Source: Cyanosarcina radialis HA8281-LM2 (lineage in GTDB: Bacteria; Cyanobacteriota; Cyanobacteriia; Cyanobacteriales; CCAP-1448). Taken from it: 64,000 bases of DNA. A program made the translations under genes and the position numbers. Numbering within the stretch: the stretch's first letter is position 1; each line of letters opens with the position of its first letter. The stretch covers positions 1 through 64,000 of the forward strand of contig JAHHHA010000003.1 in the NCBI GenBank assembly GCA_019359615.1, in the 5' to 3' direction. Shown one piece after another: positions 1 to 64,000 of the stretch. The notes under the pieces are model-generated. The model had not been told where the DNA came from. It made no database searches and saw nothing but the letters and a program-made list of their open reading frames with translations.

Positions 1-2860
1 CTGTGTGACCAGTAAAGGTACGCAAGCATTGCCCCGTGGCTACTGACCACAGCTTTAGAGTGTTGTCGCTGCTCCCAGAGAGGGCAAATCGACTATCAGC
101 ACTCAAACTCACTGAGTCCACCGAATTTGTGTGTCCTGTAAAAGTGTGCAAGCATTGTCCTGTTGCCACTTCCCACAGCTTCAGGGTGTAATCCCAGCTT
201 CCAGAAAGGGCAAATCGAGTATCGGCACTCAAACTCACTGAGTTCACCACTTCTTGGTGTCCAGTAAGGTTACGCAAGCATTGTCCTGTTGCCAATTCCC
301 ACAACTTCAGGGTGCAGTTGCTCCGAGAGAGCGCCAATCGACCATCGACACTTAAACATACTGATTTCACCCAATAGCGACTATTGTTCTCTAATAATAA
401 ACACGGTTCATCGAGCAATTTAGCATTTTCCCATCCTTGAAGAAGTGCCTTGCGGGGAAGACAGACATAAAGATTGACCCAAAGATTGAATGCCTGGAGA
501 TGGCGATTGTATCCATGGAGCGATCGCGCTTGCTGGATATGCTGGGCAGCAGCTATATGGTTTCTTTGCTCCAAATCTGTACGAGCTTGTGCTAATTCCC
601 TTTCATAATAGAGAAAAGTTTCAGTTGTCAAAACCAGAGATAACTGCATGGGTGCAATATAGGGATTGGTTCCGCCTCTAAACTCCCACAGCTTTATAGT
701 ATTGTCGTCACCCCCAGAGAGAGCCAATCGACCATCAGCACTCAAGCAGGTTGATTGAACCATACACATCCCATCTGGAAAGGTACGCAGGCATTTCCCT
801 GTCGCTACCTCCCACAGTTTAAGGGTGTAATCCCAGCTTCCAGAAAGGGCAAATCGACCATCAGTATTCAAGCAGACTGAGGACACCGAACTTATGTGAG
901 CCGTAAAAGTGCGCAGGCATTTTCCTGTGACTACTTCCCACAGTTTCATGGTGTCGTCATCGCTCCCAGAAAGGGCAAATCGACCATCGGTATTCAAGCC
1001 GACTGAATTTACCCCACCTCCATGACCTGTAAAAGTACGCAAGCATTGCCCCGTGGCAACTGACCACAGTTTCATGGTGTAGTCACGGCTCCCAGAGAGG
1101 GCAAATCGACCATCGGCACTCAAACACGCTGAGTTTACCGGCCCTGTGTGTCCTGTAAAGGTGCGCAAGCATTGCCCCGTGGCTACTGACCACAGTTTCA
1201 GGGTGTAGTCATCGCTCCCAGAGAGGGCAAATCGACTATCGGTATTGAAGCCGACTGAGTTTACCCAACCTCCATGACCTGTAAAGGTGCGCAAGCATTG
1301 CCCTGTCGCCACTTCCCACAGCTTCAGCGTGTTGTCACTGCTCCCAGAGAGGGCAAATCGACCATCGGCACTCAAACACGCTGAGTCCACCGGCCTCGTG
1401 TGACCAGTAAAGGTACGCAAGCATTGTCCTGTCGCGACTTCCCACAGCTTTAAGGTCTGGTCAAAGCTTCCCGAGAGAGCCAATCGACCATCCGCGCTCA
1501 AACAGACCGATCTCACATGCATTGTGTGTCCTGTAAAGGTATGCAGAAGCCGCCGAGATTGGGGGAAGCGTTCGCGAGTCTGTTTCAATACTGCTTGAAC
1601 TTTCTCTTGCTCTACATCAGGTGCTTGAATCTCTTTTAGAATTGCGATCGCCCACTCGCAATCATCACGCTCTAAATTTACCAAAGCGAGGAAGTAGTCA
1701 ACGCGCCAATCTCCTGAGTGGGAATTTCTCGCCTCCATCAGAATTCTGAGCAAATTAGCATCATCAATTCTCGCCGATCGCCATAACACCAAACCCCGAT
1801 TGTAAGTCGCTTCTAAATGGTGTGGTTGCACCTGTAGCGCCTGATCCCACACTTGCAAAGCTTCTTCCTGCTTGCCTAAGTCAAACAACGATACGGCGCG
1901 GTTGTTGAGGCTGTCAGCGGCATCTTTGGCTGCTTGAGGTTCCTGGCGGGGGTAAATTTCTCCCGTCTCCTGCTGATAAATCTCTTGCAATTGCCGTGCC
2001 ACTACCAGCAAATCGTGTGGACGCTCTTCGGGGTCGTACTGAAAGCATCGCTGCAATAGTTCGGCTACCGACATTGGCATCCGAGGTAACTGGGGATCTG
2101 CCGATCCTTCCTCCAGATAATTCTCCAACGCTGATGCCGCAAAAGTCCCATGTCCCCAAGTGCGATCGCCTTGAAACATCTCCAACACCGACAGTGCCCA
2201 ACTCCACAAATCGGTGCGTCGCGTCAAAATGTCTCTATTTGCTTGTTCTGGCGAACAGTAGGCGGGTGTCATCGCGCCACTTCCCGACACTCTCATGGTG
2301 TAATCTTCCCCAGACGATGCCTCTCCAGGAGCGAGAATATTTGCCATAGTTCTGGGATTGGCTAGACCGAAATCCGTCACTTTGACTGCACCAGCGGGAG
2401 TCATCATGACGTTAGCAGGCTTAACATCTTGGTGAATCAACCCCTGTTCGTGGGCGTAGTGCAGTCCCCAGGCAAACTGAATCGCCAGATCGAGCAGGCG
2501 CTGTAAAGCTGCCATGGCTCCTCCAGCATAGAGTTGGCGATTCGCAATCCAATCGTACAAGCTGCCCCCAGCCACGTATTCGGCAAACACCACCGGAGAG
2601 GTATCGATCCGCCGCACGTAGTAACAGCTTACGGTGTGGGGATGCAGCCCCAAGTTCACCCAAGTCTCGGCTTCGCGCTCGAACTCCTCCACACCCCCAG
2701 CAGCGGCGACGATTTCCGGCTTGGGGATTTTCGCGGCTAGGTCGATATTCCAACCTGTATGTCGCACTTTGTAGACCTGACCGAATCCACCTTCACCCAG
2801 GCGATCGCTAACTCGATAAAGATCTAAGATGGTGTCGCCAATATTCCATGCTGTCGGCAT
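1..2860 (-). CDS. Ser/Thr protein kinase with TPR and WD40 repeats (3' end cut by window edge)
   Basis: An open frame of 953 codons starts at ATG 2858-2860 and reaches the left edge without a stop. Residues 1 to about 285 are a Hanks-type kinase: glycine loop GEGGFGQVY (22-30), ATP lysine K44 (AAKIPKPE), catalytic loop HQDVKPAN (H143-D145, Gln replacing the usual Arg), DFG at 163-165, and TPAYCSPEQ in the activation segment. A TPR-like stretch follows at about 315-385. WD40 repeats begin at about residue 438 (units of the form TGH..SV...D.R.ALSGS.D.T.KLW). I count seven repeats, then a helical linker of about 100 residues (about 720-820), then at least three and a half more. It probably phosphorylates Ser/Thr of partner proteins bound by the propeller. 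It lies downstream of an FHA-domain gene on the same strand. The C-terminus is not visible. Confidence 0.93.
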   Translation of the reverse strand, partial: MPTAWNIGDTILDLYRVSDRLGEGGFGQVYKVRHTGWNIDLAAKIPKPEIVAAAGGVEEFEREAETWVNLGLHPHTVSCYYVRRIDTSPVVFAEYVAGGSLYDWIANRQLYAGGAMAALQRLLDLAIQFAWGLHYAHEQGLIHQDVKPANVMMTPAGAVKVTDFGLANPRTMANILAPGEASSGEDYTMRVSGSGAMTPAYCSPEQANRDILTRRTDLWSWALSVLEMFQGDRTWGHGTFAASALENYLEEGSADPQLPRMPMSVAELLQRCFQYDPEERPHDLLVVARQLQEIYQQETGEIYPRQEPQAAKDAADSLNNRAVSLFDLGKQEEALQVWDQALQVQPHHLEATYNRGLVLWRSARIDDANLLRILMEARNSHSGDWRVDYFLALVNLERDDCEWAIAILKEIQAPDVEQEKVQAVLKQTRERFPQSRRLLHTFTGHTMHVRSVCLSADGRLALSGSFDQTLKLWEVATGQCLRTFTGHTRPVDSACLSADGRFALSGSSDNTLKLWEVATGQCLRTFTGHGGWVNSVGFNTDSRFALSGSDDYTLKLWSVATGQCLRTFTGHTGPVNSACLSADGRFALSGSRDYTMKLWSVATGQCLRTFTGHGGGVNSVGLNTDGRFALSGSDDDTMKLWEVVTGKCLRTFTAHISSVSSVCLNTDGRFALSGSWDYTLKLWEVATGKCLRTFPDGMCMVQSTCLSADGRLALSGGDDNTIKLWEFRGGTNPYIAPMQLSLVLTTETFLYYERELAQARTDLEQRNHIAAAQHIQQARSLHGYNRHLQAFNLWVNLYVCLPRKALLQGWENAKLLDEPCLLLENNSRYWVKSVCLSVDGRLALSRSNCTLKLWELATGQCLRNLTGHQEVVNSVSLSADTRFALSGSWDYTLKLWEVATGQCLHTFTGHTNSVDSVSLSADSRFALSGSSDNTLKLWSVATGQCLRTFTGHT

Positions 2861-2929
2861 TATCGTCTCCTGTAATTCGAGCTTTTGACCTTTCTCTTAC
2901 CCAGAGATCGAGTTGGGCATTCTACCCGT

Positions 2930-3129
2930 CAGGGGTTGAAAACCCCTGCCTCATAGCTAAAGTCGGTTAAAACCGACTAAAAATCTGCTCTTTTGAGTTT
3001 TTTTTAAAATCTTGCGCCATTATCGATTAGCTTTTGCGTTCGCCCTACTGCTGCATCTAGACAAAGATAAATATTTTATAGTCCACTTTAGTGGACTTTT
3101 GCTATTAGCCAGGGGTTGAAAACCCCTGG
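2930..3129. repeat. Cluster of small palindromes (MITE/REP-like)
   Basis: Four perfect or near-perfect inverted repeats lie in one 200-bp stretch: a 19-bp palindrome at 2930-2948 (CAGGGGTTGAAAACCCCTG), an 18-bp one at 2961-2978 (AGTCGGTTAAAACCGACT), an 18-bp one at 3080-3097 (AGTCCACTTTAGTGGACT), and a longer copy of the first at 3109-3129. The nested arrangement looks like a non-autonomous repeat element. There is no reading frame in it. Confidence 0.75.
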
Positions 3130-3238
3130 CGGGTGTGATGCCCCAATCTAGATCTACATAGCGATCGCCTTCATCAGATACAGATGTTGGTATGAATAAG
3201 TTCATCTTTACAATTAATCCCATCGTGTGGCGATCGCT

Positions 3239-3992
3239 CTAAACAATCCCAACCTCCAACAAATAGCCTTCCCCTCGCACGGTTTTAAGAAATTTAGGTT
3301 CTCCTGAATCTAGCTCGATTTTGTCTCGCACTGCCCAAACTAAGCGGTTAATTTCATTATTAGTACGACCAAAAGTTTCGCCCCAAATTGCCTTAATTAA
3401 CTCTTCGTACTGACAGACGATCGCCTGATAATTGTTAGCTAGATTTTTCTGTACCATGTAATCAATTAGATCTCGTTCTTGGGGACTGAGTTTAATCTCT
3501 TCTCGGTGCTGGCGAGTAATGCGAAACAGTTGTTTTCGATCGAGGTTGTATTCCATCTCGGCTAGCGGTTGAAATCCTTCTATCCTTTGCGTTTCCCCAG
3601 GATCGCGAAACTTCAACTCCCAAAACACGGGCCGATCTCCTGGCAATAACTTCCCCAAAATTAGAATTACATCCCCATCTGCCAGCGGCATGGTTTCAAG
3701 CGATCGCATATCGATCTCAGCTTTGCTGTTGCCTCCTTGCCGCAGAAAAGTCCCGTTAGCACTGCCGCCATCAACTAGCCAACAACGCCCAGACGCATAT
3801 TCGATCGTGCTGTGCCGTCTCGATACCTTCTTTTCTGGATCGGACAAGACTAAATCGTTGTCAGCACTCCTGCCGATCGCGATTTGCTGCTTGCCAGTTG
3901 GAAAGGAAAAGATATATTCGTTCCCATCAGGCGATACGTGCTACGCACAGGCTACGCCAACGCACCTCTAAAAACGGATATTCTCCATCCAT
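3239..3992 (-). pseudogene. FHA domain - winged-helix protein, 5' end interrupted
   Basis: The readable part (from 3940 down) encodes an FHA domain (GRSADNDLVLSDP, SRRH, GGSANGTF) and a C-terminal OmpR-type winged helix (about the last 100 residues, ending in FLKTVRGEGYLLEV). FHA domains bind phosphothreonine, so this could be a phospho-dependent DNA-binding protein. The natural start seems to be ATG 3990-3992, preceded by AGGAGG at 3998-4003. That frame (MDGEYPFLEV...) hits TGA at 3927-3929, while the FHA frame has TAG at 3941-3943. Removing 25 bp (3938-3962) joins the two frames into one protein (..FLEV+VSPDGNEY..). Without repair, only a TTG at 3845-3847 inside the FHA core could start translation, giving 202 residues. 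The neighbouring kinase gene downstream suggests a signalling pair. Confidence 0.7.
3930..3965. repeat. Short repeat inserted in the FHA gene
   Basis: A GC-rich stretch with GGCGATACG at one end and GGCTACGCC near the other, of the kind seen as small dispersed repeats in cyanobacterial genomes. It coincides with the point where the FHA reading frame breaks. I found no second copy in this window. Confidence 0.45.
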
Positions 3993-4520
3993 TTATTCCT
4001 CCTAAGACGACTATAAATCTAAAATAATCTTTGGATTGGAGTTTTGAAAATTGATAAATAATTGAAAGTTGATTGAAATCGATGGAGATCCAGTGCGATC
4101 GCCACATTCACGAACAGCTTCTTAACCGCGACAACATCGACAGCGAGATGCCGTCTCATATCAAATCTGGTCGATTGGCCATAATTAATGTAGTCCCTAG
4201 ACCTTGCGATAGCGAAACCCAACATTCATATGGTGTTGGGTTTCTAAATCCGGTTTTCAAAACCTTCTTGACCTCAATGAGCCTCCGGCTCCCCTCCTTA
4301 CAGGTGTATGTTTTTAAAAATTGGCTCTGCGAATGATGGGTAGACCACGAAAACAATGGCTTTTTTTCCTCTGCTCTCCCTGCTCCCCCTGCTCCAGAAC
4401 CACCCCAAGATAAAAAACATACCCTTGAAAGCGGCTCCCCTCTCCCTTGGGAGAGGGGTTGGGGGTGAGGGCAGTAATGGGTGGGATGAAAATAGGATTT
4501 GGTATTGTTGGGCAATTTCC
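3993..4520. other. Intergenic stretch without a convincing gene
   Basis: About 530 bp. It holds an inverted repeat at 4213-4244 (arms GAAACCCAACA and TGTTGGGTTTC) and a CCCTCTCCC/GGGAGAGGG palindrome with a GGTTGGGGGTGAGGGC tail at 4435-4474. The short open frames on both strands show no recognisable domain. Confidence 0.5.
4435..4474. repeat. CCCTCTCCC...GGGAGAGGGG dispersed palindrome, copy 1
   Basis: A palindromic core CTCTCCCTTGGGAGAG is followed by GGTTGGGGGTGAGGGC. Related copies lie at about 10007-10099 (with extra internal sequence), 13161-13198 and 25669-25704, all intergenic. Confidence 0.75.
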
Positions 4521-4895
4521 CTATCGCCAGTCATCTAAATCTAAGGCTTTTGAACCGCCTTTTTCTAGCTGCATTAGCACCTTACTCAATTGCGCCCAAA
4601 CTAAAGCCGCAGTAAAAATAGTCAGCGGTAGAGAAATGCTATAAGCTAGCCAAACCGGAAAAGTAAAAACTTCTAATCCGCAGGCCAAAAATACGCAGAT
4701 ACCAATACCCATACCGATAAATGGCAGAGTTAATGCCCCTCCTTGCATTTGAGCCAGAGTGCGAGTAGAGCGGTTTTTTGACCATTCACGAACTTTTTCT
4801 TTGAGGGTAGCTTCAAATGCCAATCCAGAAGCTAGACTAACTAACAAACCAGCAAGCAATAAGAAGTAGGGAGGATCGGGAAAATAAGCTGTCAT
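4521..4895 (-). CDS. Small membrane protein of unknown function
   Basis: 124 residues with start ATG. Hydrophobic segments lie at about 9-27 (YFLLLAGLLVSLASGLAF), 53-75 and 78-101, with a basic stretch between the first two (KEKVREWSKNRSTR) and an acidic tail (LDLDDWR). Three membrane helices are therefore likely. I do not recognise the family. It looks like one of the short conserved cyanobacterial membrane proteins. It lies about 140 bp downstream of the ubiB-like gene on the same strand, with a hairpin between them, so it probably has its own promoter. Confidence 0.7.
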   Translation of the reverse strand: MTAYFPDPPYFLLLAGLLVSLASGLAFEATLKEKVREWSKNRSTRTLAQMQGGALTLPFIGMGIGICVFLACGLEVFTFPVWLAYSISLPLTIFTAALVWAQLSKVLMQLEKGGSKALDLDDWR

Positions 4896-4925
4896 CTGAA
4901 TTATGAATTATGTAAGGATGAATGA

Positions 4926-4954
4926 TGAAAACCCCATAGATAAATCTAGGGGTT
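4926..4954 (-). terminator. Hairpin downstream of the ubiB-like gene
   Basis: On the minus strand the arms AACCCCTAGAT and ATCTA(T)GGGGTT enclose a short loop and are followed by TTTTC. It lies about 85 bp after the ubiB-like stop codon. The T-run is short, so this is a moderate call. Confidence 0.5.
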
Positions 4955-5039
4955 GCGATTTTATTCGAGTTGTGAATTAACTCCTAAATTCAGAATTCAG
5001 AATTTTAGAGATTGCTCGATCGAAACGAATTGCCAATTG

Positions 5040-6761
5040 TCAATTGCGAATTGATTTGACAGCAGATCTATCTTCTGCGGGCATAGGAGACTTGCCGTTA
5101 TTACTATAATCAGGTATCAAACGCGAGGTCAAGGCATCCCAAGCCACGTTGAATAAGCGGGCTGGTTGCAAGTCATCCTTAACTAGATTCCACAAGCGGC
5201 CGACTTCATCGGTGTGGAGTCTGTCGCCTTCAGTTAAAGCTAACACTAGCTGTTCTCGCAAAAATTGGCCTTCTTCTGACAGCAGATATTGTAAGCCTAG
5301 TTGGGCTGTGGGCAACAGATCGAAGTTGCGATCGCTCCTAGCAATGCCAATCATATTCTCCAACCGCTGCCACTGGAATTTCCCGTCTTTTAACAGCACC
5401 TCTAGCAACCGCCGCCGCATTTGAGGGGTTTCTCCTTTTAGCAACCGTCTCGCCACGTAGGGGTAGCTGACTTCAACGATCTTGAAATCGGGATTGAGGC
5501 TGAGGGCTAAACCTTCCTGGGTGACTAGAGAGCGAATGATCAGGGCAAATTTAGCTGGGAGGCGGAAAGGATATTCGTACATTAACTCCGAGAACGAATC
5601 GGTAATCGTTTTAAAGTTGAAGTTCCGCACGCTCTCGCCCATGGCATTTCCCATTACCTTTTCCAGGGCTGGCAAAATCGGTTTGATGTCAGTATTAGGG
5701 GCGAGGAAGCCTAAATCGGCAAAATCTTTGGCTAGCTCGACGTAATCTTTATCGATCAGATGGACGACGGAAGTGGCGATCGTTTCTTTGGTATGTTGTT
5801 CCAATTGATCCATCATTCCAAAGTCGATATAGCCCATCCGACCGTCGGGGAGGGCAAACAAGTTGCCAGGGTGAGGATCGGCATGGAAAAAGCCATGCTC
5901 TAACAACTGTTGCAGCCCAGAGATCACGCCGATTTCAATCAGAGAATCGAGGTCTAACCCAGCGGCTTTAATGTTTTCGGTATCGGTGAGCTTGAAGCCA
6001 TTAATCCACTCTAAAGTCAGAACGCGATCGCTGGTATAGCGCCAATAAATTGCTGGCACTTTAACCTTGGGATCGCCTTGAAAGTTGAGGGCAAATTTTT
6101 CGGCGTTGCGCCCTTCGTTGATATAGTCGATTTCTTCAAATAACTTGGTGCCGAATTCGTCTACGATCTCGGTGAGGTCGTGTCCCAAATTCAATGGCAA
6201 CCACGGGGATACCCAGCCAGCTACCCACCGCATTAAGTAGAGATCTAGCGTCAAAATCCAGAGCAAGTTCGGTCTTTGTACCTTCACTGCTACTTCTTCA
6301 CCGCTGTGGAGCTTCGCCCGATATACTTGACCTAAGCTAGCTGCTGCTACGGGCTTACTAGAGATTTGGCTGAAAATTTGCTTTACCGACCGCCCCAATT
6401 GACTTTCCAGAATCTGAAAAGCGATCGCATTATCAAATGGCGGTAGTTGGTCTTGTAACTTAGTTAATTCTTCTAAAAAGTCTTTTCTCACCAAGTCCGG
6501 TCGGGTAGAGAGGGCTTGACCGACTTTGATGAAGGTAGGGCCGAGGTGAGTGAGTAACAAGCGGAGTTGAGTGGCTCGTTTCGATTTATTTTCCTCAACT
6601 CGGTGGCTCCATCGATCGCACTGCAAGCGGAACCAGAACCATCCTAAAGACCAAACTATATTAAATGTCCGGGCAATTGCTAGCCAAGGGCGTTTGCGGT
6701 AATATTTGGCGATCGCTTCAGGATCGTAGCGCCTCCGGGCAGCAAGTCGAGATTCATCCAC
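5040..6761 (-). CDS. UbiB/ABC1 (AarF) family atypical kinase
   Basis: A member of the UbiB/ADCK family of atypical kinase/ATPases linked to quinone or lipid metabolism. In cyanobacteria and plastids relatives are tied to prenylquinone and plastoglobule function. Visible family marks are the KxGQ motif (IKVGQALSTRPDL), the alanine-rich loop AAASLGQVYRAKL, the VAVKVQRP lysine, HADPHPGNL and the metal-binding YIDFGMMD. The frame stays open up to a TTG at 6854, but those extra 31 residues are lysine-rich and span a hairpin. I prefer GTG 6759-6761 (VDESRLAARRRYDPEAIA...), which gives 573 residues, close to the family's usual length. The ribosome binding site is weak, so the exact start is uncertain. 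The gene appears monocistronic. Confidence 0.9.
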   Translation of the reverse strand: MDESRLAARRRYDPEAIAKYYRKRPWLAIARTFNIVWSLGWFWFRLQCDRWSHRVEENKSKRATQLRLLLTHLGPTFIKVGQALSTRPDLVRKDFLEELTKLQDQLPPFDNAIAFQILESQLGRSVKQIFSQISSKPVAAASLGQVYRAKLHSGEEVAVKVQRPNLLWILTLDLYLMRWVAGWVSPWLPLNLGHDLTEIVDEFGTKLFEEIDYINEGRNAEKFALNFQGDPKVKVPAIYWRYTSDRVLTLEWINGFKLTDTENIKAAGLDLDSLIEIGVISGLQQLLEHGFFHADPHPGNLFALPDGRMGYIDFGMMDQLEQHTKETIATSVVHLIDKDYVELAKDFADLGFLAPNTDIKPILPALEKVMGNAMGESVRNFNFKTITDSFSELMYEYPFRLPAKFALIIRSLVTQEGLALSLNPDFKIVEVSYPYVARRLLKGETPQMRRRLLEVLLKDGKFQWQRLENMIGIARSDRNFDLLPTAQLGLQYLLSEEGQFLREQLVLALTEGDRLHTDEVGRLWNLVKDDLQPARLFNVAWDALTSRLIPDYSNNGKSPMPAEDRSAVKSIRN

Positions 6762-6803
6762 GCCTTGTTTTTGCCTCTTCAACTGTGAACTTTTGTTAAA
6801 ACA

Positions 6804-6825
6804 ACCAGTTTTTTGACTGGTGTTT
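6804..6825 (-). promoter_or_regulatory. Hairpin in the 5' leader of the ubiB-like gene
   Basis: On the minus strand ACCAGTC and AACTGGTT flank an A-rich loop about 45 bases before the chosen GTG start. It could be a leader structure or a fragment of a dispersed repeat. No regulator can be named. Confidence 0.3.
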
Positions 6826-6959
6826 TTTATCTTTTTCTTAACTATAGTATACAAAAATACAAACTAGTCGTCACTCATTTCTTGAGTTTCCCTTCAAATT
6901 AGGTTGCTCCAAATCCGCAAGCCGGGAACGCTTTGTAACAATTCTTAAAGGAGGAAGGG

Positions 6960-7076
6960 AAGGGGGAGATGGGGAGCAGAGGGGAAAATTAACTACTGAC
7001 TCCTGAACTCCTGTACAGACGTAGCATGCTACGTCTCTACTTCTGAACTTCTGAACTCCTGAACTTCTGTATTCTT
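6960..7076. repeat. Simple repeats and 20-bp palindrome upstream of the HerA-like gene
   Basis: GGGGAGATGGGGAG-type purine repeats, then degenerate CTCCTGAA/CTTCTGAA heptamer runs. Between them is a perfect 20-bp palindrome at 7017-7036 (AGACGTAGCA and its complement), a common cyanobacterial intergenic repeat. Confidence 0.7.
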
Positions 7077-7135
7077 TTTAGTTATGTATCGCTTTGCTGT
7101 AAAAGATAGCGATAATAGACAAAAAACTAGGCTTT

Positions 7136-8899
7136 ATGTTTCCCATCGATCGCATCGCGGATAAACCACTAGGTACAGTCATCCAAGGCTCGCTGGCTCA
7201 AGGATTAGAGGTGCGCTTGCACCCAGATGTCTCTGTAGAAGATATGCGCGTCGGCAAATTCTTAGTAGTACGAGGCGTTAGATCGGATTTTTTCTGCATT
7301 CTCACCGATGTCACCTTGGGAACCTCAAGTGCCCGCATTGTGGCTAATCCTCCTCAACCGGAAGACGATTTTTTGCAAGCAGTCTTAGCTGGCAGCGGGA
7401 CTTATGGCACGATTAATCTCACGCCGATGTTGATGCTCAATCGAGAGCCAAATTTCCCAGAACTGAAAAATGGCTCGGCTAGCAATGGCAAAAATGGGAA
7501 AAATGGGAAAGCTACAAGTAAAGCCGCTGCGATCGCTTCTTTTCAGGCGCAAAGCAGTACGGAAATGCAATTGCTACCAGTAAAGACCATTCCCAGCCAT
7601 TTCAGCCAAGTTTATGATGCCAGCGATCGCGATTTTCGAGCAGTATTCGGTTGGGAAGACGATCCCCATCGCCGCAATTTTAATATCGGCGAACCGTTGG
7701 ATATGGAAGTGCCCATCTGTTTGGATTTAGATCGGTTTGTCGAGCGCAGCAACGGCGTTTTTGGCAAATCGGGAACTGGCAAATCTTTCTTAACTAGATT
7801 GCTGCTATCGGGGATTATTCGCAAGCAAGCAGCAGTTAACTTAATTTTTGATATGCACTCGGAATACGGTTGGGAAGCGGTGCGGGAAGGGAAGCAATTT
7901 AGCACCGTCAAAGGATTGCGCCAACTTTTCCCCAATCAAGTGCAGATGTACACCCTCGATCCCGAATCTACCAAGCGCCGGGGAGTTCGGGACGCGCAAG
8001 AATTATATCTGAGTTACGACCAAATTGAAGTTGAAGATATCAAACTAGTAGGAGCAGAATTAGGGCTGTCAGAGGCGAGTTTAGATAATGCCAACATTCT
8101 TTATGGCGAATTTGGCAAATCTTGGATCGTGCAGTTGCTCAATATGACTAACGAAGAAATCCAAATGTTCTGCGATGAAAAGCGCGGTCATAAGGGTTCG
8201 TTAATGGCGCTGCAACGCAAACTTCTACGCCTAGAAAATCTCAAATATATGCGGGCGGCTTCGCCTCAGAATTATATCAATCAAGTATTGCAATCGATCG
8301 AAGCTGGCAGGCACGTAGTCATCGAATTTGGCTCTCAAGCAGATATGCTCTCTTATATGCTGGTAACAAATATGATTACCCGCCGGATTCACGGTGCTTA
8401 CGTGCGCAAAGCCGAGAAGTTTTTGCAGAGCAAAAATATTAACGATCGCCCGCGTCAATTAGTAATTACGATCGAAGAAGCGCACCGTTTTCTCGATCCT
8501 AGCATCGTCCACAGCACTATTTTTGGGACGATCGCTCGCGAAATGCGGAAATACTTTGTCACTTTATTGATCGTCGATCAACGTCCTTCGGGAATCGACA
8601 ACGAAGTCATGTCGCAAATTGGCACTAGAATTACCGCTTTACTCAACGATGAGAAAGATATCGAAGCGATTTTTACGGGTGTTTCTGGGGCGGGGAATTT
8701 GCGATCGGTATTAGCGAAACTCGATTCTAAGCAACAAACTTTAATTTTAGGTCATGCCGTGCCGATGCCAGTCGTAGTTCGCACCCGTCCCTACGACGAG
8801 AAATTCTATGCCGAAATTGGCGATGCCGATTGGGAAGAAATGCCAGACGATGATGTCTTTGCTGCCGCTGAAGCTGCTAAAGCCGACTTAGGTTTTTAA
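7136..8899 (+). CDS. HerA/VirB4-type P-loop ATPase (DUF87-like)
   Basis: 587 residues. An N-terminal beta-rich region (HAS-barrel-like, about 1-110) is followed by a low-complexity linker of Lys, Asn and Gly (KNGKNGKNGK at about 118-128) and a RecA-type ATPase with Walker A GKSGTGKS at 210-217. DMHSEYGW follows the next strand, IEEAHRFL (about 446-453) carries the acidic Walker B pair, and LLIVDQRPSGI leads to a TRITALL arginine region. HerA proteins pump or translocate DNA, usually with a NurA nuclease. No NurA lies nearby, so the substrate is open. ATG start. A DUF1152 gene follows on the same strand. Confidence 0.85.
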   Translation: MFPIDRIADKPLGTVIQGSLAQGLEVRLHPDVSVEDMRVGKFLVVRGVRSDFFCILTDVTLGTSSARIVANPPQPEDDFLQAVLAGSGTYGTINLTPMLMLNREPNFPELKNGSASNGKNGKNGKATSKAAAIASFQAQSSTEMQLLPVKTIPSHFSQVYDASDRDFRAVFGWEDDPHRRNFNIGEPLDMEVPICLDLDRFVERSNGVFGKSGTGKSFLTRLLLSGIIRKQAAVNLIFDMHSEYGWEAVREGKQFSTVKGLRQLFPNQVQMYTLDPESTKRRGVRDAQELYLSYDQIEVEDIKLVGAELGLSEASLDNANILYGEFGKSWIVQLLNMTNEEIQMFCDEKRGHKGSLMALQRKLLRLENLKYMRAASPQNYINQVLQSIEAGRHVVIEFGSQADMLSYMLVTNMITRRIHGAYVRKAEKFLQSKNINDRPRQLVITIEEAHRFLDPSIVHSTIFGTIAREMRKYFVTLLIVDQRPSGIDNEVMSQIGTRITALLNDEKDIEAIFTGVSGAGNLRSVLAKLDSKQQTLILGHAVPMPVVVRTRPYDEKFYAEIGDADWEEMPDDDVFAAAEAAKADLGF

Positions 8900-8929
8900 C
8901 ATTTCAAAGAAGCAAACGTAGCATTGATG

Positions 8930-8980
8930 GCTGAGTTCGTTGGGTTTCCTGCCCTCAACCTAACCTACAGCTATTGCACT
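8930..8980. repeat. GTTGGGTTTC...CAACC repeat between the HerA-like and DUF1152 genes
   Basis: A CGTTGGGTTTCCTGCC / CTCAACCTAACCTAC arrangement forms an imperfect inverted repeat related to the 4213-4244 hairpin. The open frame that runs through it (ATG at 8924) is therefore probably not the true 5' end of the DUF1152 gene. Confidence 0.5.
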
Positions 8981-9019
8981 ATTGTATGCGTTTTTTTACT
9001 GCTGAATTATAAAAATACT

Positions 9020-9970
9020 ATGGAATTTTTAAAATCACCCTTCTTGACTGAATTGTTACTAGGAGAAAATATTTTATTAGCTGGTGCGGGAGGAGGTTTT
9101 GATATCTTCTGTGGGTTGCCGCTTTATTTTGGTTTGCGAAATCTAGGGAAAAAAGTTTATCTTGCCAATCTTTCCTTTTCTTATCTTCCCGAAGATATTC
9201 AAAGTTTGTCGCCTTCTTTACTCAAAGTTACAGCCGACACTCCACAACCTCACGACTATTTTCCAGAACTGTATCTAGCTCAATGGTTTAGAGAGCGAGA
9301 TGAAGAAACTCCGATTTACTGTTTTGACAGAACTGGTTTCAAACCGCTGCTGGCTAGCTACCAAAAGTTAGTCGAACATCTAAATTTAGACACTATAGTT
9401 TTAGTAGATGGTGGTACGGATAGTCTGATGCGAGGAGATGAAATCGGTCTGGGAACGCCTCACGAAGATGTTACTAGCATTGCAGCGGTGAATAAGCTAC
9501 AAGTGCAACGAAAGATGTTAGTCTGTCTGGGATTTGGAGTAGATTATTATCATGGAGTTTGTCACGCTCACTTTTTAGAAGGCGTATCGGAATTAATTCG
9601 ATCGAATGGATATCTAGGAATGTTTTCCGTCGTTAAAGAGATGCCAGAAGTACAAAAATATCTAGGGGCAACTGAGTTCGTTTTTCAGAAAATGCCTAAT
9701 AATATTAGTATTGTATCGAGTTCGATATCATCGGCTATAGCCGGACATTATGGTGACTATCACGTTACTTCTAGAACTCAGGGTAGCCAGCTTTGGATAA
9801 ATCCTTTAATGCCTGTTTATTGGTGTTTTCAATTAGATAAAGTGGCCGCTCGAATACTTTACCTAGATGCGATCGAACCAACTAACAGTTATCGGGATCT
9901 GCTATTTGCGATCGAAGCCTGGGAATCGCGACGGAAAAACGTGCGAGGCTGGGAAGATATTCCTGTATAG
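9020..9970 (+). CDS. DUF1152 family protein
   Basis: 316 residues from ATG 9020 (MEFLKSPFLTELL). The frame is open back to 8924, but the added 32 residues are coded by a dispersed repeat. The family shows a Rossmann-like start (NILLAGAGGGFDIFCGLPLYFGLR), a conserved LVDGGTDSLMRGDE segment at about 139-152, and HYGDYH. The function of DUF1152 is unknown. The glycine-rich loop and the acidic GGTDSLM motif suggest a nucleotide- or sugar-phosphate-binding enzyme, but that is inference. The gene stands 120 bp after the HerA-like ATPase and may share its transcript. Confidence 0.75.
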   Translation: MEFLKSPFLTELLLGENILLAGAGGGFDIFCGLPLYFGLRNLGKKVYLANLSFSYLPEDIQSLSPSLLKVTADTPQPHDYFPELYLAQWFRERDEETPIYCFDRTGFKPLLASYQKLVEHLNLDTIVLVDGGTDSLMRGDEIGLGTPHEDVTSIAAVNKLQVQRKMLVCLGFGVDYYHGVCHAHFLEGVSELIRSNGYLGMFSVVKEMPEVQKYLGATEFVFQKMPNNISIVSSSISSAIAGHYGDYHVTSRTQGSQLWINPLMPVYWCFQLDKVAARILYLDAIEPTNSYRDLLFAIEAWESRRKNVRGWEDIPV

Positions 9971-10006
9971 GAAGCATCGCCACCTGTTTTCTCTTCACCT
10001 GTATCA

Positions 10007-10099
10007 GGCTCCCCTCTCCAGTACAAAGAAACTTCCTTTCCCCTCTCCTCGCAGGAGAGGGCTTCTTTGAGGTGGGAGAGGGGTTGGGGGTGAGGGCAG
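10007..10099. repeat. CCCTCTCC...GGAGAGGG dispersed palindrome, copy 2 (expanded)
   Basis: Outer arms GCTCCCCTCTCC and GGAGAGGGGTTGGGGGTGAG enclose an inner pair CCCCTCTCCTCGCAGGAGAGGG, so one palindrome seems to sit inside another. The element lies between the convergent DUF1152 and hydrolase genes and could act as a bidirectional hairpin terminator. Confidence 0.65.
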
Positions 10100-10116
10100 G
10101 ATGCATCAGCGCAGCT

Positions 10117-11019
10117 TTACGAATCGAGCGATCGCATAAATTTCTCGATTAACCCAATCGTCACCGCTGGCAGTTCTAACTGAGGCGTTAGTCCGACATC
10201 ATCTAGAGTTTGAAAATGCCGGATCGCTTTGGGATTTAAAGCGGCTAGACGCTGGCCGATTTCCGGGCCGGTAAATTGAGACTTTTGCCCCCAGACGATC
10301 GCGGTAGGAACATTTAACTGAGTAACGTACAGCGACAGATCGAAGCACAAATCTCCCCGCACAAAAGACAAAGCTGCATATTCGGCGTTTGGTTGCCTAG
10401 CCGATTCTAGATAGGCATCGACGATTTCTTGATACACTCGTGCTGAACGAGCAAATTGCCGCTGTTCTAAGAAGGTGCGAATACCAGCCTCGGTTGCTAC
10501 TCCAGTGCTGTAGATCAATCGATCTAACACCGGGACGCTGACCAATTGGGCAAAGAAACTTCGAGTATAGTTTTCTCCAAAGTCAGACAAACCCGCCGGA
10601 GTCGTCAGAATGAGCGATTTGAACAATTCAGGACGATCGATCGCGCATCTAATGGTAAAAGCTGCGGTCAGGGAAGAAGCAACTACAGGTACGGGTGCGG
10701 TGCAGGTTTGCTCGACAAACTCAATAATAGTGGTGAGATAGTCATCAATTTGGTAACTCCGGGCTGGATGTTCCGAACGACCCCAACCCAGTAAATCTGG
10801 GGCTAAAATTCGATACTCGCTAGCAAAAGCTGGGTAAACTTTCGACCACTCATAGGCCGACGAACCGCCGCCAAAGCCGTGGAGGAATAACAACGTCGGC
10901 AAATTTTGTGATTCTAGTCGTTCTGGAGAGCGCCAGAGTTCTCCTGAGTTGGTGTAATACACCATTCTGCCGAGAGAAGTAACGATCGATTGCTGTTCAA
11001 AACCAGGGGGCAAAATCAT
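10117..11019 (-). CDS. Alpha/beta-hydrolase fold protein with altered triad
   Basis: 300 residues. The fold is clear: oxyanion HGFGGGSS (47-54), DLLGWGRS, nucleophile elbow VVASSLTAAF with S116 at the top, a cap region, and VPTAIVWG before the acid site. Two usual triad residues are absent. The WGxxD position is Ser (WGQKS, S247), and the GH.P histidine position is Leu (VGLTPQLELP, L277). It is therefore either a non-hydrolytic member or uses other residues. The ATG start directly follows an 8-bp tandem repeat, so no clear ribosome binding site is visible. No neighbour points to a pathway. Confidence 0.85.
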   Translation of the reverse strand: MILPPGFEQQSIVTSLGRMVYYTNSGELWRSPERLESQNLPTLLFLHGFGGGSSAYEWSKVYPAFASEYRILAPDLLGWGRSEHPARSYQIDDYLTTIIEFVEQTCTAPVPVVASSLTAAFTIRCAIDRPELFKSLILTTPAGLSDFGENYTRSFFAQLVSVPVLDRLIYSTGVATEAGIRTFLEQRQFARSARVYQEIVDAYLESARQPNAEYAALSFVRGDLCFDLSLYVTQLNVPTAIVWGQKSQFTGPEIGQRLAALNPKAIRHFQTLDDVGLTPQLELPAVTIGLIEKFMRSLDS

Positions 11020-11020
11020 A

Positions 11021-11157
11021 GATGGAGAGATGGGGAGATGGGGAGATGGGGAGATGGGGAGATGGGGAGATGGGGAGAGAGCAGAGCATTCTTAACTCCT
11101 GACTTCTGACTCCTGACTCCTGACTTCTGAACTTCTGAACTCCTGAACTTCTCGTGC
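11021..11157. repeat. 8-bp (GATGGGGA) tandem repeat and CTTCTGA/CTCCTGA heptamer run
   Basis: About six copies of GATGGGGA at 11031-11078 are followed, after a spacer, by alternating CTCCTGA and CTTCTGA units at 11095-11153. The same two unit types recur together at 59035-59200 in the opposite orientation. Confidence 0.85.
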
Positions 11158-11310
11158 AACTATTGGTCACTTTTTCTTCCACATATTGGTCACTTTTTAT
11201 TACTGTCAAAGCCGATCGAACAGCTTAATCTGGAAATCGTGAGGTCAATTCCACCCTCAATCTAACAACTTATCTAGCGATTACCAGCCTCTAGAGAGAG
11301 AGGAACGAAT
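11158..11310. other. Spacer with a 15-bp direct repeat
   Basis: TATTGGTCACTTTTT occurs at 11161-11175 and again at 11184-11198. Nothing else is recognisable before the small open frame at 11311. Confidence 0.5.
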
Positions 11311-11493
11311 ATGGAATTTAAAATAGGTTATATCGGCTCCAAGCTTTATCGATTGGGATGGCGAAGCAGCATCCACCAGGATCTTTCCTGGGAAGGGCAT
11401 TTGCTACTGAGTATCTTTTTGTACTACCGTCGCGGCTATTCAGATGGCTCTGAGTGGATGGCAGAGTGCGATTTAGAAGCAAGTCGTCGATAA
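11311..11493 (+). CDS. Possible small protein, unknown function
   Basis: 60 codons with a good ribosome binding site (GAGAGGA about 7 bases before ATG). The product has a basic, aromatic N-terminal half (KIGYIGSKLYRLGWRSS), a short hydrophobic stretch (HLLLSIFLYYRRG) and an acidic end. I recognise no family. It precedes the membrane protein at 11573 by 80 bp on the same strand. The only support is the start signal and the neighbourhood. Confidence 0.35.
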   Translation: MEFKIGYIGSKLYRLGWRSSIHQDLSWEGHLLLSIFLYYRRGYSDGSEWMAECDLEASRR

Positions 11494-11572
11494 TCGTTGC
11501 CAGCCCCAAATTTTTAACGATCGCGGCAGCTACCTATAGGTATAATTTATCTCAGTCGAGCAGGAAAGCAAC

Positions 11573-12118
11573 GTGGTACGAGCGTCGTCTTGGTGGCAGC
11601 AACTCCTTAATCCGATCCCCAGATCGCTCCCGATCGAATTACAGTGGCAACGTTTCCCTACTTGGAAGCGGAAGCATTTTGCCAAGATAAGCCGTCAAAT
11701 AGCGACGGCTTTAGCGATCGTCCTCATCGGCTTGTGGTTCTGGAAGTTATGGCTGGCAATAGCTACTGGCTTACTGGTGACGTGGCTGGTTTACCGGATG
11801 CAGCAACCAGATTGGCGAGCCTATTGGTTGGGCTGGCTGCGATTTGCCAGAAATCTAGTCTGCGATTTATATACCACTAATCCCCAGTTAACTTTAGCCT
11901 TGGGCTGCGGCGGTATAGCTGCCTTGGGAACTTACATCGCTGTCTCGATCTGGGTTGAAGTCCCCAATCACGGGCTGGCGACGTGGTTGATCCTGCAAAG
12001 CTTCGGCACTTTGGGAATTTCGTTCTTATTGGTTTGGCAAATCCTCAGCAACCGTCGGGCAAATCGACAGCCAGCTAATGTATCTAAATTGCCCTTAGAT
12101 CGATCTGACAGATATTGA
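11573..12118 (+). CDS. Membrane protein of unknown function
   Basis: 181 residues starting at GTG (VRASSWWQQLL). A tryptophan- and arginine-rich N-terminal 45 residues precedes hydrophobic segments at about 45-75 (two close helices, IATALAIVLIGLWFW and LWLAIATGLLVTWLVY), 105-127 (LTLALGCGGIAALGTYIAVSI) and 135-157. Four membrane helices are likely, with a positively charged C-terminus (SNRRANRQ). I know no name for the family. It is followed by a strong inverted repeat that may end its transcript. Confidence 0.65.
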   Translation: MVRASSWWQQLLNPIPRSLPIELQWQRFPTWKRKHFAKISRQIATALAIVLIGLWFWKLWLAIATGLLVTWLVYRMQQPDWRAYWLGWLRFARNLVCDLYTTNPQLTLALGCGGIAALGTYIAVSIWVEVPNHGLATWLILQSFGTLGISFLLVWQILSNRRANRQPANVSKLPLDRSDRY

Positions 12119-12139
12119 TGGAAGTTAAAAAAATAATTA

Positions 12140-12200
12140 GGTAATTCTTGTGGGATAGCCCTCTGGGCTGTCCCAGTCAAAGGGCTATCCCACAATTACC
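12140..12200. repeat. 61-bp inverted repeat (GTGGGATAGCCC type)
   Basis: Arms GGTAATTcTTGTGGGATAGCCCT (12140-12162) and AGGGCTATCCCACAATTACC (12181-12200) form a long hairpin just after the stop at 12118. Related half-copies (TTCTTGTGGGATAGGC.., CTTGTGAGGTAGGC..) occur at 12340-12390 and 19160-19200. It could serve as a terminator but lacks a T-run. Confidence 0.7.
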
Positions 12201-12300
12201 GGATTTAATTCTTAACCTTCATAAATATCTGCTGCCATCTCGAACGATCGGCGATCGAAGCAGCAGAGAAAATGGTTGCTAGAAGTTATGGTATGAGAAG

Positions 12301-12324
12301 CAATACGGGCTATTACCCGTATTG
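12301..12324 (-). terminator. Hairpin downstream of cpeZ
   Basis: CAATACGGG and CCCGTATTG are exact inverted arms around six bases, about 70 bp after the cpeZ stop on the minus strand. No T-run follows, so a terminator role is only possible. Confidence 0.35.
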
Positions 12325-12390
12325 AGTGAAATACATTCTTGTGGGATAGGCTTCCAGCTTGTCCCAGCGATCGGGCGGTATCCCAAACTA

Positions 12391-13005
12391 TTATCCGTCC
12401 GATCGCTTATATTTCATCACCAGATCTAACCGCGATAAAGCACTCGTAGCAGACTCTCGCACGTAAGGATCTACCGATTCATCATTGGCAAAATCGTTGA
12501 GAACTTCCAGACATCGCGGATCGCTAAAAGCTGCCAGCGCGTTGACAATGGCTACTTGCACCGCCACATTATCGGTAGTCTTGAGAGATTCTACCAAAAT
12601 CTCAAAAGCTGGCGTGCCGATTTGCCCCAAAGCCATCACCGCTGCAATATGTACCACCGGATTAGAATCTGCGATCGCAGCCTTTAATCCTTGCAAACCA
12701 GCTTCGGGAAAAGACAATTCGGGATAGTTGACCGCAATTTGCGCCAGCACCTTCGCCGCACTGCCCCGCACCGTGACATTCTCGCTATTGAGCAAAGCCT
12801 CAACCACCGCTGGAACTGCGTCTTCCCCGATTACCCCCAAAGCTTTAACCGCCGCCCGTCGATAGTGTACGTCATCCTCATCGAGAACGCTTACCAGCCG
12901 AGGAATCGTATTTTCGTCGCGAGACTCAGCGATCGCTAACATTGCCCTTTCCTGAAGGTAGGGATTTGGATGTTTGAGTTGTTCAAATAAATCGTTTGTA
13001 GTCAT
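12391..13005 (-). CDS. cpeZ: CpeZ, phycoerythrin lyase-associated HEAT-repeat protein
   Basis: 204 residues made of HEAT/EZ repeats (for example HYRRAAVKALGVIGEDAVPAV, TVRGSAAKVLAQI, VHIAAVMALGQIG, VQVAIVNALAAF). Proteins of the CpcE/CpeZ class help attach phycobilins to phycobiliprotein cysteines. CpeZ works with CpeY and is reported to stabilise or chaperone phycoerythrin subunits. Its assignment as CpeZ rather than CpcE rests on size, on the neighbouring CpeY and on cpeBA upstream on the same strand. It starts 200 bp after the cpeY stop, with a CTCTCC/GGAGAG palindrome in the gap. ATG start. Confidence 0.88.
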   Translation of the reverse strand: MTTNDLFEQLKHPNPYLQERAMLAIAESRDENTIPRLVSVLDEDDVHYRRAAVKALGVIGEDAVPAVVEALLNSENVTVRGSAAKVLAQIAVNYPELSFPEAGLQGLKAAIADSNPVVHIAAVMALGQIGTPAFEILVESLKTTDNVAVQVAIVNALAAFSDPRCLEVLNDFANDESVDPYVRESATSALSRLDLVMKYKRSDG

Positions 13006-13160
13006 CAGAGGAGTTTAGGAGTTTAGAAGAAGGAGTGTAAAGCATTATCGCCTCTCGCACAAACCAATAAATCTTCAACATCATCTGTGTTTATCTGTGT
13101 GCATCTGTGGTTAAAACTCAAGGCAATTTACCAACTTAGGATTGAGAGACTGCTCTTATC

Positions 13161-13198
13161 TCCCCTCTCCTTGCAGGAGAGGGGCTGGGGGTGAGGTC
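13161..13198. repeat. CCCTCTCC...GGAGAGGGG dispersed palindrome, copy 3
   Basis: TCCCCTCTCCTTGCAGGAGA with the GGGGCTGGGGGTGAGG tail, between cpeY and cpeZ. Just before it (13078-13112) is a run of ATCTGTG units. Confidence 0.7.
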
Positions 13199-13206
13199 GA
13201 GAGGGA

Positions 13207-14475
13207 CTAAGAGTAAAGGCTAGCCTTAGCCCGAATCAACCAATCTTCATCATCAGCCGCGATCGCAACCCCACTAAGATCGCCAAGTCGTTCTAGCGCC
13301 ATTAAAGCCGCATATTTTAGATCCCAGATTTTAGTGGCCAAGCAAGCTTTTAAATCGAGAATTGCCCGACTGTCGCCCAATTCCCCCAAAGCGATTGCCG
13401 CCGCCGCGCGGGATTTTTGAAATTGCGGTTGCGGGTGGTGCAAAGCCTCCACTAACAAATCGTAGGCGGGAGCGTGTTTGAGCCACCCAAATAGCTTAAC
13501 GACGTGAAAATGAGCGCCATAATCGCCATAAGCTTCTTCTTTATAGGTAGCAAACAAGGCAGCGGGGGCAGCTTCAGCATGATGCTCGATAATGGTTTTA
13601 GTAGCCAGATAGCAGCGCCCGAAATCCGTTTCGTACAACTCTCGGATCAGAAATGGCAGCGTCGGAGTGCGATCGTAGGCGTGTACCAGATCTAGATCTT
13701 CAGGGCGATCGCGCAAAACTTGCTCTAAATACGGTCTGACGCTCTCAAACGTCAACTTCCCCGCTGCCACTCCTGCATCAGCCAACTGACGAATTCCCCG
13801 CAGGCGAAAAACCAAGGATACCGGACATCGAGAGATCTGAGGAATAGCATCGTAATAGCGAGCGTCGATTAAATCTTGAATCGATAGCCGCCGCCCCAAT
13901 ACATTAGAATGCTGCAACATCTCGACCACTTGCTGCATTTGCGTCATATCCCCAGTCAAACGGCAAACGGCAGAAATAGCGGCGCTAGCTGTAGGGGGAT
14001 CTTCATTATCTGTAAACCGACGAATTCGATCGAGGGCTGGTTGGTAATTCAACTTCGTCAAAGTGTGAATAATTACCCGATAGGTTTGCCCTGGTTTGTC
14101 TAGCAACTGAGCCACTTCTGCCAAAACCTCTGGATCTTCAGTGCCAATCTCGCCGATCGCCCAGACAGCATTTTCTACTGTATAGCAATCTTCATCCTGC
14201 AAACAGGTACGGATGGCGCTCAGAGATTCCTTAGCCTGAAGCCGTCCCAGCGTCTCTATCGACTTGCGACGCACGATCCGATTATCTAGAGATCGATCGG
14301 TAGTCTGTACCGCCCGCATCAAAGCCTGAATCGATCGCTCGGTCGGGAAGTTTACCAGATGAGCAGCAGCAACGTAGCGAGAATCATCCTCGTTTAACTG
14401 TGCTATGGGCGTATCTAAAATTGCGATCGCCTGCTCTTCCGTCAGATTAAACAGGCCCGAAAAGCGTTTATCCAT
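13207..14475 (-). CDS. cpeY: CpeY, phycoerythrobilin lyase subunit
   Basis: 422 residues beginning MDKRFSGLFNLTEEQAIAIL, with HEAT/EZ repeats throughout (RIVRRKSIETLGRL, VENAVWAIGEIG, ASAAISAVCRL, SRAAAAIALGELG, LKYAALMALERLG) and the conserved central stretches VLGRRLSIQDLIDARYYDAI and PTLPFLIRELYETDFGRCYL. Known members attach phycoerythrobilin to the alpha-subunit Cys82 of C-phycoerythrin, with CpeZ assisting. It lies downstream of cpeBA on the same strand, with repeats of the GGAGTTC type between, so it may be co-transcribed or have its own promoter. Length and sequence match CpeY better than the shorter CpcE. Confidence 0.93.
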   Translation of the reverse strand: MDKRFSGLFNLTEEQAIAILDTPIAQLNEDDSRYVAAAHLVNFPTERSIQALMRAVQTTDRSLDNRIVRRKSIETLGRLQAKESLSAIRTCLQDEDCYTVENAVWAIGEIGTEDPEVLAEVAQLLDKPGQTYRVIIHTLTKLNYQPALDRIRRFTDNEDPPTASAAISAVCRLTGDMTQMQQVVEMLQHSNVLGRRLSIQDLIDARYYDAIPQISRCPVSLVFRLRGIRQLADAGVAAGKLTFESVRPYLEQVLRDRPEDLDLVHAYDRTPTLPFLIRELYETDFGRCYLATKTIIEHHAEAAPAALFATYKEEAYGDYGAHFHVVKLFGWLKHAPAYDLLVEALHHPQPQFQKSRAAAAIALGELGDSRAILDLKACLATKIWDLKYAALMALERLGDLSGVAIAADDEDWLIRAKASLYS

Positions 14476-14479
14476 ACAT

Positions 14480-14590
14480 CAATGAGTTCGGAGTTCGGAG
14501 TTCGGAGTTCGGAGTTCGGAATTTGGAGTTCGGTATATGCCCCATGCCCGCTCGGCTGAGCCTGTCGAAGCCTATGCCCCATGCCCAAAT
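14480..14590. repeat. GAGTTCG tandem repeat and CCCCATGC-type repeat between cpeA and cpeY
   Basis: About six copies of GAGTTCG/GAATTTG (14483-14532), followed by TATGCCCCATGCCC units flanking a GCTCGGCTGAGCCTGTCGAA palindromic stretch. It shows no coding potential. Confidence 0.75.
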
Positions 14591-14714
14591 ACAATAGACC
14601 TGGAAATTCTTTGCTGTTACTTCTACCTTATCAGGTCTAGCAATCAGCCCAGGATATCCAGGTCTAGCAGGTAGTAAACTACCCAATTACGACATCACAA
14701 ATTCGATCGTCTGA

Positions 14715-15251
<537 letters not shown>

Positions 15252-15277
15252 TTAGTTTGCTTGCCTATTGCAAGGGT

Positions 15278-16273
<996 letters not shown>

Positions 16274-18127
16274 ATGAGAATTCTGTTAGTCGAAGACGAT
16301 CGCTTTACTGGTTCGGCCTTAGTCGATAACTTGACGGCGCATCAATATCTAGTCGATCTGGCAACCGATGGCGAGACGGGCCTGCAACTAGTAAGGGAAT
16401 TAAACTACGACTTGGTAATGTTAGATGTGATGCTGCCCAAACTGGATGGCATTAGCGTCTGCCAGCGTCTCCGCGCTCAGGGATATGAAAGTTCGATTTT
16501 ATTGCTAACGGCCAAAGACAGCAGTAGCGATCGCGTCTTGGGATTAGATGCTGGGGCTGATGATTATGTCGTCAAACCCTTTGACTTACCAGAGTTAATG
16601 GCGCGGATTCGGGCCTTGTTGCGACGGGGCAGGGGAATATCGACTTCAGCAATTTTCTGGGAAAATATTTGTTTCGATCCAGTCAGTACCGAAGTCTCCT
16701 GCGACGGGCGATCGATCCACCTCACCCCCAAAGAATATAGCCTGCTAGAACTGTTTCTGCGGCATCCCAAACGCATCTTTAGCCGCAGTAACATTCTCGA
16801 TCGCCTCTGGGACATGGCAGAATCTCCTGGGGAAGAAACCGTCAGCAGCCACATTTATAGCGTCCGGCAAAAACTCAAGGCAGCCGGAGCGATCGATCCG
16901 ATCGAAACGGTACACGGTTTGGGATATCGGCTGAAAACCCTTTGCTTACCACCAGAAAGCGCAGATGCAGCCCCTCGCCAAGGGCAAAAGAAACGCAGCG
17001 AACGCCAGAGCAATATCGCTCGGCTGGCTAAGACTTGGGAAAAATTCAAGCCCAAGTTTTTAAGCCAAGTTACCACTTTAGAAAACACCGTCAACTTTTG
17101 GATTGCTGGGAATTTAGTCCCCGAACAGCAACAAATAGCGGAACAAACCGCCCATAAATTAGTTGGTTCTCTAGGCCTTTTGGGTTGGAGGGAAGGATCG
17201 CATCTGGCCAGGCAGATCGAACTGTTATTCCAGCAGGAAGAGATCGAAGAAACCGCCCAAGTGCAATGGGCAATCGATCGGATCGGCGCTCTCAGGCAAG
17301 GAATCGATCGAGTTGATGGCACAACACCAGCCGAATATTCACTACCCGATGCCCCCCTGCTGTCGATCGTCGATGACGACTTGATGTTAGCAGAGGAAAT
17401 CGGCCGGGAGGCGACGATTTGGGGAATGCGCGTCCAGATAGCGACAGATCCGAACGGGGCGCGAGAGGCCATAGCCGCAACCCCTCCCGATATCATCCTC
17501 CTCGACCTCAATTTCCCCGATTCGCCAGAAGATGGGCTGGCGTTGCTGCGAGAACTGGGACAACAATTCCCCCAAATTCCCGTCCTCGTATTTACCGTTC
17601 GAGAAAGTTTGAGCGATCGAGTGGAGGTAGTACGCCTGGGAGGATCGGCTTTTCTGCACAAACCCTTATCAACCCATCAAATTTTGCAAGCTGTTACCGA
17701 AACCCTTTCTCAAACTCATCGTCCTCCAGCCAATCGGATTATGGTAGTGGAATGCGATCGAGCATTTTTAGCCAACTTGAAGCAGTTGTTGCAGCCTTGG
17801 GGAGTTGAGGTCATCGCTTTGGAAAATCCCCAACAATTTTGGGAGGTTTTGCAAACAACGAGGCCAGATCTGTTGGTCGTCGGTGGTGAGTTGCCCGACT
17901 TTAGCAGCATCGATCTGTGCCAAGTAGTGCGCCACGATCCCCAGTGGAAAGATTTACCAATTTTGGTCGTCACCGAGCGGCTGGATATGACTTTAATGCA
18001 AGAAGCATTTGCCGCTGGAGCTAACGATTCGATCGAAAAATCGATGAGCGATCCCGACTTAATCAATCGAATTATTAGTCGGTTGCCAAAGACCCGATCT
18101 CCAAAGACGATCGCCTCAGCTAACTAA
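16274..18127 (+). CDS. RcaC-like response regulator: REC, OmpR-type DNA-binding, Hpt, REC, degenerate REC
   Basis: 617 residues from ATG 16274 (MRILLVEDD). The frame is open 29 codons further up, but that part is coded by a CCCCATGC repeat. Order: receiver 1-115 with D51 (LDVMLPKLDG) and K in VVKPF; OmpR/PhoB winged helix at about 130-225 (LTPKEYSLLELFLRHP, GLGYRLK); Hpt at about 255-355 with H294 (AHKLVGSLG); second receiver at about 362-485 with D411 (LLDLNFPDS); third receiver at about 492-610 with Gly at the phosphoacceptor site (LVVGGELPDF). This is the architecture of RcaC, the DNA-binding regulator of complementary chromatic acclimation. It lies divergent to cpeBA, a plausible target. 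Cyanobacteria hold several paralogues of this architecture, so orthology is not proven. Confidence 0.85.
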   Translation: MRILLVEDDRFTGSALVDNLTAHQYLVDLATDGETGLQLVRELNYDLVMLDVMLPKLDGISVCQRLRAQGYESSILLLTAKDSSSDRVLGLDAGADDYVVKPFDLPELMARIRALLRRGRGISTSAIFWENICFDPVSTEVSCDGRSIHLTPKEYSLLELFLRHPKRIFSRSNILDRLWDMAESPGEETVSSHIYSVRQKLKAAGAIDPIETVHGLGYRLKTLCLPPESADAAPRQGQKKRSERQSNIARLAKTWEKFKPKFLSQVTTLENTVNFWIAGNLVPEQQQIAEQTAHKLVGSLGLLGWREGSHLARQIELLFQQEEIEETAQVQWAIDRIGALRQGIDRVDGTTPAEYSLPDAPLLSIVDDDLMLAEEIGREATIWGMRVQIATDPNGAREAIAATPPDIILLDLNFPDSPEDGLALLRELGQQFPQIPVLVFTVRESLSDRVEVVRLGGSAFLHKPLSTHQILQAVTETLSQTHRPPANRIMVVECDRAFLANLKQLLQPWGVEVIALENPQQFWEVLQTTRPDLLVVGGELPDFSSIDLCQVVRHDPQWKDLPILVVTERLDMTLMQEAFAAGANDSIEKSMSDPDLINRIISRLPKTRSPKTIASAN

Positions 18128-18135
18128 TTTAAAAT

Positions 18136-19140
18136 TTATAATTCGATCGCGACTTTCCCCAAGTGAGAACCGCTCTTGAGGTAGTTATAGGCCTGGGCTG
18201 CATCAACAAAGGGAAACACCCGATCGATCGCGGGTTTTAACTGACTGCTAGCGATCGCCAAATTCATTTCTTCAAACATATCTCGATTGCCGACATAAAT
18301 ACCGTTGACGGTAATGCTTTTGAATAGAATCGGCAGCGGGTTGATTTCGCCAGTAAAGCCAGAGAGAACGCCGATTAAATGTATTTGTCCCCCATAGCGC
18401 ACTGCCTGGAGCGATTTGTCCAGCGTTCCCGCCCCGCCGACTTCGACCACACAGTCGGCTCCAACGCGATCGGTAAGATCGTAAACCTGTTTTTCCCAAT
18501 CGGGCGTAGTTTGGTAATTTATCGTCTCATCGGCTCCCAATTGCCGCATTCGTTCTAGCTTCTCGTCACTGCTAGAGGTAGCAATTACTTTGGCTCCCCG
18601 TGACTTCGCGAACTGAGTTGCAAAAACAGAAACTCCGCCCGTACCCAACACCAGCACGGTTTCCCCGGCTTGCAGGTTGCCCTTGACCATCAGAGCGTGC
18701 CAGGCCGTCACCCCAGCACAGGGCAAGGTAGCACCTTCAACATAACTGAGACGATCGGGTAGTTTGACTACACCTTGTTGGTCTAGCACGACGTATTCTG
18801 CCAGCATTCCATCGATCGCGCCGCCCAGATCGGAGGACATGACCTCGCGGCCGATCCTACCGGAAATCCAGTTTTGAAAGAAGGTAGCCGCAACCCTATC
18901 GCCTACTTTAACTCGATTGACTCCATCGCCAATAGCTACGATATCTCCAGCCCCATCAGACATGGGAATTAGAGGCGATTTTTGTCCGGTGTATTCGCCC
19001 CGCTGCACGATTAAATCTCGGTAATTGAGCGAGGTCGCCCGCACTCGAATCATCACCTGCCCGAAGCTAGGTTCCGGCTCTGGCTGTTCCACCAGATCTA
19101 GATCGTTTTTGCCATTGGTTATGTAAGCTTTCATCGTCAT
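18136..19140 (-). CDS. Zinc-independent MDR-family dehydrogenase / quinone oxidoreductase
   Basis: 334 residues from ATG 19138-19140 (MTMKAYITNG); a second ATG at 19134 is also possible. The frame is open to 19218, but the extra part includes a GAGGTAGGCATC repeat. Medium-chain dehydrogenase/reductase: GroES-like N-terminal domain (NYRDLIVQRGEY, VGDRVAATFF) and Rossmann domain with VLGTGGVSVFATQFA as the dinucleotide loop, then an ATSSSDEK region that favours NADPH. The zinc-ligand cysteines of true alcohol dehydrogenases are absent. The substrate is unknown. It converges on the RcaC-like gene with only 8 bp between the stops. Confidence 0.85.
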   Translation of the reverse strand: MTMKAYITNGKNDLDLVEQPEPEPSFGQVMIRVRATSLNYRDLIVQRGEYTGQKSPLIPMSDGAGDIVAIGDGVNRVKVGDRVAATFFQNWISGRIGREVMSSDLGGAIDGMLAEYVVLDQQGVVKLPDRLSYVEGATLPCAGVTAWHALMVKGNLQAGETVLVLGTGGVSVFATQFAKSRGAKVIATSSSDEKLERMRQLGADETINYQTTPDWEKQVYDLTDRVGADCVVEVGGAGTLDKSLQAVRYGGQIHLIGVLSGFTGEINPLPILFKSITVNGIYVGNRDMFEEMNLAIASSQLKPAIDRVFPFVDAAQAYNYLKSGSHLGKVAIEL

Positions 19141-19720
19141 TCTCAATTGAGTACAGGAAATTCTTGTGAGGTAGGCATCTTGCCTGTCCCCTCCCGTTAG
19201 TATTACCTGCCCCCACATTTACAGCTAGTCAATGCTAACAAAAAGCTAACCCTCGATCGCCGCAGAATTTTTTGTTAGCAGATAGACAAATACTAGCTCG
19301 ATTCAATATGATATTTTTCTAATTTTGAAGCAAACTAATTAAACACTATGTTTCTTGAAGATGATTTTTTAGATAATCTCATATTTCTTCATGTTTTTGC
19401 GAACAATTAAATTTATAGTTCTTCTGAATCGATCGCAAAATATAATCATTTTGCCCACTTCCATTACACATCTCCAGCAATAATTGTGAAGCAGGCATCT
19501 TGCCGATCGCCCCGAACTAACTTTTTATAATTAAATGGTTATGCAATAATTTAACTTTAAAACAATATACCTTCTTCTTCAGCTAAATGGCCGATAATTT
19601 TGTCAAATCGATTAAATATCCGCCTAGTTTTGCAATCTTGTTATAGAATTCTTTCAACCTTAGATAAAAATTTTTAGAACCCAAGTTTAGACAAACAAAA
19701 TTTTGAGGGGAAAATATTTT
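19141..19720. other. AT-rich intergenic region upstream of the acidic repeat gene
   Basis: About 580 bp with no gene. It holds a half-copy of the CTTGTGAGGTAGGCATCTTG repeat (19160-19190) and a second degenerate one (19484-19510). A possible extended -10 (TGTTATAGA, 19639-19647) lies about 75 bp before the next start. GAGGGG at 19705-19710 is the likely ribosome binding site, though it sits about 10 bases from ATG. Confidence 0.4.
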
Positions 19721-22048
19721 ATGCCAGCCAGCGACGAGTTCAAAGCCAAGATTAAAACGGGGAAGATCGCTGAAGCTCTTGCGATGGCGATCGGCGAAGC
19801 TACAGAATTACAAATTACGACCTACGTATCAACCGATGTAGAAACTGAAGCAGTAGCAGTTAATACAGAACCAGACTCGACCAAGCTAGGTCATCGCCTG
19901 CAAACCAAAATTAACCTCATCGACAACAAAATTGAAAATGAGTTTGGCGAACAGTTGCTCGATAACGGGATTTATAGCGAACTGAGGCAATTTCATCAAC
20001 AGCAAGTTAATGAAAGCCCTCAATTGATGCAAAACAACATCAGTAACTTGCAAAAGCTATTGGGCATATGGGCGAGATTGCACGATCGAGGGACTGAAGC
20101 TTTGGTACTGGAGTCAGAACCGTCGGCAGCAACATCTGGCTCTTTACCTAGCGCTCAACCTCCTGTCGCCAGTGCCGCGCTTGATCGCCAAGAAACCCCT
20201 ATAGAAATAGCAGAAGACTCTTCCCCAGCTACGCCCCCATCAGATCGAGATGGCATCTCTTTAGGAACCGCAGCCACCATCGGAACGCTGGGAGTAGCAT
20301 CATTAGGAATAGCAGCTTTAGGAAGAGAAGAAGCAGAGCTTTCAGCCGCAACTCCCCCAGTCAGCGAACCAGAAGTAGAGACTGCACCTTTAGAGGTCGA
20401 TGGATTGGAGTCAATAGCCCCACCCCCACCTGTTGAAGTTGAAGCCGCGCTCGAAGAAGAAGAATGGGAAGCAACGCGCCCACCAGTTCGGTATGAAGAA
20501 GTAGCCGAAGAAGAGGAATGGGAAGCAACGCGCCCACTCGTTCGGTATGAAGAAGTAGCCGAAGAAGAGGAATGGGAAGTAACATTGCCGCCAACTGTAG
20601 AACCAGAAGTCGCTGGAATTGAAGAATCAGTAGCGACAGCAATGCCTCTAGAGGTGGAATCGGGAATCGATAGTGCTATCCCTAGCGCCGACAACTGGAA
20701 TGTGGAATCGTCTATAGAAACCACCGCTCCGCCCGATGTCGAACCAGTGCCAGATACTAACGCTGGATGGAATGAGGTAATTGCACCCCAAACCTACCCA
20801 GAAGTAGAAACGGGTAGCGACAGTTGGAATCAGGAAACCACCACTTCCCAAGAAGAGGAAATCGTCCAAGAAATTAATTCCGGCTGGAATCTCGATGCGA
20901 TCGCCCCGCCACCAATGCCAGAAGTCGAAGCGGGCGGTGAGAGTTGGAATCAGGAAACCACCACTCCTCAAGAAGAGGAAATCGTTCAAGAAATTAATTC
21001 CGGCTGGAATCTCGATGCGATCTCGACTCCCCCCATGCCAGAGATGGAATCGACTAGCGACGGCTGGAATCTCGAAACCCAGATGCCGCAAGCAGAGGAG
21101 CCGCTGCCAGAAAGTAACGAACAATGGAATCTCGATGCGATCGCTCCTCCCCCCTTGCCAGAAGTTGAAGCGGGCAGTGAGAGTTGGAATCAGGAAACCA
21201 CTACTTCCCAAGAAGAGGAAATCGTCCAAGAAATTAATTCCGGCTGGAATCTCGATGCGATCGCCTCGCCACCAATGCCAGAGATGGAATCGACTAGCGA
21301 TGGCTGGAATCTAGAAGCCCCGATGCCGCAAGCAGAGGAAACGCTGCCAAAAAGTAACGAACAGTGGAATGTAGAAGCGATCGCCACTCCCCCAGCACCC
21401 GAAGTTGACTCTAGTATCGACAACTGGAATCTGGAAGAACTAGAAGCCCCAACGGCTGATAACAATAGGTTTAGCAGCGATCCTTCTGCTTGGACGATCG
21501 ATTCTTCAATAGAAAATTCGAGCGCAGAAGATATCGATCCTTTCTCGCCTCCATTGACATCAAATTTAGAGGATTTGAACCTAGAGCAGCAAGAAGAATG
21601 GGATAACTGGATGGTGGGCGAGGAAACACCAGATAGCTTATCGATTCTAGGAGAACCAAACCCAGAGGCAGAAGACGGATTAGCCGATCTAAATCTGGAC
21701 GATTATTTAGCGACTGAAATGTCTCAAAATGGTGTCAGCAGCGATTTAGATCCTTTTACAGATCCATTTGCCGAACTAGATGACAGCGAAGATTTATTGC
21801 CTTCAACAGGCTCGAATGGAGAGAGCGCCAATAGCGATCTCGACTTAGATGGCGAATGGGAAGCTTTATTTGGAGAATCGTCACCCCCAGAGTCTCAAAA
21901 CCCTGCCCTCACGACCCCAGAAAATCGAGACGAATCCTCTAGAATGGACGATTTGAATCAGTGGATTGATGATGACGAACTATTTGCCGATCTGATGTCG
22001 CCAGATCGACAACCCCCCTCACCTCCAACAACAGATCGAAATCAATAA
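19721..22048 (+). CDS. Acidic protein with 20-residue tryptophan repeats, unknown function
   Basis: 775 residues from ATG 19721 (MPASDEFKAKIKTGK). A TTG at 19703 in the same frame overlaps the ribosome binding site. Residues 1 to about 125 form a globular N-terminal part (IAEALAMAIGEATELQITTYV, then a helical stretch to KLLGIWARLHD). After a Pro/Ser linker and a short hydrophobic Gly/Ala/Leu stretch (GTAATIGTLGVASLGIAALG) comes an 18-residue repeat with EEEEWEATRPP units (about three copies). Next are about eleven 20-residue units starting with WN (alternating WNLDAIAPPPMPEVEAG and WNQETTTSQEEEIVQEINS types) at 20690-21440. The last 200 residues are acidic (DLNLDDYL, FAELDDSEDLL). The first of three co-directional genes. 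No known function; a scaffold or membrane-associated organiser is a guess. Confidence 0.85.
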   Translation: MPASDEFKAKIKTGKIAEALAMAIGEATELQITTYVSTDVETEAVAVNTEPDSTKLGHRLQTKINLIDNKIENEFGEQLLDNGIYSELRQFHQQQVNESPQLMQNNISNLQKLLGIWARLHDRGTEALVLESEPSAATSGSLPSAQPPVASAALDRQETPIEIAEDSSPATPPSDRDGISLGTAATIGTLGVASLGIAALGREEAELSAATPPVSEPEVETAPLEVDGLESIAPPPPVEVEAALEEEEWEATRPPVRYEEVAEEEEWEATRPLVRYEEVAEEEEWEVTLPPTVEPEVAGIEESVATAMPLEVESGIDSAIPSADNWNVESSIETTAPPDVEPVPDTNAGWNEVIAPQTYPEVETGSDSWNQETTTSQEEEIVQEINSGWNLDAIAPPPMPEVEAGGESWNQETTTPQEEEIVQEINSGWNLDAISTPPMPEMESTSDGWNLETQMPQAEEPLPESNEQWNLDAIAPPPLPEVEAGSESWNQETTTSQEEEIVQEINSGWNLDAIASPPMPEMESTSDGWNLEAPMPQAEETLPKSNEQWNVEAIATPPAPEVDSSIDNWNLEELEAPTADNNRFSSDPSAWTIDSSIENSSAEDIDPFSPPLTSNLEDLNLEQQEEWDNWMVGEETPDSLSILGEPNPEAEDGLADLNLDDYLATEMSQNGVSSDLDPFTDPFAELDDSEDLLPSTGSNGESANSDLDLDGEWEALFGESSPPESQNPALTTPENRDESSRMDDLNQWIDDDELFADLMSPDRQPPSPPTTDRNQ
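20690..21440 (+). repeat. 60-bp coding tandem repeat with 120-bp higher-order unit
   Basis: TGGAAT recurs at exact 60-bp steps from about 20824 to 21424 (20824, 20884, 20944, 21004, 21064 and so on). Alternate units are more alike (120-bp super-period), which implies expansion by duplication of pairs. Some units are almost identical at DNA level (20820-20920 and 21180-21280), so recent recombination is likely. Confidence 0.9.
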
Positions 22049-22073
22049 AACTAGATATAGGGAGTGAATATCG

Positions 22074-22862
22074 GTGGTGACAACAGCACAAGAAAGAAAC
22101 GGCAGTAGTGGTAATGAGAAGCAAAAGAAGTTGCAAAACTTCGTGCAATCTCTCAGCGAGTCTCTGATCGACATCACCGCCGTAGAAGTAAATACGATGG
22201 TGGTGGAAGAAATTACAGCGAATAAGTTTATTCCCTGGCAAGTGTATCGAGATGTTTACCCGATTTCCCAGTCGTATCTGGAAAAAATTAAAGTTCATCC
22301 GACTTTGCGCGATCGTTATCTCAATCTGCGCAGGCAATTAGAAATCGAATATAGTTCGATCCTTACGGCCAAAGATCCGACTACTCTTCAAGATAGCCGC
22401 ATCCTCACCGATCCGACGGCAACGATCGATGACATTCAAACCAAACTGCCTAACCCACTAAATCCCGGTAGCAGTTCTCAAGAAGTCGGCAAAATCAACG
22501 AACTGCTAGAAAATGGCAGATTTTTGCGCCAATTGCGGAAAATTGGTGAAATCAAAGCTGCCCTCGATAAAAGAAATCAAATTTTGAATGCTGCTAACGG
22601 CAGTCTTTCAGATGACTCTCAATCCGCCAACACCGATCTGATTTACGCTCAAACAATTACTCAGTTGGATGGCAAAATATTCAATCGGTTCCACCAACAA
22701 TTGTTCGATCGCCAGGATAAAGATTTAATTATCCAAATCCACAAAGAAGCCGTAAATATGGGGAATGCTCAATGGCAAGGATTGATGCAGTTTGCTCTCA
22801 GGCTCATGCAATCGATGTTAGGTAAAAACGGTGCGAAACCCAACTCATCCGATCGAAATTAA
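22074..22862 (+). CDS. Conserved hypothetical protein, middle gene of a three-gene group
   Basis: 262 residues with GTG start 22074 (two GTG codons in a row; GGGAGTG about 8-10 bases before). The sequence is hydrophilic and helical: VQSLSESLIDITAVEVNTMVVEEI, then IPWQVYRDVYPISQSYLEKI, a linker, a second helical domain (GKINELLENGRFLRQLRKIGEIKAALDKRN) and a C-terminal helix (WQGLMQFALRLMQSMLG). No catalytic motif is visible. It starts 25 bp after the acidic repeat gene and is surely co-transcribed with it. Unknown function. Confidence 0.75.
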   Translation: MVTTAQERNGSSGNEKQKKLQNFVQSLSESLIDITAVEVNTMVVEEITANKFIPWQVYRDVYPISQSYLEKIKVHPTLRDRYLNLRRQLEIEYSSILTAKDPTTLQDSRILTDPTATIDDIQTKLPNPLNPGSSSQEVGKINELLENGRFLRQLRKIGEIKAALDKRNQILNAANGSLSDDSQSANTDLIYAQTITQLDGKIFNRFHQQLFDRQDKDLIIQIHKEAVNMGNAQWQGLMQFALRLMQSMLGKNGAKPNSSDRN

Positions 22863-22930
22863 GGCAAGAAGTTCAGAAGTTTAGAAGTTTAGAAGGCAGA
22901 GGGTAGAAGTCAGAAGTTCAGAATTAATAA
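22863..22930. repeat. AGTTCAGA/AGTTTAGA heptamer-type run
   Basis: AAGTTCAGAAGTTTAGAAGT and similar units follow the stop at 22862. This is the same repeat family as at 7000-7075, 11095-11153, 54424-54455, 59035-59095 and 62420-62455. Confidence 0.75.
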
Positions 22931-23015
22931 ATTCTCCTCCTCTTCCCCTTTACCCAATCCAAAAGCTCCGATCGATTTTGCATTCTTTTTTAAATACCGA
23001 CCTAAAATACCCAGA

Positions 23016-23771
23016 ATGAATCAACTAGAGGTGAAAACTTCTCCTTCTTCAAATTTGAATAAGTCAATCGATTTAGGCGATCGCATCCGAATTGAAGAAG
23101 TTAAAGACGATCGAGGAATAGTCTTATTTCGCTTTGTCCGCTTTAACTTAGATCCAACTTCTATTAAGCGGATTTTACAGGCCAAAAAACAGGGCGAGCG
23201 CTTACAAATTTCCTCATCTCTCCTCAATCGATTGCAGTTCTTGGCTCTATCGGATGGAGAGCATATGGATGGTGGCAATCGCTGGCAGTCAGGCTTAACT
23301 TTTTGTACTTATTATGAATTAGCAGGCAGGGGATCGGATCGGATAGCAATGCGGAGCGTAATTGGCTTAGATGGAGATATCATCAACCAAATTCGAGCCG
23401 ATCTATTGGGCAATTCTCAAACATCTACAGAGATTGCTAGTTCCCACTATTGGCTGATCGAACGACTGCTAGATCGACTGCCGATGAAAAAAATCGACTA
23501 CACTTGGCTGAAAACCGAGTTAAATTGGTGGGTTTGGGGAATTAGCTTAGGGCTATTGGCGATGGCTTTGTTTCTTTTCCTAGCCAAATTGCTCCCCGTG
23601 GTGGTTTTCATCTTGGCATTGTTGGTAGCAGCGGGGATCTTATTGGCCTTTTATGTCTGGCAGCCATCATTGCGCCCCTGGATTTGGCAGCGGTGGTTGC
23701 AACGTTTTCTCTCTAACGATGAAAGCGATCGCCAGCGAGCGATCGAGATCTGGCAAAAACTAGTCCAATAG
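23016..23771 (+). CDS. Membrane-anchored protein of unknown function
   Basis: 251 residues with ATG start. Residues 1 to about 165 are soluble (IDLGDRIRIEEVKDDRGIVLFRFVRFNLDP..., ending with a two-helix part LIERLLDRLPMKKIDYTWLKTELNWW). Two hydrophobic segments follow at about 170-190 (WGISLGLLAMALFLFLAKLL) and 192-212 (VVVFILALLVAAGILLAFYV). The tail is basic and tryptophan-rich (LRPWIWQRWLQRFLS). Third gene of the group, 153 bp after the second. It could anchor the acidic repeat protein at a membrane, but this is only suggested by order and composition. Confidence 0.7.
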   Translation: MNQLEVKTSPSSNLNKSIDLGDRIRIEEVKDDRGIVLFRFVRFNLDPTSIKRILQAKKQGERLQISSSLLNRLQFLALSDGEHMDGGNRWQSGLTFCTYYELAGRGSDRIAMRSVIGLDGDIINQIRADLLGNSQTSTEIASSHYWLIERLLDRLPMKKIDYTWLKTELNWWVWGISLGLLAMALFLFLAKLLPVVVFILALLVAAGILLAFYVWQPSLRPWIWQRWLQRFLSNDESDRQRAIEIWQKLVQ

Positions 23772-23905
23772 ACATTTCCAGGAATTAAACTTAAAGGCAC
23801 GCGGGCTGCCTCAATACTACCTAGAAACATTTACATCTATAGAGAGATTTACCTACGTCGAATCCCAGCTAAGATCTCAACGAGAGTAATAATTTCACAG
23901 CTAAA

Positions 23906-24081
23906 GCGATATATACTCCAAAAAAGTCAGTTTCGGCATCCGCTAAAACTGTTGCCAGCCATGTAGCAAAATTTGCTAGCCGATTGCAAACTAGCAAGGC
24001 GAGATCGCCCAGCTACTATGGCCATGGCTGTTTTATGGCCGGACTAATCCCTTTGTCGTTGACGCGATGAGTTCGTAATTC
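23906..24081 (+). pseudogene. Remnant of an ABC-2 polysaccharide permease gene (wzm)
   Basis: 23906-23995 matches 27173-27261 of the intact permease gene (codons about 15-44) with one indel. 24024-24081 matches 27958-28015 without any gap (last codons of the permease and the junction to the ATPase start). The middle, about 700 bp in the intact gene, is replaced by 28 bp. Similarity extends upstream (AGAGAgATTTACCTA at about 23840). The residual frame is shifted and cannot encode a transporter. The ATPase gene after it is intact. Confidence 0.88.
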
Positions 24082-25368
24082 ATGGTTAAAGCAGTCGTTA
24101 GAGCAAGCGCGATCGATCCATCAGAGAGCCAAGCAGACGTAGTTCTCTCGGTGCAGGGAGTTTCCAAGAAGTTTTGTCGTAATTTGAAGCGTTCTCTGTT
24201 TTATGGCGTGCGAGATATTGCCAGTGAGATCGTTGGAGCCAAGGAACGCAGCCAGCATTTACGACCAAAGGAATTTTGGGCGCTTAAGGATGTCAGCTTT
24301 CAGTTGCGACGGGGAGAAGCTCTGGGATTAATCGGCAAAAATGGCAGCGGCAAATCGACTTTGCTGCGGATTATCGCTGGGTTAATTCGTCCCGATGCTG
24401 GGACTGTAGAAGTTAACGGTCGCGTAGCACCCTTAATCGCCTTGGGCGCTGGATTCAACCCAATTTTGACTGGACGAGAAAATATTTACGCCAATATGTC
24501 GATTTTAGGGTTATCCAAGCGCGAAATCGACAAGCGATTTGACGAGGTATTAGACTTCGCCGAAATTGGCGAAGCGATAGATTCTCCAGTCCAAAGTTAC
24601 AGTTCTGGAATGGCCGCCCGTTTGGGGTTTGCCAGTGCCATTCACACCGAACCTGACATTCTCTTAGTGGATGAAGTCCTAGCTGTGGGAGATATCAGAT
24701 TTCGATCGAAATGCCGCCGCCAACTGCACAAGCTTCGCCAAAACGGGACATCATTTATCTTAGTCAGCCATCACGCCCAAATGATTCTAGAAACTTGTCA
24801 TCAGGCAATTTATCTGCTTAACGGTCGATCGATCGCTACTGGAGATACTCCCACGGTGATGAACCAATATGAAGAAGATATATTTGCTGTAGGGGGCAAA
24901 AAAACTCCAGGCAAGCTAATTTTGCCGCACAAAGCACCTAGTGAAAGCACTGGCTTGGATATTCTTTCTGTTTTCTTGAGAAATTCGCAATTTGCTCCGG
25001 TTTTATCGCCTCAAACTGGCGAACCAACTTACTTTTGTGTTGCCTGTAAAGCTAGTAAAGAAATTGAAAATTTTGGTTTGCTCGTCTCTATTCACGAGCT
25101 ATCTGGAGAGGGAGAACCAGTTTTGGTATTGAGTAGTTTTAACGATCGAATAACTTTCAATATTAAGCCAGGGCTGCACGAAATTAGAATTGCCATGCCT
25201 CACCTGGGATTGAAAACTGGGAACTATACGGCGACCATTTATGCCAGGAAAGATGGGATTTATACGTTTGACTCGGTTGAGTCGTTTATGTTTACAGTTA
25301 GGGCGAAAGAAGGTATGAGTCGATGTTTATTTTATCAACCCCGCACTTGGGAAATCGCCTCTAGTTAA
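24082..25368 (+). CDS. ABC transporter ATPase, Wzt type, with C-terminal substrate domain (paralogue 1)
   Basis: 428 residues. Nucleotide-binding domain at about 22-255: Walker A GKNGSGKST, Q-loop region APLIALGAGFNPILTGREN, signature YSSGMAARL, Walker B ILLVDEVLAVGD, H-loop LVSHH. Residues about 280-428 form a beta-rich Wzt-C-like domain that in known systems reads the terminus of the glycan to be exported. The NBD is nearly identical to that of the second copy (28016-29329), while the C-terminal parts differ widely. Its own permease gene is a remnant immediately upstream, so it would have to use the permease encoded at 27131. Start ATG 24082; both copies begin MVKAV. Confidence 0.92.
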   Translation: MVKAVVRASAIDPSESQADVVLSVQGVSKKFCRNLKRSLFYGVRDIASEIVGAKERSQHLRPKEFWALKDVSFQLRRGEALGLIGKNGSGKSTLLRIIAGLIRPDAGTVEVNGRVAPLIALGAGFNPILTGRENIYANMSILGLSKREIDKRFDEVLDFAEIGEAIDSPVQSYSSGMAARLGFASAIHTEPDILLVDEVLAVGDIRFRSKCRRQLHKLRQNGTSFILVSHHAQMILETCHQAIYLLNGRSIATGDTPTVMNQYEEDIFAVGGKKTPGKLILPHKAPSESTGLDILSVFLRNSQFAPVLSPQTGEPTYFCVACKASKEIENFGLLVSIHELSGEGEPVLVLSSFNDRITFNIKPGLHEIRIAMPHLGLKTGNYTATIYARKDGIYTFDSVESFMFTVRAKEGMSRCLFYQPRTWEIASS

Positions 25369-25390
25369 TTTTGATGCCTACATCCTCGCA

Positions 25391-25517
25391 GATCCCCCCT
25401 AGCCCCCCTTAAAAAGCGGATGCAAGCGTGGCGAGGAAACCTCGCCATACTGCTTGAACCAAGCAGGGGGGAACCGGATCTCTTCGTCCCCCTTTTTAAG
25501 GGGGATTTAGAGGGATC
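25391..25517. mobile_element. MITE-like element, 127 bp with terminal inverted repeats
   Basis: Left end GATCCCCCCTAGCCCCCCTT (25391-25410) and right end CCCCCTTTTTAAGGGGGATTTAGAGGGATC-type (to 25517) are imperfect inverted repeats. Inside are two small hairpins, GGCGAGG-AAA-CCTCGCC (25430-25446) and CTGCTT-GAACC-AAGCAG (25450-25466). There is no reading frame, so it would be non-autonomous. No target duplication could be fixed. Confidence 0.55.
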
Positions 25518-25668
25518 GAAAGGCCGAACTTCAAACCGATAACTTATGTATACACGGTAGCCCCCAGGAGAGGGAGCAAGAGGCAGAAAGGGAGCCGGAG
25601 TCAAACTAGTTCAAAGTTCAGCCGCCAGATATTCTCCAGAGTCAATCGAGGCGGTTAAAGTCTTTCGT

Positions 25669-25704
25669 CCCTCTCCCGTGGGAGAGGGATTTAGGGTGAG
25701 GGCG
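25669..25704. repeat. CCCTCTCCC...GGGAGAGGG dispersed palindrome, copy 4
   Basis: CCCTCTCCCGTGGGAGAGGG followed by ATTTAGGGTGAGGGCG, a diverged member of the family at 4435, 10007 and 13161. Confidence 0.7.
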
Positions 25705-25943
25705 AGATGTGTATACACGCTAGCCCATAGGAGAGGAGAAGGAGTCAGGGCTGGATTGATGCTTGTAACCACCGGATTTAGTATCATCTGACGTATCGCC
25801 ACAACTCAAAGATAAATATTTGTTAACCCTGACTTAATCTATTTCTAAAGATAGAAGATAACCTATCGGTTTTTAGGAAATTATTAGTTGAACCATTTTG
25901 TTTGAACGTCTCACCTGCAATAGATTCCGTCGAGTACCACAGC

Positions 25944-26924
25944 ATGAATTTACAATATCGATCGCTTCAGGATATGAGCAGTCTTATTATTAGCCAACTA
26001 TATAAGATTCCCCCAGATGTCGATCTAATTGTAGGTATTCCTCGGAGCGGACTGCTAGCAGCAAATATTTTAGCTCTGCATCTTAATTTGCCTTTGACTG
26101 ACTTAGATAGTTTTTTATCTGGACGCATACTCGGTATAGGCTCTACCCGCCGTCATCGCAAACAAGTAGATCGCATCCAAGAATGCCGCAAAATAGCGAT
26201 CGTCGATGATAGCGTCTGGACGGGAAAATCGATGGAAATAGCCAAACAAAAAGTCAAGAATGCTAATATATCTCAACCACTAATATATGCTGCCATTTAT
26301 GCCGGGCCTGACTCTAAAGATAACGTAGATTTGTATTTTGAAGTTTGTCCATTTCCCAGGTTATTTGAATGGAATATGATGCACCATACATATCTTAGTA
26401 ATGCTTGTCTTAGTCTTGAGGGAGTGCTTTGTCAAGAGCCGACATTAGAGTTAGAGAAAAATGATAGAGATGACAATTACATCAATTATTTAACAACTGC
26501 CAAGCCACTTTTGCTACCTACTATTCCAGTAGGTTATATAGTAACTAGTCGTTTAGAAAAGTATAGGAATTATACCGAGGACTGGCTCAAAGAATATGGA
26601 GTCACATACAAACAGTTAATCATGCAAGATTTATCTTCTATTGACGCACGACTGACGTTTAATTTGCCTGGAACTTTTAAGGCTAAAGTATATCAGCAAA
26701 TTGGTGCTGCTCTTTTTATTGAAAATCACCTCGATCGAGCTATTAAAATTGCTAATAAGGCTAGTAAACCAGTTTTATGTCTTGAGAATCGACAGCTAAT
26801 TTTACCATCTCAAACAAGTCGGCGGCGGGCTAAGATTCAGAAAGCGATTGGCGCACTCGAACAAAAGCTTCGCGCTGCTTTAAAGCGCACCTTTAAACTA
26901 ACGGCTGGGAAAAAATTTTCTTAA
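25944..26924 (+). CDS. Phosphoribosyltransferase-like domain fused to a degenerate HAD-like domain
   Basis: 326 residues from ATG 25944 (MNLQYRSLQDM); a TTG at 25902 would add 14. The N-terminal half is a type I PRTase fold: VGIPRSGLLAAN, and IAIVDDSVWTGKSM as the PRPP loop. The C-terminal half resembles HAD phosphatases (FEWNMMHH..ACLSLEGVLC..., then IPVGYIVTSRLEKYRNYTEDWL, FKAKVYQQIGAALFIENH). Where active members have DxDGVLC, this protein has S157-L-E159-GVLC, so the nucleophilic aspartate is lost. Related fusions occur in surface-glycan loci, where they may make or edit a nucleotide-linked group. Here the HAD part may only bind. It stands between the two Wzt copies. Confidence 0.75.
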   Translation: MNLQYRSLQDMSSLIISQLYKIPPDVDLIVGIPRSGLLAANILALHLNLPLTDLDSFLSGRILGIGSTRRHRKQVDRIQECRKIAIVDDSVWTGKSMEIAKQKVKNANISQPLIYAAIYAGPDSKDNVDLYFEVCPFPRLFEWNMMHHTYLSNACLSLEGVLCQEPTLELEKNDRDDNYINYLTTAKPLLLPTIPVGYIVTSRLEKYRNYTEDWLKEYGVTYKQLIMQDLSSIDARLTFNLPGTFKAKVYQQIGAALFIENHLDRAIKIANKASKPVLCLENRQLILPSQTSRRRAKIQKAIGALEQKLRAALKRTFKLTAGKKFS

Positions 26925-27130
26925 GCTACGAGCGACCTCAAAGTCTAATGTAGCGGCTGTAGCCAAATCCGGCGATTGAATGAGGTTATGCTACCCTAGA
27001 AGCGAGTCTCTTTCGATCGTAGAGACATTTACCTAGCTCGGATCGGAGCTTCGTTTTTCTTGGAAGACGGCAAAGCGGCAACGCCAAAGGATTCCAGGAG
27101 GTTTACCTCACAAGCAGCTAGAGGATCGAC

Positions 27131-28012
27131 TTGCAAGAAACTCACAAACAAAGTAATAAATTCAAAACTAGAGCGGTATATACTCCAGAAAGTCAAGTTC
27201 GGCATCCGCTCAAACTGTTGCGAGCCATGTGGCGAGATTTGGTGGGTTCTCGCGAACTAGCTTGGCAGTTGATGAAGCGCAACATCAGCGCTCAATACCG
27301 TCAATCTGTCCTCGGCGTAGCCTGGGCAGTTATTCCTTCAGTTGTGACCGCTAGCTTGTTCACTTTTGCTAGGAGTAGTGGAGCAGTCAACATCGGTGAA
27401 ACTGACTTACCTTACCCCGCATACGTTCTATTTAGCACTGCTCTCTGGCAAACCTTTGTAGAAGCGTTAAACGGTCCGGTACTGGCTGTGGGTCAAGCCA
27501 AGCAAATGTTGGTCAGAATTAACTTTCCGCGAGAAGCACTGATTCTGACGAAATTAGGCGAGTTATTTTTCAACTTTGGTTTTAAGCTGATTTTGATCGC
27601 GGGAGCCTTTATCTGGTTTCAGATGCCCCTAAGTTGGAGTGCTATACTGGCACCTGTAGCTTTGCTGCATTTAGTCTTTTTGGGAACAGCCATAGGTGTA
27701 TTTTTGGCACCAATGAGTGCGATCTATCAGGATTTTGCCAAAGGGTTGACAGTCATCGCCACTTTATGGATGTTTTTAACTCCTGTGGTGTATCCGAATC
27801 CGAGGGCGGGGGGAGGCATATTTGGTACGCTCGTCAAATTCAACCCAGCTACTCCACTACTGGTAACAGTACGCGAGTTAACCACAACTGGGATAGTATC
27901 CAACCCTCAAGGTTTTTGGATCGCTAGTGCGATCGCGATTGTGGGGTTATTATTGGCATGGCTGTTTTATCGTCTGGCTATGCCTTTCGTCGTTGAAAGG
28001 ATGAGTTCGTAA
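27131..28012 (+). CDS. wzm: ABC-2 type polysaccharide export permease (Wzm-like)
   Basis: 293 residues, start TTG 27131 with GAGGATC just upstream; an in-frame ATG at 27227 would remove the conserved N-terminal stretch. Six hydrophobic segments and the family pattern are seen: amphipathic N-terminus RDLVGSRELAWQLMKRNISAQYRQSVLG, then VAWAVIPSVVTASLFTF, then the WQTFVEALNGPVLAVGQAKQMLVRINFPREAL region, and LTPVVYPNPRAGG near the end. It exports finished glycan across the inner membrane together with the ATPase encoded 3 bp downstream. It is the only intact permease here and may also serve the ATPase at 24082. Confidence 0.93.
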   Translation: MQETHKQSNKFKTRAVYTPESQVRHPLKLLRAMWRDLVGSRELAWQLMKRNISAQYRQSVLGVAWAVIPSVVTASLFTFARSSGAVNIGETDLPYPAYVLFSTALWQTFVEALNGPVLAVGQAKQMLVRINFPREALILTKLGELFFNFGFKLILIAGAFIWFQMPLSWSAILAPVALLHLVFLGTAIGVFLAPMSAIYQDFAKGLTVIATLWMFLTPVVYPNPRAGGGIFGTLVKFNPATPLLVTVRELTTTGIVSNPQGFWIASAIAIVGLLLAWLFYRLAMPFVVERMSS

Positions 28013-28015
28013 GTC

Positions 28016-29329
28016 ATGGTTAAAGCTGTGGAGCGAGAGCCTACTATTACCCCAACAGTTACCCCAACAGAAGACAAAGCAGATGTTGTCCTCTCGGTGC
28101 AGGGAGTTTCCAAGAAGTTTTGCCGCGACTTGAAACGTTCTCTGTTTTATGGCGTAAGAGATATCGCCAGCGAAATCGTTGGAGTTAAGGGCGGCAGCCA
28201 GAATTTACGCCCGCAAGAATTTTGGGCGCTCAAAGATGTTAACTTCCAATTGCGACGAGGGGAATCTCTGGGGTTAATCGGCAAAAATGGCAGCGGCAAA
28301 TCGACTTTGCTGCGGATTATCGCTGGCTTAATTCGTCCGGATGCTGGAATTGTCGAAATTAACGGTCGAGTAGCACCCCTAATTGCCTTGGGTGCTGGAT
28401 TCAATCCGATTTTGACGGGGCGAGAAAATATTTACGCCAATATGTCGATTTTAGGATTATCCAAGCAGGAAATCGATCGGCGGTTTAATGACGTGTTGGA
28501 ATTTGCCGAAATTGGCGAGGCCATTGACGCACCAGTCCAAAGTTACAGTTCTGGAATGGCCGCCCGTTTGGGGTTTGCCAGTGCCATTCACACCGAACCA
28601 GAAATTCTCTTAATTGATGAAGTCTTAGCTGTAGGGGATATCAGATTTAGGGCGAAGTGCCATCGGCGGCTGCAAGAACTGCGGCGGCAGGGCACGTCCT
28701 TTATATTAGTCAGCCACCAACCCCAGTTAATTCTAAATGTATGCACTCAGGCTGTTTATCTGCTCAAGGGCGAAATGATGGGATCTGGCGAACCAAGTGC
28801 CATCATGAACCAGTATGAAGAAGATCTATTTTCAACTGGGAAGCAAGATAAGTTGGGAGCGGTATTTATAGATTCAAAAGGAGAAGGTAAAAGTTTAGGA
28901 ATTGATATTATCTCCATCTTTTTTAGAGACAGCAAAGGCAAAATAATTGAATCGCCTTTAACTGGTGAATCGGTTAGCTTGTGCATCAATTATAAGGCCT
29001 ATGAAAATAGGGAAATTGACAAAGTTTATGTAAGTTTTGCTATTCAAGAGATTGGCGGAGAGGGCAATGTAGTTTTGCGTTTGAGTAGCTTCGATGATGG
29101 CGAGCCGCTAGACGTATTACCAGGCAGACACGAATTACAAGTTCATCTGCCTAATTTCGCTTTAAGGCCTGGTTTATATACGATGCAGATTTACATCAAA
29201 AAAGACTCGCTTTATACCCTCGATTTTTTTGAATCATTTAGATTTGTAGTCAAGACCAACAGGACGATGGTTCAGTGCTTATTTTATCAACCACGGACGT
29301 GGAGTTCCGTGAAAAAATCCGATGGTTGA
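28016..29329 (+). CDS. wzt: ABC transporter ATPase, Wzt type (paralogue 2)
   Basis: 437 residues. The NBD has Walker A GKNGSGKST, signature YSSGMAARL, Walker B ILLIDEVLAVGD and H-loop LVSHQ, almost the same as the copy at 24082. The linker and C-terminal domain (from about residue 270, GIDIISIFFRDSKG...) diverge, apart from the shared end CLFYQPRTW. This domain probably binds the glycan or its modified end. It starts right after the permease stop (TAA, then GTC, then ATG), which indicates a tight operon. Two sulfotransferase genes follow. Confidence 0.94.
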   Translation: MVKAVEREPTITPTVTPTEDKADVVLSVQGVSKKFCRDLKRSLFYGVRDIASEIVGVKGGSQNLRPQEFWALKDVNFQLRRGESLGLIGKNGSGKSTLLRIIAGLIRPDAGIVEINGRVAPLIALGAGFNPILTGRENIYANMSILGLSKQEIDRRFNDVLEFAEIGEAIDAPVQSYSSGMAARLGFASAIHTEPEILLIDEVLAVGDIRFRAKCHRRLQELRRQGTSFILVSHQPQLILNVCTQAVYLLKGEMMGSGEPSAIMNQYEEDLFSTGKQDKLGAVFIDSKGEGKSLGIDIISIFFRDSKGKIIESPLTGESVSLCINYKAYENREIDKVYVSFAIQEIGGEGNVVLRLSSFDDGEPLDVLPGRHELQVHLPNFALRPGLYTMQIYIKKDSLYTLDFFESFRFVVKTNRTMVQCLFYQPRTWSSVKKSDG

Positions 29330-29386
29330 GCAATTAGCGATCGAATTTTCTAGGTAGCAGACGGCGATTTTCAAAAGGACATAGTG

Positions 29387-30220
29387 ATGGGAGATTCAGC
29401 TTTATTTATCTTGGGCGTTCCGCGTTCTGGAACCACATTACTGCGCACGATTTTAGACTCTCATCCGCATCTGGCAGTCGGCCCGGAATGCCCTTGGATC
29501 GGTGGAAATTACGGTAAAGTAGCATCGTTTAGAGTTTTGTATTATTCGCTAGTAAACGATCGCCAAGGGCCAGTTTGTAATTTTGAAGGAGTTTCCGAAG
29601 CTGACGTTTCTAGGGCTATCGGCCAGGCGATTTCCAGTATTTTAAATAGTTATGCTGCGGCCAAAGGCAAAAAGCGATGGTTAGAAAAAACTCCTAACCA
29701 TATGACAGAAATTCCCTTTTTGAACCAACTATTCCCGCAAGCTAAGTATATTCATATCATCAGAGACGGACGCGATGTGGCTTGCTCTTTGTTTAAGCAG
29801 CGAGAAAATTGGGGAAAAAACTTGTCGAATCGAGGCGAAACAGTTACCAACACTCTGCTAAATAGTTTGCAAAGATGGTGTCATTGGCTCCGACAGTTCG
29901 AGCAGTGGCAAGAGGAATATCAATTAGATACCTGTCAAATTCGCTATGAAGATTTAGTCAGAGAGCCTCGCCCGGTTCTCGAAAAGATTTTAGAGTTTAT
30001 TGAAGAGCCTTGGTCGGATGAGGTGCTGACATATGAGGGACAAAAACACGACCTGCCCGCTTGGGAATCTGGGTCGCGAGATGTGGCCAGAAAACAGCAG
30101 ATCTCAAATGAGGGAGTAGGCAAATGGAAAACTAAGTTTACAGATACAGAGCGACTAATTGCGAGTTCGTTTGCCGATTCTATGCTGCTGAGGTATGGTT
30201 ACGATCGATCGCTATCGTAG
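29387..30220 (+). CDS. Sulfotransferase (PAPS-dependent)
   Basis: 277 residues from ATG 29387; AGGAC lies 7-8 bases upstream, and a GTG three bases earlier is possible. The 5'-phosphosulfate loop is VPRSGTTLLRTIL near the N-terminus. The 3'-phosphate-binding segment is IHIIRDGRDVACSLF at about 125-140. Further marks are the ICQIRYEDLV-type strand (CQIRYEDLVREP) and a C-terminal GKWKTKFTD. Such enzymes move sulfate from PAPS to a sugar hydroxyl. Its place after wzt suggests the exported glycan as substrate. First of five sulfotransferase-like genes in the locus. Confidence 0.85.
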   Translation: MGDSALFILGVPRSGTTLLRTILDSHPHLAVGPECPWIGGNYGKVASFRVLYYSLVNDRQGPVCNFEGVSEADVSRAIGQAISSILNSYAAAKGKKRWLEKTPNHMTEIPFLNQLFPQAKYIHIIRDGRDVACSLFKQRENWGKNLSNRGETVTNTLLNSLQRWCHWLRQFEQWQEEYQLDTCQIRYEDLVREPRPVLEKILEFIEEPWSDEVLTYEGQKHDLPAWESGSRDVARKQQISNEGVGKWKTKFTDTERLIASSFADSMLLRYGYDRSLS

Positions 30221-30269
30221 AAAAATCAGTTAATGTGCCTACTGTTGAAATTAGAGGTGAGATAGAGAA

Positions 30270-30971
30270 GTGTACGTCGTTGGATATCCCAATTCGGGAA
30301 CTACTTGGCTCGGCCACCTGTTAGCGTATTGTTTAAACGGAGAATTTATCGATCTCGATGCCACCGAACCGCCTCCGGCACATCAAAAACCTGGTTTACA
30401 AATCCTCAAAACTGAAAAATTGACCGCTCCGAAGTCAAACACCGAGCCTGTAATTTATGCAGTCAGAGATATTCGAGATACCCTGATGTATGACTATCTC
30501 GATCGAGTTTCTCCCAAGTGGGAAAACATTAAGAAGACAACTCCAAACAATCTTTTCCTCAAAACTACGAGCAAACTAATCGATAAACTCGATCTGGTCA
30601 AGGAAGAGGCAGCTATTTCTGCTTTAGTACAGCAACAAGCTACAGATTGGTCGAATCACGTTAGAATCTGGCTGGCTAGAAAGCCGAGTGCTATTGTCAG
30701 GTATGAAGATTTGCTACTAGTCCCAGATGAAGTTATTAGTAGTCTGGCGCTCCGCCTGGGGATTAAAACATCATCTGAAGAGGTTCGACAAGCAATTGAC
30801 TCTTTCTCATCTAGCAGTTTATCGGGTTGGAACTATAAAGATAAAGATCGATCGATTATTCTAGATTCTGCTGCCAGCAAGCAATGGCAGAAAAAATACT
30901 CGATCGACTACAATCGAGATTTGCAGCAGATTGCTGGTGAATACCTAAAAATCCTCGGATATGATATCTAA
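30270..30971 (+). CDS. Sulfotransferase domain protein
   Basis: 233 residues with GTG start 30270 (GAGGTGAGA about 10 bases before). The P-loop-like PAPS motif is YPNSGTTWLGHLLAY at residues 5-19, VIYAVRDIRDTLMYDYLD is the 3'-phosphate loop, and IVRYEDLLLVPDEV is the conserved strand. The product is shorter than most members. It resembles Sulfotransfer_1 enzymes and is distinct from its upstream neighbour. It lies 49 bp after that gene and is probably co-transcribed. Confidence 0.78.
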   Translation: MYVVGYPNSGTTWLGHLLAYCLNGEFIDLDATEPPPAHQKPGLQILKTEKLTAPKSNTEPVIYAVRDIRDTLMYDYLDRVSPKWENIKKTTPNNLFLKTTSKLIDKLDLVKEEAAISALVQQQATDWSNHVRIWLARKPSAIVRYEDLLLVPDEVISSLALRLGIKTSSEEVRQAIDSFSSSSLSGWNYKDKDRSIILDSAASKQWQKKYSIDYNRDLQQIAGEYLKILGYDI

Positions 30972-31154
30972 AAGCTGAAATTAACTCGTTAAACAGAAGG
31001 ATTTAGAATTTATTGTCTATAGAAGAAATGCCTGATTATCTCCAGTTTATCTCGAATTTTAATCGTAATAATTTGCCGAAATAAATAGCCAGAGTTTGAG
31101 TAAATTTGGTTCGTGCTGTTAATCGATAAATTACGACATAGAAGTAGGAGTACA

Positions 31155-32594
31155 ATGGCAGTTCGCGAGGGAAATTCTGAAATCAAAGAACTGTTTGAAA
31201 CGGTGGTCGATGGTGGCTACTGTATCGGTTGTGGCGCTTGTGCGGCAGCAAACGATTCCCCCATAGAGATGAATTTAGATGAATACGAGCGGTTCCAAGC
31301 GACTCTGGTTCCAGAAACTAATCGATCGTCTCCCAGTATCTCATTAGAGTCGGTTTGTCCGTTCTCAGCTAAGAGTCTAGACGAGGATCGAATCGGTGAA
31401 GAACTATTCGGCCGGGATTGCTCGTATCGCGATCGAGTCGGTTACTATTTAGCTACCTATGCTGGTTACGTAGCTGAAGGCAATTTTCGCGATGGCGGTA
31501 GCTCCGGCGGACTCGGCACTTGGATCGCAGCTAAGCTCTTAAAAGAAAATTTAGTTGATGGAATCGTACACGTTCACCCCCGCCAGCCGACAGCAGAAGA
31601 TAGCAGGCTGTTTGCATATCAATTGTCCCTGAGTGTAGAAGACGTACAAAAGGGAGCCAAATCTCGATATTACCCAGTAGAAATGTCCGCAGCGATCGAG
31701 ATAATTCGCCATCGACCCGGACGTTATGCTTTTGTGGGGATTCCCTGCTTTATCAAAGCCGTCCGTCTCTTGATGCGCCAAGATCCTTTACTCAACGAAC
31801 GAATTCAGTTTTGTATCGGCCTGGTTTGCGGGCATCTTAAAAGTGCAGCTTTTGCCAAGCTCCTGGCTTGGCAGTGCGGGATCGAACCAGATAAAATTTT
31901 GGCATTTGACTTTCGCAAAAAACTCCCCGGTGCTGATGCCAATAAATATGGCATTGAGGTAACTGGCGTTAAAGACGGACAGATCGTTACCGTTACCAGC
32001 CCCGTGCGCGATTTATATGGAGCAGATTGGGGTCTAGGCTTCTTTAAGTATAAAGCGTGCGATTATTGCGACGACGTTCTGGCTGAAACTGCCGATCTGA
32101 GTATTGGAGATGCTTGGTTGCCTCAATACCTCAAGGACAGTCGCGGCACCAATGTAGTTGTCGTTCGCCATCGGGATCTGCAAAAACCAATCGAGCAAGC
32201 GATCGATGCAGGCGATTTAAAGCTCGAACGTATCGACCCAGATGAAGTAGCCAAGTCGCAGCGATCGGGTTTTCGACATCGACGGGAAGGCTTAGCTTAT
32301 CGACTTTATCTAGCCGATAAAACCAGACAATGGCGACCGCCCAAACGAGTTAAACCTGAAGCTAAGCATCTCGATCGATCCGAGCGCCAACGTTTTTCCC
32401 TGAGAATTTTGCTAGCCGATCGAAGCCACTCAGCCTTTAAAGATGCCACCGATCGGGGTCAGTTGTCCGTGTTTCAAGCGAGAATGATGCCTTTAGTGCA
32501 GGAGTACGAATTAGCCTCATTACCGCCCAGACCGCCTCTGTGGCGGCGGATTAGAAGTCGTTTGAAAAAATATTACGTTCGACTATTCGGGTAA
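31155..32594 (+). CDS. FrhB-like Fe-S / flavin oxidoreductase of glycan loci
   Basis: 479 residues from ATG 31155 (AGGAG about 4-5 bases before). The N-terminal cluster motif GGYCIGCGACAA and a later CPFS fit a [4Fe-4S] site. FrhB-type marks are the GGSSGG loop (FRDGGSSGGLGTWIA), VGIPCFIKAVRLLM, CGLVCGH-like IGLVCGHLKS, and the region YKACDYCDDVLAETADLSIGD, which binds Fe-S and flavin in F420 hydrogenase beta-type proteins. In polysaccharide clusters such proteins sit beside pyruvyl transferases, as here, and their exact reaction is not settled. The last 100 residues are basic and unlike the core family. Confidence 0.82.
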   Translation: MAVREGNSEIKELFETVVDGGYCIGCGACAAANDSPIEMNLDEYERFQATLVPETNRSSPSISLESVCPFSAKSLDEDRIGEELFGRDCSYRDRVGYYLATYAGYVAEGNFRDGGSSGGLGTWIAAKLLKENLVDGIVHVHPRQPTAEDSRLFAYQLSLSVEDVQKGAKSRYYPVEMSAAIEIIRHRPGRYAFVGIPCFIKAVRLLMRQDPLLNERIQFCIGLVCGHLKSAAFAKLLAWQCGIEPDKILAFDFRKKLPGADANKYGIEVTGVKDGQIVTVTSPVRDLYGADWGLGFFKYKACDYCDDVLAETADLSIGDAWLPQYLKDSRGTNVVVVRHRDLQKPIEQAIDAGDLKLERIDPDEVAKSQRSGFRHRREGLAYRLYLADKTRQWRPPKRVKPEAKHLDRSERQRFSLRILLADRSHSAFKDATDRGQLSVFQARMMPLVQEYELASLPPRPPLWRRIRSRLKKYYVRLFG

Positions 32595-32646
32595 GCCCAC
32601 AACGCGAACTCGATCTCGCTCTAGTAAAGTTTAGGAGGTAGAAACT

Positions 32647-33885
32647 TTGAACGCAGTCATCACCGGAATATTTGGGTTGCGCAACCGAGGCGTTGAAGCA
32701 TTAGTCGTACCGACGATCGAGCAATTGCGCGAGCGCCATCCTCAACTACCAATTGGCGTGCTGACTAGAAGCCCTGACTACGACAACACTCGATTGCAAC
32801 AGTACGATATTAAATCGATCGATCGGACTCTTACCAGCAGCCCTCCTCCTCTCAGTCGCCTCCAGCGGTGGCGGGCCAAGCTGCCCTTTTATCGGCCCCC
32901 CGCACCTCGATCGACACCAGCTATGCAGGCAATTCGAGACGCAGACATTACTATCGCTTCTGGAGGCGATGTATTTAGCTCCGATTACGGCTCTCTCAAC
33001 GTTCACCTCGAACCGCTGCAAGTGGCTTTGGATGCCAATGTCCCGGTGGTATTTTTGGCTCAATCGATCGGACCGTTCAAAACCGATGAAGAAACCCAGT
33101 CCTGGTTAAATGTGGCTCGTTACTCGAAACTAATTACAGTTAGAGAACACATCTCCTATCGTTACTTAACTGAAAAGCTGGGGCTTTCCAAGGATTTGGT
33201 GAAACAAACAGCCGATCCAGCATTTTTACTCAATCCTTGTTCGCCTGCAATTACAGCCAACCTGCTGCAAAACTATGGAATCGAACCAGAGCGACCGACG
33301 ATCGCCGTTGCCATCAGCCAAGGGATCGGTACTTATGCTGGGTGCGATCGAGATCTACACCTCAAAACCTGGCATCGAGTTATTAAGTTAGCGCTCGATG
33401 AATTCAACGCCCAAGTTTCGATCGTGCCGCACGTTCAAGAGACTTATGCCAGCAATGACGATCGAATTATTGCTACCAAACTTCTCAGAAGCTTCAACTT
33501 CGATCCGCGAGTGCGATTGGCCGGTGCAGACCACTCAGCCGCAGAATTCAAAGGACTCATTAGTGCCTGCGATCTGGTAATTGCCGAACGAATGCACGCT
33601 GGCATCGCTGGACTTTCGAGCGGTGTTTGTACGGTTTTAGTGGGATACTCGATTAAGGCTGAAGGCATCATGACTGACCTGCTAGGAACCGAATCGATCC
33701 ATCAGGGATTGCTAATCCCAATTCAGGAATTTCTGGATGCCGAGAAAGCCTGTTCTGCGATTAGGAATGCTTGGGCGCAACGCCATGCGGTAGCCGCTCG
33801 ACTGCAAGCAGTATTGCCAAAAGTCAAGCAAGATGCAGCCAGTAATTTTGACGCGATCGCCGCTATTTTGAATGAGAAGCTGTAG
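32647..33885 (+). CDS. Polysaccharide pyruvyl transferase family protein
   Basis: 412 residues, start TTG 32647 supported by AGGAGG at 32633-32638. Family features are the N-terminal GLRNRGVEALV loop, DITIASGGDVFSSDYGS at about 98-115, VFLAQSIGPFKTDEE, TVREHISYRYL, the mid-domain ISQGIGTY, and ERMHAGIAGLSSGV at about 315-330. Enzymes of this family add a ketal pyruvate from PEP to a sugar, giving the glycan negative charge. It directly follows the FrhB-like gene, the usual pairing. Confidence 0.85.
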   Translation: MNAVITGIFGLRNRGVEALVVPTIEQLRERHPQLPIGVLTRSPDYDNTRLQQYDIKSIDRTLTSSPPPLSRLQRWRAKLPFYRPPAPRSTPAMQAIRDADITIASGGDVFSSDYGSLNVHLEPLQVALDANVPVVFLAQSIGPFKTDEETQSWLNVARYSKLITVREHISYRYLTEKLGLSKDLVKQTADPAFLLNPCSPAITANLLQNYGIEPERPTIAVAISQGIGTYAGCDRDLHLKTWHRVIKLALDEFNAQVSIVPHVQETYASNDDRIIATKLLRSFNFDPRVRLAGADHSAAEFKGLISACDLVIAERMHAGIAGLSSGVCTVLVGYSIKAEGIMTDLLGTESIHQGLLIPIQEFLDAEKACSAIRNAWAQRHAVAARLQAVLPKVKQDAASNFDAIAAILNEKL

Positions 33886-33912
33886 AGGCCAAGTTGGAGA
33901 ACAAAAGAATCG

Positions 33913-34878
33913 ATGCCAGTATCTGTCATTATTCCCGTATACAATGCCGAAAATTACCTTCGGCAAGCAGTAGAGTCTGCCTTGTCTCAACCTGAGACGG
34001 GGGAAGTTCTATTAATAGAAGATGCTTCTCCCGATAACTCTCTCGATCTCTGCCAGCAATTGGTTGCAGAATATCGTTCAGTTAAGTTATTGCGCCATCA
34101 AAATGGTAGAAATGAAGGTGCGAGCGCGAGCCGCAACTTAGGAATAAAAACAGCCAGTTGCGAGTATATTGCTTTCTTAGATGCTGATGATTTCTATTTA
34201 CCAGGGCGATTTGCAACAGCCGTGGAAAAATTCAAGCAGCATCCTGAAATAGATGGGGTTTATGAAGCAATTGGCACTTATTTTCAGGATGAAGACAGTA
34301 GGGAAAAATGGAACTCAGTCGGCCGTGGCGATCGCTTGCTAACTACTATATCTGAGAACATAGAACCAGAACTTCTGTTTGCAACTATGGTGTTAAAAAA
34401 AGAGGTGGGCTGGTTTCATTGCAATGGACTCGTGGTGAAGAAAAATATTTTCGATCGAACTGGTTACTTCGATCGACATCTTGAATTCAGCGAAGACGTT
34501 GTCATGTGGTTCAAAATGGCAGCAGTCGGGAGATTGCTGCCCGGACGCTTAGACGCGCCAGTTGCCATGAGAAGAGTTCACAGTTATAATCACATAACTA
34601 GATTCCATAAAAAATTAGTTTACTACAGCGGCTTGCCCAGATGGAAAACATTATTTGCCTGGGGCTATAATAACGGGTTAGAGTCCGAGAAATTAGCTTT
34701 GCTATTCATTGAATATGTCAACAGTATAAAAAACTCTAAATCGGTTAATAGAATGAACTTTGTTAAAAGGCAGGCATTTATATTTTTTAATACTACTTCT
34801 TTAATAGTTAAGTTTCCTAAAATACTTCAATTAGAAGGCGCTGGCAAAATTCTTAGTTCTTTATATTTAAGAGGATAA
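33913..34878 (+). CDS. Glycosyltransferase, family 2 (1)
   Basis: 321 residues. GT-A fold: SVIIPVYNAENYL start, first acidic site VLLIEDASPDNS, DXD-type FLDADDFYLPGRF, and a catalytic-base region FSEDVVMWFKMA. Inverting transfer from a nucleotide sugar to the growing lipid-linked glycan is expected at the cytosolic membrane face. The donor cannot be deduced. The start ATG 33913 lies 27 bp after the pyruvyl transferase. The C-terminal part is rich in Lys, Phe and Ile. Confidence 0.88.
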   Translation: MPVSVIIPVYNAENYLRQAVESALSQPETGEVLLIEDASPDNSLDLCQQLVAEYRSVKLLRHQNGRNEGASASRNLGIKTASCEYIAFLDADDFYLPGRFATAVEKFKQHPEIDGVYEAIGTYFQDEDSREKWNSVGRGDRLLTTISENIEPELLFATMVLKKEVGWFHCNGLVVKKNIFDRTGYFDRHLEFSEDVVMWFKMAAVGRLLPGRLDAPVAMRRVHSYNHITRFHKKLVYYSGLPRWKTLFAWGYNNGLESEKLALLFIEYVNSIKNSKSVNRMNFVKRQAFIFFNTTSLIVKFPKILQLEGAGKILSSLYLRG

Positions 34879-34887
34879 GTAAAAACC

Positions 34888-35796
34888 ATGCTGTCTGAAA
34901 ATCCCCTAGTTAGCGTTGTCATACCAACCTTCAATCGCGCCGACCTGATAGATATTTCTTTAAGCAGTGCTATGGGGCAATCTTACAGAAATATTGAGAT
35001 TATTGTGGTCGATGATGGCTCCACAGATAGAACTGAGGATGCAGTCAGAGCAATTGGCGATCCGAGAATCGTCTACGCGCGCCACTCGACTAATCAGGGA
35101 GGGGCAGCAGCCCGCAATACAGGGATTGAAACTGCCAAAGGCGAATATATTGCTTTTTTAGATTCCGATGATGCCTGGATGCCCAATAAGATTGAGGTTC
35201 AACTTGACTTAATTCAACGTCAGCCTCATCCCGAACGAGTAGTTTGCTATACCCAAGTGTTTTATAGTAATTCAGGCATATCACCAGAAACATATCAAGC
35301 TTTTGACGAACGTTTCTTTCTACCCAAAAGAGGAAAAGAAGAAACAGAATCTGTTTCTGACTTTTTATTTTGTCAGCGCGGTTATATGGTAACTAGTACG
35401 CTCATGCTCCATCGTTCCCTAGCTCTAGCCACTCGCTTTCAAGAAAAGTTTAGAAAACACCAAGATTGGGATTTTTGTTTGAGGCTGGAAGCCAATGGTG
35501 CTAACTTCTACTTTATTCAAAGCCCCCTATCCATTTGGAATGGCGACTCCCGATACGAACACGTCGGAAGGATGGGAGACTATCGAGTTTCTGAAAGTTG
35601 GTTCGATGAATGCAAACCATATTTTTCATCCAGAGCCGCTACAGCTTTTTTATTAAACAAGGTGCTGCCATCTTTGATTAAAGAGAAGAAAAGGAAGTTA
35701 TTCGTCCAAAAGTCTATAGTTAACGCTCTACTTCAAAGACTAATTAATTTCAATAAATTTATCAATCTCTCGGCTCAAATATGGAGTTTTGACTGA
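34888..35796 (+). CDS. Glycosyltransferase, family 2 (2)
   Basis: 302 residues: VSVVIPTFNRADLIDISLSSAM, IIVVDDGSTDRTEDAV, and the FLDSDDAWMPNKIE motif, then KHQDWDFCLRLEANGA as the acceptor/base region. A classical GT2 of the WcaA type. It lies 9 bp downstream of the previous glycosyltransferase and so belongs to the same transcript. Donor and linkage unknown. Codon use looks like that of the neighbours. Confidence 0.9.
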   Translation: MLSENPLVSVVIPTFNRADLIDISLSSAMGQSYRNIEIIVVDDGSTDRTEDAVRAIGDPRIVYARHSTNQGGAAARNTGIETAKGEYIAFLDSDDAWMPNKIEVQLDLIQRQPHPERVVCYTQVFYSNSGISPETYQAFDERFFLPKRGKEETESVSDFLFCQRGYMVTSTLMLHRSLALATRFQEKFRKHQDWDFCLRLEANGANFYFIQSPLSIWNGDSRYEHVGRMGDYRVSESWFDECKPYFSSRAATAFLLNKVLPSLIKEKKRKLFVQKSIVNALLQRLINFNKFINLSAQIWSFD

Positions 35797-35851
35797 AATA
35801 AACCCCTTTTCAGCAAACAGAAACCAAGTGCTAGTAAAGAGTTAAAAAATT

Positions 35852-37009
35852 ATGACGATCGACCGATCTTTGACTACAAATTTTGATTTTGAAGTTGATT
35901 CATCGAAGTTTATGGTCGCCGATCGACACGCAGTGCCAAAAATCAGTGTAGTGATGCCAGTCTATAATTGCGAGCGATACCTGCGGGAAGCTGTAGAAAG
36001 CGTTCTCAATCAAAGCTTTACTGATTTTGAATTCGTCATTATCAATGATGCTTCTACAGACAGCACTGATGAAATTCTCGCAGAATTTGCTCGTCAAGAC
36101 GAGCGCATTATTATATTGGAGAACCAAGAAAACCTGGGATTGACTGGATCTCTCAACAAAGGGATCGATCGCGCGCGAGGAGAATATATTGCTCGCCAAG
36201 ATGCCGATGATATCTCTTTGCCAGAGCGACTTAAAAAGCAAGTAGCTTTATTAGATAGCAATTCAGAGGTAGTTCTAGTATCTTGCAACATCGAGAAGAT
36301 TAATGCCGAGGGCAAGCCTTTCGCAATTATGGAGCGAGCCTGTCCTGCTAATCTAGTAGCTTGGTATCTGTTGTTCTACAATCGCTTGTCCGGTCACAGT
36401 CAGGTGATGTTTCGACGTAAAACGGTTAATATGCTAGGTGGCTATTCCAAAAAGTATCCTTATTGTGAAGACTACGAACTATGGTGTCGCCTGGCCGGAG
36501 TGGGGATAGTAAGGATATTGCCGGAAGTGCTTCTCCAACAACGCTTTCATAGCACTAGCGTTTCGGCGAAGAAGCAAGCCGAACAAAAGCAAGATATTTT
36601 AGAACTAGCTAGGTCGAACATCAAGCAATTAACCGAACTAGATTTGTCGCCATCAGAGATAGAAAATCTCAATAGCTTCTGGGTAGGTCACACTAAATCA
36701 GCTAATTTTCTTGACAGTTCCAACCTCCGACACTTCAACGCTCAAATGCAAGATATTTTAAAAGTTTTCGTTCAGAAAAAATCACTAGGATCGCCATCTA
36801 ATTCCTTAGAAAATGAGTTAAAGTCAGTCGTCGGCAAACAATTTATTTATTGGGCGAATATGTACAGTTTCAAAAATAAATTATTTAAAAAGTCCGAACT
36901 TTTACTTTATGCCTTTAACTGGTGTCCGCTCTTAATATTAGAATACGTCCAGAAGTCGATAATGAGAATACCTTTAGCGTTGGTAAATTCATTTGCCCGA
37001 CAGAAGTAA
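35852..37009 (+). CDS. Glycosyltransferase, family 2 (3)
   Basis: 385 residues with a 28-residue N-terminal extension before KISVVMPVYNCERYL. Motifs are FVIINDASTDSTDEIL, ARQDADDISLPERLKKQ and YCEDYELWCRLA. The C-terminal 140 residues are helical and lie outside the GT-A core. It shares the ARxDADD..LPERL sequence with the next gene, so these two are close paralogues or act on similar donors. Confidence 0.9.
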   Translation: MTIDRSLTTNFDFEVDSSKFMVADRHAVPKISVVMPVYNCERYLREAVESVLNQSFTDFEFVIINDASTDSTDEILAEFARQDERIIILENQENLGLTGSLNKGIDRARGEYIARQDADDISLPERLKKQVALLDSNSEVVLVSCNIEKINAEGKPFAIMERACPANLVAWYLLFYNRLSGHSQVMFRRKTVNMLGGYSKKYPYCEDYELWCRLAGVGIVRILPEVLLQQRFHSTSVSAKKQAEQKQDILELARSNIKQLTELDLSPSEIENLNSFWVGHTKSANFLDSSNLRHFNAQMQDILKVFVQKKSLGSPSNSLENELKSVVGKQFIYWANMYSFKNKLFKKSELLLYAFNWCPLLILEYVQKSIMRIPLALVNSFARQK

Positions 37010-37121
37010 AGGAAATTGGCATAGACCGAGAAAGCTGAAGAGCTTCCAGAAGCAGTTAGAATGTGTTAATGATTTCCCTGCCAACGCAGCCAAGATCGAT
37101 TTAGACTGAGAGGAGAAAATC

Positions 37122-38033
37122 GTGCGAACGCCCTTAGTATCGGTATTGATGACCGTCTATAATGCCGAAAATTATCTCGTTCAATCTCTGGAGAGCATTC
37201 TCACTCAAACGTTCGACGACTTTGAATTTATCATTATTAACGATGGCTCGACCGATAGCTCGATGTCTATCCTGCAAGAGTTTCAAAACCAAGATCGGCG
37301 AATTAAACTATTCAGTCGAGATAACAAGGGATATACATTTAGCCTCAATGAAGGACTCGGTTACGCGCGAGGGCGATATATCGCTCGCATGGATGCCGAT
37401 GATGTCGCTTTGCCAGAAAGATTGGCAAAGCAAACAGAGTTCTTAGAAAATCGTGCTGATTGTGTAGCCGTTGGTTCTCGCGTAATGCTGATCGATTCTG
37501 ACGGTCTACCGCTGCGTTCGTTTGCCGAACAAACTACTCATGAAGAAATCGACAGCGGACATCTGGCCGGTCGCGGTGGGACGATAGTGCATCCAGCGGT
37601 GACGATCCGTCGCGATGCCATGCAAAAAGTAGGCGGCTATCGAGAGGGGATGGAACCGGCTGAAGATCTCGATTTATTTCTGCGATTAGCCGAGATCGGT
37701 AAAGTAGCTAACCTGCCAGACATTCTGTTGCAATACCGGATGCAGCCAAAAAGCGTCGGTCATACTCGTCGCCTCGAACAAAGGCAGAGGGCAGAGTTAG
37801 CCGTCAAAGAAGCCCACGCTCGTCGAGGACTGTCATTCCTCAACCAACTCAAGTTCGGACCCGATAGGCAAGCTTCGGAAAGCGAAATGCATCAAAAGTG
37901 GGCGTGGTGGGCATTAGGTGCAGGCAATCTGAAATCTGCCAGGAAGCACGCTCTGCTGGCAGTGCGAAAACAACCCCATGCCAAGGAAAACTGGAAAGTC
38001 CTGTCCTGCGTATTGAGAGAAGGCTGGCGCTAG
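37122..38033 (+). CDS. Glycosyltransferase, family 2 (4)
   Basis: 303 residues, start GTG 37122 with GAGAGGAG 5-7 bases before it. LVSVLMTVYNAENYLVQSLESIL, FIIINDGSTDSS, ARMDADDVALPERLAKQ, VHPAVTIRRDAM and PAEDLDLFLRLAE mark the GT-A core. A helical tail with alanine-rich TPR-like sequence (WALGAGNLKSARKHALLAV) follows. Sits 112 bp after the preceding GT2. Confidence 0.9.
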   Translation: MRTPLVSVLMTVYNAENYLVQSLESILTQTFDDFEFIIINDGSTDSSMSILQEFQNQDRRIKLFSRDNKGYTFSLNEGLGYARGRYIARMDADDVALPERLAKQTEFLENRADCVAVGSRVMLIDSDGLPLRSFAEQTTHEEIDSGHLAGRGGTIVHPAVTIRRDAMQKVGGYREGMEPAEDLDLFLRLAEIGKVANLPDILLQYRMQPKSVGHTRRLEQRQRAELAVKEAHARRGLSFLNQLKFGPDRQASESEMHQKWAWWALGAGNLKSARKHALLAVRKQPHAKENWKVLSCVLREGWR

Positions 38034-38073
38034 GCATTTCTTTTGACTTCATACTTCATACTTCATACTTCAG

Positions 38074-39180
38074 ATGAAAATTACTATCGTGATGCCTGCT
38101 TTTAACCTCAGCGGCGGCGATCGCGTTCTGGCTACCTATGTCCAGCATTTAAGCAAACGGAATCATCAAGTGTTTGCCGTTTCTCCAGCCCGAAGACAAC
38201 CGAAGTTGCGCCAGCAGGTGCGTTCTCTGTTCAAAGGCCAAGGCTGGGTTTACGTGGCTCCAACTCAACCATCTCATTTTGCCAATAAAGGGGTTGCCCA
38301 TCACGTCCTCCCCCATCCAGCGCCAATTACCGATGCCGATCTGCCCGATGCCGATGTCGTCGTAGCTACTTGGTGGGAAACAGCCGAATGGGTAGCGAAG
38401 TTATCCGATGCTAAAGGGGCCAAAGCTTACTTCATTCAACATCATGAAGTTCACGATTACTTACCGCAAGCAAGGGTAAAAGCGACCTACTCGTTGCCTT
38501 TGCACAAGATCGTCATCGCCCAGTGGCTGGCCGATCTAATGCAAACCGAATACAGAGATCGCCATGTCGCCCTCGTACCCAACAGCGTCGATCTGGAAAT
38601 GTTTGCCGCCCCCCCCCGCAGCAAACAGCCCGTGCCCACGATCGGGATGATGTATTCTCCGGTTTATTGGAAGGGATGCAACGTTAGCCTCAAAGCTTTA
38701 TCCTTAGCCGCCGAGAAAATTCCGAATTTGCGCTCGATCGCTTTTGGCCGGAGATCGCCATCGCCAGAATTGCCCTTACCGCCTGGCACGGAATATATTT
38801 GTCAACCTCCCCAAGACACCCTAAAAGATATTTACTCTCAATGCGATGCTTGGCTGTTTGGCAGCCGTTCTGAAGGTTTTGGTTTACCGATCCTAGAAGC
38901 CATGGCTTGCCGCACTCCAGTCATTGGCACTCCCGCAGGAGCCGCTCCCGAACTTTTAGCTGACGGTGCTGGCATCCTCGTCCGACCGGAAGATCCCGAC
39001 AATATGGCCAGAGCGATCGAGCAGATCTGTAATTTCTCGGAAGCCGAATGGCTGGCCGTGTCTGATGCTGCCTACGCCAAAGCCACGAGCTATACTTGGG
39101 AAAAAGCTACCGATCTGTTTGAGAGCGCCTTGCAAGTGGCGATCGATCGCAGGGAAAAAGGAGATTTTACTGCCATATGA
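38074..39180 (+). CDS. Glycosyltransferase, family 4 (1)
   Basis: 368 residues. GT-B fold: an N-terminal FNLSGGDRVLATYVQHL glycine-rich loop, and a C-terminal SEGFGLPILEAMACRTPVI with the EX7E-type pair of retaining GT4 enzymes, followed by GILVRPEDPDNMARAI. It overlaps the next gene by four bases (ATGA), which suggests translational coupling with the polymerase-like membrane protein. Donor sugar unknown. Confidence 0.92.
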   Translation: MKITIVMPAFNLSGGDRVLATYVQHLSKRNHQVFAVSPARRQPKLRQQVRSLFKGQGWVYVAPTQPSHFANKGVAHHVLPHPAPITDADLPDADVVVATWWETAEWVAKLSDAKGAKAYFIQHHEVHDYLPQARVKATYSLPLHKIVIAQWLADLMQTEYRDRHVALVPNSVDLEMFAAPPRSKQPVPTIGMMYSPVYWKGCNVSLKALSLAAEKIPNLRSIAFGRRSPSPELPLPPGTEYICQPPQDTLKDIYSQCDAWLFGSRSEGFGLPILEAMACRTPVIGTPAGAAPELLADGAGILVRPEDPDNMARAIEQICNFSEAEWLAVSDAAYAKATSYTWEKATDLFESALQVAIDRREKGDFTAI

Positions 39181-40550
39181 TGCTTTTAACTTACCTGGTC
39201 ATGCTGGCCTGGATTCCCATCGTCCTTTTGCTATTCAAACAGTTCTCGCCAGAGCGGGCGGTTGTTATCAGCTTTATCGGCGCGTGGTTGTTCCTGCCGC
39301 AGGTTATATTTCCTCTTCCCGGACTGCCTGACTACAGTAAAATGTCAGCCACTTGTTACGGCATTTTGCTGGCAACTATAATTTACGATGTCGAATACTT
39401 GAAGTCGTTTAAATTCGGCTGGCTCGACATCCCCATGCTGATTTGGTGCTTGTGTCCGTTTGCTTCATCTATTACCAATGGGTTGGGAGTTTATGACGGT
39501 TTATCAACGTCTCTCACTCAAACCGTTACTTGGGGAGTTCCCTATTTTTTAGGTCGAATATATCTAAATGACTTAGCGGGTTTGCGGCAGTTAGCAGTGG
39601 GAATTTTTATGGGCGGCTTGCTTTATATCCCGTTGTGCTGGGTGGAAATCTTTCTTAGCCCCATTCTCCACGAGAAAGTTTACGGGTTGCGCTTACCGGG
39701 TGTCGGTCAATCTATCCGTTATGGTGGGTACAGACCGATGGTATTTATGAAACACGGTTTAGAAGTGGGAATGTGGATGATGGCGGCCACCCTAATTGGC
39801 ATTTGGCTGTGGCGCTCTGGCGCGATCCACCACTTCTGGAACGTTAGTATGATTTGGTTGGTAGGAGCGCTGCTGGTGACTTTTGTAGCAGTCAAGTCCA
39901 CAGGCGCTTATCTTTATTTGATTCTAGGAGTAGGAATTTTATTTATTGCTAAATACTTTCGCACGGTTTTGCCAATGCTAGCGTTGGTACTAACGATAAT
40001 GCTTTACGTCTCTTTAGGAGCGAGTGGCACTTTCGGCCAAGAAATCTCAAGTCCCATTGTTTCCTTAGCGGCTGATGTGGCCGGTCCAGATCGGGCGCAA
40101 TCTTTGCAATTTCGCTGGGATCATGAAGAACTTCTGGGAGAAAAGGCCCGCCAAAAAGTAATTTTTGGCTGGGGAGGATGGGGGCGAAATCGCATCAAAG
40201 ATGAAATAACTGGAGAGAAGGCCTCAGTCACCGACAGCTTGTGGGTGATTGCGTTTGGCATTAATGGTCTAGTGGGTTTAGCTAGCATTACAGCAGCATT
40301 TTTGCTGCCAGCAGCTAGTTTTTGTTTTTCCCGATATCGGGTTGATTATTGGTCTCACCCTAAATTAGCCGCTGTAGCAGTCTTAGCAGTAGTGTTAATT
40401 TTGTATATGTTAGATTGCACGTTGAATAGCATGATCAACCCAATTTATGCTTTAGCTAATGGGGGGCTATCGGGTCTGTTGCTGCAAGAGAGACAAGCTA
40501 ATAAAACCGCTATCGCTCGCTCCTCTGCCATTAAACCTTACTACCGTTGA
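39177..40550 (+). CDS. O-antigen ligase/polymerase-like membrane protein (Wzy/WaaL type)
   Basis: 457 residues with about ten to twelve hydrophobic segments. A large periplasmic-type loop (about 290-360) holds the RAQSLQFRWDHEELLGEKA segment and GWGGWGRNRI, a pattern usual in Wzy-like exopolysaccharide polymerases of this superfamily. The role would be joining repeat units or transferring glycan outside the inner membrane. The presence of a Wzy-like protein beside an ABC exporter is unusual. It starts inside the end of the GT4 gene before it. Confidence 0.82.
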   Translation: MMLLTYLVMLAWIPIVLLLFKQFSPERAVVISFIGAWLFLPQVIFPLPGLPDYSKMSATCYGILLATIIYDVEYLKSFKFGWLDIPMLIWCLCPFASSITNGLGVYDGLSTSLTQTVTWGVPYFLGRIYLNDLAGLRQLAVGIFMGGLLYIPLCWVEIFLSPILHEKVYGLRLPGVGQSIRYGGYRPMVFMKHGLEVGMWMMAATLIGIWLWRSGAIHHFWNVSMIWLVGALLVTFVAVKSTGAYLYLILGVGILFIAKYFRTVLPMLALVLTIMLYVSLGASGTFGQEISSPIVSLAADVAGPDRAQSLQFRWDHEELLGEKARQKVIFGWGGWGRNRIKDEITGEKASVTDSLWVIAFGINGLVGLASITAAFLLPAASFCFSRYRVDYWSHPKLAAVAVLAVVLILYMLDCTLNSMINPIYALANGGLSGLLLQERQANKTAIARSSAIKPYYR

Positions 40551-40631
40551 GTGAAAAGATCGAACTCTAGAATCCCAGCCCAAAAAATTCACTTTTTAAA
40601 GGAAATCTTCAATTTTTGTTAGAGGTCTTGA

Positions 40632-41819
40632 ATGCGTTTAGTCATCGTACAGTATTTTGGAGACTATCGCGCGGCTTTCCAGCGATTTTCTCAAGGGGAA
40701 AAAGAAACGTATCACGCTCAGAAATATTCGGTTGATGCGGTCACAGAAATAGCCAAAAAAATTGAAGAAGTCTCAGTTTTGTGCTGTTTGACACCAGAAC
40801 CTTATCATGAGGTTTTGTCTAATGGGGTTAAAGCGATCGGAACGGGATTTAAGGAAAAACTTGAAATCAAAAAATTAATCAATCTGATTCGAGAGCAAAA
40901 TCCAACTCATTTAATCGTTCGCACCCCTATTCGAGCAATTTTTGCTTGGGCAGTTCGTAATAATATTCCTACCATAGCAATATTAGCAGATTCTTTCTTA
41001 GATAAGACATTACGGCATAAAATCAACAATTTCTTACTGACTAATTGCTTGAATGACCCTCGAATAGAATGGATTGGAAATCACGGGATTAATGCCTGTC
41101 AGTCGCTTCATAAAATTGGAGTTAATCCCAATAAAATTATTCCTTATGATATGGAATCTTCGGCCGAGCTTACGCCAGCTAATTTTTCTCCAAAAACTTT
41201 AAGAGAAAATGTCAAAACTTGGGATTTATTGTATGTAGGATCGCTGGTTAAATCTAAAGGTGTTGGCGATATTTTAGACTCTATATTGCAGTTAAAAGCC
41301 AAGAAAATAGCTGTGAATTTAAAAATAGCAGGCAAGGGAGAAATGAAATGGTTAATCGAACAATCTAAACAGTTGAAAATTGAAGATAGTGTAGAATTTT
41401 TAGGATTAGTTGCCAACCACGAGATTATCAATTTAATGAGAAAAGCAGATCTGGTTATTATTCCCAGCAGGCATGAATATCCTGAAGGTCTACCGTTTAC
41501 AATTTATGAGTCGCTTTGCGCTCGAACTCCAATTGTGGCTTCAGATCATCCCATGTTCTATAAAAAAATAACTCATGGTACTAGTGCAATGATTTTTCCT
41601 GCGGGTAAGCCTACGGCTTTAACAGCGTGTATTGAGAAACTAATCTCAGACCCCACCTTGTATTATAATATCTCTGTAGCATCTGAATCAGCTTGGAAAC
41701 AGTTACAAATTCCTGTCAAATGGGCAGACTTTATTAATAGTTGGATAGATAATTCTCCGGAAAAAAAGCAGTGGTTATTCGAGCATAGATTTAACTCTGG
41801 AAAATACGATCTAGGCTAA
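40632..41819 (+). CDS. Glycosyltransferase, family 4 (2)
   Basis: 395 residues. GT-B architecture: a less conserved N-terminal half, then LLYVGSLVKSKGVGDIL, LKIAGKGEMKWL, VEFLGLVANHEII and PSRHEYPEGLPFTIYESLCARTP with the EX7E-like motif. Base composition is more AT-rich than in genes before it (long runs of A/T codons), as in the next sulfotransferase, which may point to a different origin for 40.6-42.8 kb. The start ATG 40632 lacks a strong ribosome binding site. Confidence 0.9.
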   Translation: MRLVIVQYFGDYRAAFQRFSQGEKETYHAQKYSVDAVTEIAKKIEEVSVLCCLTPEPYHEVLSNGVKAIGTGFKEKLEIKKLINLIREQNPTHLIVRTPIRAIFAWAVRNNIPTIAILADSFLDKTLRHKINNFLLTNCLNDPRIEWIGNHGINACQSLHKIGVNPNKIIPYDMESSAELTPANFSPKTLRENVKTWDLLYVGSLVKSKGVGDILDSILQLKAKKIAVNLKIAGKGEMKWLIEQSKQLKIEDSVEFLGLVANHEIINLMRKADLVIIPSRHEYPEGLPFTIYESLCARTPIVASDHPMFYKKITHGTSAMIFPAGKPTALTACIEKLISDPTLYYNISVASESAWKQLQIPVKWADFINSWIDNSPEKKQWLFEHRFNSGKYDLG

Positions 41820-41915
41820 CAATATTTAGTATATATAATTTTGTCGGGTCATATAAAAAGCATAACAAGGCTAGTAAATTAGTAAGAATAGCCTTAGAAA
41901 AACTGAGGTAAATAG

Positions 41916-42830
41916 ATGTCGCAAGAAATAGTGCTAATTCATATTGGTTATCATAAAACAGCTAGTACATTTCTGCAAGAATTGATTTTTAATAATTCAG
42001 CATATGGGTTCGATATTTTAGGCTCAAGACCTGACTATTTTGAAAAAATAATTTTAGTAAATCCTTTTACGTTCGAGCCAACTAGTGTCAGACAGTTTTT
42101 CCAAGCTGGAATTTTAAAAGCTTGGCGTAATTCCTTAATTCCGACGATCAGCGAAGAAGCCCTTTCAGGAAATATTTATCAAGGCGAATACAATAACAAA
42201 AACATAGCAGAGCGATTAGCTATCATGTTCCCAGAAGGACGAATCTTGATTGTGATTCGCAGACAATTAGATACGATCGTATCGATATACAAGCATAGGG
42301 TGCGAAGCAATTTAACTGTCTCTATTCAAGATTATTTGAAACAATATGAAGCTCGTTCGGGATTCAATCCCTTATTTAGATTTGAGTATTTAGAGTATCA
42401 TTGGCTAATCGAATACTATCAAAAATTATTTGGCCAAGAAAAAGTCTTAGTACTGCCTTATGAGTCATTAAAAGTTAATAAATCAGATTTTTTAAGCAAA
42501 ATTTCTAGTTTCACCGGGACCAAGATTCCTCCTGACGTGGGCGAAGATATTGTCAATCCAGGATATTCAGGATTGACAGTAGGTTTGAAACGTTGGTTAA
42601 ATATGCTGGCACCGAGGACGGCACATCCGAATGCTAGCTGGTATCAGAAATTAAATAATTCTCTATGCTATAAAATTAATAACGTAGTCCCCAAACGGTT
42701 AAGCAAGGCTGCGGATCGGCAACTGGAATCATATATAAAAGAGATCGTAGGAGGTCACTATCAATATAGCAATCAAATGACTGCCAAGCTGACAGGATTA
42801 AACTTAGCAGCCTATGGCTATGAAATTTAG
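41916..42830 (+). CDS. Sulfotransferase-like protein (3)
   Basis: 304 residues with GAGG about 8 bases before the ATG. PAPS loop IGYHKTASTFLQELIF at residues 8-23, 3'-phosphate segment ILIVIRRQLDTIVSIYKHRV at about 110, and VLVLPYESLKVNKSDFLSKI. It has the P-loop of sulfotransferases but is distant from the first two. Substrate is probably the glycan of this locus. AT-rich like the upstream GT4. Confidence 0.75.
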   Translation: MSQEIVLIHIGYHKTASTFLQELIFNNSAYGFDILGSRPDYFEKIILVNPFTFEPTSVRQFFQAGILKAWRNSLIPTISEEALSGNIYQGEYNNKNIAERLAIMFPEGRILIVIRRQLDTIVSIYKHRVRSNLTVSIQDYLKQYEARSGFNPLFRFEYLEYHWLIEYYQKLFGQEKVLVLPYESLKVNKSDFLSKISSFTGTKIPPDVGEDIVNPGYSGLTVGLKRWLNMLAPRTAHPNASWYQKLNNSLCYKINNVVPKRLSKAADRQLESYIKEIVGGHYQYSNQMTAKLTGLNLAAYGYEI

Positions 42831-42844
42831 AAGTTTAAAGGCTA

Positions 42845-43849
42845 ATGAACCTAGCGATCGCAGAAAAATTCCCAATAACCTTTGTCTGCTGCATTGAATC
42901 AGGCCCGTTGGAGACTCAAACCATTCGGATGGTTGAGAGCCTGCGTCGATGGGGAGGGAGATTGGCCAATGCTCCTGTATTGGCAATTACACCCCGTTGG
43001 GGTTTGCCGATTACCGCACAGACCAAACAGACTTTTTCCAAGTTTGATGTCAAGTATCTTCATTTTCAAGCAAAAAGTGGGTACTCTTGGAATAAGTTTA
43101 TGAACAAACTCCATGCTTTAGTAGCAGCCGAAGAGTGCAGCAACTCAGAATATATCTGTTGGCTCGATAGCGATTTGTTAATTCTGGGCGAACCCGATCG
43201 CCTGCTGCCAGAATCAGAAGATTTTCTAGCTTGTCCTGTCAGTAAAAGCATTGCCACTACAGGTGCAACCGATCCTCAAAATCCTTTTTGGCAAGAAGTG
43301 GCTCGCACTGTAGGGATAGAAAACATCGAAGAAATCCCCTGGATTACAACTGCCCAAGAAGGAGAACGCATCCGGCTTTACTGGAACAGTGGTGTCTTTG
43401 TTTACCGTCGCTCCACTCAATTGGCTAAAAAGTATCTACAAGTATGCCTACAGTTATTAGATGCTCGCATTTCTAATCGTCAAGCTAATATCTTTTTTAC
43501 CGATCAGGTTGCCCTAGCTTTGACTGTAGTGAAAAGTGGGATTTCATGGGGATGTTTGCCATATTCTCATAATTATGGTTGGGGGACAAAATCTTACGCT
43601 CATTGGCATGATGAAGAAAAATTGAGGACAGCTAAAATCTTCCATTATCACGATGCTATGTGGCCTGATTTCTGGCCGATAACGCTCAAATGTCTGTGCG
43701 AAACTCATCCACCTGTAGCCGAATGGCTTTCCTCTTTAGGTCCGTTGGCAAACAATTCACCTCGGACTTATCGGATGATGAGTCAAGTTCTCAAATATAT
43801 TAGATCCCAGCAAGAGTCAGCTTATGTGAAATCGTGTCGAGTAATTTGA
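42845..43849 (+). CDS. Putative GT-A fold glycosyltransferase, family uncertain
   Basis: 334 residues. ITFVCCIESGPLETQTIRMVESLRR resembles the start of nucleotide-diphospho-sugar transferases, and YICWLDSDLLIL is a DXD-like metal site. YWNSGVFVYRRS and FTDQVALAL resemble GT8-like or related acceptor-region motifs, and KIFHYHDAMWPD a C-terminal metal ligand. I infer a sugar transferase but cannot name the family. It begins 14 bp after the sulfotransferase gene and lies between two sulfotransferases. Confidence 0.65.
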   Translation: MNLAIAEKFPITFVCCIESGPLETQTIRMVESLRRWGGRLANAPVLAITPRWGLPITAQTKQTFSKFDVKYLHFQAKSGYSWNKFMNKLHALVAAEECSNSEYICWLDSDLLILGEPDRLLPESEDFLACPVSKSIATTGATDPQNPFWQEVARTVGIENIEEIPWITTAQEGERIRLYWNSGVFVYRRSTQLAKKYLQVCLQLLDARISNRQANIFFTDQVALALTVVKSGISWGCLPYSHNYGWGTKSYAHWHDEEKLRTAKIFHYHDAMWPDFWPITLKCLCETHPPVAEWLSSLGPLANNSPRTYRMMSQVLKYIRSQQESAYVKSCRVI

Positions 43850-43925
43850 CCAAAACAATTATCAATTCCCAATTCCCAATTCGCAGTGTCGCTCGTGCCA
43901 CCATCCAAGTAGCAGCAGATTAATT

Positions 43926-44807
43926 ATGGATAGCTTGCTTCAAAAAATTAGCGATCGGTTTAAATACCAAATATGTCGTCAAACCGATGTAGAAAAACAG
44001 AAAATTTTCGTCATTGGACTGGCAAAAACAGGAACTAGCTCGATTACGGATGCCCTAAAAATTTTAGGATTTAGAAGTATTCACTGGCCGCCCATAGGTC
44101 GCCTGGCTGCCGAAGATTTATTAGAATTCTACTGGCCGTGGTGGCTCAATAAATTTGAGGCTTTTAGTGACGTGCCCGTGACTCAGTTCTTTGTCGAACT
44201 AGATCGACGATTTCCTAATGCTTTGTTTATTCAAACAATTCGCGATCGAGACTCTTGGCTAAAATCTTGTCGCAAACATTTCGCTGTGGGTTCTACTGAG
44301 AAAAAATACGAACTAGTTCGCGCCATCCACCAAAGTTTATACGGCGCTAATATTTTCGAGGAAAAGACTTTTACCGCAGCTTACGATCGCCATATGGCAA
44401 CGGTCAAAGAATATTTCCAGGATAGATCTGACTTCATCACCCTAGATGTTTGCAGCGGTGAGGGATGGGACAAACTATGTTCGTTTCTGAATAAAGACGT
44501 ACCAGAACTGCCGTTTCCTCACCAAAATCAAAACCCCGATCTGGTTTTGACCAGTGCGGGGATCGAAAAACTCCGGGCAGCGATTCGGCAAGCAGAAATC
44601 GGAGAGCAAGCGATAGAACCTTTGATGCTGGCAGAATTGAGCCAGAGGATCGGGCTTCACAGCCAAACAATTGCCGATATCCTAGAAGGAAAAATTGCCA
44701 AAGATAAACGAACGATGAGGGTTTGCTTTAGTGCCTTCAAACAAGATTTAAAAGAGGAAGATTACACCGTCGTGTCTCCCCTCTCCCCCTCCCCGCGTCA
44801 ATTTTAA
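43926..44807 (+). CDS. Sulfotransferase-like protein (4) with C-terminal HTH-like domain
   Basis: 293 residues. PAPS loop VIGLAKTGTSSITDALKIL at residues 30-48 and 3'-phosphate region FIQTIRDRDSWLKSCRKHF at about 102-120, as in Sulfotransfer_4/NAD-type members. From about residue 215 a second part appears (LRAAIRQAEIGEQAIEPL, LSQRIGLHSQTIADILEG, DKRTMRVCFSAFKQDLKEEDY). This resembles the small helical HTH-like module that cyanobacterial signalling ATPases carry at their N-terminus. Such a fusion to a sulfotransferase is odd. It precedes a GT2 by 19 bp. Confidence 0.72.
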   Translation: MDSLLQKISDRFKYQICRQTDVEKQKIFVIGLAKTGTSSITDALKILGFRSIHWPPIGRLAAEDLLEFYWPWWLNKFEAFSDVPVTQFFVELDRRFPNALFIQTIRDRDSWLKSCRKHFAVGSTEKKYELVRAIHQSLYGANIFEEKTFTAAYDRHMATVKEYFQDRSDFITLDVCSGEGWDKLCSFLNKDVPELPFPHQNQNPDLVLTSAGIEKLRAAIRQAEIGEQAIEPLMLAELSQRIGLHSQTIADILEGKIAKDKRTMRVCFSAFKQDLKEEDYTVVSPLSPSPRQF

Positions 44808-44826
44808 TTATGGGATTCAAGCCCAG

Positions 44827-45849
44827 ATGATATTACGCCACTGCGATGTTAGCGCGTTCATGTCTAGTGCAATTGTTTCCAGCCAATATATTCCTTTGCT
44901 AGTAGTAATTATTAACTACCGAACCCCTAGCTTGACAATCGATTGTTTGCGTTCCCTGGCAGATGAAGTTCGATCGCTACCAGGAACTCAAGTAGTAGTG
45001 GTAGATAATGCCTCTGGCGACGGTTCGGTGGAAAGGCTCGAACGAGCGATTGGAGAAAATAATTGGGGTTCGTGGGTAAGGGTTTTACCTTCCCCAGTCA
45101 ACGGTGGTTTTTCAGCGGGGAATAACATAGGGATTAAAGCTGTGGCGGCAGATGCGTATCTATTAATCAATAGCGATACGATCGTCCGTCCTGGTGCCGT
45201 TCGTTCGTTGCTAGAGGCCATGCAGGCACATCCAGATGCGGGCTTAATTAGTCCCCGCTTAGAGTGGCCCGATGGTACGCCTCAGATTAGCTGTTTTCGC
45301 TATCGTTCTCCTGTCAGCGAATTGATTGCTGCTGCTGCTACGGGCCCGCTTACTCAACTACTGAGCGGTTACGATGTCCCCTTGCCTGTCTCCGATGCTC
45401 CGATTAACCCGGAATGGACCAGTTTTGCTTGCGTCATGGTTCGGCGGGAGGTCGTCGAACAGATCGGTTTGATGGATGAAGGATATTTCATGTATTTTGA
45501 CGATATCGATTATTGCCGCCGAGCTAAAGAGGCTGGCTGGCAAATCCTCTACTGGCCTTTCGCCAGAGTAGTTCACCTGCGCGGCGGCAGCGGTTCGGTC
45601 AAGACAGAGATTGCTACCCGCAAACGCCCTCAAGCTTATCTTTATGCTTCTAGAACCAGATATTTTGCCAAATTCTACGGTCCGGCAGGATTGTGGGGAG
45701 CAAATCTGTTATGGTTAGCCGGCCGCAGCGTATCCCTGGCGCGGGAACTAGCGGGTAACAAGCAACCCCATACGTGCGAGTCTGAAGCTAGAGATATTTG
45801 GATGAATTGGCGGCATCCAATGGGTTCAACGGGATCGAGGAAAAAATAA
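44827..45849 (+). CDS. Glycosyltransferase, family 2 (5), rhamnosyltransferase-like
   Basis: 340 residues; ATG 44860 (residue 12) is an alternative start. VIINYRTPSLTIDCLRSLAD, VVDNASGDGS, NGGFSAGNNIGIKA, LLINSDTIVRPGAV, ISPRLEWPDGTPQ and DEGYFMYFDDIDYCRRAKEAGW are hallmarks of WbbL/RfbF-type GT2 enzymes, many of which transfer rhamnose. dTDP-rhamnose genes lie further on. It is closely related to the N-terminal half of the fusion protein at 48231. Its stop overlaps the next ATG (TAATG). Confidence 0.9.
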   Translation: MILRHCDVSAFMSSAIVSSQYIPLLVVIINYRTPSLTIDCLRSLADEVRSLPGTQVVVVDNASGDGSVERLERAIGENNWGSWVRVLPSPVNGGFSAGNNIGIKAVAADAYLLINSDTIVRPGAVRSLLEAMQAHPDAGLISPRLEWPDGTPQISCFRYRSPVSELIAAAATGPLTQLLSGYDVPLPVSDAPINPEWTSFACVMVRREVVEQIGLMDEGYFMYFDDIDYCRRAKEAGWQILYWPFARVVHLRGGSGSVKTEIATRKRPQAYLYASRTRYFAKFYGPAGLWGANLLWLAGRSVSLARELAGNKQPHTCESEARDIWMNWRHPMGSTGSRKK

Positions 45850-46721
45850 TGGGTAATCGTCCAGACTTTATCATTATCGGCGCGATGAAATGCGCTACTA
45901 GCACCCTGCACGAGCAATTGGCTCTCCAGCCAGGTATATTCATGACCGACCTGAAAGAGCCGAATTTTTTCAGCGACGACGACCAATACGATCGAGGTCT
46001 GGAATACTATCTATCGCTGTTCGCTGCCGCTAAAGCTGACGACCTGTGTGGGGAATCGAGTACGCACTATACCAAGTTACTCACCCATCCCAAAACTATC
46101 GCCCGACTGCATCAATTTCTCCCAGATGTCAAACTAATTTATGTGATGCGCCATCCGATCGATCGACTCATATCTCAATACATCCATCAATGGACGGAAT
46201 GCGAAATTTCAGTAGAGATCGACCCGGCGCTCGATAAGCATCCCGAACTGATCGATTACAGCCTGTACGCTAGGCAATTACAACCGTATTTTGATACTTT
46301 CGGCCGCCAGCGGGTCTTGCCAGTATTTTTTGAAAGGCTCCTGCGACATCCCCAAGCCGAACTAGAACGGGTCTGCCAGTTTATCGGTTACGATCGCCAA
46401 CCGATTTGGGATAGCGAACTGAACGCTCAGAATGTCTCTAGCGAGCGCCTGCGTAAGAGCCTCTGGCGCGATTTGCTCGTGGAAGCTCCCATGCTCAAAA
46501 CCATCAGACAACAGTTGGTTCCTAAAAGCTGGCGCGAGCAGATCAAAAGTCTATGGACGATGAAGCAAAGACCCCAGATCGATTCGCAACGGTTAACGGC
46601 TCTCCAACAGGTTTTCGATCGAGACTTGGCCGTGCTTGGTTCCTGGTTGGGAGTCGAACTATCGTGCGATAACTTCAAAGCCTTGGTAAGCTCAGCAGCG
46701 ATCGACTGGACCGATAGCTGA
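45849..46721 (+). CDS. Sulfotransferase (5)
   Basis: 290 residues from ATG 45849, which overlaps the previous stop; the frame is open 17 codons further up inside the GT2 gene. PAPS loop IIGAMKCATSTLHEQLALQP at residues 8-27, KEPNFFSDD, and 3'-phosphate site LIYVMRHPIDRLISQYIHQ. The order and motifs match Sulfotransfer_1 enzymes acting on polysaccharides (heparan N-/O-sulfotransferase relatives). Translational coupling to the GT2 suggests that sulfation and sugar addition are coordinated. Confidence 0.87.
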   Translation: MGNRPDFIIIGAMKCATSTLHEQLALQPGIFMTDLKEPNFFSDDDQYDRGLEYYLSLFAAAKADDLCGESSTHYTKLLTHPKTIARLHQFLPDVKLIYVMRHPIDRLISQYIHQWTECEISVEIDPALDKHPELIDYSLYARQLQPYFDTFGRQRVLPVFFERLLRHPQAELERVCQFIGYDRQPIWDSELNAQNVSSERLRKSLWRDLLVEAPMLKTIRQQLVPKSWREQIKSLWTMKQRPQIDSQRLTALQQVFDRDLAVLGSWLGVELSCDNFKALVSSAAIDWTDS

Positions 46722-46734
46722 TATCAAAAGAGGG

Positions 46735-47928
46735 TCAATTGCCTTCTTGAATAGAGAGCAAAACCGATTTAAGCTGGGTGCCCCAGCTTTGGGAAAAGTC
46801 ATAAAACTTTTCTTGTAACGCCAAGCAATTTTGCTGCTTTTCTCGATAAAATTCTCGATCTTCGCGCAACTTAGTTAAAGCGTCACCGTAGGCGGCAATA
46901 TCGTCGGGAGGAACTTCTAACACTGCTGGGCGCACCTCAGACAAAGCAGGACAAACTGCTGAGGTCACAACTGGACGACCCGCTAAAATACCTTCGACGA
47001 CCACTTTATTAAATCCTTCAACAAAGCTGGTTTTAGTTGGCACGACGACTAGGTGCGACTGACCGTACATTTGACGCATTTCTGGCCGCTCGCAGTGACC
47101 GTGACAAACAAAAAAATGCTCGACCTCTGCTGCTTTAGCAGCCAGACGTAAGGATTCTAGCGCCGAACCATCGCCGCACAAATCGAACCTAAAATCTTTT
47201 CTTCCTTCACTAGCAAAACGTTTAGCTATTTCTAACAAATCGAAAACTCCCTTATCGGCTTCAATCCGCCCGACAAATAATACCCGGAAAGGATAACTGC
47301 TAAGGTCTGGAGCTTCTATGCCGACAAATTGGGAGCGACGGTAGACGGGAACAGTTTTGAGAATCAGGCGATGCCGATTGTTAGTAATCTGCGACACTCG
47401 ATCGGCAATTTCATCTGACACCACCAAAATAGCCGGACTGCTGACAAACAGATGACGGCTCAATCTCAAAAACAGTCTTTGTGTTTTTTTGGTAGGAACG
47501 TATTTAGACCAGGGAACGCAATGTAAGGAAGGAATAATCTGGATGCCAAACCACGACAATAACGGCAAAATAAACCAATGGGTGGTACCATCAGCGACGA
47601 CGACTACATCAACCTGGAATCGGACGGCAGAAACCATCAATCTCAGCCCGTACCACAACAGACCCAGGTGATAGAAGATAGGTGAGTTTTTGAGCGAGGG
47701 AAATGGACGGTGTTCGATTCTAAATCGCTCGTCGTCTACGACTTTCTTCTCTTTATCAGAAGAGATCGCATAAGCCCGTGCCTCTAATTCGCGACAGACT
47801 TCGTAGAACTGGCCCGAATAAGTAATTGCCACTTGAGAAGGATCGTCTTCATTTTTAATCCAGTAGTTGTAAGTGCCAATGATATTTCCTGGACCTGCTG
47901 CATAAAGAATTTTGAGTCTTTTGCTCAT
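46735..47928 (-). CDS. Glycosyltransferase, family 4 (3)
   Basis: 397 residues from ATG 47926-47928 (MSKRLKILYAAGPGNIIGTY; GGAG 6-9 bases before); the frame is open to 48048. GT-B fold with VLFVGRIEADKGVFDLLEIA, FRFDLCGDGSAL and KTSFVEGFNKVVVEGILAGRPVVTSAV (EX7E-like). It is the only glycosyltransferase here on the minus strand. Its start overlaps the stop of a short remnant frame (ATGA), so it once followed another gene. Confidence 0.88.
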   Translation of the reverse strand: MSKRLKILYAAGPGNIIGTYNYWIKNEDDPSQVAITYSGQFYEVCRELEARAYAISSDKEKKVVDDERFRIEHRPFPSLKNSPIFYHLGLLWYGLRLMVSAVRFQVDVVVVADGTTHWFILPLLSWFGIQIIPSLHCVPWSKYVPTKKTQRLFLRLSRHLFVSSPAILVVSDEIADRVSQITNNRHRLILKTVPVYRRSQFVGIEAPDLSSYPFRVLFVGRIEADKGVFDLLEIAKRFASEGRKDFRFDLCGDGSALESLRLAAKAAEVEHFFVCHGHCERPEMRQMYGQSHLVVVPTKTSFVEGFNKVVVEGILAGRPVVTSAVCPALSEVRPAVLEVPPDDIAAYGDALTKLREDREFYREKQQNCLALQEKFYDFSQSWGTQLKSVLLSIQEGN

Positions 47929-48113
47929 CGAATCTCCATCCTTTTTCCCTTTAAGCTCGAAATATGGCAGGCGAGCAGCCGATCGTCTAGAAAATACCGA
48001 CGATCGGCCTCGATCTGCTGCCAGTAGTTTGAAGCATCTACTAGCCAATCTCGGTTAACGCGAACGGCTGCATTCAATTTGTAGTGAATGGTATAAATGG
48101 TACTTCCTTCCCC
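47925..48113 (-). pseudogene. C-terminal gene fragment upstream of the minus-strand glycosyltransferase
   Basis: A 63-codon open stretch without a start (TGA at 48114-48116 before it) reads ..TIHYKLNAAVRVNRDWLVD, then ASNYWQQIEADRRYFLDDRL, then LACHISSLKGKRMEIR. It ends in TGA overlapping the ATG of the next gene. The composition is protein-like and the overlap is typical of an operon. I take it as the tail of a lost gene, family not recognised. Chance openness remains possible. Confidence 0.4.
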
Positions 48114-48230
48114 TCAAATCTCAACGCTACATTGGTAACAATTGACTGACGAAAAAAACGATGGGCAAATATAGCAGTTCTTCATCAAGTGAACTACGCG
48201 ATCCTGTAGCTCATCTATTTAAGAATCGCT

Positions 48231-49829
48231 ATGCATACTTCCACTCAAGTTAGCACTTTGATACCTGAAGAAATTTTGGCTCTCAACGATACTCGGTTGT
48301 CGATCGTTATAGTCAACTACCGCACGCCAGTTCTGACGATCGATTGCTTGAGATCGCTGGCCGACGAGGTGCGATCGCTGCCAGGAACTAGGGTAGTAGT
48401 GACCGACAATGCTTCTGGGGACGGCTCGGTGGCACAGATCGCCGCGGCCATTGCCACCGAAGGCTGGAGCGAGTGGGTATCATTTCTCCCCCTAGATGGC
48501 AACAGGGGTTACTCTGCTGGTAATAATGTGGCGATTCGAGAGGCGCTGCAATCGCCCCATCCCCCATCTTACGTGTTGTTACTCAATCCAGATACGATCG
48601 TGCATCCGGGGGCACTGCGGGCACTAGTAGATTTTATGGACGAGCATCCCGAAGCGGGAATTGCTGGCAGTCGCCTGGAAGATCTAGACGGGACACCCCA
48701 ACATTCTGCCTTTCGCTTTCATACTGTTTTGAGCGAACTAGATTCTGGTTTGCGATTGGGTTTAGTTTCAAAATTATTAGCTAAATCGATAGTTGCACCT
48801 CCCGTCTCAGAAGTAGCCTGTCAAACAGATTGGGTAGCTGGTGCCAGTACGATCGTCCGTCGCGAGGTATTTACATCTGTAGGCTTGCTGGATGAAGGCT
48901 ATTTTCTCTACTTTGAGGAATGCGATTTTTGCCTCCAGGCCCGCAAAGCTAACTGGAGTTGCTGGTACGTGCCAGAAAGCCGAGTCGTCCACTTAGTCGG
49001 CCAAAGTTCTGGCGTGACCGATACCAAATCTCCTGCCAAACGCCGCCCTCAGTATTGGTTTGAATCTAGGCGGCGATATTTCCTCAAAAATCACGGTTGG
49101 CTGTACGCTGCCATCGCCGATCTCGTTTGGGCCGTTAGTTTTGCTTTGTGGCGAGCGCGTCGCCAAGTTCAAGGTAAGCCAGATCTAGATCCGCCCCACC
49201 TGCTGGGCGATTTTCTGCATCAAAGCGTGCTGCTCGAACCTAAATTGCCTAGCTTCGCTACTACCCAGCCACCGCACGAGAGAGAAATTACAATCGAACA
49301 AACACAAAGCATTGCCGCCCCCCCTTTAAGCCTATGGCAGCAAATTCGAGAAGATTGGGTCGCTCACGGCCGCGATTGGACTAAGCCAGGGTTTCGAGCA
49401 GTAGCGGTGCAGCGATTTGGAGTTTGGCGAATGCAGATCGAACTCAAGTGGCTGCGCGCTCCTTGCAGTATTATCTATCGGATGTTGTATCGCAAGATTC
49501 GCAATATTTATGGGATAGATTTGCCTTATACCGTCAAGCTCGGTCGTCGGGTTATCGTCGAACATCAAGGGGCGATCGTCATTCATGGATACTGCACGAT
49601 CGGCGACGATTGTATTCTCAGGCAAGGAGTAACGCTAGGCAATCGCTATCTAGAGCGCCCGCTCGAGGCACCCAAATTAGGTACTGGCGTTAAGGTCGGC
49701 GCTGGCGCGAAAATCCTGGGCAACGTTACTGTTGGAGATGGTGCCAATATTGGTGCTAACGCCGTGGTACTTTCAGATATTCCGCCAGGAGCAACAGCGG
49801 TCGGCATCCCAGCCAAAATTATCGACTAA
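48231..49829 (+). CDS. Fusion of GT2 glycosyltransferase and hexapeptide acyltransferase
   Basis: 532 residues. Residues about 20-310 form a WbbL-type GT2 (VIVNYRTPVLTIDCLRSLAD, NASGDGS, LLLNPDTIVHPGAL, DEGYFLYFEECDFCLQARKANW). After a linker of about 80 residues, about 395-532 is a serine acetyltransferase-like left-handed beta-helix: PYTVKLGRRVIVEHQGAIVI, GDDCILRQGVTLGNR with the catalytic His replaced or displaced, GTGVKVGAGAKILGNVTVGD, ANIGANAVVLSDIPPGATAVGIPAKI. One polypeptide may thus add a sugar and O-acetylate it. The N-terminal half is a paralogue of 44827-45849. The stop codon overlaps that of the convergent Wzc-like gene. Confidence 0.9.
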   Translation: MHTSTQVSTLIPEEILALNDTRLSIVIVNYRTPVLTIDCLRSLADEVRSLPGTRVVVTDNASGDGSVAQIAAAIATEGWSEWVSFLPLDGNRGYSAGNNVAIREALQSPHPPSYVLLLNPDTIVHPGALRALVDFMDEHPEAGIAGSRLEDLDGTPQHSAFRFHTVLSELDSGLRLGLVSKLLAKSIVAPPVSEVACQTDWVAGASTIVRREVFTSVGLLDEGYFLYFEECDFCLQARKANWSCWYVPESRVVHLVGQSSGVTDTKSPAKRRPQYWFESRRRYFLKNHGWLYAAIADLVWAVSFALWRARRQVQGKPDLDPPHLLGDFLHQSVLLEPKLPSFATTQPPHEREITIEQTQSIAAPPLSLWQQIREDWVAHGRDWTKPGFRAVAVQRFGVWRMQIELKWLRAPCSIIYRMLYRKIRNIYGIDLPYTVKLGRRVIVEHQGAIVIHGYCTIGDDCILRQGVTLGNRYLERPLEAPKLGTGVKVGAGAKILGNVTVGDGANIGANAVVLSDIPPGATAVGIPAKIID

Positions 49830-52141
49830 TCTTTAGCTAGCGACTCTGAAAGTGCAGCGGTGCGATCGGTAGTTGTCGGTATCAGCCTGTCCCAACTGGG
49901 GCGCGAGCGCCCTACTTGATTGGCCACAATTCCCAACAGCGGCAAGCGAAATGCTTGCAATCGCTCTATCGCTTCTAAGACGGCAGAGCGACTGGTTTTT
50001 TGGAGTCCTACTACCATTAAGATGCCATCGGTATTGGCGGCCAAAAAGTTGGTATCGATCGTATCGGTTAAGTGAGGCAAATCGTAAATTACCAGATCGA
50101 AGGTTTTCTCTAATTCCCCCATTAGCTTCTTCAAGCGAGATGACTCCAGCAATCTCATAGAATTTAGCTGCGGTTGGCCCGCTGTCAGCACGAACAGATT
50201 TTCGGTTCCAGGCACTCGTCGGATAAACTGTTCGGGAGATAGCGGCTGAGATAGAAGTTCGTTCAATCCGTTCTCATTAGGTAAATCTAAGCTCAGATGG
50301 ACATCTGGTATAGATAAATTAGCATCGACTAACAGCACGCGCCGATCTGTAGCTGCCGCTGACTGTGCTAGTTGCAGGGCGACGGTAGTTTTACCATCTC
50401 CCGGTTCGACGGAGCTAATGGCCAAAGAGCGAATGGGCGCGGCAAAGAGAAAACGAGTGCTGCTATAAAGAGAATTAAAAGCTTTGAGAAATTGGGCCGT
50501 GGCTTTATTGTTAGTTCGATCGGTGAAAGAAGTAAAAGTCGGCGGTGAATTTGGCGCGCCCTTAACCTCATGGGGCGGAATAGTCCCTAAAACTGGCACT
50601 GATGTAGCGTCTTGAATATCTTCAGAGCAATAGAAGATATTGCGATATTTTTCGATCGCTATCGCTACGATCAGGCCTAATAGCAGACCTCCCAATATCC
50701 CGGCTATGAGTTTCTTCGGACTGCTAGTGTCGGCAGGCAGATAATTCCCATCGCTATCTTGAGGAACGCTAGCGTCAGCAATTAGTTTCCAAGGGAATTG
50801 TTTTTGTGCGGCTTCTACTCGCAGCGTTTCTCGCTGAGTCTTTAGTTGGGTAAAGGTTTGGGTAGTAATATCTAGTTGCTGCTGCAAGTTACTATATCGA
50901 CGGGCAACATCAGGAAATTTCAAGGCTTGTTGTTCGTAAGTATTTCTCGCATCTGCTAATGCCTGTTCGCGAATTTCCAAAACTTGAATTTGATTTCCCG
51001 TACTAACCAATTGATCGATCAGTTTTTGTCGCAGTTCGGCTTGGGGTTTTTGCAGTTGTGAAGTTTGTAAAGGTGTTATATTACTACCAACTAGCTGCTG
51101 AGTTTCTTGTTGCAGTAAATCTGTTAGTTGTTGTCGTTGTTCCTCAAGAGATTGAATGATTGGATTGTCAGGAGTGAAACGGGCAGATTGAATCGCAATC
51201 TGCCTTTCTGTATCTTTAATTTGAGCGATTAAATTTTTATATTCAGGAGCTTGATTAAAAGTTGCTGCTGCGATCGCTTCATTTGGATTTAAAGCCAATT
51301 GCTTTTGCAAGCTGGTATACAGCCCCCTTTGTTCTTCCAATAATCCTTGAACTTGTAATTGTTGAGCCTTTAATTGCCGCACTTGAGAAAATAGTTCTTC
51401 GCTTAGAACTTTTGGATCGCTCAACTGATACTGCTGCTGCATTTTTTGTACTTCCAATTGCAGGCTAGCAATATTTCTTTGTAGGTCTCCTGTCGTCTGA
51501 TCGATAAATTCAGCCGCTTTATCAATCCGATCTTTGCGTTCGTCAATACTATAGTTTAAATACCTGGCTTGAACTTTCTCTAAGACGAACTGCGCTCGCT
51601 CTGGGTCTAGATCTTCATAGCTAACTTGGATGATTTTCGTATCGTCTAGCTTGGTTTCGCCGCCCAATCGCTCGACGATTAATCCCTTACTGAGAGTATT
51701 TAAATTAAAAGTTTGATACTTTTGTTGAACGTCCTTAACAATATCGTTTAAGATATCTTGGCTCTGTAAAACCTTAATTTGGGTGGGATAATCGACCGTA
51801 AACAGGGCTAAGAGATTGGGAGTAGCTCCTGCTGTTCCAGTTCTAGCTAGAGTGCTAGGTTCGGTAGTTCTCTCTTCTACGGCGATCGGCTCGATTAAAA
51901 GCTGGAAATTTCCTGCATATGTTTTAGCCGTTCTCAAGGTCAAAAACAACGCCCCCAGCGTCGTGAGAGTAGCAATACCAACTATCGGTAAGGCTTGTCG
52001 CCGCACGGTCCTCAAGAGCGGCCACAGATTCAGTCCGCGTCTTGAGGGCTGGCTGAAATCATCTCTGTCGATGAATGACTCTTCAGTTAACTGTTTGCTA
52101 TTGGTAGCGAGTTCGAGTTGAGAGTCCCGTTCTTTTTCCAT
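49826..52141 (-). CDS. Wzc-like polysaccharide co-polymerase with BY-kinase-type ATPase
   Basis: 771 residues. A Wzz domain with a membrane helix at about 47-67 (IVGIATLTTLGALFLTL), a long coiled-coil region (about 185-460, rich in Gln and Leu) and a second helix at about 478-497 (LIAGILGGLLLGLIVAIAI). The cytosolic ATPase has Walker A VEPGDGKTTVALQL, Walker A' VLLVDANL and Walker B LVIYDLPHL. The C-terminus (TTTDRTAALSESLAKD) has no tyrosine cluster, so autophosphorylation of the usual Wzc tail is unlikely. It controls chain length and export in Wzy-type systems. ATG start. Confidence 0.93.
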   Translation of the reverse strand: MEKERDSQLELATNSKQLTEESFIDRDDFSQPSRRGLNLWPLLRTVRRQALPIVGIATLTTLGALFLTLRTAKTYAGNFQLLIEPIAVEERTTEPSTLARTGTAGATPNLLALFTVDYPTQIKVLQSQDILNDIVKDVQQKYQTFNLNTLSKGLIVERLGGETKLDDTKIIQVSYEDLDPERAQFVLEKVQARYLNYSIDERKDRIDKAAEFIDQTTGDLQRNIASLQLEVQKMQQQYQLSDPKVLSEELFSQVRQLKAQQLQVQGLLEEQRGLYTSLQKQLALNPNEAIAAATFNQAPEYKNLIAQIKDTERQIAIQSARFTPDNPIIQSLEEQRQQLTDLLQQETQQLVGSNITPLQTSQLQKPQAELRQKLIDQLVSTGNQIQVLEIREQALADARNTYEQQALKFPDVARRYSNLQQQLDITTQTFTQLKTQRETLRVEAAQKQFPWKLIADASVPQDSDGNYLPADTSSPKKLIAGILGGLLLGLIVAIAIEKYRNIFYCSEDIQDATSVPVLGTIPPHEVKGAPNSPPTFTSFTDRTNNKATAQFLKAFNSLYSSTRFLFAAPIRSLAISSVEPGDGKTTVALQLAQSAAATDRRVLLVDANLSIPDVHLSLDLPNENGLNELLSQPLSPEQFIRRVPGTENLFVLTAGQPQLNSMRLLESSRLKKLMGELEKTFDLVIYDLPHLTDTIDTNFLAANTDGILMVVGLQKTSRSAVLEAIERLQAFRLPLLGIVANQVGRSRPSWDRLIPTTTDRTAALSESLAKD

Positions 52142-53000
52142 GATTAAACCTGCCGAAAAAGGAAAATGACTGCAAGAGATGGATGGCGATCGCCCGATGT
52201 GCTGGCTAATGGTATCCTACCGATCGAAAGCCTTAGAAATGCTTCGATCTCTAGCTGGGACGAGAGGCAAAAAGCATTGATGGGTATGGTTTTGGATTTT
52301 TTTCGACCGATGCTGGTAGTTATAGCATAATCTTTCTGGTAATTGCTCTCAAAGTCATCTGAATGATGAAAACCTGGTACAAGCCTCGCTGCTTAAAAGT
52401 AAAAGTTGACAGGTGAGAATCCGATATTCTCTCCTTTCAACCAGCCTTCTGCCTGCTTTTGACACGGCTTAGTCGCAATTAATATACACCATCACTAGAA
52501 AAAGATTGACTCTCCTAAAGACAGAAATATGGCACTCGATGGGGTGAAAATGGTAGCCATCGCTCTGCTCGCCGAAAAAGCTGGAAATAGTTTGAATATC
52601 TCGGCTTTTAGTCGATCGATCGCGTCCTCGACAGCAATCGCAACAATCGGTAGCGAGCAGATGCGCGTCACTGACATCGGCGCTAGACCTAAACATATGA
52701 ATGTTGTCCGCTGGTTAAAGTTCCCCGCATCTTATCTGCATAAGTATCGAGAGTAATAAAAAAGCATTGTGGTATCAGACTTTCGGAGTTAAGGACAAAT
52801 TCTCGCTCGACATTTCTCCTCTCCCAACTCAGATTCTAGAATCGCTCTCCTACTGGCACTGCACCCAAAACCCCATTACACTGGTTACTGAAATTCTGCG
52901 GTTGTTGAATATGGATTTGACCGCCGAGGAATTTTTTACCCAAACCACAGATAGATTTAGTAGCTCTGAAAGCGAATAATTTTTAGATCGCCCAGAACGC
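52142..53000. other. Long spacer upstream of rfbC with two doubtful short frames
   Basis: 860 bp. 52142-52500 has no gene and includes a GAGAAT-CCGAT-ATTCTC hairpin at 52414-52430. A 75-codon frame at 52529-52756 has no family likeness. A 70-codon frame at 52767-52979 (GTG start) reads like protein (helical ILESLSYWHC, EILRLLNMDLTAEEFF) and could be a small gene or a remnant. It ends 21 bp before rfbC. Confidence 0.4.
52767..52979 (+). CDS. Possible small protein or gene remnant before rfbC
   Basis: 70 codons from GTG 52767 with no clear ribosome binding site. The product is acidic and mainly helical (LPTQILESLSYWHC, LVTEILRLLNMDLTAEEFFT). No family is recognised. Its proximity to rfbC on the same strand is the main reason to keep it. 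Confidence 0.3.
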   Translation: MWYQTFGVKDKFSLDISPLPTQILESLSYWHCTQNPITLVTEILRLLNMDLTAEEFFTQTTDRFSSSESE

Positions 53001-53546
53001 ATGAACGTCATTTGTACTGAAATCCCTGATGTCTCGCTCGTCGAACCTACAGTTTATCAAGACGATCGCGGTTTTTTTTATGAAAGTTACAACCAAAAAA
53101 GATTTATCGATCGAACTGGAGTAGCCACTAATTTCGTCCAAGACAATCATTCTCGTTCGCAGCAAAACGTCTTGCGCGGCTTGCACTACCAGATCGAGCA
53201 GCCTCAAGGCAAACTGGTACGAGTGGCAGTGGGAGCGGTATTTGATGTCGCTGTAGACCTGAGAAAGAGTTCTCCCACCTTTGGCAAGTGGGTGGGGGCT
53301 ATCCTCAGCGCTGAGAACAAAAGACAACTTTGGGTACCGCCAGGATTTGCTCATGGTTTCTTAGTAGTTTCAGAAGTAGCAGAAGTTTTGTATAAGACAA
53401 CTGATTACTACGCTCCCGAACACGAACGCTGCTTGCTGTGGAACGACCCGAAGATAGCGATCGCTTGGCCGTTGTCTGGGGAGCCGATTCTATCGGCCAA
53501 AGATCGAGACGGTCAGCCTTTAGATGCTGCTGAGGTTTTTCCATGA
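53001..53546 (+). CDS. rfbC: dTDP-4-dehydrorhamnose 3,5-epimerase
   Basis: 181 residues, RmlC cupin fold. RGLHYQ carries the catalytic histidine, GKLVRVAVGAVFDVAVDLR is the core strand pair, and WVPPGFAHGFLVVSE and the Y/D region TTDYYAPEHERCLLWNDP complete the site. It converts dTDP-4-keto-6-deoxyglucose to dTDP-4-keto-rhamnose, the third step of dTDP-L-rhamnose synthesis. The stop overlaps the rfbD start by four bases. ATG start 53001 without a strong ribosome binding site. Confidence 0.96.
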   Translation: MNVICTEIPDVSLVEPTVYQDDRGFFYESYNQKRFIDRTGVATNFVQDNHSRSQQNVLRGLHYQIEQPQGKLVRVAVGAVFDVAVDLRKSSPTFGKWVGAILSAENKRQLWVPPGFAHGFLVVSEVAEVLYKTTDYYAPEHERCLLWNDPKIAIAWPLSGEPILSAKDRDGQPLDAAEVFP

Positions 53547-54430
53547 AACGGATCTTATTAATTGGCGCTAACGGACAATTGGGTCGAGAATTAGCTTTAA
53601 CCCTTGCTCCTTTGGGAGAGTTAATCAGTGCCGATAGGCAAACGATCGATCTAACCGACCCTGCTAGGATGCGCCCAGCAATCTTGGCAGTTAAACCCGA
53701 TTTAATCGTCAATGCTGCGGCTTACACGGCTGTAGATCGAGCCGAAACCGAATCGGAATTGGCTGATTTAATTAACGCCACAGCGCCAACGATCTTGGCT
53801 GAAACCGCCCGCCAAATCGATGCCGATTTAATTCACCTCTCCACAGATTACGTCTTCGACGGGCGCAAAAATACTCCTTATCTGGAAGAAGACCCGACTA
53901 ACCCCATCGGCGTTTACGGTAAATCTAAGCTAGCTGGAGAAGAAGGCATCAAACAAAGCTGCGATCGCTATCTGATTCTCAGAACTGCTTGGGTTTATGG
54001 CACTTATGGCAAAATTAATTTTGTCAAAACGATGCTGCGTTTGGGGGCGCAGCGAGAGGAAGTGCGAGTAGTTGTAGATCAGATCGGTAGTCCTACTTGG
54101 GCTGAAGATATTGCTAGTGCGATCGCTACGTTAGTAAGTAATTCTGCTCCTCCTGGTGTCTATCACTTTACTAACAGCGGCGTAGCTAGTTGGTACGATT
54201 TTGCCAGTGCTATTTTTGCCGAAGCCGAACGCCTTGGTTTCCCCTTGAAAGTAAAGCGTCTAGTACCGATTGCCACCTCTGAATATCCAACACCTGCCCA
54301 GCGTCCGGCTTATTCAGTGCTTTCTACCAAAAAGATCTCAGAAGTTTTGGGCACTTATCCTCAACACTGGAAATCGGGGCTGCAACAAATGCTGGCACAA
54401 CTTTTTAGCCAAGATGCTTCCTGCTTCTAA
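53543..54430 (+). CDS. rfbD: dTDP-4-dehydrorhamnose reductase
   Basis: 295 residues, SDR fold: GANGQLGRELA nucleotide loop, VNAAAYTAVDRAE, the active-site STDYVFDG and YGKSKLAGE (Tyr and Lys of the triad), ILRTAWVYG. It catalyses the last step to dTDP-L-rhamnose with NAD(P)H. Translationally coupled to rfbC (ATGA overlap). The rhamnose donor fits the WbbL-type transferases at 44827 and 48231. Confidence 0.96.
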   Translation: MKRILLIGANGQLGRELALTLAPLGELISADRQTIDLTDPARMRPAILAVKPDLIVNAAAYTAVDRAETESELADLINATAPTILAETARQIDADLIHLSTDYVFDGRKNTPYLEEDPTNPIGVYGKSKLAGEEGIKQSCDRYLILRTAWVYGTYGKINFVKTMLRLGAQREEVRVVVDQIGSPTWAEDIASAIATLVSNSAPPGVYHFTNSGVASWYDFASAIFAEAERLGFPLKVKRLVPIATSEYPTPAQRPAYSVLSTKKISEVLGTYPQHWKSGLQQMLAQLFSQDASCF

Positions 54431-54456
54431 ACTCCTAAACTCCTAAACTCCTGTTC
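54424..54456. repeat. AAACTCCT repeat between rfbD and rfbA
   Basis: Three CTAAACTCCT units directly after the rfbD stop, a member of the heptamer-type repeat family found at other gene ends in this window. Confidence 0.7.
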
Positions 54457-54457
54457 T

Positions 54458-55531
54458 ATGAAAGCGATAATTCTCTCAGGCGGTAAAGGCACGAGACTGC
54501 GACCTCTTACTTATACGGGTGCTAAACAATTAGTTCCCGTCGCTAATAAACCCATCCTTTGGTATGGCATTGAAGCGATCGTGGCGGCTGGAATTACTGA
54601 CATCGGCATTATTATTAGTCCCGAAACGGGAGAGGAAGTTAAAGCTAAAACTGGAGATGGCGATCGCTTTGGGGCCAAAATCACCTACATTCTGCAAGAT
54701 GCCCCTTTGGGTTTAGCCCATGCGGTCAAAGTCGCCCAACCATTTCTAGAAGATTCGCCATTTTTAATGTACCTGGGAGATAACTTAATTCAAAGTGACT
54801 TGCGCCTCTTTTTAGAACACTTCCAAACTGCCAGTTTAGATGCTTTGATTATGCTGCGCGAGGTGGCTAATCCGACTGCATTTGGGGTAGCAAAGCTAGA
54901 CGAAAGCGGGCGAGTATTGCAATTAGTGGAAAAGCCTAAAATTCCTCCTTCAAACTTAGCATTGGTAGGAATTTACTTGTTTTCCCATATCGTCCATCAG
55001 GCGATCGCTAATATCGCCCCTTCAGCTAGAGGTGAATTAGAAATTACTGATGCCATCCAATATTTGATCGACGGGCCCAAAAACGTCGAAGCCCGCCAGT
55101 TAGAAGGATGGTGGCTGGATACAGGTAAAAAAGACGATCTCCTCGAAGCAAATCGCTTGATTCTCGATAGTTGCCCTGACTGTAACATTTTGGGTGAAGT
55201 TGACGAAAACAGTCAGGTAATAGGGCGAGTGCAAATTGGAGCAAATTCTCGCATCGTCAACTCTACCATTCGAGGGCCGGTGATAATTGGCAACAACTGC
55301 CACTTAGAAAACTGTTTTATCGGTCCTTACACTAGCATTGCCGATGGAGTGACGGCGATCGATACCGACATCGAACATAGCGTCATTTTGCAAGGGGCAA
55401 AAGTAATTGGCATTCATCAGCGGATAGTTGATAGCGTCATCGGACAGCGAGTGCAACTTAAGGTAGCGCCACAGCGCCCTAAAGCTTTACGTTTCCTCAT
55501 TGGCGATGATTCCCAAATAGAGTTGGTGTAA
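54458..55531 (+). CDS. rfbA: Glucose-1-phosphate thymidylyltransferase, long form
   Basis: 357 residues. N-terminal nucleotidyltransferase (LSGGKGTRLRPLTYTGAKQL, PILWYGIEAI, MYLGDNLIQ, LVEKPKIPPSNLALVGIY) and, unlike short RmlA proteins of about 290 residues, a C-terminal left-handed beta-helix (VIGRVQIGANSRIVNSTIRG, VIIGNNCHLENCFIGPYTSI). This is the long RmlA type, common in cyanobacteria and archaea. It forms dTDP-glucose, the first step of the rhamnose pathway. The dehydratase gene rfbB is not in the window. ATG start directly after the repeat. Confidence 0.92.
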   Translation: MKAIILSGGKGTRLRPLTYTGAKQLVPVANKPILWYGIEAIVAAGITDIGIIISPETGEEVKAKTGDGDRFGAKITYILQDAPLGLAHAVKVAQPFLEDSPFLMYLGDNLIQSDLRLFLEHFQTASLDALIMLREVANPTAFGVAKLDESGRVLQLVEKPKIPPSNLALVGIYLFSHIVHQAIANIAPSARGELEITDAIQYLIDGPKNVEARQLEGWWLDTGKKDDLLEANRLILDSCPDCNILGEVDENSQVIGRVQIGANSRIVNSTIRGPVIIGNNCHLENCFIGPYTSIADGVTAIDTDIEHSVILQGAKVIGIHQRIVDSVIGQRVQLKVAPQRPKALRFLIGDDSQIELV

Positions 55532-55652
55532 AACCAGGAATAGGCCAGACATAAATTTCCTGTAGGGGTGCAATCTATTGCGTCCTTAACCAAGAGGAAT
55601 TGCTAGTCGATCGTTGTCGATCTTTTCCGATCGCTTTTCGATGCGATCGTTG

Positions 55653-57503
55653 CTAAACTAGTTTTTTCTGTTTAAACTCCTTTCTAAACTCTCTGTAAGC
55701 CCTATTAATTGCTTGCATATAAAACTTGGCATTAGAAGTAGGATTCAGATCGGGGTGATACTCTCTAGCCAGCCGACGATAAGCTTGTTTGGCCTCGTTA
55801 AGGCTGGCATTCGGCTCGATTTTCAAGACTTGCCACCAATCGCCTGAGAGGATGCTGTCAACAGTAGATTCATCGCTGCTAATAGTTTGATGCCAGATGG
55901 CGATCTGCCCCTTACCATTACCGCTGACTAGAATTTTTCCATCGATACTAAAGGCAACAGGATAGCTGCTAGCTAAAGTTTGTAGCAGTTCTCCAGTATT
56001 TAGATTCCACAGCTTCACAGTTCCATCGTTGCTACCGCTGGCCAGAGTTTGTCGATCGCAACTTAGGGCAACAGAAAACACGCCTGCGGTATGACTGCTT
56101 AAGGTACGAATCAGTTCGCCAGTGCAGAGATTCCACAATTTAATCGTGCCGTCTCTACTCCCGCTGGCGAGGATTTTTCCGTCTGAATCGATCGCTACAG
56201 AGAACACCCAACCTGAATGCCCTGTTAAGGTACGAACTAATCCCCCATCTATTAAGCGCCAGATTTTGATTGTTCGATCGCTACTGCTGCTCGCGATTGT
56301 CTGTCCGTCTGGGCTAATAACAACAGATAGCACGCTGTCGGTATGTCCGTTGAGGGTCCGCAATATCTGTCCTGTATGAGCATTCCAAATTCTAATTAGG
56401 CGATCGCCCCCGCCACTAATAACTTTGCTCCCATCTGGACTGTAAGCAACTGAGTAGATAAAACCAGAATGGCTGGAGGCAGAATTCAAGTAGAAAAAAG
56501 TACGAAGAAAAGTTTTAGCCTTGAAATTCCAAGCAGTTATTTTACTATCGAAACTTCCACTAACGATCGTTTGTCCGTTGGGACTAATGGCAACAGCAGC
56601 AGCTTCTTTTTCCTGCCCCATAAAGGTAAAAAGATGTTTGCCAGAGTTCAAATCCCACAGCTTCACAGTGCGATCGTCACTACTACTAGCCAGAGTGCGA
56701 TCGTCATGACTAATAGCCACTGAATTAACTGTAGACAAGTGACCTTTAAGAATGTTTTTTTGCTGCCATGATTGAGATTTTTTGGGGGCAATAGCCGTTA
56801 ATTTTAGTTCTGATTCGGCTGTGAATTCAACGTTTTTAAACTTTGTAAAATTGAGATTTCCGTTATCTTGCAAAGCAGATATTTGAGCGGCAATGGACTG
56901 TAATTCTTGTTCTATCTTATCGGTTGAGATACTTTTTTCTAGAGTTTGAGCTTTAAGTAACTGCAATTCTTCTTCTATTTCCAGGGCCGCAAATTTCTGT
57001 TGCCATGCCAATTCAGCTAATAGTGGACTTAGTTCTTGAAGTGCTTGGTTATATGCTTCCTGCCATGAAATTTTATCCTCCATTCGCTCAAAAACTTGTG
57101 CGACCGATTCTTGACTGCCAGGCCGATCGATAATTTTCAATAGACCGTAAACAGCTAGTCCCACAACTGCACCTGCAACGGTAATAGGAGCAATACCCAA
57201 GCTGATGGCAGTCCCTTTAAAGGCTAACCCCATACCACCAACAGTTACAGAAACTCCTGCTCCCCCTAATCCTCCTAAAGCCGCAGCACTGAAAGCCGAA
57301 GCATCTCCTTCGACGATCGCTCGAAAAACTCCATAACTAGCAGCACCTGCAACTGCTCCAGCGGCTGTCACTGGAGCGATTCCCAATCCCACCGCCGTTC
57401 CTGAAAAAGATAATCCCATGCCACCAAGGGTGACAGAAACCCACGCCCCTGTAGCTGCACCTCCAGTTACAAATGCTGCTCCTGGTGCTGAGTTTGTTGC
57501 CAT
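55653..57503 (-). CDS. Glycine-rich membrane-segment / WD40 / DnaJ-domain fusion protein
   Basis: 616 residues. Residues about 10-125 hold a duplicated glycine-rich hydrophobic unit: GGMGLSFSGTAVGLGIAPVT then AGAVAGAASYGVFRAI (about 27-64), and GGMGLAFKGTAISLGIAPIT then VAGAVVGLAVYGLLKII (about 88-125). Each could form a glycine-zipper membrane hairpin. A coiled coil follows (about 130-225), then about seven WD40 repeats (about 250-535; units with SPDGQTIASSSSDRTIKIW). The C-terminal 60 residues are a J domain (WWQVLKIEPNASLNEAKQAY, HPD in REYHPDLNP), which would recruit an Hsp70. No known family joins these three parts that I recognise. No ribosome binding site is obvious before ATG 57501-57503. 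Gene neighbours (rfbA, purA) give no functional hint. Confidence 0.9.
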   Translation of the reverse strand: MATNSAPGAAFVTGGAATGAWVSVTLGGMGLSFSGTAVGLGIAPVTAAGAVAGAASYGVFRAIVEGDASAFSAAALGGLGGAGVSVTVGGMGLAFKGTAISLGIAPITVAGAVVGLAVYGLLKIIDRPGSQESVAQVFERMEDKISWQEAYNQALQELSPLLAELAWQQKFAALEIEEELQLLKAQTLEKSISTDKIEQELQSIAAQISALQDNGNLNFTKFKNVEFTAESELKLTAIAPKKSQSWQQKNILKGHLSTVNSVAISHDDRTLASSSDDRTVKLWDLNSGKHLFTFMGQEKEAAAVAISPNGQTIVSGSFDSKITAWNFKAKTFLRTFFYLNSASSHSGFIYSVAYSPDGSKVISGGGDRLIRIWNAHTGQILRTLNGHTDSVLSVVISPDGQTIASSSSDRTIKIWRLIDGGLVRTLTGHSGWVFSVAIDSDGKILASGSRDGTIKLWNLCTGELIRTLSSHTAGVFSVALSCDRQTLASGSNDGTVKLWNLNTGELLQTLASSYPVAFSIDGKILVSGNGKGQIAIWHQTISSDESTVDSILSGDWWQVLKIEPNASLNEAKQAYRRLAREYHPDLNPTSNAKFYMQAINRAYREFRKEFKQKKLV

Positions 57504-57630
57504 GGCTTTTTTGTCCTGAGAGCGGTTTTAATTTCTCAAGATTAAGCTAATTAAATTTCTCAGACTTCCGCAGAATTACGGATAGAAATTATCCCCATTG
57601 AGATAATCTCAGTATTTCGGCTATTTCTAG

Positions 57631-59279
<1,649 letters not shown>

Positions 59280-59609
59280 ATGAGTTCTGTAGTCAAAGTT
59301 GTCCAGCCTAGCGGCATTTTGGATGGGATCAAGGCTAATCAACTGCGTCGAGAGATTAGCGACGTGGTAGCTTCTGGAGCTACTACGGTCTTAATCGACT
59401 TAACCGATGTGACTTTTATGGATAGTTCTGGCTTGAGCGCTTTGGTGTCAGCTTTGAAAATGGTGCGCACGGCAGGGGGTAAATTGTATCTTTGCTCGAT
59501 TAACGACCAGGTAAAGATGGTATTTGAACTGACAAGAATGGATCGCGTATTTGACACTTTTAGCAACCGCAATGATTTTAACGCTGCGATCGCCAATCTC
59601 GAACCGTAA
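59280..59609 (+). CDS. STAS-domain anti-sigma factor antagonist (RsbV/SpoIIAA-like)
   Basis: 109 residues with a complete STAS fold: ILDGIKANQLRREISDVVAS, TVLIDLTDVTFMDSSGLSAL with the conserved DSSG serine pair that is phosphorylated in partner switching, KLYLCSINDQVKMVFELTRM. Dephosphorylated antagonist binds an RsbW-type kinase. Such a kinase (61939) and a PP2C phosphatase (59650) are encoded within 3 kb, which suggests one circuit. ATG start; convergent with the phosphatase gene. Confidence 0.92.
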   Translation: MSSVVKVVQPSGILDGIKANQLRREISDVVASGATTVLIDLTDVTFMDSSGLSALVSALKMVRTAGGKLYLCSINDQVKMVFELTRMDRVFDTFSNRNDFNAAIANLEP

Positions 59610-59649
59610 TCCAGCAATGATAAACCAGACAGTGATAAATCTTAAATAG

Positions 59650-60813
59650 CTAATTAATAAAGCCAACTTTAAGCAAAGATAAATCGTCTTCAAATAGATC
59701 GTTAGTAGTTAAAATTCTAATCTTTTCTATAACCTCTTTTAAGTTGTTAAAGTTATTCTTTTTGCACTCTATTAGTAATTCTATTAAAGAATCTATTCCC
59801 CAAATATTGTTATTTGTGTCTCTAATTTCATAAGCGCCATCGCTAAAAATATATAAAGTGCTATTAGGATCTATTTCTACCCGCTCTTCTTCAAATTGCC
59901 CATCATCTAAAATGCCAATGGGCAGACTGGGAGTACCTAGCTTTTTGACTTGCAGGTTGCTAGCAGAAGAGCCTACTAGTAAAATAGCAGGCGGATGTCC
60001 GGCATTAGCATAAATGAGTTGACGGGTAGTTTGGTGGTAGACTCCATACCAAATCGTGAAGTATTTATCTCCGTGTTCGTTCATGGGAAAAGCCTCATTC
60101 AAGGCTGCTAGTACCTGGCTGGGCTGAAAAAAATTGGTATGAGGTAGAGATTGCGATCGCATGACATTGAGAATTGAAACCGATAGCAACGCCGCACCAA
60201 CTCCATGTCCCGCCACATCTAAAAGATAAATAGCCAAGCAATTATCATCGAGTTGATAATAATCGAAGCAGTCTCCTCCCAATTGAGCCGAAGGTTGAAA
60301 TAAAGTCTCGATCGCGATCTTTCCAGTCTGAGGAGAAGGCAAAAGCGATCGCACGTATTCAGCCGCTTCATCTAGTTCGGTTTTTAATTTTTGATTGAGT
60401 GCTTGTAAAGTTGCTTTTTGACGGCGTAAGTCTTCATTGAGTTGATATAATCTCAATCCGGCTCGCACTCTAGCTTTTAATTCGTTTACCTCGATCGGCT
60501 TCGAGAGAAATTCATCAGCCCCTGCATCCAGGCCAACAATTCGATCTTCTACCTCTCCCTTAGCCGTGAGCAGGACGAAAAAAGTAGTAGATAATTCTGG
60601 ATCTGATTTAATCGTGCGGCATACTTCTAGCCCATCTAGAGGTGTCATCATCCAATCGCAGATAATTAGCGCTGGACGAATCTGGCGTGCTTTGGCAATA
60701 CCTTCCTCACCGTTGCTAACTACAGTAGCGTTATATCCTTGACTTTGAAACGTTCTTTTCAGAACTGTTCTCACTACCGGATCGTCATCAATTACCAAAA
60801 TTTGAAAGGTCAT
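59650..60813 (-). CDS. Response regulator with PP2C/SpoIIE-type phosphatase (RsbU-like)
   Basis: 387 residues. Receiver at 1-120 with D54 (IICDWMMTPLDG) and KPIE. A coiled linker (about 125-155, LNEDLRRQKATLQALNQKLK) leads to a SpoIIE/PP2C domain at about 165-385: GGDCFDYYQLDDNCLAIYLL, DVAGHGVGAALLS with metal aspartates, NAGHPPAILL, GILDDGQFEEE, IFSDGAYE and the DDLSLLKV end. Phosphorylation of the receiver probably sets phosphatase activity on the STAS antagonist next to it. Downstream of the REC-Hpt gene, 38 bp apart, in one operon. Confidence 0.93.
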   Translation of the reverse strand: MTFQILVIDDDPVVRTVLKRTFQSQGYNATVVSNGEEGIAKARQIRPALIICDWMMTPLDGLEVCRTIKSDPELSTTFFVLLTAKGEVEDRIVGLDAGADEFLSKPIEVNELKARVRAGLRLYQLNEDLRRQKATLQALNQKLKTELDEAAEYVRSLLPSPQTGKIAIETLFQPSAQLGGDCFDYYQLDDNCLAIYLLDVAGHGVGAALLSVSILNVMRSQSLPHTNFFQPSQVLAALNEAFPMNEHGDKYFTIWYGVYHQTTRQLIYANAGHPPAILLVGSSASNLQVKKLGTPSLPIGILDDGQFEEERVEIDPNSTLYIFSDGAYEIRDTNNNIWGIDSLIELLIECKKNNFNNLKEVIEKIRILTTNDLFEDDLSLLKVGFIN

Positions 60814-60834
60814 CAGTTATTTCCTATTCCCTAT

Positions 60835-60862
60835 GCCCCATGCCCCATGCCCTATGCCCTAT
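60835..60862. repeat. ATGCCCC/ATGCCCT simple repeat
   Basis: TATGCCCCATGCCCCATGCC and similar units between two minus-strand signalling genes, the same type as at 14540-14590 and 16240-16265. Confidence 0.7.
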
Positions 60863-61760
60863 TACCTAAAAAGGCTTGAATCCGATCGCGATATCCTTCT
60901 AACTCTGAAAGCAAATCGCTGGCCCCTGCAAGCTGTTTTTGCATTGCCATTCGTTCGAGTTGAGTCGCCGAAACTTGCATCGGCTTAGCCCCAACGTTGG
61001 CGCTAGAGCCTTTGATTTGATGCGCCTCTCGCTCTAAGGCAGAAAAATCTGGTTGGGCGAGTGCTAATTCGATCGCTTGTAGATGAATGGCAGCATCTTC
61101 GGCAAACATCTGTAAAAGTTCTAGTTCAAACTCTTGATTGTTTTCTGACAACTGATGTAAGTGTTCCCAATCGAAATCGATGAGATCCTCTTCCAGGCGA
61201 GCGTTTTGACTTTCTGGTTCTAATTCCATAATCGGCTGAGAAGTAAATATTGTTTGAGTCCAGCGATCTAGGACGGCTGACAATTGTTCTTTGGGCACGG
61301 GCTTACTGAGATAATCGTCCATGCCTGCCTCTAAACATTTTTGGCGATCGTCTTGCATAGCATTAGCAGTAATCGCCACTATTATGGGGTGGCGACCTCT
61401 GAGAAAAGCACTAGCTGGAGAGCTTTTGATTTCTTCTGTAGCTTGATATCCATCCTTGAGAGGCATTTGGCAATCCATCAAAATCAAATCGTAAGGCGCA
61501 GTTGACAGCAGATTCACAGCTTCTTGCCCGTTAGCAGCGACATCGACCTCATACCCCAAACTGCTTAGTTGCATCAGCAGCACTTTCTGATTTACTAAAT
61601 TATCCTCAGCTAACAAAATTTTTAACTGCGGTAGATCGCGAGTCATCGCGATCTCATTGGGGCTAGAGAGCAGTGCATCAGTAGGGATAGCATCTTCAGT
61701 CTGATGATGAGTTAAGGTGGTATGAGGATCGGCAGGTTTGAGGTGGTTTGATAATTCCAC
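60852..61760 (-). CDS. REC-Hpt phosphorelay protein
   Basis: 302 residues, start GTG 61758-61760 with TTAGGAG about 9 bases before. A 45-residue leader is followed by a receiver (ILLAEDNLVNQKVLLMQL, LILMDCQMPLKDG with the acceptor Asp, VAITANAM, DDYLSKPV) and an Hpt domain near the C-terminus (about 205-300) with the phosphohistidine in EREAHQIKGSSANVGA. The layout is that of the output end of a hybrid histidine kinase without the kinase. It could pass phosphate to the receiver-PP2C protein encoded right after it. Confidence 0.92.
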   Translation of the reverse strand: MELSNHLKPADPHTTLTHHQTEDAIPTDALLSSPNEIAMTRDLPQLKILLAEDNLVNQKVLLMQLSSLGYEVDVAANGQEAVNLLSTAPYDLILMDCQMPLKDGYQATEEIKSSPASAFLRGRHPIIVAITANAMQDDRQKCLEAGMDDYLSKPVPKEQLSAVLDRWTQTIFTSQPIMELEPESQNARLEEDLIDFDWEHLHQLSENNQEFELELLQMFAEDAAIHLQAIELALAQPDFSALEREAHQIKGSSANVGAKPMQVSATQLERMAMQKQLAGASDLLSELEGYRDRIQAFLGNRA

Positions 61761-61938
61761 TAAAGGCTACTCCTAAGACGGAACTGGCAGGATCTATGTC
61801 AGGATTTCCTCACTTAAAGCAAATTCGATTTACCAGTCCAGCAGTTCCGACTCTACAGCTAGTTTTTTGGGGTCGATCGATAAGTTATTTCCAGTTTAAA
61901 CTGGCTTTGTTGAAGTTGATGAAAAGGACTGGTGGCCG
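61761..61938. promoter_or_regulatory. Divergent region between the REC-Hpt and RsbW-like genes
   Basis: 178 bp with the 14-bp palindrome CCAGTTTAAACTGG at 61890-61903. Both divergent genes have ribosome binding sites. The palindrome is a possible operator, but no regulator is known. Confidence 0.3.
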
Positions 61939-62370
61939 TTGATATTCTTCAAAACAGCCAGAAGACAATTTCCTTCGGATCTGTATCTATTAGATGAAGT
62001 GCTGTCCTGGTTTAACCAGATCCATGAATCATTCATTCCGGCAAAAGTTTGGTCGCAATGTCAACTGGCGCTAGCCGAGGGATTTACCAATGCCGTTCGT
62101 CACGCCCACAAAGATTACTCAGCGGAAGTTCCAATTGAAATCGAAGTGACTATCTTGGCCGAATACCTGGAACTGCGAATTTGGGATCGAGGTTTGCCGC
62201 TGGATTTGCCAACCAAGCTTCAGCAAATGCAAGAAAATACGAACGAGCGGGCTGAAGGGGGACGAGGATTAATAATTTTGTTTAAGATGGCCGATACTTT
62301 GACCTATTCTCGTACAGAAGACGATCGCAATTGTTTGTTATTCGTCAAGCGGTTTGCCGAGGAGGAGTGA
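61939..62370 (+). CDS. RsbW-like anti-sigma factor / serine kinase
   Basis: 143 residues with GHKL-ATPase motifs: LALAEGFTNAVRHAH (N box), IWDRGLPLDL (G1) and GGRGLIILFKMAD (G2). Start TTG 61939, with AAGGA about 10 bases before. No ATG is available in frame upstream. In partner switching such a kinase phosphorylates the STAS antagonist (59280) and binds a sigma factor or another target. The target is not visible here. Confidence 0.85.
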   Translation: MIFFKTARRQFPSDLYLLDEVLSWFNQIHESFIPAKVWSQCQLALAEGFTNAVRHAHKDYSAEVPIEIEVTILAEYLELRIWDRGLPLDLPTKLQQMQENTNERAEGGRGLIILFKMADTLTYSRTEDDRNCLLFVKRFAEEE

Positions 62371-62458
62371 GGGGGAAGAGGGCAGGGGAAGCAGGGGAAG
62401 CAGGGGAAGCAGGGGAGAATTACTAACTCCGAACTCCTGACTTCTGACTTTTGACTTT
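62371..62458. repeat. GCAGGGGAA tandem repeat and CTCCTGA/CTTCTGA run
   Basis: GCAGGGGAAGCAGGGGAAGC (four units, 62382-62415), followed by ACTCCGAACTCCTGACTTCT, in the gap before glgC. Confidence 0.8.
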
Positions 62459-62534
62459 ATTACCCCCTTGCCAACTGCCCCGTACAGTTCGACACTGGAT
62501 TTGGGACTTCATAAGGCAGTTGAGAGGTTTTGTT

Positions 62535-63824
62535 GTGAAAAAAGTATTAGCTATTATTCTGGGAGGAGGGGCAGGCACGCGCCTTTATCCACTAACTAAG
62601 CTGCGGGCCAAACCAGCGGTGCCATTGGCAGGTAAGTATCGACTGATCGATATCCCTGTGAGCAACTGCATTAATTCAGAGATTTTTAAAATTTACGTCT
62701 TAACGCAATTCAACTCAGCATCTCTCAATCGCCACATCGCCCGTACCTACAACTTTACGGGGTTTAGCGACGGTTTTGTTGAGGTCCTAGCTGCCCAGCA
62801 AACGCCAGAAAACCCCAATTGGTTTCAGGGAACTGCTGACGCTGTGCGCCAATATATCTGGCTGTTGCAAGAGTGGGATGTAGATGAGTTTGTGATTCTC
62901 TCTGGAGATCACCTTTATCGGATGGACTATCGTTTATTCGTCCAACGCCATCGGGAAACTAATGCCGATATTACCCTTTCTGTAGTGCCGATCGATGCCA
63001 AACGAGCTTCAGATTTTGGTTTGATGAAGATCGATGCTTCCGGGCGAGTAGTTGACTTCAGCGAGAAGCCTAAAGGAGAAGCACTGGCTCAGATGCAAGT
63101 CGATACCACTGCTTTGGGACTGACTCCAGAACAGGCAAAGCAAAGTCCTTACATTGCTTCCATGGGGATTTACGTCTTCAAAAAAGAGGCGCTAATCGAA
63201 CTGTTGAGGGAATATCGAGATCAGACCGACTTTGGCAAAGAGATCATCCCCGCTGCTGCTCCCAAATTTAACGTTCAGGCTTTCTTGTTTGACGGCTACT
63301 GGGAAGATATCGGGACGATGGAATCTTTTTATGAAGCTAACTTGGCTCTGACGCGCCAACCCCAACCACCATTTAGCTTCTACGACGAGAACGCACCGAT
63401 TTACACCCGTTCTCGTTATTTGCCCCCCAGCAAGCTGCTCGACTGTCAGGTGACAGAATCGATGATCGGAGAAGGTTGCATTCTGAAAAATTGTCGCATC
63501 CATCATTCGGTTTTGGGAGTGCGATCGCGCGTTAATGCTGGCTGTACGATCGAAGACTCTCTGATCATGGGGTCAGACTTCTACGAGCCTTTTGCCGAAA
63601 GACAATCTAATTGCGATGTCGGTAAAATCTGCTTGGGCATTGGCGAAAATACGATCGTTCGTCGCGCCATCATCGACAAAAATGCTCGCATTGGTTGCAA
63701 TGTCAAGATTCTCAATAAAGATCGGATTGAAGAGGCCGAACGGGAAAGCCAAGGTTTTTACATCCGTAATGGCATCGTCGTGGTGCTGAAAAATGCCACG
63801 ATCCCAGACGAAACAGTGATTTAA
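62535..63824 (+). CDS. glgC: Glucose-1-phosphate adenylyltransferase
   Basis: 429 residues from GTG 62535 ([20 protein letters not shown]), the normal length and start for cyanobacterial GlgC; the frame is open 28 codons further up. Key sites are [20 protein letters not shown] (substrate/regulator region), [40 protein letters not shown] and a C-terminal left-handed beta-helix with lysines used for 3-phosphoglycerate activation ([20 protein letters not shown]). It makes ADP-glucose, the committed step of glycogen synthesis. It lies directly after the partner-switching genes. Confidence 0.97.
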
Positions 63825-63837
63825 ACCAGAGTTGTAA

Positions 63838-63863
63838 AGGCGCGAGATCTCGCGTCTTTCTTT
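63838..63863 (+). terminator. Terminator of glgC
   Basis: CGCGAGATCTCGCG, a perfect 14-bp palindrome at 63841-63854, followed by TCTTTCTTT, begins 16 bases after the glgC stop. Confidence 0.7.
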
Positions 63864-63911
63864 ACAGAAAAGAACGGGAGCGTGAAAGCCCACTCTCTTC
63901 ATACCATTTGG

Positions 63912-63939
63912 GTACGGGCGCAATGCATTGCGCCCGTAC
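63912..63939. repeat. 28-bp perfect palindrome (GTACGGGCGCAATG)
   Basis: GTACGGGCGCAATG is followed at once by its exact complement. This is a frequent cyanobacterial dispersed palindrome. A diverged half-copy (GTAGGGGTGCAATCTATTGC) lies at 55562-55581 after rfbA. Confidence 0.75.
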
Positions 63940-64000
63940 GCAGGTATGCGAGCAAAACGGTATCAGAGGTTGGTTAAGCGGATTTAGTATGAGAGCCGAA

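What the first reader, a model, noticed from the sequence alone, without database searches (positions are those of the whole stretch)
55653..57503. New-looking protein type: duplicated glycine-zipper membrane hairpins + WD40 propeller + J domain
The N-terminus has two copies of a GGMGL..F.GTA..LG.AP...AGAV.G...YG unit, suited to membrane insertion or pore formation. It is followed by a coiled coil, a WD40 propeller and a C-terminal DnaJ domain with an intact HPD. A membrane effector, a binding platform and an Hsp70-recruiting module in one chain would suit a stress- or damage-triggered membrane system. The role is inference; the architecture is visible.
Basis: partly seen in the sequence, partly recalled or inferred. 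Interest (0 to 1): 0.7.

Follow-up and report, generated by a model that had tools for sequence, protein, structure and literature searches.

The report
Membrane co-chaperone with Vipp1 docking helix
A cyanobacterial protein family joins a previously unclassified, probably membrane-embedded glycine-rich module, the tail helices of the membrane-repair protein Vipp1, a propeller and an Hsp70-recruiting J domain, which makes it a good candidate for the missing J-protein that lets Hsp70 take apart bacterial ESCRT-III-like coats on membranes.

Summary
The architecture is real: one intact 616-aa ORF (55653-57503, minus strand) with a 62-aa tandem glycine-zipper repeat, a coil, a WD40 propeller and a C-terminal J domain with HPD. 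It is not unique: the same architecture occurs in about 19% of 391 genomes of the window's cyanobacterial order, and the HPD is intact in 57 of 57 J domains. It is the alpha4-alpha5 tail of PspA/Vipp1, the bacterial ESCRT-III proteins: a family profile hits only Vipp1 among 177,635 PDB sequences (E = 4e-11, residues 163-218) and only the Vipp1/PspA genes of its own genome. The glycine module also sits inside PspA proteins, between helices 0 and 1. In 11 of 74 sampled homologue genes a PspA-family gene lies just upstream; a tandem-hairpin PspA occurs only in genomes with this protein, beside it in 10 of 11. Best reading: a membrane-anchored, auxilin-like J co-chaperone that docks on Vipp1/PspA polymers and recruits DnaK. 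Cyanobacterial Vipp1 binds DnaK2, yet no J partner was found in the papers read. Pore formation or toxicity has no support. Interaction and membrane insertion are inferred, not shown.

The parts
55653..57503 (-). 616-aa protein: GZ-GZ, Vipp1-type tail, WD40, J domain (abbreviated WDJ)
   Evidence: homologues with the same order of domains
57306..57482 (-). glycine-zipper unit 1 (aa 8-66): helix, beta hairpin, helix
   Evidence: repeat test; AlphaFold2 model pLDDT 86, pTM 0.74
57120..57296 (-). glycine-zipper unit 2 (aa 70-128), same fold, offset 62 aa
   Evidence: no Pfam, PHROGs, PDB or Foldseek match
56934..57113 (-). PspA/Vipp1-type alpha4-alpha5 tail (aa 131-190), the 'coiled coil'
   Evidence: profile vs PDB: Vipp1 residues 163-218, E=4e-11; own genome hits the PspA/Vipp1 genes at 8e-10 to 1.5e-7; Pfam PspA_IM30 in 15 of 17 members
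56769..56933 (-). variable linker (aa 191-245)
   Evidence: mean column conservation 0.15 against 0.60 in the tail
55884..56765 (-). WD40 propeller (aa 247-540)
   Evidence: Pfam WD40 1e-66
55674..55850 (-). C-terminal J domain (aa 552-610)
   Evidence: PF00226 3e-12; family-invariant WW, HPD, N
55749..55757 (-). HPD motif (aa 583-585)
   Evidence: present in 57 of 57 J domains of the family

Best explanation
The protein is a membrane-anchored J-domain co-chaperone for the ESCRT-III-like proteins Vipp1/PspA. Four short glycine-zipper helices in two hairpins hold it in or on the membrane. [quoted passage not shown] The WD40 propeller binds a further partner or the polymer surface. The C-terminal J domain then delivers DnaK, which remodels or removes the coat, much as auxilin and Hsc70 uncoat clathrin. 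Shown by sequence: the domain order, the tail homology, the conserved HPD, the gene linkage to PspA-family genes and the presence of the same module in PspA. Inferred: membrane insertion, docking, DnaK recruitment and disassembly.
For: Tail homology to Vipp1 and to nothing else in the PDB or in the own genome apart from one weak 22-residue match at 0.001. The tail is conserved at 0.60 beside a linker at 0.15. The GZ-GZ module is also found inserted between helix 0 and helix 1 of PspA proteins, and at the N-terminus of a PspA protein of this genome, C13. PspA-family genes lie within 3 genes upstream, same strand, in 11 of 74 family genes, most of them immediate and three overlapping by 17 bp; Pfam PspA_IM30 above cut-off for those tested. 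The tandem-hairpin PspA was found in 11 of 391 genomes, all 11 with this protein and 10 adjacent (naive p 5e-9). HPD in 57 of 57. Literature: Vipp1 helix alpha5 role (PMC8281802); CDJ2/HSP70B/CGE1 assemble and disassemble VIPP1 in Chlamydomonas (PMC10602608); Synechocystis Vipp1 binds DnaK2 (PMC4297356); no CDJ2 homologue in cyanobacteria (PMC3720927); membrane-associated chaperones acting like auxilin were suggested for IM30 (PMC6882379).
Against: In the window the neighbour is purA, not pspA, and the tandem-hairpin PspA is absent from this genome. Only about one fifth of the genomes of the order carry the protein and none of the seven described Synechocystis J proteins has it, so it is not the general Vipp1 co-chaperone. 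A few sampled divergent members have GZ and WD40, mostly J, but no detectable tail. The hairpin that forms most of the ESCRT-III lattice is missing. Hydropathy of the GZ helices is modest; only two pass 1.6 on the Kyte-Doolittle scale. The co-occurrence p-values ignore common descent. No interaction was tested.
Confidence: 0.6

Rival explanations
1. The tail is only a relic. The gene arose when the hairpin of a GZ-PspA gene was lost and WD40-J was added. The protein now serves as a general membrane-bound J protein for other clients chosen by the propeller.
For: Domain order GZ-GZ-(hairpin)-tail is the same in GZ-PspA and in this family, and both kinds, as well as tandem-hairpin PspA, occur beside the same HCAR/BciB-type chlorophyll reductase gene in other genomes, which fits descent from one locus. 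Some members lack a detectable tail.
Against: The tail is conserved nearly as well as the propeller and the J domain while the linker next to it is not. PspA-family genes stay next to it across several genera.
Confidence: 0.2
2. The protein regulates Vipp1/PspA without Hsp70 disassembly: the tail caps or nucleates the polymer, the propeller senses stress, and the J domain only folds the partner.
For: Helix alpha5 without a hairpin could occupy a hairpin tip and block chain growth (reasoning from PMC8281802).
Against: The HPD is invariant, which argues for real DnaK stimulation.
Confidence: 0.12
3. One reading: a damage-triggered membrane effector or pore (stress or phage response) with a J domain as control.
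For: The GZ-GZ module is glycine-rich, helical and unclassified; stand-alone copies pair with small nuclease genes.
Against: No toxin, pore or defence match for the module; no immunity partner; the same module sits inside PspA, which protects membranes; the gene is a conserved chromosomal gene.
Confidence: 0.05

Closest known systems
CDJ2 of Chlamydomonas (J protein that brings HSP70B to VIPP1)
   Same: proposed job: J protein that targets Hsp70 to Vipp1
   Different: different chain by all accounts read; no WD40, GZ or Vipp1 tail reported; said to have no homologue in cyanobacteria (PMC3720927)
PspA/IM30 (Vipp1) family, bacterial ESCRT-III
   Same: aa 131-190 are the end of helix alpha4 and helix alpha5 of this family
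   Different: helices alpha0 to alpha3, including the hairpin that defines the family, are missing; WD40 and J added
Auxilin (clathrin uncoating J protein)
   Same: logic: C-terminal J domain plus a part that binds a membrane coat
   Different: no sequence kinship claimed; the coat is ESCRT-III-like rather than clathrin; membrane anchor by a GZ module
Glycine-zipper proteins of Pfam
   Same: glycine every fourth or eighth residue in paired helices
   Different: no glycine-zipper Pfam match in any of 57 modules; each unit has a beta hairpin between two helices in the model

Membership tests
J-domain proteins (J domain without zinc-finger type body) | J domain with HPD | tested here: met
   49.5 bits, cut-off 27.8; 57 of 57 HPD
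J-domain proteins (J domain without zinc-finger type body) | stimulates DnaK ATPase | not testable with these tools
   needs an assay
PspA/IM30 (Vipp1) family | alpha4-alpha5 tail | tested here: met
PspA/IM30 (Vipp1) family | alpha1-alpha3 hairpin and helix alpha0 | tested here: not met
   Pfam match covers profile positions 159-208 of 220 only; the local hairpin profile finds none in family members
WD40 propellers | run of about seven WD40 repeats | tested here: met
CDJ2 | orthology to CDJ2 | not tested
   the sequence was not at hand; literature says no cyanobacterial homologue
CDJ2 | binds Vipp1 and Hsp70 | not testable with these tools
   only suggested by the tail and gene linkage
known glycine-zipper or pore families | match to a curated model or a solved fold | tested here: not met
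known anti-phage systems | match to a PADLOC model outside common repeats | tested here: not met
   only a WD40-region match to one large model

The most novel reading that the evidence does not exclude
A dedicated bacterial ESCRT-III disassembly factor: a membrane-embedded, auxilin-like J protein that borrows the polymer's own domain-swap helix to plug into Vipp1/PspA coats and call in Hsp70, using a new four-helix glycine-zipper anchor that is shared with a subset of PspA proteins.
Probability: 0.45. Interest if true: 0.85.

Novelty: new variant of a known kind. Interest (0 to 1): 0.68.

Why it matters
Eukaryotic ESCRT-III is taken apart by Vps4 (general knowledge). What takes apart the bacterial relatives Vipp1 and PspA is poorly known. 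In chloroplasts it is Hsp70 with CDJ2; in cyanobacteria Vipp1 binds DnaK2, but the papers read name no J partner and one doubts there is any. This family is a concrete candidate with a built-in docking helix, so the question becomes directly testable. The GZ module is also a new domain family with a confident predicted fold.

Tried and rejected
Pore or toxin reading: no match in Pfam, PHROGs, PADLOC, the PDB or BFVD. The first AlphaFold2 run (aa 1-215, 21 sequences) had pLDDT 62 and was superseded by the 57-sequence run. The PADLOC hit HEAT-ARM_XIII and the many WD40 Pfam sub-families are cross-hits of the propeller. I first called the tandem-hairpin neighbours tail-less; some keep a short degenerate tail between their hairpins, so the idea that this protein supplies a missing tail in trans holds at most for the GZ-hairpin neighbour in L054. 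Promoter and terminator scans were not informative.

Full report
Observation. The ORF at 55653-57503 on the minus strand codes for 616 residues from an ATG. The first 128 residues are two copies of one unit at an offset of exactly 62 residues, with 31 of 57 positions identical; none of 100,000 shuffles came near. WD40 repeats span about aa 247-540 (Pfam 1e-66) and a J domain spans aa 552-610 with HPD at 583-585.

The coil is a Vipp1 tail. Pfam gave a sub-threshold PspA_IM30 match to aa 130-187 (E 4e-4, profile positions 159-208 of 220). A profile of this segment from 17 homologues was then searched against all PDB sequences. Every hit below E 0.8 is Vipp1/IM30 (best 4e-11, residues 163-218). 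In the whole own genome the same profile finds its own gene and the PspA/Vipp1 genes at 8e-10, 5e-9 and 1.5e-7; the only other match is 22 residues at 0.001. Fifteen of 17 members match PspA_IM30 on their own. In N. punctiforme Vipp1, truncation at 191 removes helices alpha5 and alpha6 and truncation at 219 removes alpha6 only, so residues 163-218 are the end of alpha4 and all of alpha5. [quoted passage not shown] Family-invariant or nearly invariant positions F138, R140, M141, E142, E157, F171, E175, E179, L180, L183 and K184 line up with Vipp1 F168, R170, M171, E172, E187, F197, E201, E209, L210, L213 and K214. Mean conservation of the tail is 0.60 and of the linker that follows 0.15, so the tail is under constraint.

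The glycine module. It matches nothing in Pfam, PHROGs or the PDB by sequence. With 57 sequences AlphaFold2 gives pLDDT 86 and pTM 0.74: helices 6-26, 42-65, 69-88 and 104-126, with a beta hairpin inside each unit. Foldseek finds no match in the PDB or BFVD; no library of cellular predicted structures was available. An even number of membrane passes would leave the propeller and J domain in the cytosol with DnaK, as needed, but only two of the four helices are strongly hydrophobic, so membrane insertion is an inference.

Where else the module sits. (a) In PspA proteins, placed between helix 0 and helix 1 in those that keep helix 0 (L073, L082, L086, L088 and others). In this genome the copy on C13 (L090) has the module at its N-terminus before the PspA body, without a recognisable helix 0. 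Helix 0 is the membrane-binding helix of Vipp1, so the module lies at the membrane side of the protein. (b) In stand-alone genes, often followed by a small nuclease gene. (c) In the family of this finding. A draw of 386 cyanobacterial genomes and another of 391 genomes of the order gave 60 and 143 genomes with a match of any kind; about 73 of the 391 carry the GZ-WD40-J gene (my count from the listing). All 57 J domains in the sampled loci have HPD.

Gene linkage. In 11 sampled loci a PspA-family gene stands within three genes upstream on the same strand, most of them immediate and three overlapping by 17 bp. The neighbours tested score 47-108 bits on PspA_IM30, cut-off 33.9. In one more genome (L134) a triple-hairpin PspA gene lies 100 bp downstream of a copy that mobile-element-like ORFs have split. 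A profile of the tandem-hairpin neighbour finds strong matches (E below 1e-30) in 11 of 391 genomes. All 11 carry the GZ-WD40-J gene and in 10 the two lie within 1.5 kb; in the eleventh the J gene lies at a contig end. The naive probability is 5e-9; common descent makes the true one larger. On the gene tree the adjacency is scattered over a clade of 32 with at least six changes. GZ-PspA genes are enriched in genomes with the J gene (7 of 11 against 66 of 380, p 0.001; counts made by hand). In other genomes both kinds, and some stand-alone modules, sit beside or near a 7-hydroxymethyl-chlorophyll a reductase/BciB-type gene (best PDB match 5dqr, 3e-138), which suggests that these genes descend from one locus. 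The window's own copy sits beside purA instead.

How it probably works. The literature supplies the missing frame. In Chlamydomonas HSP70B, CDJ2 and CGE1 assemble and disassemble VIPP1 (PMC10602608). In Synechocystis Vipp1 binds DnaK2 and DnaK3 (PMC4297356). No CDJ2 homologue is found in cyanobacteria (PMC3720927). A review proposes that membrane-associated chaperones might strip IM30 off membranes as auxilin and Hsp70 strip clathrin (PMC6882379). A membrane-bound protein with the alpha5 docking helix and a J domain fits that role. The function of the propeller is open. Binding, membrane insertion and disassembly remain to be shown. The seven described Synechocystis J proteins include no such protein (PMC9948308), so this is a lineage-specific solution at most.

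What is known of it. The PSP survey of 2024 does not contain the words DnaJ or WD40 (PMC11237479). Searches for papers that join these terms found nothing relevant. NCBIfam and PADLOC have no model for the chain. Subscription papers and preprints were not searchable, so absence of a description is not proven. By the membership rules it is a J-domain protein with a PspA-derived tail, not a PspA/Vipp1 family member, since the hairpin is absent.

Noticed in passing
own genome C19:36706-37098 (L077:8731-9144 and 8357-8731); L074, L075, L076, L079, L080, L081, L128: Stand-alone GZ-GZ genes are followed at -1 to 33 bp by a 120-139 aa gene that in most copies starts with a shared NPxQKLVRGxIRD-type N-terminus but carries interchangeable nuclease domains: HNH (Pfam 4e-13) or a PD-(D/E)XK-like one (GRIDILT..EIIEVK). 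The swap looks like a conflict system; PADLOC has only weak general HNH matches.
   Followed up: partly
L053, L054, L056, L057, L062, L067, L131-L133, L135, L137, L142, L150, L153, L173: An HCAR/BciB-type chlorophyll reductase gene is a frequent divergent neighbour of GZ-WD40-J, GZ-PspA and tandem-hairpin PspA genes.
   Followed up: partly
L058:6307-7434 and L128:2706-4208: A second WD40-J gene without the GZ module lies just downstream of the GZ-WD40-J gene; in L128 the J domain is at its N-terminus.
   Followed up: no
L134:6161-7565: ORFs that look like those of a mobile element split the GZ-WD40-J gene inside the Vipp1-type tail (G416); a triple-hairpin PspA gene follows it.
   Followed up: no
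L054:9766-10569, L133:7028-7843, L142:6556-7326: GZ-PspA proteins that end after the hairpin and lack the alpha4-alpha5 tail; in L054 the next gene is the GZ-WD40-J gene that has the tail.
   Followed up: partly
window 53001-55531: By eye, a run of dTDP-rhamnose type genes (RfbC, RfbD, glucose-1-phosphate thymidylyltransferase) beyond a Wzz/tyrosine-kinase-like ORF at 49826-52141; not checked by search.
   Followed up: no
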